Assembly (NCBI GenBank): GCA_015665315.1
Contig: JADFAK010000154.1
Span: forward strand, 1-46,496
Direction: 5' to 3'
DNA length: 46,496 nucleotides
Source: Flavobacteriales bacterium
GTDB lineage: Bacteria; Bacteroidota; Bacteroidia; Flavobacteriales_D; Sanyastnellaceae
Of this stretch, positions 1 to 46,496 are shown piece by piece. The notes under the pieces were generated by a model that was not told the DNA's origin, searched no databases, and saw nothing but the letters and a program-made list of their open reading frames with translations. Each line of letters starts with the position of its first letter. The first letter of the stretch is position 1. A program made the position numbers and the translations under genes.

Positions 1-336
1 ACAATCGTCCGTTCCAACAAATCGCCATAAGTTCCACCAACGACAAATCCCCTCTTATCTCTTCCTCTAAACACTTCCTCTTATCTCTTGAATTCAACTG
101 AGCAAGAAAAAAACCATATGGACGACTGCAACTCTCAAGACTCACGCTCCTACTCACACTGACCTTCAAGCCCTATCACAATCGTCCGTTCCAACAAATC
201 GCCATAAGTTCCACCAACGACAAATCCCCTCTTATCTCTTCCTCTAAACACTTCCTCTTATCTCTTGAATTCAACTAAGCAAGAAAAAATACCAAATGAA
301 CGACTGCAATTCTCAAGACTCGCACTCGTACTGACC
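1..336. repeat. Tandem direct repeat, period 177 bp
   Basis: Bases 1-166 recur at 178-336. The first ~98 bases are almost identical between copies; the rest differs by scattered substitutions and small indels. Inside each unit a shorter motif, CCTCTTATCTCTT, occurs twice. The first copy begins at the window edge, so the array may extend to the left. Short open frames inside it show no recognisable protein. The unit is too long, and lacks the spacer structure, for a CRISPR array. Origin unknown. Confidence 0.85.
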
Positions 337-589
337 TTTAGGTTCCTTCTGCTTCTTGAAATAAGGAAGTTGGTAATGGTGTTTGGATTCGAAAAAAATC
401 CCACCTTGTCAGCACAATGCCCCCCGACCCCTATCAACCAGGTCATCGAGCATGTCTCGGCGACGAAACTTTACTAGACAACTAGATTAAATAACTCCAA
501 AGTTTCTGTGCTCGACAACCTCTACTGACTATCCGTCCCCCTATCAACCAGGTCATCGAGCAAAGCAGCATCAAAAATCGTCATAGCAT
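337..589. other. Non-coding stretch with a 25-bp direct repeat
   Basis: No convincing gene. A 25-bp word (core CTATCAACCAGGTCATCGAG) occurs at 428-452 and again at 538-562, exactly 110 bp apart. Together with the 177-bp tandem repeat to the left this makes the first 590 bases a repeat-rich zone downstream of the biotin operon. No clear terminator hairpin for that operon was found here. Confidence 0.6.
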
Positions 590-1222
590 TCAATTGTAGT
601 TGAGCTGCGCCGTCGAGATGCCGACCTCATCACTTACCACCCCCATCCAATTCTGAAAAACTCCCTCCTCGTAAGCAAGGATAACCTTCGCATGAGTTTC
701 CCACAGCGGATCAAACTTCTCCAATGCCCCTATCATCTCCTCCAAATGTCCCTCCTCTTCCTTGATGATATTCCAAACTGAAACCGGACTGTCATGCTTC
801 TTCAAAATTTCATGGTAGACAGGATATAGATCATCTGCGCGGACTTCAATAGCGTACGTTACATATAGATACGCCACATATTTCAACTCCTCTCCAGCTA
901 GTCCCAACTTTTCCTGCAGGTACTTCGACGCAAAAATGTCCAATCGGTGCAAGTAATGCCTGCTCGTGTGCCCCGCTAATAATTCTTCCACTTCATAGGT
1001 CTCACAAGCTCCCTCTTGCACCCGATCAATCATCTTCTTGAGATAGTACGCATGACGGTGCTCCTCGGCGGCATGTTTGAGGACCATCAGATTGGTACGG
1101 GTCGGATGTTCGCATTTCGAGATCATTCGTGCGCCACAATTTTCCATGTAGGACAGGGTGTTGAGCCATTTGGCGTGGAGCGTGGGATCCGTGACGATGT
1201 GTTCTATGGTTGACTGTAACAT
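590..1222 (-). CDS. Ferritin-like di-iron protein at the end of the biotin operon
   Basis: A 210-residue soluble, helical protein with no signal peptide. The pattern fits a four-helix di-iron carboxylate fold: Glu27 in helix 1, Glu54-x-x-His57 in helix 2 (KHAAEEHRH), Glu126 in helix 3 (AIEVRADD) and Glu156-x-x-His159 in helix 4 (KEEEGHLEEM). That is the full 4 Glu/2 His ligand set of ferritin-like oxidases. It starts 18 bp after the bioA stop on the same strand, so it is probably the last gene of the biotin operon. Function unknown: inferred roles are an oxidative step in making the pimeloyl precursor, or iron/redox support of BioB. A ferritin-type storage role is less likely at this size and position. 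The di-iron call is fairly firm; the link to biotin rests on position only. Confidence 0.75.
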   Translation of the reverse strand: MLQSTIEHIVTDPTLHAKWLNTLSYMENCGARMISKCEHPTRTNLMVLKHAAEEHRHAYYLKKMIDRVQEGACETYEVEELLAGHTSRHYLHRLDIFASKYLQEKLGLAGEELKYVAYLYVTYAIEVRADDLYPVYHEILKKHDSPVSVWNIIKEEEGHLEEMIGALEKFDPLWETHAKVILAYEEGVFQNWMGVVSDEVGISTAQLNYN

Positions 1223-1240
1223 GTGTGGTTTTCTGTGTGG

Positions 1241-2572
1241 TTATTGCTCAATTTCTACGGTTGTTTTGAGCTTAAAATGATGCTCATATTCCAAACTCCC
1301 ACCAATAGCGGCGCAAAGTTTGGCAATGTCTTCCTCCTGCGCGATGTAGGGAGGCATTAAGTAAATAAGGTTCCTAAACGGACGAATCCAAACGCCCTTT
1401 TCAACGAAATATTTCTGGATTTCGGCTGTGTCAATGTCCTGCTTGCACTCAACTACGCCTATCGCTCCAAGTACGCGCACACCTTTCACATTTGCATTTA
1501 TTGCTAGGCTTTTAAATCCCGATTCTAACCAGGACTCGATGTTGCGCACTTGTTCTTTCCATGCCCCTGAAGCCAGTATGTCCAGACTGGCAATCGACAC
1601 CGCGCAGGCTAGCGGATTGGCCATAAAAGTGGGTCCGTGCATAAAGACTCCTGCCTCGCCAGCGCATACGGTTTCGGCGACTTTTGAGGTGCAAATCGTG
1701 GCCGCCATGGTCAACATTCCCCCTGTGAGCGCTTTTCCCACGCACATAATATCGGGCGATACATCGGCGTGATTGGCAGCGAATAATTCTCCTGTCCGAC
1801 CGAATCCCGTGGCGATTTCATCAAAGATCAACAGCACGTCATATCGATCGCACAATTCCCGAGCTTTTACCAAATATTCTGGGGAGTACATGCGCATTCC
1901 ACCGGCCCCTTGGACAATCGGTTCGAGAATAAATGCGGCAATTTCGTGGTGGTGATTCTTAAAAGTATTCTCGAGCTCGTCTTGTTCTGTTTGGTTCAAG
2001 CCTTCGGCAAATGATGATGTGGGCTCCTTCATGAAAACGTGCTGTGGTAGCATGGGGGCAAACAGGTGATGCATGCCGCCCTCCGGATCGCATACCGACA
2101 TAGCGCCAAAGGTATCGCCGTGATAGCCCTTCTTGATGGTGAGTAATTTGCCCTTCTCAGTCTTCCCCAACGAATGCCAGTACTGAAAAGTCATCTTCAA
2201 AGCCACTTCAACCGAAATCGAACCGCTGTCGCACAGAAAAACTTTCTCCAAACCAACAGGTGTCATATCAACCAGTCGCTTGCACAATTCAATAGCAGGC
2301 TCATGCGTGATTCCGCCGAACATAACGTGCGACATCTTACTGATTTGCGCTTGCAGGGCCGCGTTGAGAGTAGGGTGGTTGTAGCCGTGAATAGCACACC
2401 ACCACGAACTCATGCCGTCGATCAATTCCCGACCGTCGTCTAGTTTCAACTTCACGCCATTGGCCGATTCAACAGCATATACCGGCATCGGATTCGTGAG
2501 CGAGGTGTAGGGATGCCAAATATGCTCCCGATCAAATTTCTTTTGCGAGTCGCTCAGCATGGGCTTTGACAT
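1241..2572 (-). CDS. bioA: Adenosylmethionine-8-amino-7-oxononanoate aminotransferase (BioA)
   Basis: Class III PLP-dependent aminotransferase that converts 8-amino-7-oxononanoate (KAPA) to 7,8-diaminopelargonate (DAPA) using S-adenosylmethionine as amino donor. Length 443 residues is normal for the family. Visible signatures: N-terminal DREHIWHPYTS, the BioA-typical SSWWCAIHGYNHP, the PLP-site DEIATGFGRTGE, and the Schiff-base lysine in CVGKALTGGML. The start at 2572 overlaps the end of bioD by 41 bp; an ATG four codons later (2560) is an alternative. Third-to-last step of biotin synthesis, cytoplasmic; cotranscribed with bioB, bioF and bioD. Confidence 0.97.
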   Translation of the reverse strand: MSKPMLSDSQKKFDREHIWHPYTSLTNPMPVYAVESANGVKLKLDDGRELIDGMSSWWCAIHGYNHPTLNAALQAQISKMSHVMFGGITHEPAIELCKRLVDMTPVGLEKVFLCDSGSISVEVALKMTFQYWHSLGKTEKGKLLTIKKGYHGDTFGAMSVCDPEGGMHHLFAPMLPQHVFMKEPTSSFAEGLNQTEQDELENTFKNHHHEIAAFILEPIVQGAGGMRMYSPEYLVKARELCDRYDVLLIFDEIATGFGRTGELFAANHADVSPDIMCVGKALTGGMLTMAATICTSKVAETVCAGEAGVFMHGPTFMANPLACAVSIASLDILASGAWKEQVRNIESWLESGFKSLAINANVKGVRVLGAIGVVECKQDIDTAEIQKYFVEKGVWIRPFRNLIYLMPPYIAQEEDIAKLCAAIGGSLEYEHHFKLKTTVEIEQ

Positions 2573-3149
2573 TTAGGGGTGTGAGTGAATCGAGAAACGG
2601 GACAGTGAGGTATTTGCGCTTGTCGCTGAATTTTTCAATGGCCTCCCTGCTTGTTTTTACAGTTGTTCCACTGAAGATGATGGAGTGAATTTCGATGTTG
2701 TTGCGCTCCAGAATATCGATGCTGAGGAGGGTGTGGTTGATGCTGCCGAGGTAATAATTCGCGACGAGCACGACCGGACAATTCCACTGCTTGAGTAGGT
2801 CCAAATTGAGCTCCGTATCGTTCAAAGGAACCATGATCCCGCCCGCCAATTCGACGATGAGGTGGTTGTCGGTCTCGGGAAGTTTCAATGCTGATGCCTT
2901 TACCTCAATCCCGTCAATAGCCGCCGCAGCATGGGGAGAAAGTGGTTCTTTGAGTAAGTATCCTTCGTCGAAAAAGTGAGTTTTCTTGTTGCTGATTAAC
3001 GAGCGTACAGTCTCCTTGTCGCTATCCGTCTCGCTGCCCGATTGCACAGGTTTCCAGTAGTCGGCATGCAGTGCCTCGACCAAAATCGCGGAGATCACCG
3101 TCTTTCCCACTTCAGTGCCTATTCCGGCGACAACCAAGGTCTTTTTCAT
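2532..3149 (-). CDS. bioD: Dethiobiotin synthetase (BioD)
   Basis: ATP-dependent carboxylase that closes the ureido ring of DAPA to give dethiobiotin. The N-terminus MKKTLVVAGIGTEVGKT carries the BioD-type P-loop GxxTxxGKT, followed by the conserved YWKPVQSG and, in mid-protein, VELAGGIMVPL. The start at 3149 is chosen because it places the P-loop right at the N-terminus and gives an ATGA overlap with the bioF stop; a longer frame beginning upstream lies inside bioF and adds no conserved residues. About 205 residues, slightly short but in range. Confidence 0.95.
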   Translation of the reverse strand: MKKTLVVAGIGTEVGKTVISAILVEALHADYWKPVQSGSETDSDKETVRSLISNKKTHFFDEGYLLKEPLSPHAAAAIDGIEVKASALKLPETDNHLIVELAGGIMVPLNDTELNLDLLKQWNCPVVLVANYYLGSINHTLLSIDILERNNIEIHSIIFSGTTVKTSREAIEKFSDKRKYLTVPFLDSLTPLNVKAHAERLAKEI

Positions 3150-4261
3150 GTGTCCAAGGTTTTCAATAAGAGGTCGATTTCGGATTTGGTATTGTACGCG
3201 TGAACGCAAATACGGATCCTCTCCTGGCCTTCGGCGACGGTCGGTTTGCGAACAGCCACAGCATATATATCCGCCGACTGCAATGCTTGTGCCTTGGCGA
3301 GAACTTCCTCGTTTCCCGGAACAATTACGCCTTGAATATGTGATTGATCGCGTGAGTTATTGGCCAGTTGTAATCCTTCAATATTCTTCAGTCCTTCAAT
3401 TAGATAGATCACGTTGGACTTCAAAGCTTGGCGTTCATCCTGAGCTTCCTGAACGAGGTCGTAGGCAATGGACAGTCCCAAAACCTGGTGCGCCGACATG
3501 CCCGTGCTGTAAATAACGGGGCGCGATTTATTTACGAGATACTGCTTCAAAAGTGAAGAGCCAACGATGGCGCCGCCCTGATAACCAAAGGCTTTTCCGT
3601 AAGCGAATACCTGCGCAAATACCAGCTCATCAATTCCCAATTCCTGCACGAGACCTCTTCCGTTTTCTCCATGAATTCCCACCGAGTGCGCCTCGTCGAC
3701 AATCAAGCGGGCGTCGTTCTTACGGCAAAGCTCGGCGATTTCTTCGAGCTTGGCATAGTCACCGTCCATGGAGTAGAGCGATTCGACCACCACAAAGGTC
3801 TGCCCCAAGCGCTTGCCCATTTTCTGGCGCAAGTCCTGGATGTCGTTGTGGCGAAAACTAAAGGTCTTGGCCTGACTCATGCGCATGCCGTCGATGATGC
3901 TGGCGTGGCACAATTCGTCGCGAATAATGGTGTCGTGACGGGTAGCAATGGAGGACAAAAGCGCGACATTGGCCTGATAGCCCGTGGGGATGACCAAAGC
4001 CGCCTCAGCTTGATGAAAGGCTGCAATCTTCGCTTCCAAAGCATCAATTTCAGGACTGTTTCCACTGAGCAAGCGCGAACCAGTAGCCCCAGATTTTTGC
4101 ACATCAGCCAAGCCTTCCATGAATCTCTTGTGAAATTCTGGATTGCGAGCGATGCCCAAATAATCATTCGAGCAAAAGTCAATAGACTCCGTTCGATTTT
4201 GCAAGGATCTGGTAAGTCCGGCCTCGTCGATGAAATCAAGTCTGGTCTCGAGAAACTTCAT
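3146..4261 (-). CDS. bioF: 8-amino-7-oxononanoate synthase (BioF)
   Basis: PLP-dependent alpha-oxoamine synthase (371 residues) that condenses L-alanine with a pimeloyl thioester to give KAPA. Signatures: FCSNDYLG near residue 30, TGSRLLSGN, the PLP-site VDEAHSVGIHGENGRGL, and the lysine region AYGKAFGYQGG. The start codon shares one base with the bioB stop (TAATG), and its own stop overlaps bioD by four bases (ATGA), so translation is probably coupled along the operon. The window holds no obvious bioC, bioH, bioZ, bioI or bioW to make its pimeloyl substrate. Confidence 0.96.
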   Translation of the reverse strand: MKFLETRLDFIDEAGLTRSLQNRTESIDFCSNDYLGIARNPEFHKRFMEGLADVQKSGATGSRLLSGNSPEIDALEAKIAAFHQAEAALVIPTGYQANVALLSSIATRHDTIIRDELCHASIIDGMRMSQAKTFSFRHNDIQDLRQKMGKRLGQTFVVVESLYSMDGDYAKLEEIAELCRKNDARLIVDEAHSVGIHGENGRGLVQELGIDELVFAQVFAYGKAFGYQGGAIVGSSLLKQYLVNKSRPVIYSTGMSAHQVLGLSIAYDLVQEAQDERQALKSNVIYLIEGLKNIEGLQLANNSRDQSHIQGVIVPGNEEVLAKAQALQSADIYAVAVRKPTVAEGQERIRICVHAYNTKSEIDLLLKTLDT

Positions 4262-5262
4262 TACACAGTCGCTTCGCTAGTCTGCTGAGCTTTTTGCTTT
4301 TCGTGGATCGACGGCATGGCAGTCAGACCGAAAAACTTGAACATATCCATATCGGCATTGAACTCGGGATTGGGCGTCGTGAGCAATTTGTCACCCGCAA
4401 AAATCGAATTGGCCCCCGCCATAAAGCAGAAACCCTGTTCGAGACGCGAACGTTCGAGTCGGCCAGCAGATAAACGCACCGCAGCTTTCGGCATCATAAT
4501 GCGCGCCGTAGCAATCATCCGCAACAAATCCTCAAACTCCACCTGACCTTGCTCCTCCAAAGGAGTTCCAGGAACCGGCACAAGTGTATTGATGGGCACT
4601 GATTCCGGCTGTTGGTCCAAATTGGCCAATGTGATAAGCATTTTGAGTCGGTCATCGGTACTTTCACCCATGCCTATGATGCCGCCAGAGCAGACAGTCA
4701 TTTTGGCCTTGCGAACATTGTCCAAGGTGTTGAGTCGGTCGCTATAAGTCCGCGTCGAAATCACATCGCCGTAAAAATCCTCCGATGTATCGATATTGTG
4801 GTTGTAGGCATACACCCCCGCATCGGATAATTTCTGGGCCTGGCTTTCGGTGAGCATTCCCAACGTACAGCACACCTCCATGTCCAACTCATTAATCCCA
4901 CGCACCATTTCCAACACCTTGTCAAGATCACGGTTGTCGCGCACCTCTCTCCAAGCAGCACCCAAACACATGCGATTGGCCCCCGCAGCCTTCGCCTGCT
5001 TGGCCTTGTCGACGACATCAACAGGGTTCAACATGCCGTGCACCTTGATATCAGTATGATACCGAGCAGCCTGAGGGCAGTACGAACAGTCCTCCTTACA
5101 ACCACCCGTCTTCACCGAGAGAAGGCTGCTGATTTGTACCTCTGAGGGATTGTGGTATTTTCTGTGCATTGTCGCCGCTTCGTAGACGAGTTCTAGGAGG
5201 GGTTTATTGTAGATGGACTGGGCTTCTTCGAGGTTCCAGTCGGAGCGGATTTCATTTTTCAT
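4261..5262 (-). CDS. bioB: Biotin synthase (BioB)
   Basis: Radical-SAM enzyme (333 residues) that inserts sulfur into dethiobiotin. The radical-SAM cysteines are in GGCKEDCSYCPQ (CxxxCxxC); YNHNIDTS, CSGGIIGMGE and RLSAGR are further BioB hallmarks, the last containing the arginine that in studied enzymes ligates the auxiliary [2Fe-2S] cluster. First gene of the operon bioB-bioF-bioD-bioA-ferritin-like. A candidate -7 element lies about 50 bp upstream (5312-5319). Confidence 0.98.
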   Translation of the reverse strand: MKNEIRSDWNLEEAQSIYNKPLLELVYEAATMHRKYHNPSEVQISSLLSVKTGGCKEDCSYCPQAARYHTDIKVHGMLNPVDVVDKAKQAKAAGANRMCLGAAWREVRDNRDLDKVLEMVRGINELDMEVCCTLGMLTESQAQKLSDAGVYAYNHNIDTSEDFYGDVISTRTYSDRLNTLDNVRKAKMTVCSGGIIGMGESTDDRLKMLITLANLDQQPESVPINTLVPVPGTPLEEQGQVEFEDLLRMIATARIMMPKAAVRLSAGRLERSRLEQGFCFMAGANSIFAGDKLLTTPNPEFNADMDMFKFFGLTAMPSIHEKQKAQQTSEATV

Positions 5263-5460
5263 TTTTCACTTTGAATTTTCCATTTGGGCGCAGCCCAATG
5301 TGCAATGGGGGCAAAAGTAATGGGAATGGGTGAGGGGGATTGTCATGGGAGAGTGAAAAAGGGAATGAAATATTTCAAATTTTTAATTTTTCATTTCGAA
5401 TTTTTCATGTGGGCGAAGCCGCGTTGACATGGGAGGGTGAAAAGTGAAAAGGGAATTGAG
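5254..5460. repeat. Imperfect direct repeat upstream of bioB, ~125 bp apart
   Basis: An AT-rich block followed by a GC-rich word (around 5273-5297, TTTGGGCGCAGCCC) returns around 5398-5422 (TGTGGGCGAAGCCG). Each is followed by a purine-rich GGGAG-GTGAAAA-type stretch, near 5347 and 5431. Non-coding; it covers much of the 404-bp gap between bioB and the next gene. Could be remnants of a small interspersed element; no function assigned. Confidence 0.5.
5312..5319 (-). promoter_or_regulatory. Candidate -7 element for the biotin operon
   Basis: Read on the minus strand this is TACTTTTG, a full match to the Bacteroidota -7 consensus TAnnTTTG, 50 bp upstream of the bioB ATG. No clear -33 TTTG is found at the right distance (the base group 21 bp upstream reads GACA), so this stays tentative. 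The same octamer is used in front of the export operon (24565) and the CPBP operon (15338). Confidence 0.4.
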
Positions 5461-5615
5461 TCGATGAGTACAATAACTTTGCTCCTCACTCAGCCTTGAA
5501 AATGAAAACACCGAATGGATTTTATAACTTTAAATCCGCTGCATAACTAGTCCAGTTTTTAAGCGGAAAGAGCACTTTTGGGTACACTCTCGAATGGTAT
5601 CTGTTTTAATAGAAG

Positions 5616-5655
5616 GAATTCAAGAGGATTGATTGCAATTGCTATTTTTGAATTC
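5616..5655. repeat. Inverted repeat upstream of the Imm11-like gene
   Basis: GAATTCAA (5616-5623) is the exact reverse complement of TTGAATTC (5648-5655), with a 24-bp spacer that holds a perfect 8-bp palindrome GCAATTGC at 5635-5642. It ends 11 bp before the ATG at 5667, so it may be a regulator site or an mRNA hairpin masking the start. Only the symmetry is seen. Confidence 0.5.
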
Positions 5656-5666
5656 ACCATACCACA

Positions 5667-6236
5667 ATGAAGTACTACCGACTTAAAAACAAAGAAATCA
5701 ACGCGAGTGATTACAGCGATATATTGTTAGTGGGAAGCACCTCTTACGGTAACCGACAAAATGGATTGTTGGTATATGATAGAACTGGGCCATTTCAACC
5801 TCTAATCATAATATCGGGGCTGGACGACCTGTTGGTGACTGGCGGCTTTAAGAAGTTACTTGAAAAGTCTGACCTTTTAGGTTTTCAATTCAGACCTGCC
5901 ATCAAGGGGCATATTGCCTTCGTCGATTGGACAAAGTGGGACTTAGAAGCCGATCCTAGATTTAAGTCGGTGAAAGGTGATTCCGAAGAGTATATTTTGA
6001 GTCTGCCGCATTCCCAAGAACTTTCAGACCAAATGGAAGGCGTTTGGGAAGTTATAGTTGAGGAAAACGGAAAGATCGCAAACGGCCAAACGTTTGAGCC
6101 AGTTGATCTACAAGTTGACATAATGCGAACTCAGAATAGCGGTTGGATCATTGTGACCGAGAAATTTAAACATTGGTTAGAGACCAATGGCGACAACTGG
6201 ATGGAATTTTGGGATTTGGAGAATCTGCCATACTGA
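5667..6236 (+). CDS. Hypothetical protein, possible Imm11/DUF1629-like immunity protein
   Basis: A 189-residue acidic, soluble protein without signal peptide or membrane segment. Its layout (MKYYRL start, a central LDDLLVTGGFKKLLEK helix followed by GFQFRPA, a Trp-rich end with TEKFKHWLE) resembles the DUF1629/Imm11 family of polymorphic-toxin immunity proteins; this is a resemblance by eye and is weak. No toxin partner lies beside it. A second, truncated copy of its last 34 codons sits 1.2 kb downstream (7341-7445), so the locus was once duplicated. It is followed by a ParDE module on the same strand. Confidence 0.55.
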   Translation: MKYYRLKNKEINASDYSDILLVGSTSYGNRQNGLLVYDRTGPFQPLIIISGLDDLLVTGGFKKLLEKSDLLGFQFRPAIKGHIAFVDWTKWDLEADPRFKSVKGDSEEYILSLPHSQELSDQMEGVWEVIVEENGKIANGQTFEPVDLQVDIMRTQNSGWIIVTEKFKHWLETNGDNWMEFWDLENLPY

Positions 6237-6340
6237 TTGGTTTTGTAAGAACTTCAAGTGAGCATGCCAGTACCTTCACTCAGAAAATCATCCTGGAAAT
6301 AGTCGAATACATGCCCGTCGTTTTTCACAAAAATCTTGTA

Positions 6341-6365
6341 AAAGTTACCCATAATTGGTAACTTT
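6341..6365. promoter_or_regulatory. Palindromic operator of the ParDE module
   Basis: AAAGTTACC (6341-6349) and GGTAACTTT (6357-6365) form a perfect 9-bp inverted repeat with a 7-bp spacer, 16 bp before the parD ATG. ParD-type antitoxins have N-terminal ribbon-helix-helix domains that bind such sites to repress their own operon, so this is the likely autoregulatory operator. Its position also argues that translation starts at 6382 and not at the in-frame ATG inside the palindrome (6355). Confidence 0.7.
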
Positions 6366-6381
6366 AATCAAAATTAACCCC

Positions 6382-6633
6382 ATGGGAAAAAATACATCAG
6401 TAGCCTTAGGTGAGCATTTTGAGGATTTCGTCAAGTTGAGAATTAGCGAAGGGCGGTATAAAAATGTGAGCGAAGTAATTCGAGCTGGCTTGCGACTTTT
6501 AGAGGAAGAGGAGCAGAAGTATTATACACTCAAAGCGGCCATACAAGAAGGGATGGACAGCGGACAAGCAATGAACTTTGACCCAGAAGAAAATTTGAAG
6601 CGCCTGAAACGTGAAAGAGCAAAGAATGGCTAA
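6382..6633 (+). CDS. parD: ParD-family antitoxin (ribbon-helix-helix)
   Basis: An 83-residue protein beginning MGKNTSVALGEHFEDFV, with the typical ParD/CC2985 pattern: a short N-terminal strand, then VKLRISEGRYKNVSEVIRAGLRLLEEEE (the RHH DNA-binding part), and a charged C-terminal tail rich in Glu, Lys and Arg that would wrap the toxin. In type II toxin-antitoxin pairs it neutralises ParE and represses the operon. The ATG at 6382 is preferred over 6355 because the family starts here and the earlier codon lies inside the operator palindrome. Its stop overlaps the ParE start by 8 bp. It appears intact although its toxin partner is broken. Confidence 0.88.
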   Translation: MGKNTSVALGEHFEDFVKLRISEGRYKNVSEVIRAGLRLLEEEEQKYYTLKAAIQEGMDSGQAMNFDPEENLKRLKRERAKNG

Positions 6634-6925
6634 ATACATTCTTACCAATCGCGCCGTAAAAGACTTATCGGACATTTGGAATTGTACTTTCGATTCATGG
6701 TCTGAAAAGCAAGCCGACAAGTACTAAAACGAAGTTTTGAATCACTGCAACAAACTAGCGAAGAAGCCCAATGCTGAAAGGAGCTACTCAAATGTGATTG
6801 AAAATGTACAAGGGGCGAAGATCAATAAGCATATAATCTTCTTTCGACAGATAGAGGACAATGTTATAGAAGTAGAAAGAATTCTGCATGAGAGTATGGA
6901 CTTGAAGAGAAGGCTCCTGGAGTGA
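6626..6925 (+). pseudogene. parE: ParE-family toxin, inactivated by a single nonsense codon
   Basis: From the ATG at 6626 the frame reads as a ParE/RelE-fold toxin: MAKYILTNRAVKDLSDIW at the start, then a QADKY motif, and after the break NEVLNHCNKLAKKPNAE, KINKHIIFFRQIEDNVIEVERILHE and the end at 6925. The only lesion is TAA at 6725-6727 (codon 34), where relatives usually have Tyr, so one base change (TAC or TAT to TAA) would explain it. The downstream part remains open for 65 codons without further damage, which suggests a recent loss. A 62-codon fragment starting at 6737 could be made on its own but lacks the N-terminal half. Without toxin, the module is probably not addictive. Confidence 0.85.
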
Positions 6926-6959
6926 AGTGCTAGTAATTATCTCGTTTGCTAGTCCAATT

Positions 6960-7064
6960 ATGAAACGTAATGGGGATGACGAACAAGCGACGAACCTTAT
7001 TGAATTTTTAAGGAAAAAATATGCTCAGCGACGAGCGCTAATGGAAGAATTAGATCAGATTTGA
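6960..7064 (+). CDS. Small open frame, 34 residues, unknown
   Basis: An ATG-started frame of 34 codons giving a very charged, helical peptide (starts MKRNGDDEQATNLIEFLRKK, ends LMEELDQI). It follows the broken parE by 34 bp. No family recognised; it could be a gene remnant within this decayed patch rather than a real gene. Confidence 0.25.
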   Translation: MKRNGDDEQATNLIEFLRKKYAQRRALMEELDQI

Positions 7065-7194
7065 TCAGAAGGTATTCTTGACGGGATTACTTTGTTGGAA
7101 TTTGATAGTCGTATTGTTTGCTGAATCGAGTAAATCCTATACTCAGCCAAAAGTGGGTGTTAACATGTACATTTGGCTACATAAAGAAATTAGA

Positions 7195-7340
7195 ATGAGT
7201 ATAATAATTGGTCGAAGTAGACAAGTTGCACAACTTGAAAAATTGCTCAGTTCAGAAAAGTTGGAACTGGTAGCAATCTATGGTAGAAGGAGGGTAGGAA
7301 AGACATTCTTAATTAGTGAAACGTTCAAAAAGTGTGCACC
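7195..7340 (+). pseudogene. N-terminal fragment of an AAA/DUF234-type ATPase
   Basis: The first ~46 codons, MSIIIGRSRQVAQLEKLL then LVAIYGRRRVGKTFLISETF, match the start of the archaeal-type ATPase family often fused to DUF234. The Walker A loop is GRRRVGKT. Intact members have more than 350 residues; here the homology ends near 7338 and runs straight into the Imm11-like remnant, and the frame stops at 7363-7365. The gene has therefore lost about 85-90 percent of its length by a deletion whose junction is visible. Upstream in-frame codons back to 7078 show no conserved sequence. Confidence 0.7.
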
Positions 7341-7533
7341 AATGATAGCGGCTGGTTCATTGTGACCGAGAGATTTAAACGCTGGCTAGAGACCAATGGT
7401 GACAACTGGATGGAATTTTGGGATTTGGGGGATCTGCCTTATTGATTGGCTTTGTAAGAACTTCAAGTGAGGATATTCTATTTTCATTCAAAAAGTTATG
7501 CGAGTAGTGGCTAAATACGCTCTACCAATCGCC
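7341..7533 (+). pseudogene. Truncated second copy of the Imm11-like gene plus a ParE start
   Basis: Bases 7344-7445 encode the last 34 residues of the protein at 5667-6236 with few changes (starts DSGWFIVTERFKRWLE, ends MEFWDLGDLPY, stop 7443-7445). The match continues past the stop (TTTGTAAGAACTTCAAGTGA in both). At 7507-7533 a copy of the parE beginning follows (GGCTAAATAC, then TACCAATCGC) with a 1-bp deletion. parD is missing in between. This is a duplicated segment that has since suffered deletions at its front and middle. Confidence 0.8.
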
Positions 7534-7612
7534 CCCTTGAGCGCCTATAATCAACTTCATTTTCCGCTGATGTCTCTGTTTGATTCTACTAAATTGGCGC
7601 GGGTTGTAAATG

Positions 7613-7654
7613 CAAACACCTGAACCGATTCACAGAGATCAATTCAGGTGTTTG
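7613..7654. repeat. Perfect 12-bp inverted repeat, possible hairpin
   Basis: CAAACACCTGAA (7613-7624) pairs exactly with TTCAGGTGTTTG (7643-7654) across an 18-base loop. It lies in the 205-bp gap between the decayed patch and the 3' end of the secreted-protein gene at 7739-9001. Neither side has a T-tract, so a classical intrinsic terminator is doubtful; a structured 3' end of the minus-strand gene or a protein-binding site are alternatives. Confidence 0.5.
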
Positions 7655-7738
7655 AAAATGCGACTGAATGTGCCAATTATTGACCAGTCATTCGCGGGGG
7701 AGGATTCTTCGTTTCCATAAGAAATTCCATGGTCTGAT

Positions 7739-9001
7739 TTAATTGACTATCGAAATAGCTTGACTGTGCTTTCCTCTTTCTGTGAGCATGGTTAAGTTGT
7801 ACATGCCTGCCGGGAGGTCAAGGTGGATTGATTTGGTCTGTGAATCAGATGGAAAACGATCTATGAATTCGTGCACGACTTTTCCTGCTAAATCGGTAAC
7901 AATAACTCGAACGGGGCCTTCGATGCTAGAGCTTGACTCGATAACAAAGTTTCCATTGCTCGGGTTGGGGTAAACAGATAGAGTCGGCTGCTCGTTGTGT
8001 TCGGCAATCGCGGTTGCGCTCCCTACTGATAATGTTGCGGCTTCAGTCGAAATTGTGCAAGGACCATAATTGAGTACACAACGATAGAGTGTATTGTTGT
8101 TCGAGCTATTCACATTGCTGACAGTCAGCTGATTACTTGTCGCTCCAGAGTTTTGTCCTGCATTACTGAGATTGACGAATCCCGTTCCAGAGTCGGCTTG
8201 CCACTGAAAGGTTAATTCGTCATGAGCGGCGGTTTCAAATGTGGCCGTTCCTCCGCTAGCCACACTTTGATTGTCAGGATTCGTGTACGTATGCGAGTAA
8301 TACAGTTTAAGTACGTCACAATGCGTGAAATTATTACCATGATCCTTCCAGATTCCGATGTCGTCAACTTTTCCGTTGAAATTCCATCCGAGTGCAGGAG
8401 TTGTTCCAATAAATATATTTTTATTAGCAGCCCAACTAGAATTAGTGGAACCGGTCGACGCAAGCTCACCATCTAAATACAAGAGGAGATCGTTGTCGTT
8501 TCGAACGAACACGACATGGTGCCAATTTGAATCGCTATTATCATTTGCGTTAAGCGCCAAACCCGAAAATTGTGTAGACAACTGAACTGTGCCGTCGGGA
8601 TATGCGAACAGATACCAAGTTCCAGGCTCATAGATTTCATTGTTTCCATAAGACATTATTGTTCCGCTGCCATCGGTCGATGATCTCTTATACCACAGGG
8701 AGATGACTACGTCTTTTGTTTCTGGATAAGGAAAATTGTCTCTTCTCATATATGTAGCGGAACCGTCGAAGATGTATGCGCTATTCGAAATACTAAATCT
8801 ATCCGAAGAAAGACTGGCTCCTAGGTTTTGCAGGTTCAGATTAGCGTGGTCGTCCGTTGCGTCGCCCGTAAAAGAATACCATGCTTTAAGCCCCGATGTT
8901 CGCACATACTGTGGTGCTTGTGAAAATGCTAGTCCTATGCAAACAAATTGCAAAAGTATGATGGGCAATAGCGCCTTTGAAAGTAAGTTGAATTTTTTCA
9001 T
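7739..9001 (-). CDS. Secreted LamG-like/Ig-like protein with T9SS type A sorting domain
   Basis: 420 residues. An N-terminal signal peptide (about residues 1-27, ending LAFSQA) is followed by a concanavalin/LamG-like domain of roughly 200 residues: LKAWYSFTGDATD, AYIFDGSATYMRR, WHHVVFVRND, LYLDGELASTGS and FNGKVDDIGIW are typical. A short Ig-like or PKD-like segment follows (FQWQADSGTGF to NTLYRCVLNYG). The last ~75 residues form a T9SS sorting domain with the YPNPSNGNFVIE motif and the LPAGMYNLTM strand. Likely exported across the outer membrane and attached to or released from the cell surface; LamG domains usually bind sugars. No catalytic residues seen. Single gene. Confidence 0.88.
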   Translation of the reverse strand: MKKFNLLSKALLPIILLQFVCIGLAFSQAPQYVRTSGLKAWYSFTGDATDDHANLNLQNLGASLSSDRFSISNSAYIFDGSATYMRRDNFPYPETKDVVISLWYKRSSTDGSGTIMSYGNNEIYEPGTWYLFAYPDGTVQLSTQFSGLALNANDNSDSNWHHVVFVRNDNDLLLYLDGELASTGSTNSSWAANKNIFIGTTPALGWNFNGKVDDIGIWKDHGNNFTHCDVLKLYYSHTYTNPDNQSVASGGTATFETAAHDELTFQWQADSGTGFVNLSNAGQNSGATSNQLTVSNVNSSNNNTLYRCVLNYGPCTISTEAATLSVGSATAIAEHNEQPTLSVYPNPSNGNFVIESSSSIEGPVRVIVTDLAGKVVHEFIDRFPSDSQTKSIHLDLPAGMYNLTMLTERGKHSQAISIVN

Positions 9002-9413
9002 TTTTTTAGTTTTTTAGAGGTTGAAATAGTCGTTGACGAGTGAGTTTTTTGAATAAATAGGTTGATTTCGGTCCATATTTGTATGCATTGTTTGTTGAAT
9101 CGAAATTCTGTTTGTTCGGTGCTTATCTGTGTGAACATCTGGATTGGAAATGTTTCGGACAATATTACTTTGAGATAGTAGCCGGGACAATAGTCACTAT
9201 CAATGATTTCAGGACCAGACCATCGTAGTATCTAGTTAGATTTAACTAGGGGGGCAGGGAGTATTTGGCCATTGTAGAGTGTACAATGGAGATTTAATAG
9301 GCGCGATAAAGCCAATTTCCAGAGCTTAATCGTCCCTTTAGCATTTCTGGCCTGATAATTGCATCCCCCTAGGCGTCGGACAATAGTACCCGGCAAGATT
9401 TTAATACATTATT
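9002..9413. other. Intergenic region upstream of the cold-shock gene
   Basis: 412 bp between divergent genes with no coding sequence. It holds a small palindrome, CTAGTTA (9232-9238) and TAACTAG (9243-9249) with a 4-base loop, and a word TCGGACAATANTAC that occurs near 9150 and 9377. No TAnnTTTG element is evident for the csp gene. A long leader would be usual for a cold-shock mRNA, but nothing here proves one. Confidence 0.4.
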
Positions 9414-9605
9414 ATGAATAAAGGAAAAGTAAAATTCTTCAACGAGACCAAAGGTTTTGGTTTCATCGCTGAGGAAGACACAAACGAAGAGCACTTTGTG
9501 CACGTATCAGGATTGATCGATGAAATTCGAGAAAATGATACCGTTGAGTTTGAATTGAAAGAAGGTAAAAAAGGATTGAATGCCGTAAACGTGAAAGTCG
9601 TTTAA
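9414..9605 (+). CDS. Cold-shock domain protein (CspA family)
   Basis: 63 residues forming one OB-fold cold-shock domain, normal length for the family. RNP1 is KGFGFI and RNP2 is HFVHVS; the start MNKGKVKFFNETKGFG is standard. These proteins bind single-stranded RNA and DNA and act as RNA chaperones or antiterminators. Monocistronic, with its own strong terminator 25 bp after the stop. Confidence 0.96.
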   Translation: MNKGKVKFFNETKGFGFIAEEDTNEEHFVHVSGLIDEIRENDTVEFELKEGKKGLNAVNVKVV

Positions 9606-9629
9606 CGCATTGACATATTTTTATTGAAG

Positions 9630-9661
9630 AAAGGCCTGTCGTATGACAGGCCTTTTTGTTT
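9630..9661 (+). terminator. Rho-independent terminator of the csp gene
   Basis: AAAGGCCTGTC (9630-9640) pairs perfectly with GACAGGCCTTT (9645-9655) around a GTAT loop and runs into a T-rich tail. Confidence 0.93.
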
Positions 9662-9888
9662 TTACTGAAGTTCGAGAGACGTTGATGAGTTAACACCTTG
9701 AGGGGGAGTGTTCATTAAAGTGTGTCATCGGTTAATAATCGTTCATTAAAGTAATCGACTAGGTCTCTTCTAACGGATGACCATGCGAACATACGACCAT
9801 TCCGGGTTAATGCCCTTCAAAACGCCTCTTTACACGGATGAATTCCGTACATAGGTTGAACTCAGCTAAAGGATGTCAGGTGTAACCT
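9662..9888. other. Intergenic, with a short direct repeat
   Basis: No gene. GTTCATTAAAGT occurs at 9710-9721 and 9741-9752 (31 bp apart). Both copies lie beyond the 3' end of the secreted-protein gene at 9889, so a regulatory role is uncertain. Confidence 0.4.
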
Positions 9889-10890
9889 CTATTCCAATAT
9901 CAAGACCTGCTGAATTCTCTCCCCAGTCTTCGATCTTACCTCTAGAATATACCCACCTGCCTCCAACATCGAAAGATCGATTTTGCTGTGATATTCGCGG
10001 ATGTCCATAGTATCGAAAACTTCCTTGCCTCTAAAGTCATATATATTCAGCTCCCAGTCCTCCTTGAGCTCCGATTCAAAAAGAACATTGGCGACACGAC
10101 TTGCTGGATTTGGGAAGACTTCCATCAGACTTGAATGACCGAATTGCTCGTGAACCTTTGTAATAATCAACGGTTCTGTTGCAAAAGCTCCATAGTAAGA
10201 TACACCATCAACAATCGTTTCGTTAAGCTCCAATAAAGCCCAGCCAGACTGCTCACAAAGGAAGAAGTGTTGAATTAGCGTGATGGATGAGTAGGTCGTG
10301 TCTCCATCAGCAATGGTTACCAATATATTGTCCTCGGTGCGAACAAATCGCAAGACGTCATTGAATGTTCCAAAAGGCAAAGACAAGGTGCCGTATGCGT
10401 CCGAAGTAATCGTGGTTGTTCCTTCGCTTATCGTTTGCCCACCGTTTCCATTGTCTGTGATTTTGTAATAATCATCGCTGCCTGTCGAATTCAATGTTGC
10501 TGGTAACAAGTAGTGCATTTTTGGATCGGAAAAAGCCGTCCATGCCGAGGTCGATGCGTTCCCTTGAGTAAACACCCCGCTGTCTCCTTGCGAATAGTAA
10601 ACATGAACATCGTACGTTGTACGAATGGCAACATCTGCAGACGGAAAATTGGCACCAAAAATGGAGCTGCTAGGATCGACAACTTCAAATGTATCGACTG
10701 GTGTAAGTGCCAATGAGCCATAATCCCACATCAAGTCAGAACCACTCGCACTAGGTGTCTGATATTCGACTTGGTGAATGGCATATGTTTCACCATTATT
10801 CATGTGAAAATTATCAATGTCAAGAGTGGGTTGTGCTAGGAGCATAAAGCTGCCTGCACAAAGAATAAGGAGTGTTGCAAGTTTTCGCAT
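9889..10890 (-). CDS. Secreted protein with T9SS type A sorting domain, function unknown
   Basis: 333 residues. Signal peptide of ~19 residues (ends MLLAQ), then about 230 residues of beta-rich, Ser/Thr/Asp-rich sequence with no recognised domain. The C-terminal ~80 residues form a T9SS sorting domain (MEVFPNPASRVANV, WELNIYDFRGKEV, LEAGGYILEVRSKTG). Such proteins are exported by T9SS and anchored or released at the surface. It stands alone; the neighbour at 11086 is divergent. The secretion call is firm, the function open. Confidence 0.85.
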   Translation of the reverse strand: MRKLATLLILCAGSFMLLAQPTLDIDNFHMNNGETYAIHQVEYQTPSASGSDLMWDYGSLALTPVDTFEVVDPSSSIFGANFPSADVAIRTTYDVHVYYSQGDSGVFTQGNASTSAWTAFSDPKMHYLLPATLNSTGSDDYYKITDNGNGGQTISEGTTTITSDAYGTLSLPFGTFNDVLRFVRTEDNILVTIADGDTTYSSITLIQHFFLCEQSGWALLELNETIVDGVSYYGAFATEPLIITKVHEQFGHSSLMEVFPNPASRVANVLFESELKEDWELNIYDFRGKEVFDTMDIREYHSKIDLSMLEAGGYILEVRSKTGERIQQVLILE

Positions 10891-11085
10891 GGATGAAATT
10901 TACAACGGTTCTTTTTCATGGTGAATAAAGAAGAAGGTATAATTTGGATTGCTAAGTTCGAAATGGACAATGTCTGAATGGAATCTCACCAATAGTCAGA
11001 CAAAAGACAACGAGAAATTACGATGTAGCCATAAAAGGAATGATAGTTGATTGATACTTTGGTAGCGAATAAATCCAGCCCTATC

Positions 11086-12096
11086 GTGAAATATCTTCTT
11101 ATCCTAACTGCCGTACTTGCTCCTTTATTCAGCCAAGCCCAACCCTCCCCACAAGAAGCATATCCAGCCCGTATCCAAGCCATCAACGAAATCCTCAAAA
11201 CGGATTCCCTCAACTATGCCCTAATCTGGGAACGACTTGAAATGAAAGTCAACATGATGGCCAAGTTTCCGATGGCTCATGAATTGTGCGATTTTAAGCT
11301 TGATTCGACCGAAATCGGCCAAAAACTGCCTTTTTATGACGAATTCAACGCCGATTTCGTCAAAATTCACGAAAAAGTGATCATGGAGGGGAAAGACGAA
11401 ATTGTGGAGGTTGGTGATTTTTACTTGAACAGGATGTGGTTCTACGCCGGTGTGAATGAGTTGGATAAAGCCATTGCAGATGCGACCTATTTGAGAGACT
11501 CGGCATCCTATTCTCGCTATTCCGATCGAGGTGACTATTACAACAATTGGGCACTGTATTCTCTGTTCGATTTGTACATCATGAAAGGTGATGGCGAAAG
11601 TGCTTTGATGGCCATCGATGCCATGCTCGACAAAAAGAAAATCCAGGATCCCGTCATCTACTATTCTGTGCACGGTGGATTCTTGAATTATCAGGACAAG
11701 GTGGAATTGTTGGCGTGTTTTGGCCAACAAAAAGAATTGATCAATTACTTGGAATACACCTGTCGAGATCATTTCGATTGGTATTTGGCTCGGGCCCATT
11801 ACAAGGGGAAAAAGCTGGATAGTTGGTCCTTTGCCGACAATGAATATTACACCAGCAAGGAAAGTTTTGAGTACTACCTGGGAAGTGCCAAGCACAAGAG
11901 TTTTGATCTGCTCAGACAGCTTGTTGACTACATGAAGTTGTACGAACATCCGGAATGGAAGAAATACGAGAAGATTTTGAGTGACATTCGCTTTCAGATG
12001 AATGAGAATTATGAAACGGTAAATCCAGAATTGAGTGATCGGCAGTTGAAGAAGTTGACGTCGGCGATTGCCTCGGATCACATCGATAAGAACTAG
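11086..12096 (+). CDS. Periplasmic/secreted TPR-like hypothetical protein
   Basis: About 336 residues. A GTG at 11086 gives a textbook signal peptide (KYLLILTAVLAPLFSQAQ), so it is preferred to a TTG start 13 codons earlier; no ATG lies nearby. The mature part is alpha-helical, with helix pairs such as NELDKAIADATYLRDSASYS and GDGESALMAIDAMLDKK that look like degenerate tetratricopeptide repeats. No T9SS sorting domain, so it probably stays in the periplasm or on the inner leaflet. Function unknown. Confidence 0.8.
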   Translation: MKYLLILTAVLAPLFSQAQPSPQEAYPARIQAINEILKTDSLNYALIWERLEMKVNMMAKFPMAHELCDFKLDSTEIGQKLPFYDEFNADFVKIHEKVIMEGKDEIVEVGDFYLNRMWFYAGVNELDKAIADATYLRDSASYSRYSDRGDYYNNWALYSLFDLYIMKGDGESALMAIDAMLDKKKIQDPVIYYSVHGGFLNYQDKVELLACFGQQKELINYLEYTCRDHFDWYLARAHYKGKKLDSWSFADNEYYTSKESFEYYLGSAKHKSFDLLRQLVDYMKLYEHPEWKKYEKILSDIRFQMNENYETVNPELSDRQLKKLTSAIASDHIDKN

Positions 12097-12264
12097 GATG
12101 AAGCTGTTGTGCACCATTCTTTGAGATCTGGTCGGTCCGATGGACTGGTATGAAGTCGGAATTTCGATTGGAATCTTGTGAGTTTTGGTGTCCATGTGAA
12201 GTGAAGATATTTCAATGAAATTTGTCCTTGTTCTAAAGAAAGTTTCATTTTTGCACTTCGGCAA

Positions 12265-13053
12265 ATGAATAACATGAAGTATACCCTTATCACAGGAGCT
12301 AGTAATGGCATCGGCAAGGAGATGGCAATCAATTGTGCATCTAGAAAAATGAACCTCATTTTGGTTTCCTTGCCAAACGAGAAAGTTGGAGAGTTGGCCA
12401 GTGAATTGGCCGCAACCCACAGTGTTTCGGCAGAGTTTTACGAGTGTAATTTAACGGAATTGGGTGCGGCCCAGAAGCTTTATGATTGGACTGTAGAAAA
12501 AGGCTTTGCCGTAAATTTCTTGGTCAACAACGCCGGATTCGGTGGAGTCGGAGCTTTTGAAAAGCACGATACAGGATACATCAATGCCATGTTGGATTTG
12601 AATGTAAAGGCGACAACACTCCTCACGCATTTCTTCATCCCCGAATTAAAGAAGAATGCACCTTCGTACTTGTTGAACACCTCAAGTATGGCAGCAAATT
12701 TTCCGGTGCCCTATAAATCGATGTATGCGGCCACGAAAATATATGTCAAGAACTTCACCTTGGCCCTTAGGGAAGAGCTAAAAGAATTTGGAGTATGTGT
12801 CTGTCTATTACAACCAGGTGCCACACCCACGAATCAAGTGGTTAAATCCCAAATTGAGGGCGGAGGGGCCATGGCGAAAATTTCAGTTCTTAGCGCTCAA
12901 GAAGTAGCCGCTTACGCCATTGACAGAACTTTGCGAAACCATGCAAAGGCCATTCCCGGATTTAAAAATAGAATGTCTTTGGCTGCCGCTAAACTTTTAC
13001 CCAGTTCAGTCAAAATGAAGTTGGCTGTGAATTCAGCAAAGAACTACGAATAA
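12265..13053 (+). CDS. Short-chain dehydrogenase/reductase (SDR)
   Basis: 262 residues, classical SDR length. NAD(P)-binding motif TGASNGIG at residues 10-17, NNAG at 88-91, and catalytic Ser141, Tyr154 and Lys158 (YAATK). The C-terminal part (FKNRMSLAAAKLLPSS) resembles the DltE/YqjQ-type SDRs that act on acyl or keto substrates. A second ATG at 12274 could also be the start. Its stop lies 2 bp from the stop of the convergent gene at 13056, leaving no room for separate terminators. Substrate unknown. Confidence 0.92.
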   Translation: MNNMKYTLITGASNGIGKEMAINCASRKMNLILVSLPNEKVGELASELAATHSVSAEFYECNLTELGAAQKLYDWTVEKGFAVNFLVNNAGFGGVGAFEKHDTGYINAMLDLNVKATTLLTHFFIPELKKNAPSYLLNTSSMAANFPVPYKSMYAATKIYVKNFTLALREELKEFGVCVCLLQPGATPTNQVVKSQIEGGGAMAKISVLSAQEVAAYAIDRTLRNHAKAIPGFKNRMSLAAAKLLPSSVKMKLAVNSAKNYE

Positions 13054-13055
13054 GC

Positions 13056-13763
13056 CTATTTTTCTTCCAAACTCTTGGCATACCCCTTTATACTCTGGTA
13101 GTAAAGAATTATACCCACTATCAAAAGTAAGTGGGCGAAATCGTTTTTGTCAAACCATTGGTACAAGTTGATTTTGAAGGCCAAAAACAGAGCCGACGGA
13201 AACATGATGAAAACGCTGTAGACCATGTATTTAAAATATGGCCCGTATACCTTCGTGTACTTGTATCCCAAAATCCCCAAGCAGAATATAAGTCCGACCG
13301 CTGAATTGATAGCAGGAACTCTCAATCCAATGACCTGGTCCCGATTCAAATCTGCAAAAATGAACACCAAAGAAGCGGCAATAAGTGCAATGAGCAGTTT
13401 GGCCAAGCTTAGTTTGTTCAAGAGGTCTTTCATTTTGGCTGTCGGATGAATCGAAATCATCGCCTTTTCGAGCAAGAATACCGCGAAAATCCCCGTGTAC
13501 CAAGGGGGGTATTTACCTGCTAACCCCCAATAGTTAAACATCAAATGGCCCAGACCGCCGAAGAACATACCTATGCCAAAAACCAAATAAAACGCGGTCC
13601 AATACTTGAAAAATGGGAGGGTCGTATCGAACTTCTTGGTTTTCAAAGCCAAAACCAATGCGACCACTAGAATTAGAAAATCCCCAATAAAGGCGTTGGG
13701 CTCCAAAAAATCTAGTCCCCATAAAGTGAACTCTATTTTATCAAAATCTTCACCTATTAACAT
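13056..13763 (-). CDS. Multi-pass membrane protein, function unknown
   Basis: 235 residues with about six to seven hydrophobic segments (for example FIGDFLILVVALVLAL, YLVFGIGMFFGGLGHLMF, LLIALIAASLVFIFAD and FAHLLLIVGIILYYQ). Charged loops between them and the HLMF and FAHLLL histidines are noticeable but fit no family known to me with certainty; it resembles small DUF membrane proteins of Bacteroidota. Its ATG shares one base with the stop of the upstream SDR gene (TAATG), so it is probably made together with the SDR and the CPBP protein. Confidence 0.8.
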   Translation of the reverse strand: MLIGEDFDKIEFTLWGLDFLEPNAFIGDFLILVVALVLALKTKKFDTTLPFFKYWTAFYLVFGIGMFFGGLGHLMFNYWGLAGKYPPWYTGIFAVFLLEKAMISIHPTAKMKDLLNKLSLAKLLIALIAASLVFIFADLNRDQVIGLRVPAINSAVGLIFCLGILGYKYTKVYGPYFKYMVYSVFIMFPSALFLAFKINLYQWFDKNDFAHLLLIVGIILYYQSIKGYAKSLEEK

Positions 13764-14575
13764 TACTTACTCTTTTCTTGAAATTTGTGTAGGTTCATCA
13801 ATATCAGCCTTTCAACCAACAGCGGAAATCGAGCTTGCATAAACTTGTTCAGTTTGCCAATGCCAGTTAGCGTAGTGATATACTTTCTTTTTTCAATGTT
13901 CTTCCGCACCATAGCCGCTACATACTCGGTCGATTGCACATTTTTTCCAGTGCGATCTTGCAGGGTGATTCTAGAACCATCGGCTGAAATCGTTTCCTTG
14001 TTGTGTTCAATTTGGGTAATGCCCGCAAAAACAAGCCCAGCGTGAATATCATATTGTTTTTCTTCAATTCGTATCGACTCAGTGATAGCCCTCAAAGCCA
14101 TTTTCGAAGAACTGTAGGCCGATAGAAATGGAAGTCCGCGAATACCTGCCAAACTCGAAATGAAAACAACACTTCCCTTCGTCTTTCTCAATTCAGGTAT
14201 CGCTGGAATAGTGGGATAAATTGCTCCGAAAACATTGCTTTCAAAGACTGTTTGGTACACTTCAGGGTTCAAATCTGCCACATTCCCCCGCATAGATACC
14301 CCCACATTGTTCACCAGAATGTCCAGTTTGCCAAAACGCTTGACCGCGGTTTCTATCAAGTCCTTTGAAGCAGCGGCATCCGATACATCGCAACAAACGC
14401 TCACTACCTTGTCATGTATTTCGTTGATTTCAGATTCAGTTTCGGCTAGTCGCCCCGCGTCTCTCCCGTTCAACACTATCGACACTCCCTGTCTGGCCAA
14501 ATCCAGTGCAATGGCCTTGCCAATTCCTCTACTCGAGCCAGTAATGACTGCTACTTTTCCATCTAACTTTGACAT
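13763..14575 (-). CDS. Short-chain dehydrogenase/reductase (SDR)
   Basis: 270 residues with TGSSRGIG at 12-19, NNVG at 89-92 (the usual third residue Ala replaced by Val, as in many SDRs), and catalytic Ser141, Tyr154 and Lys158 (YSSSK). The C-terminal extension (LNKFMQARFPLLVERLILMNLHKF) is amphipathic and could touch the membrane, which suits its place between two membrane-protein genes. Coupled on both sides by TAATG overlaps. Only distantly similar to the SDR at 12265. Substrate unknown. Confidence 0.93.
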   Translation of the reverse strand: MSKLDGKVAVITGSSRGIGKAIALDLARQGVSIVLNGRDAGRLAETESEINEIHDKVVSVCCDVSDAAASKDLIETAVKRFGKLDILVNNVGVSMRGNVADLNPEVYQTVFESNVFGAIYPTIPAIPELRKTKGSVVFISSLAGIRGLPFLSAYSSSKMALRAITESIRIEEKQYDIHAGLVFAGITQIEHNKETISADGSRITLQDRTGKNVQSTEYVAAMVRKNIEKRKYITTLTGIGKLNKFMQARFPLLVERLILMNLHKFQEKSK

Positions 14576-15315
14576 TACTTTTGCAGTTGCATTGCCGGGT
14601 TATACTTGAATGAAGTGAAGGTGTTTGTCCAAGCCATAGCGACATGGACAAAGAATGCGATCCAGATGGTTCCTGAAGCTAGGGTCAATAGACACAGCAC
14701 CAATCCGAGTGGAGCGGCACCGATGGTTTCGTCCAATCCTTTGGGAATATGAGTAGCTGAATACATCGCCACATTGATCGCAATAGCCGGCCACATTCCG
14801 AGTGGTTCTACCAGCGGAATCAACAGGACTCCTCTAAATAAAAACTCGTATCCGAATAGGTAAAGAAACCATCCCAAAGCATTAATGATGAGCGTTTTCT
14901 TCGTCCAAATTTTCGCCCTGATTTGAGGATAGTTGACATGGTTTTTTGGATTCTTTGCCGAGAAATAGGCTAGGGGCATCACCAAGACACAAAGTCCAAC
15001 TGTCCAAATAGTCGAGAATAAGGTCGTCTCAGGAATGATTGTAAAGCCTAAGTCTGCCAATGAAATTTCAGGAATTAACATCAAACAAATAGCAGTAGGG
15101 ATTATGCCCATGCTGATAAATCCGAAATATTTGGTGAAGAAAATATGCTTTCTCGCCGCTGTGTCAAAATCGTATTTGGCGTAAAACTTCTCCTTGATTT
15201 TCGCCGATTGTGCCGTAAACCAGTACATCACGAAGAATACCAAGGTCAAAAGAATGGGCAAACAAATCTGCATGTCGATGCTTCTCCACTCCCAGTTGAT
15301 TTCAAAATGATTCAT
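14575..15315 (-). CDS. CPBP-family intramembrane protein (CAAX protease-like)
   Basis: 246 residues, about seven to eight membrane segments. The three CPBP motifs are present in altered form: GYEFLFRG (Glu157, Arg161; the usual first Glu of EExxxR is Tyr), YSATHIP (His189) and HVAMAWTN near the end. These residues line the Rce1-type glutamyl protease site; with a single Glu, activity is uncertain. First gene of a three-gene unit with the SDR and the membrane protein; a good promoter lies immediately upstream (15338-15370). Confidence 0.88.
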   Translation of the reverse strand: MNHFEINWEWRSIDMQICLPILLTLVFFVMYWFTAQSAKIKEKFYAKYDFDTAARKHIFFTKYFGFISMGIIPTAICLMLIPEISLADLGFTIIPETTLFSTIWTVGLCVLVMPLAYFSAKNPKNHVNYPQIRAKIWTKKTLIINALGWFLYLFGYEFLFRGVLLIPLVEPLGMWPAIAINVAMYSATHIPKGLDETIGAAPLGLVLCLLTLASGTIWIAFFVHVAMAWTNTFTSFKYNPAMQLQK

Positions 15316-15337
15316 TCATTGTGTTTTAAAACTTCGG

Positions 15338-15370
15338 CAAAAGTAACTAATCCGTTTTCCTTGAAGCAAG
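15338..15370 (-). promoter_or_regulatory. Promoter of the CPBP-SDR-membrane protein operon
   Basis: On the minus strand: CTTG at 15370-15367, a 21-bp spacer, then TACTTTTG at 15345-15338, a full TAnnTTTG match, ending 22 bp before the ATG. The same arrangement (CTTG, 21 bp, TACTTTTG) precedes the export operon at 24565-24597. Confidence 0.6.
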
Positions 15371-15551
15371 AAATAGGGACGGACATTTGATTGGAGTCGA
15401 GATCCTGTTTGTTTGAAGGTAAATTGAGCTAGTTAAATTCAATTATTCTGAGCAGGATGCCATCTTGTCTCCCTTCTCGTAGCAACTATGCACGGGTACA
15501 ATGAACCGGATGATAAGGTAAAGGCAATTGGAAGGTCGAAATCAAGTGTCT

Positions 15552-18500
15552 TTATACGCGTAAAGTCACAATGCATCCATCACCAGGACTTGATTTCAGA
15601 TTAAAATCGGCGTTGATTTCCTTGGCGCGAGCTTGCATCCCGTGAAGGCCATTTCCTCCTAGTGGGTTGACATGGTTTTTTGAATCAAGCGGGTTAAATC
15701 CATCTCCTTCATCCTTGACATGGATAATTAGTGTGCCATTCTCAAAGCGCACTTGAACAGTCAGTATCTCCGTATTCGAGTATTTCGCCGCATTGTTCAC
15801 CGCTTCCTTGAAAATGAGGTAGATGTTCTTTCTCTTTTCCATATTGAGATCCAAGGCTTCAGCTTTCGGATCGGCCCTAAATTGCAAGGTAATCCCCCTC
15901 GCTTCAGTCATCTTGACAGCGAAAGCACGCATTCGGGAAACGACTTTTTCAAAGCTATCGTTGTCGGCCTTGATCGTCCACACCAAATCATTCATGCCCT
16001 CTATCATTTCGGAAGTGCTTTCGACGATTTTATCCAGAATATCTTTCATGTTGGTAGGCAGAACATGCGAAGATCTAAGCATGGCAGCTCCATACAGTGA
16101 AATGCTGCTCAAGGTTGATCCAACCTCGTCGTGCAGGTCTTGCGCTATCCGATTTCTCATTTTTTCCACCCGCAGCAATTCAGCAACTCGATAGCGGTAG
16201 AATCCATAGAGCATCGCACCAAGAATCAAGGCAATAATTGACCTGAACCACCAAGTCGCATACCAAGGAGGAAGAATTGTTATGTCAATGGTAGTCGGCG
16301 CACTCCAACTATTTCTGCTATTGCATCCGATGACGGCGAAGGTGTATTTCCCTGGTCTTAACCCTGAAAAAATAGCCTCCGATTTGTAGCCAGCTTCAAC
16401 CCATTCGGTCTGCATTCCTTCCAATTTATACCTGTATCGATTGCGTTGGGGAACAGTGAGGTCGAGGGTGGCGAAGTGCAGACTAATCATGCCAACATCA
16501 TGGTCGAAGGTCAATTCGGAACAAAATTCGATGGGCTCGGATAGAGTGAAGCCAGCAGGGTTTTCACCTTCAGGTTCGCCGTAAATGATAGGTTTGTTGT
16601 TAATCCTTAATTCATTGATGCTGATGGCGGAAGCTTTACCACCTTTAAAATCGTCTGGATGGAAAACCGTGGCCCCGTCAATGCCGCCAAAGCACATCGT
16701 CCCATCATTTGCTTTGCTATACTGATAGCTGTTGAACTCGTTTCCGTTTATACCATCGGATGAAATGAAATGCCACTTTTCTTCTGTGTTGACATTGAAC
16801 TGACAAAGTCCAAAATTGGTACTCAACCAAATATGTTCTGTCGCATCCGATTGCACCCCATACACCACGTCATTCGGGAGACCATTTTGAGTGGTGAATA
16901 ATTTGAATTCCTCGCTGCCCTTGTCAAATCTTAGAAGCCCCCCACGAGTTCCGATCCAAAAGATGTTGTCTTGACAATCCCCAGGATTGTGGCACATGGA
17001 AAGCATGTGGTTTGATGGAGGCTTGTCATCGTAATTCGGATTTGGCAAGAAGTGCTTCCAAACTGCGGTATGGGTATCAAAAGAAAAAAGTCCAGACGTG
17101 GTGGCCATCCACAAAGTTCCGTCGGAATCAACTTCCCAATCGCCCAAGAATCGATTGATCCATTGGTTGAGAATAATGGGCAAAGGGTATTCTTCCACCT
17201 GACCATTCTTTACATTCGTTTTAACCAAAATCGTCTTCAAGTCGGCTTGAATTCGGAAATAGAATAAATCATCATTGAGCCCAAAGAACATGGCCCCATA
17301 TATTCTTGTAGAACCTGGCGATTCGCGATGGCTGGCTTGTTCGAAAATCTTGTCATATGCATCGGTCTGAGGATCAAATGCATATAGATTGACATCTTCG
17401 CCAGGTTCTATATATTTCGATTCTAGAATAAACCACCCCCTGTCGTCAATCGTGACATTTCTAGAATAATTTTCTGTTCTTTTCTTGCAAGTTTTTTGAA
17501 AGGATTCATTTTGTGTGGTTACCCAATTCTTTATGGTGACTTTGTCGTAATCAGCTTTTTTACCGGGCCTTTCTACACGTGGAAGAAATACCCTGGAATG
17601 ATTAACTTGGTCGAAAGAGTAGCGCCGAAAAAGGTCGTTTCTAACGCTCAATTTTCCGAGACTGGCACCTGGTTTGGTGAGCCAAATGTTTCCGTTTCTA
17701 TCACAACTGACTATGGAAGTGAAATCCATGGGTATGTCTGTCACGATTTTGGTGATGGAATTGGAATGAACATCAATTCTATGCAGTTCCGATGCCCCAG
17801 TTCTTAGCCATATTCTACCTAGGTCATCAACAAAAATAAAGTCGCCAAACGTGAGTCCGTGAGGAAGTTTCACCCAAGGCTCAAATCGTTCCTCACTCCA
17901 ATTGAATTTCGATAGTTCTGTGGTTGAGTCATATCTATACACATCTGCTCTGTCCTGACTCATCAGAAGCGAATTGTTTATTGTTGTCCCACCGTTTTTG
18001 CCTTTGGGGAAAACAAGTGGAGGACCGCCATCTGTAAATGATGAAGCTTTGAGCAGTATGATACTATCAGATATGTTTTGATTCCACAGACTTCCGTCTT
18101 TCGAAAACAAAGGCCCTTTTGACAATTGCCCCTCAAAACCTGGTTGCAGCTTGTTCCAATCATGCGCTGGTGATAAGCTCGGGAATGCGGCACTGATTCC
18201 GCTTATATTGACCTCTCCAGTTTCAGGATTTCTAGTCAAAACATCTATGCGAGTTGTGTCCCGGTAAAACACAAACAAATGGTCTCCCGGACCTTGAGCC
18301 AATCGGCTTATGTTATCGCTCGCCAAACCATCCTTTACTCGGATATGCTCAAATGTCTCAGTCCTTGGATGGTATATGTCGATACCGTGGGTTTCCGTAT
18401 TGAGCCATAGAATTCCTTGTCGGTCTAATAGAATGCGCGCTGCTGCGCTGTTGGATATAGAATGCGGATTGAAGTCGTCGTGTCTAAATACCTTAAAACC

Positions 18501-18743
18501 AATGCCATCATATCTGTTCAATCCGTCTTTTGTGCATAGCCAGAGATAGCCCAACGTGTCAAAAACCATGTCCCGCACCATGCTTTGAGACAAACCTTCG
18601 TTTACACCTATTTCCTCGATGCGGTATTCCAGAACATCGGAAGAAAGAACAAGATCCTGCTGTCCACGGCTTGCTGTTGTTAGCAAGCAGAAAATCGTTG
18701 CACTCAGGAAGAAATAAAGTCGATATGGAGTTCTTGATCGCAC
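15552..18743 (-). CDS. Sensor histidine kinase with periplasmic propellers (Reg_prop/Y_Y_Y/HisKA_3)
   Basis: 1063 residues. Signal peptide; about 750 residues of two-component regulator propeller repeats (for example MVFDTLGYLWLCTKDGLNRYDG and QSDATEHIWLSTNFGLCQF); a Y_Y_Y domain (YRYKLEGMQTEWVEAG to PGKYTFAVIGCNS); a membrane helix (WWFRSIIALILGAMLYGFY); a HisKA_3 domain with His871 in AQDLHDEVGSTLSS; and a HATPase_c domain (N-box FKEAVNNAAKYS, G1 DEGDGF, G2 GGNGLHGM). No receiver or DNA-binding domain, so it is not a one-piece hybrid. It should phosphorylate the NarL-type regulator at 18940. The start is a GTG; no ATG lies close. Ligand unknown: in hybrid relatives the propellers sense glycans, but no sugar-use genes sit nearby. 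Confidence 0.93.
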   Translation of the reverse strand: MRSRTPYRLYFFLSATIFCLLTTASRGQQDLVLSSDVLEYRIEEIGVNEGLSQSMVRDMVFDTLGYLWLCTKDGLNRYDGIGFKVFRHDDFNPHSISNSAAARILLDRQGILWLNTETHGIDIYHPRTETFEHIRVKDGLASDNISRLAQGPGDHLFVFYRDTTRIDVLTRNPETGEVNISGISAAFPSLSPAHDWNKLQPGFEGQLSKGPLFSKDGSLWNQNISDSIILLKASSFTDGGPPLVFPKGKNGGTTINNSLLMSQDRADVYRYDSTTELSKFNWSEERFEPWVKLPHGLTFGDFIFVDDLGRIWLRTGASELHRIDVHSNSITKIVTDIPMDFTSIVSCDRNGNIWLTKPGASLGKLSVRNDLFRRYSFDQVNHSRVFLPRVERPGKKADYDKVTIKNWVTTQNESFQKTCKKRTENYSRNVTIDDRGWFILESKYIEPGEDVNLYAFDPQTDAYDKIFEQASHRESPGSTRIYGAMFFGLNDDLFYFRIQADLKTILVKTNVKNGQVEEYPLPIILNQWINRFLGDWEVDSDGTLWMATTSGLFSFDTHTAVWKHFLPNPNYDDKPPSNHMLSMCHNPGDCQDNIFWIGTRGGLLRFDKGSEEFKLFTTQNGLPNDVVYGVQSDATEHIWLSTNFGLCQFNVNTEEKWHFISSDGINGNEFNSYQYSKANDGTMCFGGIDGATVFHPDDFKGGKASAISINELRINNKPIIYGEPEGENPAGFTLSEPIEFCSELTFDHDVGMISLHFATLDLTVPQRNRYRYKLEGMQTEWVEAGYKSEAIFSGLRPGKYTFAVIGCNSRNSWSAPTTIDITILPPWYATWWFRSIIALILGAMLYGFYRYRVAELLRVEKMRNRIAQDLHDEVGSTLSSISLYGAAMLRSSHVLPTNMKDILDKIVESTSEMIEGMNDLVWTIKADNDSFEKVVSRMRAFAVKMTEARGITLQFRADPKAEALDLNMEKRKNIYLIFKEAVNNAAKYSNTEILTVQVRFENGTLIIHVKDEGDGFNPLDSKNHVNPLGGNGLHGMQARAKEINADFNLKSSPGDGCIVTLRV

Positions 18744-18939
18744 GCTATAAATGTAATGCTTCGTAGGCTATGTAACTTGACCCACAAAGTGACCAAGACA
18801 AGAATCATTGGAATTAGCTAGTCGTTGAAATATCTCTTGGCATGTTGGAAGGAATAAAGGAATGGTGTCTCGCATGAATCAACCAGGGTGTTGAAAGTCG
18901 AGCTGACTGCACAGGGCGATTTTCAAGAAAGTTGAAGAT

Positions 18940-19581
18940 TTACTCAACCAATCCTTCCCGAAGCGCCAATGAAACAGCCCCAGATACAGATTGTACTTGC
19001 AACTTTGAATAAATGTTGGTGATGTGTGAATTGACTGTAGAGTATGAAATACAGCATTCGTCGGCTATCATTTTGTAACTATAACCTTTCGCCATAAATT
19101 TTAGAATTTCCTGCTCGCGCTTTGTTAAGTCGAAATCTTTTTGCGTAGCTGGTTTATTCTGTTTGCTGCATAGCTGCAGTACTTTTCGAGCTATCAAGGG
19201 TGTCATAGGAGCACCACCCTCTTGCACCGTGCTGATCGCATCCATGAGTTCCAAAGGATTCGTCTGTTTCAGAAGATAGCCATCAGCTCCTGCACATATT
19301 GCGGCGAAGACCTTGTCGTCGTCTTCGAATACGGTCTGCATTAAAATCTTGAGTTCCGGATATTTGCTTCGAATAATCCCCACTCCCTCAATACCATTAA
19401 CGTGTGGCATGTCAATATCCATCAGAACCACATCAGGCTTTGTGTCGTCGACTTTTTGGAGAACGTCTCGGCAGTCGTTAAACATCCCTACGCATTCCAT
19501 ATCCTCCATGGCGTTGAGAAGCACTTTCATGCCGTCTCTTCTTTTCGCGTTGTCGTCAAATATTACAACTCTTGTTTTCAT
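18940..19581 (-). CDS. NarL/FixJ-family response regulator
   Basis: 213 residues. Receiver domain with acidic pocket DD at 9-10, phospho-acceptor Asp55 (VVLMDIDMP) and a Lys in GYLLKQ; then a LuxR-type HTH (LTKREQEILKFMAKGYSYKMIADEC, TVNSHITNIYSKL). The ATG at 19581 is chosen over a GTG two codons earlier because regulators of this family start MKTRVVIFDD. It is upstream of, and cotranscribed or coordinated with, the kinase at 15552 (196-bp gap). TATATTTG ends 5 bp before the ATG, so if used as a -7 element the mRNA would be almost leaderless. Very similar along its whole length to the regulator at 40076. Confidence 0.94.
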   Translation of the reverse strand: MKTRVVIFDDNAKRRDGMKVLLNAMEDMECVGMFNDCRDVLQKVDDTKPDVVLMDIDMPHVNGIEGVGIIRSKYPELKILMQTVFEDDDKVFAAICAGADGYLLKQTNPLELMDAISTVQEGGAPMTPLIARKVLQLCSKQNKPATQKDFDLTKREQEILKFMAKGYSYKMIADECCISYSTVNSHITNIYSKLQVQSVSGAVSLALREGLVE

Positions 19582-19659
19582 AGTCACAAATATAGCCGGT
19601 ACAAAGGCAGAAAGAAATAGGTAGAATCAATGGTTTTAGGAGATGTGATTGCAGATTGA

Positions 19660-21066
19660 CTATTCCCCCAAATCATTTGCCAAGTAGGCGTAGTTCAACC
19701 GCTCGATCTGTAGTTTGATATGCAGTTCAATGAGTTTAAGTCGTCCACTAATATATTTCTCCTGTCGCTTGTTGAGCAGAAATACGGAGCTCTCACCAAA
19801 ATTGAATTTCTCGCTTTCACCTTCCATTAATTGCAAGTAACCCGCAACATTCTGAGTGCTCAGTCCGATTTGCTCGTTGATAACCGCTTGCTGAAGGATG
19901 CTTCCTTCTAGTTTGTTGTTCAGCTCATTTCTCTTATGTTGAATATCAAAAGCTACCTCCTGTAGTTTAATATTTCCACGCTGAATATTTGCCCTTTCTT
20001 GTCTGAATAAAATAGGCATACTAAAGTCTAAGCCCAACTTGTAATTGTTGGCCGAATAATAGGGAGTTAAATCGTTGTTCGGAGTTGATAACAACGGATT
20101 GTACTTGGCCTTTAACTTGGGTTTGAGTTTTTCGCGTTTGAGGCGTTGCTCGATTTGTAGATTGGCTTGTTTGTTCTCATAGGATAGAATCAGCGGATGG
20201 CTGTCTACAAGCCTATCTTGATCTACTTCAATGTTTATCTGAAATAGGTCGCTATCATAGGCCTCTGGCTGGGTAGATGCCCGCAAATTCAGGGGAGCAT
20301 CTTCCGACCACATGAAGTTCTCCGTGTTTTGCTTGGCTTTGATGAGGTCTACTTCGTTCTTTCGCAGCAAATTGACTGCATCTCTTCGCATAATAGAAGC
20401 TTCCAAGGTGTCCATGGCTGTCTTATCCCCCAATTCAAATCCAGTTTTTGTGTTTTCCAAGTAGGCCGAAGCCAGTTCAATGTTCTCCTTCAATACTTCA
20501 TCGAAATAATGGTACATCTGCCATGTTAAATAGGCCGTTGACGCCTGGTAAAGCAGGTCGTTCAACATTATTTGCCGCTGATTCTCCGATAGTTCTTGAA
20601 AAACTTCAGCCTGCTGCAGGGCTGTGCGTCGCTCGTTGATGTACAAGCCCTGAAGTAAGTTGAGTTCGACGCCCAGGTGCCACAAACCAAAACGGTCGGT
20701 CCTACTTTCCTCATTCAAGAAAGCACCCTCCGTATTTTCATATCCTCCAACAAAGTCAATTCCCAGCGGAGTGGGAACACGAAGTTCACCCCCATAATAG
20801 CGGTAATACAGCTTGTCATCAAAGTCCTTTTCATTCCATGTAGACGACAAGGATGGGTCGATGTATCCTTTGGCTGCGAGCCATTGCGCTTCCCCTAGCT
20901 CCGTTTGTAGATTGGCCTTTTTTGCCAATGGATGATACAAAATAATGTTGCGTAAGAAATCTGCGTGGGTCAATATTGCGTCGTCATTCTGACCTATAGC
21001 CGGTGTAAACCCGATCACCGAAAGCAATAGAAAAAAAATGGTTTTGTATAAACTTGAAGGTCTCAT
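19660..21066 (-). CDS. TolC-family outer-membrane channel
   Basis: 468 residues with a signal peptide (ends PAIGQ) and the paired long coiled-coil helices of the outer-membrane efflux protein family: YINERRTALQQAEVFQELSE, then LENTKTGFELGDKTAMDTLE, and in the second half IQRGNIKLQEVAFDIQHK and FNFGESSVFLLNKRQEKYI, the repeat expected in TolC. It completes the inner membrane-periplasm-outer membrane conduit with the HlyD and ABC genes of the same operon. Its ATG overlaps the thioesterase stop by four bases (ATGA). Confidence 0.9.
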   Translation of the reverse strand: MRPSSLYKTIFFLLLSVIGFTPAIGQNDDAILTHADFLRNIILYHPLAKKANLQTELGEAQWLAAKGYIDPSLSSTWNEKDFDDKLYYRYYGGELRVPTPLGIDFVGGYENTEGAFLNEESRTDRFGLWHLGVELNLLQGLYINERRTALQQAEVFQELSENQRQIMLNDLLYQASTAYLTWQMYHYFDEVLKENIELASAYLENTKTGFELGDKTAMDTLEASIMRRDAVNLLRKNEVDLIKAKQNTENFMWSEDAPLNLRASTQPEAYDSDLFQINIEVDQDRLVDSHPLILSYENKQANLQIEQRLKREKLKPKLKAKYNPLLSTPNNDLTPYYSANNYKLGLDFSMPILFRQERANIQRGNIKLQEVAFDIQHKRNELNNKLEGSILQQAVINEQIGLSTQNVAGYLQLMEGESEKFNFGESSVFLLNKRQEKYISGRLKLIELHIKLQIERLNYAYLANDLGE

Positions 21067-21449
21067 GATCGTTGAATATCAATATTGTCAAGTGTCTTAT
21101 TGTGTGGAGTCGGGTGCCCGTCATCATCTACGTTCACAAAAACAATCGTCTCGATTTCAATGATCGCTTGCTTGGACAACAGGTTGCGCACTTCGCATGA
21201 AAAGCTAATGGACGTCGTACCAACTCCCTTGAATTGCAGACCGATCTCAATCACGTCACCTTGAGCAGCCGAACTGATGAAGTTAATTTCTGAGATAAAC
21301 TTCGTTACGACATTTTTCGAATCTAACTTGGTGATCGCATAAATCCCGGCCTCCTCGTCAATCCAACGTAGTAAGGCACCTCCAAAAAGAGTGTTTCTTG
21401 CGTTGAGGTCTTCTGGTTTGATTAATTTTCTGCTGTAAAATTTCATCAT
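21063..21449 (-). CDS. Hotdog-fold acyl-CoA thioesterase inside an export operon
   Basis: 128 residues, one hotdog domain of the YciA/ACOT type: NTLFGGALLRWIDEEAG (residues 19-35) is the conserved helix start with the FGG turn and the acidic residues, followed by SEINFISSAAQGDVIEI and TSISFSCEVRN strands. Such enzymes hydrolyse acyl-CoA thioesters in the cytoplasm. Unusually, it is fused translationally into the operon: its ATG overlaps the HlyD stop (ATGA), and its stop overlaps the TolC start (ATGA). The acyl chain, or whether a CoA-linked product is released for export, is unknown. Confidence 0.9.
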   Translation of the reverse strand: MMKFYSRKLIKPEDLNARNTLFGGALLRWIDEEAGIYAITKLDSKNVVTKFISEINFISSAAQGDVIEIGLQFKGVGTTSISFSCEVRNLLSKQAIIEIETIVFVNVDDDGHPTPHNKTLDNIDIQRS

Positions 21450-22804
21450 TTCTTTTTTGTCGTTTGCGCTTTCTGGCTCGTTTCCTGCACGTAATAGTCA
21501 GGCGGAAAACCGTTGATCTGACGCCACATCTCATAGCCAACTGGTACATCATTTAGCAAGGTCATACTCATGGCCCCGGCGCCCACACGTAAGACATCTG
21601 GCCAGGGATGATCCTCCTCATCTTGTTCTACCAATACTCTGTATTTGCCGTTAGGCGAGATGAAATTATCGATGGCATATACTTTTCCTCCGTAGGTCCC
21701 ATAACTTGTGTTCGGCCATCCAGAGAACACAATGGCGGGCCATCCGTCGAATTGAAGGCGAACTTTGTTTCCTTTTTTCAGAAGAGGGAGGTCAATAGGG
21801 CGCACATACATGGCTACAGCCAAATCAACTTTTGACGGCATAATGCTTACGATCGACGCACCTTCCTTGACAGTTTCTCCGATTCCTGATTGAATGGCCT
21901 GTGTAATATATCCATCCTGCGGAGCGAGGACATAATACATCCCTGTTCGAACCGAGTAATTCATGTATTGATTTTGAAGCTTGGTTACGACCGCCTCAGC
22001 ATCGTACATGTCAGATAATGCAGCATACTTGTTCGATTCTGCCTTGGCTATGTCGTCCCGGTACTGCGACTGAATGCTGGTCAATTCTATGCGCGCATTG
22101 ATCAACTCGTTTTTTGTGCTCAATAGCTTGCTTTCCTTTGCGATCATATCGGCTTGTGCTTTTTGAACACTCGACTCACGACTTTCCAGGTCGGTAAGAG
22201 ATTTTAGTCCTTTTGCATACAATTCTTGCATGCGGACATACTGCTCTTCAGCTATCCTAAAATTGATTTTAGCAGCCTGAAATTCGATGCTGTCGCTAAC
22301 AACTTTTAATTGAGCTTGGAGCAGTTTGTTCCTGGTTTGCTTGAGTTTGAGGACACTTGTCTCGGCAAGTGCATCAATTTGCGTGTCGAGAGACTTGATT
22401 TTTTCCATGTACGAACCCACTGCCATTTCTTTGCTACGAAGTTGCTGTTGGGTTCGATCTAGCAGTTGTGGATCAAAATATTCGTCCTTCACCTCAGAAA
22501 GAAAAATGATGGTGTCTCCCTTTTCCACAAAATCCCCTTCGTTGACAAACCATTTTTCTATCCGTCCGCCAATGACCGAATGTATCGTTTGAGGACGCTG
22601 CTCTGGGCTCAGCGCGGTTACTTCACCGCTAGCACGGATATTTTGAGTCCAAGGGAGTAGAAGGACGACAATTCCCACCACTATCGTAGACACCAACAAT
22701 CGGCGAATCACATTTCCTGAAAGTTTTGACTCAACGAAAGACAAGGATTTGAATTTTGTTCGATCTACACGTTGGTCAATGCTATTATTTGAAATATTCA
22801 ACAT
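21446..22804 (-). CDS. HlyD-family membrane fusion (adaptor) protein
   Basis: 452 residues. A short cytoplasmic N-terminus, one membrane anchor (about residues 35-52, LLVSTIVVGIVVLLLPW), a first lipoyl half-motif (GGRIEKWFVNEGDFVEKGD), a long coiled coil (about 125-285) and the second lipoyl half (VLAPQDGYITQAIQSGIGETVKEG), then beta-barrel sequence. This is the type I secretion/efflux adaptor that links the ABC protein to TolC. It lies 34 bp after the ABC gene and overlaps the thioesterase start by four bases. Confidence 0.94.
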   Translation of the reverse strand: MLNISNNSIDQRVDRTKFKSLSFVESKLSGNVIRRLLVSTIVVGIVVLLLPWTQNIRASGEVTALSPEQRPQTIHSVIGGRIEKWFVNEGDFVEKGDTIIFLSEVKDEYFDPQLLDRTQQQLRSKEMAVGSYMEKIKSLDTQIDALAETSVLKLKQTRNKLLQAQLKVVSDSIEFQAAKINFRIAEEQYVRMQELYAKGLKSLTDLESRESSVQKAQADMIAKESKLLSTKNELINARIELTSIQSQYRDDIAKAESNKYAALSDMYDAEAVVTKLQNQYMNYSVRTGMYYVLAPQDGYITQAIQSGIGETVKEGASIVSIMPSKVDLAVAMYVRPIDLPLLKKGNKVRLQFDGWPAIVFSGWPNTSYGTYGGKVYAIDNFISPNGKYRVLVEQDEEDHPWPDVLRVGAGAMSMTLLNDVPVGYEMWRQINGFPPDYYVQETSQKAQTTKKK

Positions 22805-22838
22805 GGCAGTTGCTTCTAATTTTTATCAATCTATAATC

Positions 22839-24509
22839 CTATTTTATTGTACCATTTTCGACAATGACCTGCCTGTCGGCACTAGCAGCCATATATTCAT
22901 TGGAAGATACAGCCACAATGCTCCATCCATGAGCAGGATCAAAGAGGAAGTCGATAAGCGAATTAAATTCTGTTGGATCAAGTTTTTCTAGCACAGTCTC
23001 AAGCAACAATAATCTAGGCTTGTCTACTATGCTTCGAGCTATGATCAATTTCTGGATAATACTACGTGGAAGCTTTCGGCCTTGTGGATCGATGATGGAG
23101 TCGTATCCTTTGGGCAGACTCTTAACAAAAGGAAGCAGTCCCAGATTTTCAATGGCCCACTGAACGTTTTTCATGCTTACTTCCGGACGGCCCATACTGA
23201 TGTTCTCCAACAAGGTACCATTGAATAGCTGTTCTTGACTCAAGCAAGCACCTATAGTGGATTGCAAGTCGTTTATGTCGAGACTCCCTCGGCTAAATCC
23301 TTGGTAGGCAAGCGTTCCTTCACTGGGCTCAAACAAGGCGGCTATAACTTGAAGTAAAGTACTTTTACCCGAACCCGATGGCCCAGTTATAACTATCCGT
23401 TCTCCCTCTTTGACATGTAGGTTGATGTTTTTGAGCGTTTCATTGCTTTGTCCTGGGTAGCTGAATGACATGCCCGAAACTTCTACTTCAAGCCCCTTTG
23501 AATTTGAATCTTCACTCAGTCGAATGCCTTCGTAATGATCCATTTCTAAGTCGGCCACTTGACCAATCTTCTCCAGGGAAGTAAGCACATCGTAGATGGT
23601 CTCCGTGCTGAGTATCAGCTTTTCAACCGAGGCCATTACTAGAAGAATAATGATCTCCGCTGCGACGAACTGACCAATGTTCATGTGCTGTTCCATAACC
23701 AGTATTCCTCCTATTGCGAGCAATCCAGATGCTACCAAGACCTTGAAAATCACCATCAAAGAGTAGTGGCGAATAAGAACCGAAAAGTGAGAATCCCTCG
23801 CCTCGATATAGTCGCCCACATGCTTGTCTGTCCGCGTCATTGGCAAGGTGCCCGTACCCGAAAGCTTAAACGAAGTTGCTGTGCGGGCCACTTCTTCAAG
23901 CCAATAGGCGACTTCATACTTGTGCTTGGATTCGTCCAAACTCGTCTTGAGCCCTCGAGGAATGGAGATTCGTAAGATGATATAGACGGCTAGGATGAGG
24001 AGCAGACTAAAAATAATGAAGAAGGGGTGATAGAAAGAAAGCAGAATTAGACCAAATACAATTTGAAGCGTAGCGGCCGAAAAGTCAATGATGATTTTGG
24101 ACAGACCTTTTTGAATAGTCATGACATCAAAGAATCGGTTCATTAACTCTGGCGCATATTGTCGGTACAATGCTTCCATTCGAACGCGTGGAATACGATA
24201 GGCAAATTCAAAGGCCGCACGGGCGAAGATTTTCTGTTGCAGGTTCTCCGTAATTCGAAGCTGAATCACTTGGAAAATCCCCGAAACAGCCACACCGGCG
24301 ACGACAATAGCCACCAACACTACCCAAGAAGTACTCATTTGTCCGCCCTGGATCAAGTTGACTATTGCCTGAATACCCAATGGAAGTGAGAGGTTGACCA
24401 AGCCGTAGAAAAGGGAGTAGACATAAACGTTCTGAATTTCCTTTTGATCGGGTTTTAGGAGTCGCCAAAAACGCTTTGCCGGTGTGAGAATGTCGATGGT
24501 TGAATTCAT
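22839..24509 (-). CDS. ABC exporter half-transporter with degenerate nucleotide-binding domain
   Basis: 556 residues: about six membrane helices (residues 30-310) fused to an ATP-binding domain (340-556). Walker A is intact (GPSGSGKST, 376-384), as is the Q-loop (Gln425). The signature LSGGQ is replaced by LPRSIIQ (480-486). Walker B reads RLLLLETVLEKLD (499-511), so neither the Walker B Asp nor the catalytic Glu is in its usual place, although Glu504 could be a shifted acidic residue. The H-switch His is absent (SIVAVSSNEY). No C39 peptidase domain. It probably binds ATP; normal hydrolysis is doubtful. First gene of the operon ABC-HlyD-thioesterase-TolC. Confidence 0.92.
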   Translation of the reverse strand: MNSTIDILTPAKRFWRLLKPDQKEIQNVYVYSLFYGLVNLSLPLGIQAIVNLIQGGQMSTSWVVLVAIVVAGVAVSGIFQVIQLRITENLQQKIFARAAFEFAYRIPRVRMEALYRQYAPELMNRFFDVMTIQKGLSKIIIDFSAATLQIVFGLILLSFYHPFFIIFSLLLILAVYIILRISIPRGLKTSLDESKHKYEVAYWLEEVARTATSFKLSGTGTLPMTRTDKHVGDYIEARDSHFSVLIRHYSLMVIFKVLVASGLLAIGGILVMEQHMNIGQFVAAEIIILLVMASVEKLILSTETIYDVLTSLEKIGQVADLEMDHYEGIRLSEDSNSKGLEVEVSGMSFSYPGQSNETLKNINLHVKEGERIVITGPSGSGKSTLLQVIAALFEPSEGTLAYQGFSRGSLDINDLQSTIGACLSQEQLFNGTLLENISMGRPEVSMKNVQWAIENLGLLPFVKSLPKGYDSIIDPQGRKLPRSIIQKLIIARSIVDKPRLLLLETVLEKLDPTEFNSLIDFLFDPAHGWSIVAVSSNEYMAASADRQVIVENGTIK

Positions 24510-24564
24510 GCTTTGTAGTTTAATCTGCCGTACATATAGTCGAACGAAGTCTTGATTCAGAGCA

Positions 24565-24597
24565 CAAAAGTAATAGTATTACTATTGATAATGCAAG
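24565..24597 (-). promoter_or_regulatory. Promoter with overlapping palindromic operator for the export operon
   Basis: Minus strand: CTTG (24597-24594), 21-bp spacer, TACTTTTG (24572-24565), 55 bp before the ABC ATG. Within the spacer and touching the -7 box are two overlapping perfect 15-bp palindromes: AGTAATA-G-TATTACT (24569-24583) and AATAGTA-T-TACTATT (24572-24586). A repressor, for example of the TetR or MarR type, sitting here would block RNA polymerase. No regulator gene is adjacent. Confidence 0.65.
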
Positions 24598-24837
24598 TAA
24601 AAAGCTCTTTTTATGATAGTTTAGCTATTTTTGTTGTCGTGCTGAATGCAAATTGAAGGGTTGAAAATGCCGCTAAGTCGTTGGTTAGCAGTTCCTTGGG
24701 CGATGGTTTTAGATTGGCGTGTGATCCGTGTTGAATCGATAGTCTTGAGAATTAATAACTTCATTTTTTTGCAATTTGCTCCCAGAGACGCCATCTTGGC
24801 AGCTCAATTTCTACTGAGTCACTCCATTTTAACGCCC

Positions 24838-25143
24838 ATGATCTACATAACCCAATTTATCTTCATCCACCCAGGAAAGGAAAAACAGTTTCTTGAATTC
24901 GAGTCTGTCGCCATTCCGATGATGGAAGAGTACAAGGGTAAAATCTTGTATCGCATTCGACCCGATCCTGAGCAATTTGTTGACCATACCGGAGAGGTCC
25001 CCTATGAAATTCATTTTATCCAATTCAATAGCAAACAGGATCTCGAGCTTTTTATGAAAGACAAGCGACGGGTCGATTTAGTTCCCCTGAAGGAAGAATC
25101 AGTACGAGAAGTGTTTTTGGTCCAAGGTGCGCGCATAGGATAA
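24838..25143 (+). CDS. DUF1330-like small protein
   Basis: 101 residues, starting MIYITQFIFIHPGKEKQFLEFE and continuing with a ferredoxin-like beta-alpha-beta pattern (IPYM-type helix, then YEIHFIQFNSKQDLELFMKD). This matches DUF1330 and related dimeric alpha/beta-barrel proteins. A longer in-frame extension back to 24646 exists, but lacks conserved features and overlaps the promoter region of the export operon, so the ATG at 24838 is used. Function unknown. Confidence 0.7.
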   Translation: MIYITQFIFIHPGKEKQFLEFESVAIPMMEEYKGKILYRIRPDPEQFVDHTGEVPYEIHFIQFNSKQDLELFMKDKRRVDLVPLKEESVREVFLVQGARIG

Positions 25144-25565
25144 GCCTCGTTTTTAAAATTTTCTCAGCGATAAACGCAAATGCATCAACTGGCTAGCTTC
25201 AAATTCACGCTTCTACCAAATATTCGTATTTGACCCAAGACAGCGGTAAAGTAGAGAGGGGTGCAACGTCTTTGTGTACGAGTGCATTGTACCCTTTTTT
25301 GTGAATTAAGCTACTATGATTAGGATGGACTAATATTATTATCGGAAAAGGCTTGCGGCCCTTTTTTAATTCGGTTATCGTTTCAATGGAAATTGTGCTC
25401 CTTCGGGTTTGAATAGAGATGAAATGGCCATTGTTTGACCTGCATTTGTTCTTGCAATTTTAATTTCGATCTTTTTATGTGATTTTCCGCTTCCAAGTGA
25501 TATTGGTCACCTACTAATTCGTGTATTTAGTCTAAATATGCCAATTGAATCATCAACTGGCCCAC
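25144..25565. other. Intergenic region with repeat fragment, hairpin and CRP-like site
   Basis: 422 bp without a gene. 25161-25188 repeats a ~28-bp word (core CTCAGCGATAAACGCAAATG) found again at 28708-28735 inside a UspA remnant. GGGTGCAA (25259-25266) can pair with TTGTACCC (25287-25294, one G-U) and is followed by six T, a weak candidate terminator for the DUF1330 gene. GTGATATTGGTCAC (25497-25510) has the GTGA-N6-TCAC symmetry of Crp/Fnr-family sites, 56 bp upstream of the multicopper oxidase ATG. Confidence 0.45.
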
Positions 25566-27260
25566 ATGAAAAGAATATCTCTCCTCGGTACATTATTATT
25601 TTTGTCATTCTTAGTATTTGCTCAGAATCCATTACTCATTCCAAGTGTTTTGACTGGGGCAAATATCGAATTGACTCTACAAACAGGGATGCACGAGTTC
25701 TTCGACGGGCAAATGACCAACACCTTGGGAGCCAATGGCGATATTTTAGGACCCACATTGATCCTGAATCAAGGCGACTTAGTCAGCTTTTCAGTGCAGA
25801 ATTTATTAGAGGATTCAACGACGATGCATTGGCACGGCCTCCATGTTGCGCCAGAAAATGATGGCGGACCACATACGGTCATTGCTCAAAATTCGACGTG
25901 GTCACCTAGTTTTACAATTTTGGACAAGGCCGCCACTTATTGGTATCATCCCCATTTACACCATATGACCAACAAACATGTGTCGTTGGGTATTGCAGGG
26001 ATGATTATCGTAAAGGATAGTGAAGAGGCAGCATTGGATTTACCCAGAGACTATGGAGTCGATGACTTTCCTCTCGTGATTCAAACGAAAGATTTTGACG
26101 AAGGTAATCAGATAGTAGTGCAATCTAATAATGATGATGTCGTCATGGTAAATGCGACTATTGATCCCTATTTGGAAGCTCCTGCACAGTTTGTCCGATT
26201 GAGAATTCTTAACGGGTCCTCGCAACGTACTTTTAACTTGGGCATGACCGATGATCAGCCTTTCTATCAGATTGCTTCGGACGGCGGATTGTTATCTGCC
26301 CCTTTCGAAACAACGCGTTTATTAGTCGCTCCAGGTGAGCGTGCTGAGCTTCTTGTGGATTTCACGGACATGGAGGGTCAGTCACCTCAATTACTGAGCT
26401 TTGCCTCGGAAATTCCTGATGGCATCTATGGTGCTACCAATCCCGGGATGATGGCCATGCTTACACTTGATGGATACAATCCCAATGAGTTGAACGGGAA
26501 TGATTTCGTGATCCTAGATTTCAATATCATGGAGCCTACAAGTGATCCCGTTACTTCTGTACCCACGGCGTTGGCCAACCTATCGCCTTTATTAGAATCA
26601 GATGCAGACATAACCAGGACTCTCTCATTTGCGCCAGAGGTGATGGGTCCGAATCAGCTGAACGGCATGTTTCAAATTAATAATGCAAGTTTCGATATGG
26701 AAGTGGTCAACTACTCCATTCCATTAAATAATACCGAAATTTGGCAATTGACCAATAACTCGGGCATTGCGCATCCGTTTCACATACACGACGTTCAATT
26801 TTATATTCTTTCGAGAAATGGTGTTTCCCCAGCCGAAAACGAACAGGGCTTAAAAGATGTAGTATTGGTAAAACCTCAAGAAACTGTTCGCTTTATTGCA
26901 AAGTTTGAGGACTTCTCCAATGATGAAGTTCCGTACATGTATCACTGCCATATGCTTGTGCACGAAGATGGCGGGATGATGGGGCAGTTTGTTGTGTCGA
27001 ATGAGACCTCCATCGATGAAAGCCTGCGAGCCTTTGACAATCCCGTGATCTACCCGAATCCAAACCAGGGGACTTTCCATTTTCAAAATAGTGAGCAAAT
27101 AGACAGCATTGAAGTGTACAATGCCCTTGGGCAAGAGGTGGGATTCACCATGAATAATCGAGGAGGTATTGTGACGATTTCTGGACTTGTCCGCGGATTA
27201 AACATGGTGAAATTTCAGAGCGGAGACCTGATGTACATGAATCGAGTTTTGGTCGACTGA
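25566..27260 (+). CDS. Multicopper oxidase with T9SS type A sorting domain
   Basis: 564 residues. Signal peptide (ends LVFAQ), three cupredoxin domains and all four copper motifs: HWHGLH (88-93), HPHLHH (128-133), HPFHIH and HCHMLVHEDGGMMG (from 460). That gives a type 1 site and a trinuclear type 2/3 cluster, as in CueO, CotA and bilirubin oxidase. The last ~70 residues are a T9SS sorting domain (VIYPNPNQGTFHF, GLVRGLNMVKF), so it is exported to the cell surface and not kept in the periplasm. The ATG at 25566 is chosen because the signal peptide starts there. Likely oxidises Cu(I), Fe(II), Mn(II) or phenols; the substrate cannot be read from sequence. Confidence 0.93.
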   Translation: MKRISLLGTLLFLSFLVFAQNPLLIPSVLTGANIELTLQTGMHEFFDGQMTNTLGANGDILGPTLILNQGDLVSFSVQNLLEDSTTMHWHGLHVAPENDGGPHTVIAQNSTWSPSFTILDKAATYWYHPHLHHMTNKHVSLGIAGMIIVKDSEEAALDLPRDYGVDDFPLVIQTKDFDEGNQIVVQSNNDDVVMVNATIDPYLEAPAQFVRLRILNGSSQRTFNLGMTDDQPFYQIASDGGLLSAPFETTRLLVAPGERAELLVDFTDMEGQSPQLLSFASEIPDGIYGATNPGMMAMLTLDGYNPNELNGNDFVILDFNIMEPTSDPVTSVPTALANLSPLLESDADITRTLSFAPEVMGPNQLNGMFQINNASFDMEVVNYSIPLNNTEIWQLTNNSGIAHPFHIHDVQFYILSRNGVSPAENEQGLKDVVLVKPQETVRFIAKFEDFSNDEVPYMYHCHMLVHEDGGMMGQFVVSNETSIDESLRAFDNPVIYPNPNQGTFHFQNSEQIDSIEVYNALGQEVGFTMNNRGGIVTISGLVRGLNMVKFQSGDLMYMNRVLVD

Positions 27261-27490
27261 TCGGTTCAATAAAACTAAGAGTTCAAGGGATTACCAGTTC
27301 GGCTAAATGCTTGAAAGTTTTCCCTAAATTCTGACATGATAGTGGTAAATTGCACGTTGCAAATGTGCGTTTGATTAGGTGTCCATTGCATGTGAATTGC
27401 GCATGTACACTATAAGATTCTTCGTAGTAGAATAGGGTGCTGGACGACATTTGATGCACTCCGATTCTATTTATTGTCAGCAATCAATCC

Positions 27491-28501
27491 ATGGATTCAA
27501 TTACACAGGCTTTATTAGGTGCAACGACATTCTCTTTGATCAAAGATCGAGAGATTGGAAAGAAGTCTTTGCTCATCGGTGCTATTGCCGGAACCCTTCC
27601 CGATTTGGATGTTTTCTTAGCACCCTTGTTCAATGATGTCGCCTTCTTGACAGTCCACCGAAGTGTTTCGCATTCTGTGCTTCTAGCGGTTGTTTTTAGT
27701 GTCATTTTGGGCATGATCTTCCATCGGATTTACAAAAAGAAGCAATCCCAAGTCAAGTGGATTTCAGCGTTTTTCCTAGCTATCGGGACCCATTCCATGT
27801 TAGACTGGTGCACAACCTATGGCACTAAATTACTTAGTCCTTTTAACGCCCACCTTTTTTCGACCAACAACATTCATGTCTTTGAACCGATTTATACCCT
27901 GATCCTTTTGATTGGAGTTGGTATGCTCGTTTTTCGTTCGGTGAATGCGGAAAGACAACGGAGAATGGCTCAACTCACCCTGTTGCTTTCTACCTTGTAC
28001 CTAGCGTGGACTTTTGTCTCCAAAGGCATAGCCAATAACCAGTTTGTAAAAGAGTTGAACCGACAAGAAATTCAATTTGAAAAATTGCTCGTTTCACCCA
28101 CACCTTTGAATTCCATTCTCTGGCACGGGATTGCCAAAACCGCCGATGGCTATTACTTGGCGACCTACAGTCTGTTCGACACCCGTGACCAGATTACATT
28201 TGAGTTCAAACCCAGCGACAACTATCTGATCGATGAAATCAGTAAAAACAAGTTGGTCAAGTACTACTTGCAGTATACCGATGACTTTCCCCTCATCGAA
28301 GAAGATTCAGTTGGAAATATTAAGATCTACGCTATAAAGTTCGGTCCAATAAACTACGAGGGAAAAGCTGAGTTTGTCTACCCGCTTACTTTTAGCCGAC
28401 AAGACTTGGAAGAAGAAGCTATAGTGATTGACTATGCCCGAACTGAAAAGGGGCCGGTTAAGGATTATGGTGCGTTGTTTCGAAGGATAGGAGGGATTTG
28501 A
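27491..28501 (+). CDS. YdjM/DUF457-family membrane-bound metal-dependent hydrolase
   Basis: 336 residues starting MDSITQALLGATTFSL, the hallmark of this family, with four or so membrane helices in the first 190 residues and conserved polar motifs GTLPDLDVF, HRSVSHSVLL and GTHSMLDWCTTYGT whose His and Asp residues are thought to bind metal. The C-terminal ~150 residues form a soluble domain. Relatives are annotated as LexA-regulated inner-membrane hydrolases; substrate unknown. No LexA box is recognised upstream. The 230-bp gap before it holds no gene. Confidence 0.88.
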   Translation: MDSITQALLGATTFSLIKDREIGKKSLLIGAIAGTLPDLDVFLAPLFNDVAFLTVHRSVSHSVLLAVVFSVILGMIFHRIYKKKQSQVKWISAFFLAIGTHSMLDWCTTYGTKLLSPFNAHLFSTNNIHVFEPIYTLILLIGVGMLVFRSVNAERQRRMAQLTLLLSTLYLAWTFVSKGIANNQFVKELNRQEIQFEKLLVSPTPLNSILWHGIAKTADGYYLATYSLFDTRDQITFEFKPSDNYLIDEISKNKLVKYYLQYTDDFPLIEEDSVGNIKIYAIKFGPINYEGKAEFVYPLTFSRQDLEEEAIVIDYARTEKGPVKDYGALFRRIGGI

Positions 28502-28521
28502 TCCGTACTGGAATGTTGAAA

Positions 28522-28535
28522 CATTTGCCTTGTGC
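28522..28535 (+). repeat. Intergenic motif CATTTGCCTTGTGC, copy 1
   Basis: Fourteen bases identical to copies at 30273 and 32016, all between genes and in the same orientation. With copy 2 the match extends to 22 bp with one mismatch (TTGAANCATTTGCCTTGTGCAT). Confidence 0.6.
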
Positions 28536-28594
28536 ATATATGTTTTCTAGCTATTTAGGATTGAACAGCACTGTACACCGATTACTTATCGGGC

Positions 28595-28738
28595 GTGAAA
28601 TTGCTAATGATACAAAGTCAAAACATTGTAGCTCTCGTAGCTATGGGCACAAAGGGTGCGATTGAATTGCCTAAATTATTTTTAGGAAGTGGCGTAGCTG
28701 GGGTAATTCTCAGCGATAAACGCAAATGTATCAAGTAG
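28595..28738 (+). pseudogene. Fragment of a UspA-family gene
   Basis: The frame reads LLMIQSQNIVALVAMGTKG and continues to GSGVAGVIL, then TAG at 28736-28738. It matches the intact UspA gene 2.7 kb downstream (TIQNQNIIDLVVMGTKGATG... GSVTAGVI, around 31306-31410), including the ATP-binding loop, and is similar at DNA level. Only about 45 of ~278 codons remain, so this is a relic of a duplication or recombination, not a working gene. Its last 28 bases recur at 25161. Confidence 0.75.
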
Positions 28739-28864
28739 TCTATTTTGACCAATATCCGTTCGCCGAAGTTCAGTAAAACCATGCCCTCGACATGGCAAGT
28801 AGAGAATGATTTTAACCTCCTTTGACACAAAATGCTTAACTTATTGGCAACCAAAACCCTCTCT

Positions 28865-30148
28865 ATGAAGTTATTGACTTTATTATTCGCTTTTTTGCCT
28901 AGCTTCCTTTTTGGCCAAGCATGCGATTTTACCATAAATGTAGTACAACCTCTGGCCGCTTGTCCGGGTGCCAATTCACTCGGCGAAGTGCAGGTTTTTA
29001 CAACTACGCCCGGTGATTATTTTGTCCAATTGGTTGGCGAGGAAAGCATTTTGGCCGACGTTCAGATTTACATCGAATCTTCCTGGAGTTACCAGCTCCC
29101 CGCTTATGAAGGAGCTTATTATTTGTCCATTTACGATTTGGCCACTCCTGATACCGAATGTCAGTCAGACTGGGAATTTTCGATCAACGGGTCCGACAAC
29201 GGTGGGGATTCTATTTTGGCCAATATCTTTTGGAATGAGCCTTATTGTCTAGATGCTGAAGGATTACTTTCTTTGGTTGTTCACATGGACCATTACCCGC
29301 TTACATCCTGGGAATATTGTGACTTGGGTGTGAGTTCTGCCATTTCTGGAGGATCAGCCGATATCCCGTTACCCGCCGGAGACCATTGTCTTGAAATTCA
29401 CGCAGGGGGGTGCTTTGAAGTTATAGAACTATCTCTTGCCAATGGCCCAGAATTGGCCATCCTCGAGTCCCTTGAATTTGAACCCTTGATATGCGACGGC
29501 CCGCAAGCAACTACCGATGTGCAATTACAGATTGCCGAAGAATTTGATCCGCTCCAGAGCCTTACCTTTTGTGCCGACACGCCCGGTTTTGTACCCGATG
29601 TTTCAATTGAAGAAGAAAAACTATACAATGTCAGCGGTGGCGATTATTGCCTCGAAATTGTGGCTGGAGGCTGCAGTCAAATCACCGAAATGAATATTCC
29701 TCTCGGTCCGCCAGTTGAGATTGAATTCACAATAACGGCCAACGTAAACGAAAACAACGAAAATGCCTCGATCAGTCTGGATTTTAGTCCCGAGGGAGAT
29801 TTTGACTTTACCTTATATATCTTCGATGATAACCTTGTCGGGAGTTACTATGTGGGACCGGGAGAAACTGGAGAAATTGGCGGACTCGACGCAGGGCCGT
29901 ATACGATGGTGCATACGGGGGGAGGCACGTGTGGTGCATTTGTGTACACCTTCGAAATCCCACAATACGGCGATCTTAGTGAATTCGACTTCAACAGCGA
30001 CGGTATAATCAACGGTACTGATTTGTTGATGTTTTTGTCTTTATTTGGTTGTACAGGCGATTGTTTACCGTCCGACCTGAACGGAGATGGCGTTGTAAAT
30101 GTTTACGATTTACAACTTTTCTTACCGAATTTGTTCCAGGCAACTTAG
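28865..30148 (+). CDS. Secreted Cys-rich protein with C-terminal dockerin-like EF-hand pair
   Basis: 427 residues from the ATG at 28865 (an in-frame ATG 11 codons earlier adds nothing; the signal peptide MKLLTLLFAFLPSFLFGQ starts here). The body is beta-rich, acidic and cysteine-rich with repeated segments (AGDHCLEIHAGGC and GGDYCLEIVAGGC). The last ~60 residues hold two calcium-loop motifs, DFNSDGIINGTDLLMFL and DLNGDGVVNVYDLQLFL, arranged as in type I dockerins. No T9SS YPNP-type signal follows, so the dockerin-like pair is the real C-terminus. Dockerins bind cohesins in cellulosomes; no cohesin is seen here, and in Bacteroidota such ends may serve calcium-dependent surface attachment. Confidence 0.82.
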   Translation: MKLLTLLFAFLPSFLFGQACDFTINVVQPLAACPGANSLGEVQVFTTTPGDYFVQLVGEESILADVQIYIESSWSYQLPAYEGAYYLSIYDLATPDTECQSDWEFSINGSDNGGDSILANIFWNEPYCLDAEGLLSLVVHMDHYPLTSWEYCDLGVSSAISGGSADIPLPAGDHCLEIHAGGCFEVIELSLANGPELAILESLEFEPLICDGPQATTDVQLQIAEEFDPLQSLTFCADTPGFVPDVSIEEEKLYNVSGGDYCLEIVAGGCSQITEMNIPLGPPVEIEFTITANVNENNENASISLDFSPEGDFDFTLYIFDDNLVGSYYVGPGETGEIGGLDAGPYTMVHTGGGTCGAFVYTFEIPQYGDLSEFDFNSDGIINGTDLLMFLSLFGCTGDCLPSDLNGDGVVNVYDLQLFLPNLFQAT

Positions 30149-30272
30149 TCGACCAGTTTTAGGTGAACAAGCCAAGTGATCTCCGATTCGAGAACCGATA
30201 AAAGATCAATAAAAGTCGGAGCCCTACATTTCAATGGAGTCGAGTGAAGTAATCTTGTCGTGTGCCTTGAAC

Positions 30273-30286
30273 CATTTGCCTTGTGC
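30273..30286 (+). repeat. Intergenic motif CATTTGCCTTGTGC, copy 2
   Basis: Identical to the copies at 28522 and 32016. Confidence 0.6.
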
Positions 30287-30427
30287 ATGAATTATTTACT
30301 ACTAATTCAAGGAGTTTAGGTTCCAAATACCAATCTCTTCAAAATCCTCTTACGGGCGAACCTCCTTTCAATAATTTGGGAAATTTTTGAAGCCGATTTA
30401 TATGAAGATTTGGTCTCGTTTTTGGAC

Positions 30428-30474
30428 CTTGTCTGCAGTGAAATCGCTTATATTTGAAGTGTGATCTAGACCAC
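30428..30474 (+). promoter_or_regulatory. Candidate promoter and operator of the CutA-like gene
   Basis: CTTG (30428-30431), 17-bp spacer, then TATATTTG (30449-30456), a full TAnnTTTG match. Starting 4 bp later, GTGATCTAGACCAC (30461-30474) is a 14-bp near-palindrome (12 of 14 positions symmetric) that would lie over the transcription start, where a repressor would act. The leader to the ATG at 30605 would be ~140 bases. Confidence 0.45.
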
Positions 30475-30604
30475 GACAACGGTAATGGTACTTGTGGAAA
30501 TAGTGTGCTTGAAACGAAATAAATGGAAAGTCGAGAAACCGATCAAGAAGGAGTTCAAGGGCGCTTTTAGAAGGAATAAACGTATAATTCGAAAATAGCT
30601 AGCA

Positions 30605-30913
30605 ATGATAGAAATCCACATTATTACAAAGAGGATTGAACAGGTAGATGAAATCCTAAAAATGCTGATTACCGAGAACTTAATTGTGGGAGCTACGGTA
30701 GTCGATACGAGTAGCAGTTATTTATCGGGAAAAGGTGAAGTGTCGACAGTACCATCCAAAATGATTTTTGGTAGAACGAAGGCCTCACTTTTTGGGAGTA
30801 TCGAGAAGATTTTGGATACTAAATACGGTAAAAACGTGCCAGCGATCTTTAGTATGCCCATTGTGGCCATGGATGAAAAACACTCTAAAAAGTTACTTAA
30901 ATTATTGAGCTGA
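30605..30913 (+). CDS. CutA-like divalent-ion tolerance protein
   Basis: 102 residues with the ferredoxin-like fold pattern of CutA: IEIHIITKRIEQVDEILKML, then LIVGATVVDTSSSYLS, KMIFGRTKASLFGSIEKI, and the CutA-type end VPAIFSMPIVAMDEKH. CutA proteins are small trimers linked to copper and other metal tolerance. The aromatic residues usual in the middle (YWW) are mostly missing, so it is a divergent member and a PII-like role is possible. It sits 109 bp before a UspA gene on the same strand. Confidence 0.72.
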   Translation: MIEIHIITKRIEQVDEILKMLITENLIVGATVVDTSSSYLSGKGEVSTVPSKMIFGRTKASLFGSIEKILDTKYGKNVPAIFSMPIVAMDEKHSKKLLKLLS

Positions 30914-31022
30914 GCGTTTAGGAAGTAACTTCGCGCCTGTTCCGATGGACGAGAGGGAAACCGTTTATTCAACCTCTATGACGGACTAATTCAAAGAAAT
31001 TCGCACCTAATTATTTGACGAC

Positions 31023-31859
31023 ATGAGAACAATTCTGTTAATGACCGACTTTTCTGACAACGCTAGAAATGCCATCAAATATGCCATTGATGCGTTTGGA
31101 GAAAGTGCCGAGTATATCATTCTAAATTCCTACATCATTCGCAAGACAGCTAGTTCGCTCGTCAATATAGCCGATGAATTACGGGAGATTTCCGAAGGGG
31201 ACTTGCGCCGTGAATTGAAGTTTGTCCGCGATACATATCCCCAATTGTCAAACTTAAAAGTAACGACCCTTTCCGAGTACGGAGATCCTGCCGATGTTCT
31301 GCTGACGATACAGAATCAAAACATTATTGATCTCGTAGTAATGGGCACAAAGGGTGCGACAGGGTTGACTAAAATATTCTTTGGAAGTGTTACAGCAGGG
31401 GTTATTCGCAATACCAAATTGCCTGTTCTTGCCATACCCGAGCATTCGACCTTCACGTCGCTCGAAACGATAGCATTTGCTGCCGACCTGCTTAACAATG
31501 ATGATCCAAACATTGTCCAGCCACTGGTGACTTTGGCCGAAAAATTTAAGTCGAAGGTCTACCTCTTGAACATTTTAAAGCAAGGGGAGCTGGCCAAAGA
31601 AAAAACGCGCGCTCAAATCGAAGAACTGAAATCCTCTAACTATCTAGGCAATGCAAATAGTTCGTGGGAATTTTTGGAATCAGACGATGTGGCCGACACT
31701 GTGGAGGCCTTCTGTGAAAAGAACAAAGTGAACTTGCTTGCGGTCATTGCTAGAAATAATAGGATGTTGGACCGCCTGCTGCACAGCAGTGTCTCGCAGG
31801 ACTTGATCCTCAATGCCAAGCTGCCCATCTTGGCGATGGATGATTCATACTCCGACTGA
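31023..31859 (+). CDS. Universal stress protein (two tandem UspA domains)
   Basis: 278 residues: an N-terminal UspA domain (MRTILLMTDFSDNARNAIKY) with the ATP-binding loop MGTKGATGLTKIFFGS and a following GVI/LAIPE strand, and a second, more diverged domain (from about residue 145) ending LLHSSVSQDLI and LPILAMDD. Tandem Usp proteins are common in Bacteroidota and respond to stress or growth arrest. A fragment of a close paralog lies at 28595. It ends in a strong terminator. Confidence 0.93.
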   Translation: MRTILLMTDFSDNARNAIKYAIDAFGESAEYIILNSYIIRKTASSLVNIADELREISEGDLRRELKFVRDTYPQLSNLKVTTLSEYGDPADVLLTIQNQNIIDLVVMGTKGATGLTKIFFGSVTAGVIRNTKLPVLAIPEHSTFTSLETIAFAADLLNNDDPNIVQPLVTLAEKFKSKVYLLNILKQGELAKEKTRAQIEELKSSNYLGNANSSWEFLESDDVADTVEAFCEKNKVNLLAVIARNNRMLDRLLHSSVSQDLILNAKLPILAMDDSYSD

Positions 31860-31954
31860 TAATTAGCGAGCCAAGACGGTCCAGTCTGCGGTTTGGAGCC
31901 AATGCAGAAAACTCCGATTTGGAATAAATTGGATTCACGACATAAACGAGTTTG

Positions 31955-31999
31955 AAAAAGCGAGCGCGAAATGATTTGATCTTTCACGCTCGCTTTTTT
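31955..31999 (+). terminator. Rho-independent terminator after the UspA gene
   Basis: AAAAAGCGAGCG (31955-31966) pairs exactly with CGCTCGCTTTTT (31987-31998); after one mismatch the stem extends by GAAA/TTTC. A T-run follows the GC-rich part. The A-rich 5' side makes it work in both directions in principle. Confidence 0.92.
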
Positions 32000-32015
32000 G
32001 GTTAGGGCGAATAAG

Positions 32016-32029
32016 CATTTGCCTTGTGC
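32016..32029 (+). repeat. Intergenic motif CATTTGCCTTGTGC, copy 3
   Basis: Identical 14 bases to copies at 28522 and 30273; 103 bp upstream of the SprB-like gene. Confidence 0.6.
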
Positions 32030-32131
32030 TAGAGTGTTGTCCAAAAAACGCATGCAACTGTATGTGATTTTTGTGCGACTTATATGTACTGACTATACGA
32101 TTTAAGCATCCTTACCTTAACTCGCAACCCT

Positions 32132-35100
32132 ATGCTCTACAGAATAACCAGTCTATTGATGGGCCTTTGCGCCGTCGCCACAAGCTATGCTCAATTCCAA
32201 AATGTGGGATTCGAACTCGTTGAAATTCACAGTGGTACCTATTCCGATGGAGTGAATTTGGATGGATATATGACCTTTGATATGTTCATTTACGGCAACG
32301 ATTCTACCGATCAACTTGTGACCGTCTATTCAGTCGATGATGGAACTCCTGGCGCTCCGGATGCTACCGATACCAAAATTGAATTTACCGGTTCGGTCTT
32401 CCAACATGAGCTGGCAGGACCTTTTGGTGCCGACAATAATTGTGCTTTCTGGGGTGGAAATCCTACCATGCAATACGATACCTATTTCACCTTTGATGAT
32501 ACAACGTCGTGCTCTCTTGACAATCCTTTTTTCGGACTGTATGTTATTCCCGACGAGGCTACAGTGATTGACTCATTTGAAGGACCTTTGAATGGGGACT
32601 ACTTTGATGGTGGCGACCTGTGGCTTGATGACGGGGCATTTTTTCGTCCTTGTGATGATCAAGTACCGGTGTTTGGTGCCGATCTCAAGTACAGAGTTGC
32701 TCGAATAACTACCAACAACGATTTTTCTGGCTATTTCAAGGCGCAAATATGCTGCGATAGCGAAGTTTCACCCCTGGATACGAATATGGTTGACGTCTTT
32801 TGCCAAGATACCATCGTGAACGGAATGGATACGACGATTATCATGTGTCTTGGCATGGAGTTCAATTGCGGATTTAGCTGCTTTGGTAACCCGAATTCAA
32901 TCGACAATTCAGTCTCCGTTTTAGACCCGATTCCTTGCTTCGGCGAAACGGGATCAATCGAACTGGGCGATAACAGTGGCAATGGTGCGACCGTTGACTT
33001 GATCAACTCGTTTACCAATGAAGTTATTTTGAGCGCTAGTTCAGCGACAGTTGCTGGCGGACTCGGAGTAGGGTGTTATTCGGCGGTTTTTACCGATGAG
33101 AATGGTTGCGAAGGCTATGGAGCGGCTTGTCTGTTCGAACCCCCACCACTTGTTGCCGAACTTGGTGATGTGTGGTGGCTTGATTGTGACCAGTGGGGCA
33201 GCGCACATATGTGCGCAAATGCTTCAGGTGGAACGGGAGCCTTGACGTACGAAATCCCTGGTTATGGGTCAAGTTCTTCAGGTTGTGTGGATGGATTAGA
33301 TTGCGGCTTTTACACCTTGATAGTCACCGACGAAAACGATTGTACGGCCAGCGTATCGGCCGAAATACCTTGTTTTCCTATTCCAGGAATCTATGCCAAT
33401 CCTTTACCCGGTTCGTGTGAACCATGTTCAGGAGCAGTTGAATTTGCACTAAATGGTGAACAAATTCCACTTGATGCCATAATCTATTTTGAAGGCAATG
33501 AGGTTGGATATGTTTACATCGATGATCTCTTTGATACTGTGGTGTTGGACGGACTTTGCCCCGGCGGCTATGATGTTGTGGGTTATACTCAGGAGGGTTG
33601 TCAAGTATTGGAATACTTCGAAATTGAAGAGCCTGAAACGTGGGAGACTGTTTTAAATACGACGGATGTGACTTGTTTTGCTGCTTGCGATGGCACGGCA
33701 CAGGAAGAAATTACAGGCGGATCTAATCTGAACGTGGTCTACACCGATTCGAACAACAATGTAGTCGACCAATACGCCTTGTGCGCAGGTACTTATTTTC
33801 TCACTATATCGGATGATAATGGTTGCGAGGAGGTCATAGAATTTACCATTGTTGAACCGCTGCCACTCGTACTGGTTGTGGACAATGACTTTGATGCTTG
33901 CTCGGCCTCTTGTCAAGTGCAAGCCGAAATTTTAATCGATGGCGGGACACCTGGTTATTCAGTAGAAGTGCTAAAAGATGGAGCATTTTTCGACAACTGG
34001 GTGCTTGTGGGAGATGGCGACAATACCATAATAATCAACGACCTATGTGCAGGTGATTATGACGTTTTTGTTACCGATTTAATAGGGTGCTTTACAAGTG
34101 ATTCGTTCACTATCGACGAAAGCGAAACCTTCGAGATGATTGTCACTTCGACGAATTCGACTTGCTTTGATTCCTGCACGGGAACCATTGATGTTGAGGT
34201 GATTGGAGATGGCGATTTTGACATTTCGTGCGTGGATGAAGACGGATTTCCCGTGGACATGCTAGCACTTTGCGCTGGAGATTATGTATGTACGGTTGAA
34301 AGTGATGCAGGCTGCGCCCAAATGGAGAACGTGACGATCGAGGCTCCCGAAGGAATTACCGTGGTGATCACTCCTGTGGATCCATTCTGCTTTGAAGACT
34401 GTTCAGGCTATATTCAACTCGATAGTTTGAGCGGCGTTTCGGCCGACTTCGAGATTTTCCTAAACGACGTATCGATCGAAGACAATACGGGTGCCGGTTT
34501 TGGTTTCTGGGAATTGTGTGCCGGCGATTATGATTTGGTTATTACCGACAATCTTTCGGGCTGTTCGCAGACCTTCGTTACCCAAACATTAAGCAATCCT
34601 GAGCCTTTTGAATTGATCCTTGAATCCCAAGACGTCGTGTGCAACGGCGAAAGCTCAGGCTGGATAAGCGTTGAATGCATTGGAGGAGAAGGTGAAATCA
34701 TGCTGGTCGATCAGGAGCTTCCTTGCCCGGCTTTACTTTCTGACTTGTCGACAGGACTTTATTTCATTACTATCCAAGACGAAAATGGGTGTCAGCAAAC
34801 GGACTCAGTGCTCATCGAAGAACCGGAGCCACTGGTATTTACAATTTCGAATATTATGGACACGCCCTGCGAGGAAGTATGTTTAGGATCCTTCGATTAC
34901 GAGGCGTCGGGCGGTACATTTCCATACGGTTATATAATGCCTGGCGTAGTTATTCCTGAAACGGAGAACCTATGTCCAGGCGAGTACGAGTTTTGCGCGA
35001 TTGACGCAAATGCTTGTATGACGTGCGAATTGATCACCATCGACATAACGACTCCCATTCTCTTGGATTTGGAAACTGAAAATGTGACCTGTACAGGTAT

Positions 35101-35779
35101 GGATAACGGCTCGGTCGTTTTTGCTGCTTTTGGTGGTTCTGGCCCCTTGACGTATTCGTTTGATCCTGAAGATGTTGATCCTACGACCATGTCGGAAGGA
35201 GAATATACCATCACCGTGACCGATACAGTAGGGTGCATGACGAGTGAATTATTTAGCATTCAGGCCGAAAACAACAATCCGTTTACCATCAACTTGGTGA
35301 CGACACCAGAAACGTGTTGGCAAACGAATGACGGGACTATTCTGGCGCAGACATTTGGAGGGGAAGCTCCCTTTGAATTTCAATGGGATGACGCACTTGC
35401 GCAAATGACGCAACTCGCAATAGGACTGGGCTCCTACGAAGTGTATACAGTCATGATAGAAGATGCTTCAGGCTGTGTCCAGTGGGCCAGTAGCGAAATA
35501 GAACCCAACGAGGACTGCCTATTTATCTCCAATGCGATCACTCCAAATGGTGACGGCGCCAACGATGAATGGCTTATCGGCGGATTGAGTGAATTTCCGG
35601 ATTCTCAAGTCCAAGTGTTCAATCTTTGGGGACAAATCATCTTTGATTCCAAAGGCTATGGAACCCCATGGGATGGAACCTACGAAGGCAAGCCAGTGAG
35701 TGTGGCTGATTACTACTATATCATTTCGTATTCGCCTGATACAGAGCCTATCACTGGCGTTGTGACTGTGAAGTACTAG
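32132..35779 (+). CDS. Large SprB-like repeat adhesin with type B (gliding-associated) C-terminal domain
   Basis: 1215 residues. Signal peptide (ends TSYAQ), a ~240-residue N-terminal region, then about nine SprB-like repeats of ~85-90 residues. Each starts with a Cys motif (VTCFAACDGT, STCFDSCTGT, DPFCFEDCSG, VTCTGMDNGS) and ends in LCAGDYDVFVTD..GC-like strands. The C-terminal ~85 residues are the CHU_C/gliding motility-associated domain: NAITPNGDGANDEW, VQVFNLWGQIIFDSKGY, WDGTYEGKPVSVADYYYII. Such proteins leave the cell by T9SS and act as surface adhesins in gliding or attachment. Many repeats have an extra cysteine four residues after the first, so more disulfides than usual are expected. 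Confidence 0.92.
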   Translation: MLYRITSLLMGLCAVATSYAQFQNVGFELVEIHSGTYSDGVNLDGYMTFDMFIYGNDSTDQLVTVYSVDDGTPGAPDATDTKIEFTGSVFQHELAGPFGADNNCAFWGGNPTMQYDTYFTFDDTTSCSLDNPFFGLYVIPDEATVIDSFEGPLNGDYFDGGDLWLDDGAFFRPCDDQVPVFGADLKYRVARITTNNDFSGYFKAQICCDSEVSPLDTNMVDVFCQDTIVNGMDTTIIMCLGMEFNCGFSCFGNPNSIDNSVSVLDPIPCFGETGSIELGDNSGNGATVDLINSFTNEVILSASSATVAGGLGVGCYSAVFTDENGCEGYGAACLFEPPPLVAELGDVWWLDCDQWGSAHMCANASGGTGALTYEIPGYGSSSSGCVDGLDCGFYTLIVTDENDCTASVSAEIPCFPIPGIYANPLPGSCEPCSGAVEFALNGEQIPLDAIIYFEGNEVGYVYIDDLFDTVVLDGLCPGGYDVVGYTQEGCQVLEYFEIEEPETWETVLNTTDVTCFAACDGTAQEEITGGSNLNVVYTDSNNNVVDQYALCAGTYFLTISDDNGCEEVIEFTIVEPLPLVLVVDNDFDACSASCQVQAEILIDGGTPGYSVEVLKDGAFFDNWVLVGDGDNTIIINDLCAGDYDVFVTDLIGCFTSDSFTIDESETFEMIVTSTNSTCFDSCTGTIDVEVIGDGDFDISCVDEDGFPVDMLALCAGDYVCTVESDAGCAQMENVTIEAPEGITVVITPVDPFCFEDCSGYIQLDSLSGVSADFEIFLNDVSIEDNTGAGFGFWELCAGDYDLVITDNLSGCSQTFVTQTLSNPEPFELILESQDVVCNGESSGWISVECIGGEGEIMLVDQELPCPALLSDLSTGLYFITIQDENGCQQTDSVLIEEPEPLVFTISNIMDTPCEEVCLGSFDYEASGGTFPYGYIMPGVVIPETENLCPGEYEFCAIDANACMTCELITIDITTPILLDLETENVTCTGMDNGSVVFAAFGGSGPLTYSFDPEDVDPTTMSEGEYTITVTDTVGCMTSELFSIQAENNNPFTINLVTTPETCWQTNDGTILAQTFGGEAPFEFQWDDALAQMTQLAIGLGSYEVYTVMIEDASGCVQWASSEIEPNEDCLFISNAITPNGDGANDEWLIGGLSEFPDSQVQVFNLWGQIIFDSKGYGTPWDGTYEGKPVSVADYYYIISYSPDTEPITGVVTVKY

Positions 35780-35788
35780 AGATAAAGT

Positions 35789-36187
35789 CTAGTTGCCCTG
35801 AATTTGCTGTTCGAATTTCTCGGAGTCCTTGAAGGCGATCAAGTTGCCATCAGGGTCTCGGAACTTGGCTACTGTTCCCCATGATTGTTCTTGGTAATCT
35901 ACTGCTATGCCGTGCTGTTGCAGCTGGTAAGCAGAGGCTTTGACGTTATCGACGTTCATTCTCAAACACGTGCGATCTCGATCATTTGCCCTTGTGGCTG
36001 AGCCAGAAAATTCATCGTCGACTTCTACCATCAAATAGCTACTACCAAATTGAAAGCAAGTGAGCATATCGGTTTTGAAATGGATGTCCAAATGAAGAAT
36101 GTCTCGATAGAAAGTGATGCATTCGTCGTATTTGATGACGTACAAAATGATACCTGTGCGGTCGAATTGATGGGATGGTGCGCTCAT
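35789..36187 (-). CDS. VOC/glyoxalase-family protein
   Basis: 132 residues from the ATG at 36187 (a GTG two codons upstream is possible). Two beta-alpha-beta-beta-beta modules: GIILYVIKYDECITFYRDILHLDIHFK in the first, and RMNVDNVKASAYQL to WGTVAKFRDPDGNLIAFKD in the second. The FRDPDGN.I end is typical of the vicinal-oxygen-chelate family (glyoxalases, dioxygenases, fosfomycin-type resistance enzymes). Metal ligands cannot be assigned with certainty. Its stop lies 9 bp from the stop of the convergent adhesin gene. Confidence 0.85.
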   Translation of the reverse strand: MSAPSHQFDRTGIILYVIKYDECITFYRDILHLDIHFKTDMLTCFQFGSSYLMVEVDDEFSGSATRANDRDRTCLRMNVDNVKASAYQLQQHGIAVDYQEQSWGTVAKFRDPDGNLIAFKDSEKFEQQIQGN

Positions 36188-36260
36188 ATCCACGAAAGTA
36201 GTGATCCTTCAATAGTTCGCCTTGGTTTAATAACTTGCGCGCTCACATTTGAATGCAACC

Positions 36261-36728
36261 ATGCCCTTAAATATCGTCCTCGTTCAACCTGAAATCCCCA
36301 ATAATACTGGCAATATTGGGCGCTTGAGTCTGGCCTCTGGAGCCAATTTACACCTGATCAAACCGTTTGGATTCGAGTTGGACGACAAGCGTGTGAAAAG
36401 AGCAGGTTTGGACTATTGGAAGCATGTTCCGATTTCGATTTATGAGCATGTAGACGAGTTTTTTGAACAGCACGGCGATAAGCCTATGGCCTTCCTTTCC
36501 AGCCACGGAACCAAGAATTACACCGACATTCCGTTTGAAGAAGACATGTTTCTCGTATTCGGCCAAGAATCGGTCGGACTACCGAAATCCTTGCTCGAAA
36601 ACAACCCTCATCGGCAGTACAGCATTCCCATTCACAGCGATCATATTCGAAGTTTGAACTTGGCCAATGCCGTTTCGGTGGTGGTATACGAGGGAGTTCG
36701 GCAATTACGGGATATGGGGAAGAAATGA
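36261..36728 (+). CDS. trmL: tRNA (cytidine/uridine-34 2'-O)-methyltransferase TrmL
   Basis: 155 residues, a single SPOUT/SpoU domain. Motifs: PEIPNNTGNIGR near the N-terminus, LHLIKPFGFELDD, FGQESVGLP and the knot-forming RSLNLANAVSVVVYE. These are hallmarks of TrmL, which methylates the wobble-base ribose of tRNA-Leu with S-adenosylmethionine. The ATG at 36261 is used; a TTG-started extension of four codons is unlikely. Divergent from the VOC gene. Confidence 0.94.
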   Translation: MPLNIVLVQPEIPNNTGNIGRLSLASGANLHLIKPFGFELDDKRVKRAGLDYWKHVPISIYEHVDEFFEQHGDKPMAFLSSHGTKNYTDIPFEEDMFLVFGQESVGLPKSLLENNPHRQYSIPIHSDHIRSLNLANAVSVVVYEGVRQLRDMGKK

Positions 36729-36845
36729 AAAATTGCCAAGTCGATCGCCTTTATTTACACCCCTATTTGAAACTGTGGACAAGATGAAAAAAGGAGTGAA
36801 CCTAGTTTTTGTATTTTACGGGCAGATTAGACCTTAGCCCTCTTC

Positions 36846-39800
36846 ATGTTAAAATATCTCGAAGCTTCTTTACGGATTCTTGCAATCTGCTCTGTTCTGG
36901 GGATTCCCTTTGTTGGTAGAGCTCAGGAGGCCTCGCTTCCTCCATCTATTCCGCTCGTGCTAAGCGAAGTGCACGAGGGTCTTTCTCAAGGAATGGTGAA
37001 CAATGTGAAGAAAGATCACAACGGGTATTTATGGGTGGCCACCAAGGACGGTTTGAATAGATATGACGGGGTTTCTTTCAAGACCTATCGACACGATCCG
37101 AAAAATCCCAATTCGATTGCCGACAACTTTATTTACGGACTCTTAGTTGATTCTAGAGGCAGGATATGGGTGGGTACGCAGACGGCAGGCGTTGATTTGT
37201 TCGATCCTAGCACCGAGACTTTTATTCATTTTCGCCACGATATCGACAATGAGAATTCGATCTCCTCCGATTTCGTTGGGGAGGTATACGAAGATGCAAG
37301 CGGCAATATATTAATCCAAACCCTGGATTCGAAGGGATATGCCGTGGTGATGATGAGCGAGCATGCCGAATTATTTCCGCCGCGAGACCAAATAAGAATT
37401 GTCCCCATGCGAGACATGTACCCCATTATTCAGGACATGCATTTTGGGATTGATTATTCCAAGCACATGCATTTTGATGGGTATGGCGGACTGTGGTACT
37501 TAAACAACGACACGATATTCTACGCCGATGCCGATAATTTGGGATCGAATGGAAAACTCTTCATTTTCCCGCAGGAAATAATCACCAGTCGCGACGATGC
37601 TGATCATGCCGAGATTGCTTTTGACGCGAACAAAAAGCGCTTGTTTCAAACAGATAGAGATCGATCACTCTATGAATTTGACTTTGAGGCGAAAGAATTC
37701 GTCAAGATTTACACCTTGCCAGTCGGATTGAAATTTTGGTACAAACAATTTGTCGATTCGAAGCATAGACTGTGGTCCTGGACTGAAGAAGGGCCGGCAT
37801 TTCGGATAGATATTGACAAGAAAGAAATCCAACTTTTCAAGCCCAACTGGGGCCAATTGATGGATGACAATGTCAGTTTACACACCTGCATTAGCGTTGA
37901 GGATGCAAATGGGAATTTTTGGCTGGGAACGGGCGGCAATGGTTTGCTCCGAATCAATGGAAAATCGGAGCGGATCAAAAGGCTACAATTTGAAAAGGGG
38001 GCATCTGTGGCCAGTGTGCGCCTCTTCAGGGCAGAAAAAAGAGGAGGAATCGGATACCTGGATAGGGACCTGATGGAGATAGGTAGGACCTTGATTGAGG
38101 CCAATTTGGAGGGACAAAACGGATTGGTTTGGTCACGAGAGAATGCCCACTTGACCATCGATTCGAAAGGGGTGCTTTGGGGGACTGGATTTGACAAAGA
38201 CAATAAATTCGTCAAAGTATTTAGTCACGATTCTCGTTCGGGGGCTATCCAAATCATCGCCGAGACTGCGGCAAGTACTTCTTCTATGTTTGGACATCCT
38301 ATTTTTCTGGATGCCAATGAAGATGTGTGGTTTGGTGAAAAATACGCCGACGGTGAAGTAGGATTGTATCGGTATGAACGGGCTATATCGAAGCTTAGCA
38401 AGTTTGTCTTTCCGACGTCGGTGGGAAAATACCAGTATAGGTTTATCTCAGATTGGATCATTGAAGATTCAGGAATGATGTGGTTTGGAACTATGGATGG
38501 GGTATTCTCCTTTGTCCCTGCGACAAGACAATGGCAACACTTTTCCTTTGATCAGAATGATCCAAATTCCCTGTCCAATGATCAGGTACTCACTATATGC
38601 ACTGATGCCCATCAACCCGAAAAATATCTATGGGTAGGAACAGAAGGTGGAGGACTCAATAGACTCGATAAACAAAGCGGCAAGTGCATGCGATTCAATA
38701 CCGCCAGCGGCTTACCGAACAATGTGATTTACGGAGTGCAAGTTGACAATCGCGGAAACCTATGGATGAGCACCAACGACGGCTTGTGTTTTTTCGACAG
38801 TCAGAATTTCACGAGCACCACCTTTCGCATGGAAGATGGATTGCCCAGCAATGAATTCAATAGATATGAATATAGCTTGGGCCCTGGAGACGAATTATGT
38901 TTTGGTGGAATGGGTGGGGTGATCACCTTTGATCCAAATGATTTTTACATTGAAGGTGCGGCGAGTAAAACAGTTATAAATGAACTGCTGCTTTTCAACG
39001 AACCCATAGAATTCAATGATTCGACATCGAGGGAGAAATTCGATATTACTTTACCTGGACCCATCGAATACTGCCAAGATTTGATCTTCGAACCGAACCA
39101 CGATATGATCACGTTTGGATTTGCCAACCTCGATCTCACGGCCCCTGAAAACAACCGCTACAAGTTCATGCTGGAAGGACTTAACGAAGAATGGATCGAG
39201 ACAGGTTCGAGAAACGAGGCGACATTTACCGACTTGTCACCAGGAAATTATTGCCTCAAAGTGTTGGGCGCAGGTAGTTCCAATGTATGGAACGAAGAGC
39301 CCACTATCCTGAATTTTCGGGTGCTCTCACCTTGGTATGGTACGTGGTGGTTTAGAATTTTAATGAGTCTTACTGTGTTGGGTTTGTTGTATTGCGCATA
39401 TCAGTACAGACTGAATCAAATGTTGCGATTTGAGCGAATGCGTAATCGTATCGCCCAAGATTTGCACGACGAAATAGGGTCCACCTTGAGTAGTATTTCC
39501 CTTTTTAGCACTGTACTTCAAAAATCGGCCAAAGAACTCAGTCCACAGTCCATCTCCCTGCTCGACAAAATCAACAACAGCACCAGCGAGATGATGGAAA
39601 GCATGAACGATATCGTGTGGACGATCAAAGCCGAGAACGACAGCTTTGAGCACGTGCTAAATCGAATGAGATCCTTCGCCTCAAACTGCGCCGAGACCAA
39701 AGGAATTCGTCTCTTGTTCGAAGTGCGCAATTCAGCCGAGAAACTTGAGCTTGGGATGGAAATCCGAAGAAATATTTACTTGATTTTTAAGGAAAGTCTG

Positions 39801-40079
39801 AACAACGCGGTGAAATACTCGGAATGCACCGAACTGTCTGTTAATATTAGTCTGCAAGCAGAGACCTTATACATCTCCGTGACCGACAATGGGAAGGGAT
39901 TTGACACGGAAAAAGAACTGTCCAATAGAACAACGCTTGGCGGCAATGGTCTCAAAGGAGTGAAATTTAGAGCCAATGAGTTGGGCGCGTCGCTCAATAT
40001 TAAGTCTGAGTTTAATCAAGGGACGAGCATTGAACTCCAATTCCCTATGAAGAATTCGAAACTCTCCGTGCGACCTTAA
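36846..40079 (+). CDS. Sensor histidine kinase with periplasmic propellers, paralog of the one at 15552
   Basis: 1077 residues with the same layout as the kinase at 15552-18743: signal peptide, propeller repeats (GLSQGMVNNVKKDHNGYLWV, TKDGLNRYDGVSFKTYRHD), Y_Y_Y domain (YKFMLEGLNEEWIETGS), membrane helix (ILMSLTVLGLLYCAYQYR), HisKA_3 with His874 (AQDLHDEIGSTLSS), and HATPase (FKESLNNAVKYS, DNGKGF, GGNGLKGV). Blocks such as RMRNRIAQDLHDE and STSEM.E.MND.VWTIKA.NDSFE are almost the same in both proteins. Its partner is the convergent regulator at 40076, not a downstream gene. Ligand unknown. Confidence 0.93.
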   Translation: MLKYLEASLRILAICSVLGIPFVGRAQEASLPPSIPLVLSEVHEGLSQGMVNNVKKDHNGYLWVATKDGLNRYDGVSFKTYRHDPKNPNSIADNFIYGLLVDSRGRIWVGTQTAGVDLFDPSTETFIHFRHDIDNENSISSDFVGEVYEDASGNILIQTLDSKGYAVVMMSEHAELFPPRDQIRIVPMRDMYPIIQDMHFGIDYSKHMHFDGYGGLWYLNNDTIFYADADNLGSNGKLFIFPQEIITSRDDADHAEIAFDANKKRLFQTDRDRSLYEFDFEAKEFVKIYTLPVGLKFWYKQFVDSKHRLWSWTEEGPAFRIDIDKKEIQLFKPNWGQLMDDNVSLHTCISVEDANGNFWLGTGGNGLLRINGKSERIKRLQFEKGASVASVRLFRAEKRGGIGYLDRDLMEIGRTLIEANLEGQNGLVWSRENAHLTIDSKGVLWGTGFDKDNKFVKVFSHDSRSGAIQIIAETAASTSSMFGHPIFLDANEDVWFGEKYADGEVGLYRYERAISKLSKFVFPTSVGKYQYRFISDWIIEDSGMMWFGTMDGVFSFVPATRQWQHFSFDQNDPNSLSNDQVLTICTDAHQPEKYLWVGTEGGGLNRLDKQSGKCMRFNTASGLPNNVIYGVQVDNRGNLWMSTNDGLCFFDSQNFTSTTFRMEDGLPSNEFNRYEYSLGPGDELCFGGMGGVITFDPNDFYIEGAASKTVINELLLFNEPIEFNDSTSREKFDITLPGPIEYCQDLIFEPNHDMITFGFANLDLTAPENNRYKFMLEGLNEEWIETGSRNEATFTDLSPGNYCLKVLGAGSSNVWNEEPTILNFRVLSPWYGTWWFRILMSLTVLGLLYCAYQYRLNQMLRFERMRNRIAQDLHDEIGSTLSSISLFSTVLQKSAKELSPQSISLLDKINNSTSEMMESMNDIVWTIKAENDSFEHVLNRMRSFASNCAETKGIRLLFEVRNSAEKLELGMEIRRNIYLIFKESLNNAVKYSECTELSVNISLQAETLYISVTDNGKGFDTEKELSNRTTLGGNGLKGVKFRANELGASLNIKSEFNQGTSIELQFPMKNSKLSVRP

Positions 40080-40717
40080 ACTAAATCCTCTTTTATCGCT
40101 TTCGAAACCGCTCCTGCGACAGAGTTTACCTGAAGTTTTTCATAAATATGGCCTATGTGCGTGTTCACGGTGGCGTAGGTGATAAAGCACTTTTCGGCAA
40201 TCATTTTGTAGCTGAATCCTTCGACGAGTAATCCTAGAATTTCCTTTTCGCGCTTGGTGATTTTAAAATCTTGTGACGACGGTAGAACCTTGGCCGAACT
40301 AAACACTTTGAGGACCTTTCTGGCGACTTGAGGTGTCATAGGAGCGCCACCCTTCATAACCTCAGAGATACCTTCTACAAGGTCGAGCGGTGACTTTTGC
40401 TTGAGGATATATCCGTCGGCACCCGCACAAATGGCCTCGACAATCTTGTTCTCGTCTTCAAAGATGGTCTGCATAATCACCTTGATCTCCGGGAATGCTT
40501 TTTTGACCAAGGTGACCCCCTCAATGCCATCAACGTAGGGCATGTCAATATCCATGAGGATAACATCGGGTTGCATTGACCTCACGCGATCTACCACCTC
40601 CCGACAGTCGTCGTAAGCTCCTACGCACGTCATGTCTTCCATCGCATCTAGTAACATCTGCAATCCGCCTCGTCGCGCTGCATTGTCATCGAATACCGCT
40701 ACTTTGATAATTTTCAT
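40076..40717 (-). CDS. NarL/FixJ-family response regulator, paralog of the one at 18940
   Basis: 213 residues; receiver with acidic DD at 10-11 and phospho-acceptor Asp56 (VILMDIDMP), then the LuxR-type HTH (ITKREKEILGLLVEGFSYKMIAEKC, TVNTHIGHIYEKL). Nearly colinear with the regulator at 18940 (AMEDM.CVG, AICAGADGY, GGAPMTP..ARKVL are shared). It is convergent with the kinase gene, and the four bases TTAA at 40076-40079 give the stop codons of both. TAGATTTG, a TAnnTTTG match, ends 4 bp before the ATG, as in the paralog. Confidence 0.94.
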   Translation of the reverse strand: MKIIKVAVFDDNAARRGGLQMLLDAMEDMTCVGAYDDCREVVDRVRSMQPDVILMDIDMPYVDGIEGVTLVKKAFPEIKVIMQTIFEDENKIVEAICAGADGYILKQKSPLDLVEGISEVMKGGAPMTPQVARKVLKVFSSAKVLPSSQDFKITKREKEILGLLVEGFSYKMIAEKCFITYATVNTHIGHIYEKLQVNSVAGAVSKAIKEDLV

Positions 40718-40811
40718 ACGTCAAATCTAGAGAAGTATGTCCTTCGAATCAATCATTGATTTCAATGATAATGATGTCCATTTTGCCCCAAAATATACTC
40801 TTTTTGACTAA

Positions 40812-41348
40812 TTAGCTCCAAGCCCAAGCCTGTTCGTCATGATACCGAACGCCAAAATCGAGAAATGCTTTTTTGAATGCTGGGATGTCTGAAACCGCCG
40901 ACTTAGGTACGATCAAGGACTGACCTGTTTCTATGGTGACCAAGTAGTACGCTTTCAATTCGAAGAGATGCGCCAGTGCCTCAGATTTGATATGTCCGTT
41001 TCCCGTACTATCGTTAAAATCAATGCCATCACTTTGAATGGACAAGGTGGATGTCTTGCCAAAGCGCTCGTGGTAATTTGCCTTGATATACCGTTTGAAA
41101 TGGTTCTTGTATCTCCATTTGGCGTATGCCGGATATAAGAAATACCACATTACACCTGCACCCAAGAATATAACGGCCGTGCTGGTTTGATCTTTGGCGA
41201 ATTTGAAATAGGCACCTATCGCGATGTACAACAAGGACAGGAAAACCTTGGACATCATTCTTCGCTTTTTCAAGTGGGCCGAGGTGGCAGATTGGAACAT
41301 CTGGTATTCCAAAAAATCCTCTGCTTCTAATGCATAACTTAAATCCAT
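40812..41348 (-). CDS. YcxB-like membrane protein
   Basis: 178 residues from the ATG at 41348 (MDLSYALEAEDFLEYQMF); a longer frame reaches back to 41426 but overlaps the epimerase stop and shows no conserved sequence. A charged N-terminus is followed by two membrane helices (VFLSLLYIAIGAYF and STAVIFLGAGVMWYFLYPAY) and a soluble C-terminal domain (LSIQSDGIDFNDSTG, LVTIETGQSLIVPKSA). This is the layout of the YcxB-like family, whose function is unknown. Confidence 0.78.
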   Translation of the reverse strand: MDLSYALEAEDFLEYQMFQSATSAHLKKRRMMSKVFLSLLYIAIGAYFKFAKDQTSTAVIFLGAGVMWYFLYPAYAKWRYKNHFKRYIKANYHERFGKTSTLSIQSDGIDFNDSTGNGHIKSEALAHLFELKAYYLVTIETGQSLIVPKSAVSDIPAFKKAFLDFGVRYHDEQAWAWS

Positions 41349-41422
41349 GAACTTAATTTGAGGGCAAGATAGGGTACTATTTTTTTCTTTAGGCCACGGC
41401 CAAATGACCTGACAGACTACAA

Positions 41423-42181
41423 TCAATCTATGCGCAAGTCAAAACGCAATCCCGTACGAGCTTCCAATTTGTCGCTAAGGACCATGGATGATACGACTTC
41501 GGGTGCAGACTCAATTTTCGCCGGTTCCAGTCCTAAGTCGGCGGTTGCTCGCTGGTAAAACGCCCCTCGTTGGGGATGCTCACTCGCGCATACGTTGAAT
41601 AGGTCGTCGGTAAGGCCTTGGCTGAGAAGAGTACGTATGGCAAGCAGACAATCATCGCGGTGAATGAGGTTCACGACGCCGCCAGGATTGGGAATTGTGC
41701 GACCTGAAAAGAATTTCCCGGGCTGACGATCGTAGCCAATGAGGCCGCCAAATCGAACAATGGTCGTAGGAACAGTAGAGGCCATGAAAACTTTTTCGAT
41801 TTCACTGAGCGGCGATTTGATAACAGGCGATTCTTCGGTGTGCTGCCCTGCAACTTTCCCATAAACTGAGGTCGAGCTCACGAAAAGCACACGTGAAATA
41901 GGGGAGGCCTTGATGATCTTTGCGAGATGCATGTACCCATGAATATCCTTCGACGTAATAGCGATAACAAGGGTGTCGACCTTGAAGAAATCGATCGCAT
42001 CTTTGGTAAGTTGATTGAGCCTAAAGGCAAATGACTCAATGCCCAAGTCCCTCAATTCAGCGAGTTTCTCTTCACGTGTTGTCGACCCTTTCACAAGAAA
42101 ACCGTCTTTGACCAATCCCGCAGCCAATTCCTTTCCCAACCAGCCGCAGCCCAAAATACCAATGCGCATCTTATTTTCCAT
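41423..42181 (-). CDS. NAD-dependent epimerase/dehydratase-family protein (YeeZ-like)
   Basis: 252 residues. N-terminal Rossmann motif GILGCGWLGKELA, VSSTSVYG (with the Tyr of the SDR-extended active site) and HTEESPV, then VRFGGLIGYDR and NLIHRDDCLLAI. This is the short, divergent epimerase type similar to E. coli YeeZ. Substrate unknown. Follows the MOSC gene by 30 bp on the same strand, so the two may be cotranscribed. Confidence 0.87.
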   Translation of the reverse strand: MENKMRIGILGCGWLGKELAAGLVKDGFLVKGSTTREEKLAELRDLGIESFAFRLNQLTKDAIDFFKVDTLVIAITSKDIHGYMHLAKIIKASPISRVLFVSSTSVYGKVAGQHTEESPVIKSPLSEIEKVFMASTVPTTIVRFGGLIGYDRQPGKFFSGRTIPNPGGVVNLIHRDDCLLAIRTLLSQGLTDDLFNVCASEHPQRGAFYQRATADLGLEPAKIESAPEVVSSMVLSDKLEARTGLRFDLRID

Positions 42182-42211
42182 ACGACCGCAAAGAAAGACA
42201 ATAATGAACTT

Positions 42212-42757
42212 TTATACGCGGTCGAGTGCCGTGTAGGGTTCAGGTGGGAGCGTGACTTCAATGGGGTCCCCGGGTTTAACCTCGCCACCCGCTAGTACGA
42301 TGGCCATGATCCCCGATTTCCGCACTAAATTCCCTCGCTCGTCTCTGTCGAGAACAGCATCCATGAGGCCTTCCGACAGGCCATTGAGCTGATTGCAGGG
42401 GTTTCGCAGTCCTGTAATTTCAATGCGTGCATTTTTACCCATTTGCAGAATTGCACCAAGCGGAAGCCCTAATAAATCTATTCCCCGTGTGCATATATTT
42501 TCTCCCATGTCGCCCGGTTTGATCCTGTAGCCTTCGGCAAATAATTCATCGAGTAGTTCGCTATGAATGAGGTGAACTTGCCTGAGATTTGGTTGATTGG
42601 GATTTGCTCGTACGCGCGAACGATGTTGGACCAACTTACCTTGATGGGCGTCGTTCTCAACTCCCAGTCCGGTGAGGAGAGTAATGCTCGGAACAACTGT
42701 CTTGCTTATGCTATGTGTCGAGCTTCGGGAAACGGTCTTTATTGTAGGTCGGGGCAT
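42212..42757 (-). CDS. MOSC-domain protein
   Basis: 181 residues from the ATG at 42757 (a GTG three codons earlier is possible). MOSC motifs: GVENDAHQGK, the GDMGENICTRG turn, and the conserved cysteine in LRNPCNQLNG that in moco sulfurase C-terminal and YiiM-like proteins lies in the sulfur-carrying or molybdenum-binding site. Roles range from molybdenum-cofactor sulfur transfer to detoxification of N-hydroxylated bases. 34 bp after the secreted hydrolase gene. Confidence 0.9.
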   Translation of the reverse strand: MPRPTIKTVSRSSTHSISKTVVPSITLLTGLGVENDAHQGKLVQHRSRVRANPNQPNLRQVHLIHSELLDELFAEGYRIKPGDMGENICTRGIDLLGLPLGAILQMGKNARIEITGLRNPCNQLNGLSEGLMDAVLDRDERGNLVRKSGIMAIVLAGGEVKPGDPIEVTLPPEPYTALDRV

Positions 42758-42791
42758 CGTGGGCACAACGTGAAAATTTGGACTCTAGTGT

Positions 42792-45311
42792 CTATTTTGC
42801 TACAATAACCCTATTTGCGCTTGTCGCTAGCCCATCAAATACAAGCACTACGTAAATGCCGCTCTCTAATTGAGTAGTGGGGACTTGATAGCTTGATTTT
42901 TGGATATTGGTTTTAGACAGGACTTTTTCCCCTTTAATATTCACCACGTCGAATGCCCAGTTTTTAGTCGTCGGTCCGGGTTTAATCGTAAAATAATTTG
43001 TTGCGGGATTCGGATAAATCAGGAGCTCTTCTTTCTCAGTCGGGTGTTCGTCAAGACTAGCAATGAAGCTCAATCCGCCGTTGACCAATTCAATATCATC
43101 CATGCCAATAGCCCCTTGCGGCGATCCATGTGCCTCTCCAAATTCGAAATAAATCCGACTCATATTGTTCAAATCGACGTTGGAACCGCCCAAGAGAAAT
43201 TCGTCGAGATCTATGCGGTAGGTGTGAAATTCATTTTGCCAGCCAAAACCAGGATCAGGCCCAAATCCCGAGGCAAGCGCCCCTTCGCCCACGATATTCC
43301 CATCGGCATCGATGACCTGCAGCAAACCACTGTCCCAACCATCGCCCCAGGTGTCGGTCATGATAATAACGATGTCTGTACAAGGATTGCCAGGTCCTAT
43401 TTCCAAGGGAGTATCGCCGGCCAGACCGTTGTCGATATAGCCTTCTATGGAAAAGCCCATTTCTTCTTCCCAATTCGAGCCGCCTACTGATATGGTGTAG
43501 CTTCCTTCGGGCAGACAAAGCTCTAAGTTCCCGCCTGTGCCCTTTGGATACGTGGGCATTACCGCGCCGTAGGTCCCAATATTTACGGTTGAGGTATTTC
43601 CTTCCACGTCTTCTACTCGAACGTCGAAAGTGAGTCCGTCGAGATCGCCGTTGAAGGGATGGCGGGTGAGCTGACAGGCGCGGAAACTCAGATAATCTCG
43701 GTCGGACCAATCCATGATTTCGGGTCCTATGGTGAATTCGACGTAGACGTTGTCGCTCCACTCGAAGGTCACACATTTTGGATCATCGTCGTAGCGCGCT
43801 CGGGTCATGCCGTTGCTCCATTGGTCGCCGGTCCACGCCAATGAGCCATCAATGTCCTGCATCAATACCTCTTGATAGGCTTCCATATCCCAAGTCACTG
43901 CCGCTCCCGAGCTACTCAAATGCTCGTCGGGGAAAGTCTGAAAATCGTCAATCACGTAGTTGAGCCCTTCGGCATCGCGGTATTCGCCGCTAATGGTAAG
44001 TTCGGAAGAGATATTCGACGGACGGAAAGAATGTCGGGTGCGTGTGAAGTATTCTTTGACCGCCAGGTTGTTGTGTGAGTACAATTCACACAGCGCCAAG
44101 AAATACGGTTTTACAATCGTATGGGTCGCTTCTTTGCCTATCAAATCGGGTCCCTCGGCCCAAGGAAAGTTGTCGGCACCATGCAAGTCGCTATGTCCGG
44201 CCCCATGGATATAAGTAACTTGTTTGTTGCCATATCCACGCTCGTAAATCGAAAAAGGTTGGGTATATCCATCGACCGGCCATCCCGAAACATCGGTATC
44301 GGCACCGCAGAGAAATTGGTGGTAGTTGGCACCCAAAGGATTGGTTTCATCGCCCGAAAGAAAGGCAACTGGCGCCATGCTCGCGACGCATACAATGTTC
44401 TCGTGGGTTATAAACGGACTCACATAATCGCCATCGAAAAGTCGCTTGTAGGCGCGAACTACGCATTCGCCGCCAGTGCTATGTCCGGTGTGAATAATGA
44501 GGTTTTTATTGACTTTTCCGGTGAGCAAGCCTCCGGCCAAATCATTCTGGACAGTGAAAAATTCATCTATGTTTTGTAGCGCGGTTTGGCTAGCTGTTTC
44601 GGTCGCTGCGGCACCACCATTGCCCACTTCGTTGCGATGTGAAATGACCACATAACCGTAGGAGGCGAGGTGGTAACCGAGGTAGTTGTAGAAAGTGTAT
44701 TCATGGGTCCAACCGTGTGAAATAACAACAAGAGGTTGCTCGTCAAGCTCCTGGATATTGGCTGGGTAAAACACGTCAAAAGTGTTCCAGAAAGAAGATG
44801 AATGATGGGTGGTGTCAACGGCGTAGGGACCGGGTTCGAACATATTTCCCACCATGAAAAAGCCGCTGTTGTCGAGTCCGTCGATATAGTCTGCCGCGTC
44901 CAGCTCACCATTTTGATTGACGTCGATCACTAGATCATAGCCTCTTCCCGGACGTGCCCCAGAATAATTATCCAAGGAACTGCTTTCTTCCAAAGTAGCA
45001 TTGGTCTCGGCTATGCTTGTGCCGGTAAACGTTATTTGCTGTGCGCCGCCCGGTCTCACATCTAACAATTCACCGTTCGACTGCCATTCAAGAGCCGATT
45101 GATCGGCGACAATATATACATCTACCATCATGCCCACTATAGGCGTAAGCGCAGGATCAATGCCCACGTACACATCGTCGTCGTGGTTGAAGGTCTCGAC
45201 ATATCTAAAATAGGGAGCCGAAGAGCTAGGCAAGCCCACTAGGGAAATTTCTTGTTGGGCCCATGAGAGGCTTGTGAGGATTATCGATAGGAGGAAAAGG
45301 TAGAATTTCAT
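42792..45311 (-). CDS. Secreted alpha/beta hydrolase with T9SS type A sorting domain
   Basis: About 839 residues. Signal peptide (ends SLSWAQ); N-terminal beta region; an alpha/beta-hydrolase domain with LVVISHGWTHEY (oxyanion region), the nucleophile elbow GHSTGGE (Ser280 counted from the first of two ATGs, 45317) and the late histidine in HGAGHSDLHG. The fold resembles PAF-acetylhydrolase/chlorophyllase-like esterases. A beta-sandwich with a cysteine-rich stretch (LELCLPEGSYTISVGG, CTDIVIIMTDTWGDGW) follows; the last ~75 residues are a T9SS sorting domain (LIYPNPATNYFTIKPG, LESGIYVVLV). Likely a surface or released esterase or lipase; substrate unknown. Confidence 0.88.
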   Translation of the reverse strand: MKFYLFLLSIILTSLSWAQQEISLVGLPSSSAPYFRYVETFNHDDDVYVGIDPALTPIVGMMVDVYIVADQSALEWQSNGELLDVRPGGAQQITFTGTSIAETNATLEESSSLDNYSGARPGRGYDLVIDVNQNGELDAADYIDGLDNSGFFMVGNMFEPGPYAVDTTHHSSSFWNTFDVFYPANIQELDEQPLVVISHGWTHEYTFYNYLGYHLASYGYVVISHRNEVGNGGAAATETASQTALQNIDEFFTVQNDLAGGLLTGKVNKNLIIHTGHSTGGECVVRAYKRLFDGDYVSPFITHENIVCVASMAPVAFLSGDETNPLGANYHQFLCGADTDVSGWPVDGYTQPFSIYERGYGNKQVTYIHGAGHSDLHGADNFPWAEGPDLIGKEATHTIVKPYFLALCELYSHNNLAVKEYFTRTRHSFRPSNISSELTISGEYRDAEGLNYVIDDFQTFPDEHLSSSGAAVTWDMEAYQEVLMQDIDGSLAWTGDQWSNGMTRARYDDDPKCVTFEWSDNVYVEFTIGPEIMDWSDRDYLSFRACQLTRHPFNGDLDGLTFDVRVEDVEGNTSTVNIGTYGAVMPTYPKGTGGNLELCLPEGSYTISVGGSNWEEEMGFSIEGYIDNGLAGDTPLEIGPGNPCTDIVIIMTDTWGDGWDSGLLQVIDADGNIVGEGALASGFGPDPGFGWQNEFHTYRIDLDEFLLGGSNVDLNNMSRIYFEFGEAHGSPQGAIGMDDIELVNGGLSFIASLDEHPTEKEELLIYPNPATNYFTIKPGPTTKNWAFDVVNIKGEKVLSKTNIQKSSYQVPTTQLESGIYVVLVFDGLATSANRVIVAK

Positions 45312-45374
45312 AGCCATGATTGAGACCTAAATATAGCCAATTTGACGGCAGTGGCTTCACATAACTCCCACTTG

Positions 45375-45899
45375 CTATTGCTCTTTCAACGTTTGAATAT
45401 GTTTTATAATATTTTCCCGAAGCACATTCACTTTGTTGTAAATACTGGTGTATTGGCTCTGCATGTAATGGCGAATAAAGAGGTTCATCTTGAGGACCTC
45501 ATGGAATTTTCGATTGTCCATGAGGGCATCATGATCCACGGGCTCGGCTGATACCCACACTTGTTCCATATTGATTAATTCAAGGACCTGAGGATACAAG
45601 TTCTCCATCTGGTATCGCTCATCCAGTCGCTCCTCCAGGTTTTCCAAGTACTGATACTTTACTGTATAGAGGAATGAAATGGCACTGCGAAGCGAATCGT
45701 TGGAGATCAGGTCCAATCCCACCGATTGCAAAGTGGCCCAAGCAGCGGTGTTCTCGCCCGTTTGAAAGCTACCCCAAATTCCGCCATAGTAAAGGTTCAA
45801 AGAGTCGTGCATGGGAATTCGGTTTTGCAACGCGTCTAGTATGATTTCATTTGCGCGAATGCGTCTCAAATTACCTTTGGTATTATGATTTGTGGATTA
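45375..45899 (-). pseudogene. DUF6090-like gene, 5' end lost to an insertion sequence
   Basis: The frame is open from a stop at 45897-45899 down to the stop at 45375 and has the C-terminal part of a DUF6090-like protein: GSFQTGENTAAWATLQSVGLDLISND, then SLRSAISFLYTVKYQYLENLEERL and MNLFIRHYMQSQYTSIYNKV. Intact relatives begin with a cytoplasmic stretch and a membrane helix, which are absent. The frame ends against the IS element, whose transposase stop is 6 bp further on. A TTG at 45869 could start a fragment, but it would lack the membrane anchor. Function of the family unknown. Confidence 0.75.
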
Positions 45900-46496
45900 A
45901 CGGGTTACACTGCACATAGCTGTTCATAGGGGATCCAGGGCAGACTGATCATTAATTTGAGCACTTTTTTCGGACATTCTCTGATCCAGTTACGATTTCT
46001 AAAACGGAAATGAAATTCAGTGAGATAGAATTGGATGTGTTCAGCCGAGACATGATGATGAATGCCCCTAATCCAGTTCTTCAAATTGAAAATATGCCAA
46101 TGAAGCTTATCGAAATTTTCACCATTATCTGACGGCCACCAATCGTGTATTCGGTCTCCTGTAGCCTTTGAATAAGCAGGAAGTCCATCGGTAACGACCA
46201 TAGCTTCAGGGTCAACCATTTGTTCTAGAGCCTGCCCGAGATCTTCGGAGGAATATCCACTGATTACCCGTGCATCAGCACCACGAATTATTGGTTCTGA
46301 TTTCTCTTCATCGTAGTCTATCTCCACTGCAACTTGAACCTTCTTCTTTTTCCCTTGGCTTCGACCAGGCTTTCCAGCTTCGAAACCACCAATCAAGGTT
46401 TCATCCACTTCTACACATCCTGTCAGAAGCTTTCTTTTCTGCGCTGACATTGCGGTCATTACCTTCTTCTTAAAGAACCATGCTGTTTCTTGATGA
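45900..46496 (-). mobile_element. IS1595-family (ISXO2-like) insertion sequence, one end, cut by the window
   Basis: Transposase gene end at 45905, with the DUF6090-like gene breaking off at ~45899, so the element border is within a few bases of 45900. GGGTTACACTGC at 45902 may be the start of the terminal inverted repeat. The other end lies outside the window, so the inverted repeat and the target duplication cannot be confirmed. Confidence 0.8.
45905..46496 (-). CDS. ISXO2-like transposase (IS1595 family), partial
   Basis: The frame runs off the right end of the window; the visible ~196 residues include the C-terminal domain. Motifs: TAWFFKKKVMTAMS, VDETLIGGFEAGKPG, VTDGLPAYSKATGD, and the IS1595 signature LHWHIFNLKNWIRGIHHHVS followed by YLTEFHFRFRNR. 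The N-terminal zinc ribbon of the family would be to the right of the window. An ATG at 46459 is internal, not the start. No frameshift in the visible part, so the element may be active. Confidence 0.92.
   Translation of the reverse strand, partial: HQETAWFFKKKVMTAMSAQKRKLLTGCVEVDETLIGGFEAGKPGRSQGKKKKVQVAVEIDYDEEKSEPIIRGADARVISGYSSEDLGQALEQMVDPEAMVVTDGLPAYSKATGDRIHDWWPSDNGENFDKLHWHIFNLKNWIRGIHHHVSAEHIQFYLTEFHFRFRNRNWIRECPKKVLKLMISLPWIPYEQLCAV

Follow-up and report, generated by a model that had tools for sequence, protein, structure and literature searches.

A run of five biotin genes lies at one end of the window, by which we mean the whole stretch of 46,496 nucleotides analysed here (contig JADFAK010000154.1 from a Flavobacteriales bacterium). 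All five genes are read from the minus strand. Upstream are bioB, bioF, bioD and bioA, with overlapping ends, and the run closes with a gene for a ferritin-like protein, which we call bioE (Table 1). This reading frame begins with an ATG 18 bp behind the bioA stop and is open throughout. The close spacing and the shared strand were pointed out in a preliminary description of this DNA, and both are as stated there. In the case of bioF, TIGR00858 is the best NCBIfam family despite a score below the cut-off (the next family reaches 249 bits), and the bioD score was computed on a longer reading frame from 3209, of which the ATG listed in the table was chosen as the start. By their NCBIfam identities, none of the four enzymes upstream of bioE forms a pimeloyl group, again in keeping with the preliminary description.

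Table 1. The biotin genes of the window, in order of position, with the evidence for each identity.
Gene	Product	Length	Position	Strand	Evidence
bioE	ferritin-like diiron oxygenase	210 aa	590..1222	(-)	ligands Glu27, Glu54, His57, Glu126, Glu156, His159; published BioE ligand numbering in PMC12915131
bioA	adenosylmethionine-8-amino-7-oxononanoate transaminase	443 aa	1241..2572	(-)	NCBIfam TIGR00508, 606 bits, above the cut-off of 405
bioD	dethiobiotin synthase	205 aa from ATG at 3149	2532..3149	(-)	NCBIfam TIGR00347, 126 bits, above the cut-off of 83
bioF	8-amino-7-oxononanoate synthase	371 aa	3146..4261	(-)	NCBIfam TIGR00858, 349 bits, below the cut-off of 426
bioB	biotin synthase, first gene of the run	333 aa	4261..5262	(-)	NCBIfam TIGR00433, 391 bits, above the cut-off of 225

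The window is a complete contig and extends only 589 bp downstream of bioE. That bioE is the last gene of the operon is true as far as the contig reaches, that is, over these 589 bp, which hold no open reading frame of 80 or more amino acids. A terminator-like site at 681-666 was rejected since it falls within the bioE coding region and is no better than chance. The contig end itself is repetitive. Direct repeats occupy window positions 1-335 and 428-562: 112 nt at 99% identity, spaced 177 bp, run on into 51 nt at 84%, and two exact copies of 25 nt are 110 bp apart. These repeats may account for the contig break.

Fold and family of the ferritin-like protein

Searches of the window protein against family models returned little. 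Pfam gave no family and no match at E values up to 1 (cytochrome P450 domain included), and the best NCBIfam match had an E value of 0.14. No relative was found on the viral contigs searched, and the plasmids searched gave no match.

The AlphaFold2 model of the protein has a pLDDT of 94.9 and a pTM of 0.90. Foldseek alone returned no PDB hit with an E value of 0.001 or lower. When its candidates were re-aligned by structure, the aldehyde-deformylating oxygenase (cADO) came first (Z 15.6, 2.7 Å over 174 residues) and the tRNA hydroxylase MiaE next (Z 15.1, 2.6 Å over 170 residues). Between helical bundles, Z values of about 13 can arise without kinship, so both scores are only modestly above that level. 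The structural search suggested in the preliminary description thus places the predicted fold nearest to cADO and MiaE, which are the closest solved folds to the model.

Taken at face value, these neighbours could mean that the protein stores iron, hydroxylates tRNA in the manner of MiaE or deformylates aldehydes, and that it sits in the operon by accident. We regard this as extremely improbable. A sequence search of the PDB detects no relationship to cADO or MiaE, whose substrates differ (its best match has an E value of 1), whereas identities to BioE-type proteins run from 43 to 62%; moreover, the linkage to bio genes recurs across several gene orders.

Residues shared with characterized BioE proteins

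BioE has been described as a ferritin-like diiron oxygenase that cuts the C7-C8 bond of long-chain acyl-ACP or acyl-CoA to give a pimeloyl thioester (Zhang et al. 2025, PMC12915131); the same paper credits its discovery to Xu et al., PNAS 2025. Two proteins serve as references, EmBioE of Elizabethkingia meningoseptica and CpBioE of Chlamydia psittaci. As reported in PMC12915131, BioE forms pimeloyl-ACP and rescues an E. coli delta-bioH strain, CpBioE holds approximately 2 Fe and is given a preference for acyl-ACP only, and mutation of each diiron ligand leads to loss of function. The BioE site is compared there with that of cADO.

The preliminary description had read a complete set of four Glu and two His ligands in the 210-residue protein, and reading the gene codon by codon recovers all six. 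Placed by the published numbering at a constant offset, with no alignment to either reference sequence, the EmBioE ligands 26, 53, 56, 125, 155 and 158 fall on window residues 27, 54, 57, 126, 156 and 159 (+1 throughout), and the CpBioE ligands 41, 68, 71, 140, 170 and 173 fall on the same six (-14 throughout) (PMC12915131). The pattern Glu, Glu-x2-His, Glu, Glu-x2-His is invariant in all 101 aligned sequences, counting that of the window. Chance does not explain the ligand set: homologues at 43-62% tblastn identity keep the same residues.

The likeness extends beyond the metal site. Of the ten hydrophobic acyl-pocket residues of CpBioE that can be placed by the constant offset (the eleventh, L205, was left out), nine are identical in the window protein (PMC12915131); L40 corresponds to Met26, and Met stands at this position in 99 of the 101 sequences. 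All four inhibitor contacts of EmBioE (L22, Y117, I124 and L131) are identical as well, and in Elizabethkingia, as in the window, the gene is clustered with bio genes (PMC12915131). On the other hand, only three of the seven residues of the proposed EmBioE CoA patch are identical (R31, R87 and H91, which are Arg32, Arg88 and His92 of the window protein), and four differ: F24 is Tyr25, K32 is Met33, K46 is Val47 and Q88 is His89 (PMC12915131).

Over 195-208 of its 210 residues, the window protein is 56-61% identical to homologues from Chryseobacterium (Weeksellaceae), a genus that PMC12915131 names as one of two with an identified BioE. These values lie above the search threshold for BioE used in that paper (>40% identity over >85% of the length), which is defined there against EmBioE. 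Judged by its sequence, the window protein is very likely a new member of the BioE family, set apart by a gene order without the repressor BioL and by one unusual residue.

The preliminary description had gone further and suggested that a di-iron oxidase cleaving an acyl chain would be a new solution to the pimeloyl step. The functional half of this suggestion very likely stands, given the exact match of six ligands to BioE, but the novelty does not: the diiron route to the pimeloyl group was published in 2025 (PMC12915131).

Linkage to biotin genes and distribution

Homologues were collected as a 20-locus set and an 80-locus set, which give 101 loci together with the window. At least one genome (that of L032 and L069) occurs in both sets. 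Scattered homologues with no link to bio genes had been named in the preliminary description as evidence against a role in biotin synthesis. What we find is linkage: bioE lies alongside bio genes in 16 of 20 loci and away from them in four, and a bio gene is found no more than 300 bp from it in 70 of 80 loci. The latter are the best 80 of at least 511 relatives from a genome scan with a 21-row alignment, and they are rich in Chryseobacterium and therefore not independent. The other ten of these best 80 are all from Pedobacter, with no bio gene in the fetched stretch.

In a sample of 395 genomes of the class, bioE was found in 20 and bioB in 213. bioB is present in 19 of the 20 bioE genomes and in 194 of the 375 others (Fisher p = 9e-5, uncorrected for relatedness). 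The one bioE-like genome without bioB (G272) is 96% complete. A further match, in G120, was discarded as not being a homologue, which lowered the count from 21 to 20; it showed 25% identity over 76 residues and internal stops.

The distribution of bioE is patchy. The one same-genus relative that was searched has neither bioB nor bioE, and among 24 relatives of the same family bioB occurs in seven and bioE in one. In the tree, this single case (L031) is placed apart from the window. Since only one of the seven bioB-positive family members has bioE, another pimeloyl route probably exists in the family.

Two distant homologues from a single genus deserve separate mention, L049:3958-4581 (+) and L050:9354-9983 (+). 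They are 43-45% identical to the window protein and keep all six ligands. Both lie directly after an FAA-hydrolase gene and before a gene for 174-175 amino acids, with no bioA, bioF, bioD or bioB in the fetched stretch. G272, the genome of one of them, lacks bioB; in G086, the genome of the other, bioB lies on another contig with no bioA, bioD or bioF beside it. These homologues may act on another substrate.

Gene order, the repressor BioL and Met33

BioL is a MocR-type repressor, with a GntR and an aminotransferase domain. We surveyed gene order over the 101 loci, in stretches mostly of 14-17 kb. Where the order is bioE-F-D-B-A, a divergent BioL is found in 53 of 55 loci; it is also found in 10/10 loci of the E-B order and in the single locus of the E-F order. 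In the order of the window, bioB-F-D-A-E, BioL is within reach in none of nine loci, the window included. The remaining 26 loci, in which bioE stands alone, by bioA or by an inverted bioF, have no BioL in the fetched stretch. As a positive control, the domain search confirmed both domains in six BioL proteins encoded beside bioE (494-507 aa).

The window itself has no MocR-family BioL, and in the whole assembly the only GntR match over the cut-off is a protein of 213 aa, too short for a MocR. The window locus therefore differs from the Elizabethkingia system (PMC12915131) in having no BioL beside bioE or recognizable in the genome. It also differs in that bioE comes last, whereas it comes first in the related loci of Chryseobacterium (E-F-D-B-A). 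BioL is not required for membership of the BioE family, because Chlamydia is described in PMC12915131 as lacking it, a trait that CpBioE and the window thus have in common.

In a tree of 54 rows, the window groups with two uncultured Bacteroidota of the same bioBFDAE order (support 99/99), and this trio joins the group that holds the BioL-type loci (99/94 for both together). On this tree, three changes are needed to account for the bioBFDAE order, and well-supported branches force two of these.

Two features of the protein itself are peculiar to the window copy. Met33 is found in no other sequence of the alignment: the other 100 of the 101 have Lys, which corresponds to K32 of EmBioE and to K47, a patch residue of CpBioE. 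Residue 33 falls in the proposed docking patch for the acyl carrier or CoA (PMC12915131), and that paper reports that single substitutions in this patch of CpBioE abolished rescue. The pair Trp150-Asn151 is likewise unique among the 101 sequences, where Lys/Arg-Ser is usual (position 150 is Lys in 88 of the other sequences, Arg in nine and Tyr in three). The Met33 codon, ATG, is one base away from AAG, so an assembly error is possible.

It is tempting to join the missing repressor to the altered patch. That is, bioBFDA-bioE could represent a repressor-free BioE pathway outside Chlamydia with an enzyme that has become choosier about its carrier (restricted to acyl-ACP, or docking more weakly because of Met33), so that no BioL would be needed. 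We hold this to be a tentative reading with perhaps a modest chance of being correct. The other eight bioBFDAE proteins keep Lys33, so there is no general link between Met33 and a missing BioL, which weighs against it.

Other routes to the pimeloyl group

The preliminary description had named bioC plus bioH elsewhere in the genome, with a mutant still prototrophic for biotin, as evidence against its reading. The searches run here covered BioC, BioW, cytochrome P450 and BioG. In the host assembly, which is 99% complete, no BioC passes the curated cut-off (best 65 bits against 185; 26 weak methyltransferase matches), and neither BioW nor a cytochrome P450 is found by searches whose positive controls worked. 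BioG gave no match in a search whose control was equally silent. The absence of a P450 match also separates the host genome from the BioI system of Bacillus subtilis: BioI is a P450, and thus a haem enzyme, that forms pimeloyl-ACP by oxidative cleavage of acyl-ACP (PMC12915131), the same job that we propose for the window protein.

Across the class, BioC is not informative about bioE. None of the 20 bioE genomes has a BioC over the cut-off, in a search that scored up to six candidates per genome, and this says little because only six of the 395 genomes pass the cut-off. For this reason, we do not use the absence of BioC as evidence that the two exclude each other. Matches below the threshold (83-93 bits) occur in seven of the 20. 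Moreover, 188 of the 213 bioB genomes have neither BioE nor BioC over the cut-off, so, as far as these models see, most of the class must solve the step without bioE.

In relatives without BioE, bio genes were placed in 20 loci and neighbours were listed in seven, with 11 neighbouring reading frames compared with NCBIfam and/or Pfam. Over this set, no alternative pimeloyl gene emerged as general. A 230-aa candidate in L143 was set aside since it looks, by eye, like a secreted or outer-membrane protein. In one such relative (G030), the bio operon contains, between bioA and bioB, a gene for a FabF-like ketoacyl synthase of divergent sequence (L141:8728-9870, minus strand). It has no tblastn relative in the other 119 loci and possibly marks a different pimeloyl route.

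These results bear on a second explanation of the window gene, namely that it encodes a BioE homologue whose activity is lost or weakened by Met33 and Trp150, with pimelate made by another route or biotin or its intermediates taken up. Both residues are unique, the lysine usual at 33 sits in the proposed docking patch (PMC12915131), and BioE is rare among the bioB-positive members of the family. Even so, we consider this explanation very improbable: the protein keeps the six ligands and nine of the ten pocket residues that can be placed, its reading frame is uninterrupted and starts 18 bp behind bioA, and the searches for BioC, BioW and P450 revealed no other recognizable pimeloyl gene in the genome.

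Proposed role and implications

We conclude with high confidence that the window gene is bioE and that its product would supply the pimeloyl group to the operon that it ends. Our analysis shows the gene, its ligands, its operon, its homology and its predicted fold, whereas what the protein does, on which substrate and with what need for oxygen, we infer from its published relatives. By analogy with them, a hydrophobic channel of BioE would take up, tail-first, a long-chain acyl thioester (acyl-ACP, possibly acyl-CoA). The 4-Glu/2-His diiron site would then activate O2, with electrons coming from a donor outside the five-gene run, and the C7-C8 bond would be cut, which would release a shortened fatty acid together with pimeloyl-ACP. 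The pimeloyl thioester would be consumed by BioF, which, with BioA, BioD and BioB, would build biotin.

Biotin synthesis varies at the pimeloyl step, for which a diiron solution has been in print only since 2025. The preliminary description came to the same answer from one raw sequence, down to the exact ligand set, and thus provides a good and independent test of assigning the protein to BioE. In addition, no model in the Pfam and NCBIfam copies searched matches the window protein, so such genes may go unannotated. If the reading of a repressor-free pathway with narrowed carrier use were true, it would test the published idea that BioL serves to contain a promiscuous BioE (PMC12915131). Altogether, the BioL-free gene order and Met33 offer a natural comparison for why Elizabethkingia needs BioL, a question raised in PMC12915131.
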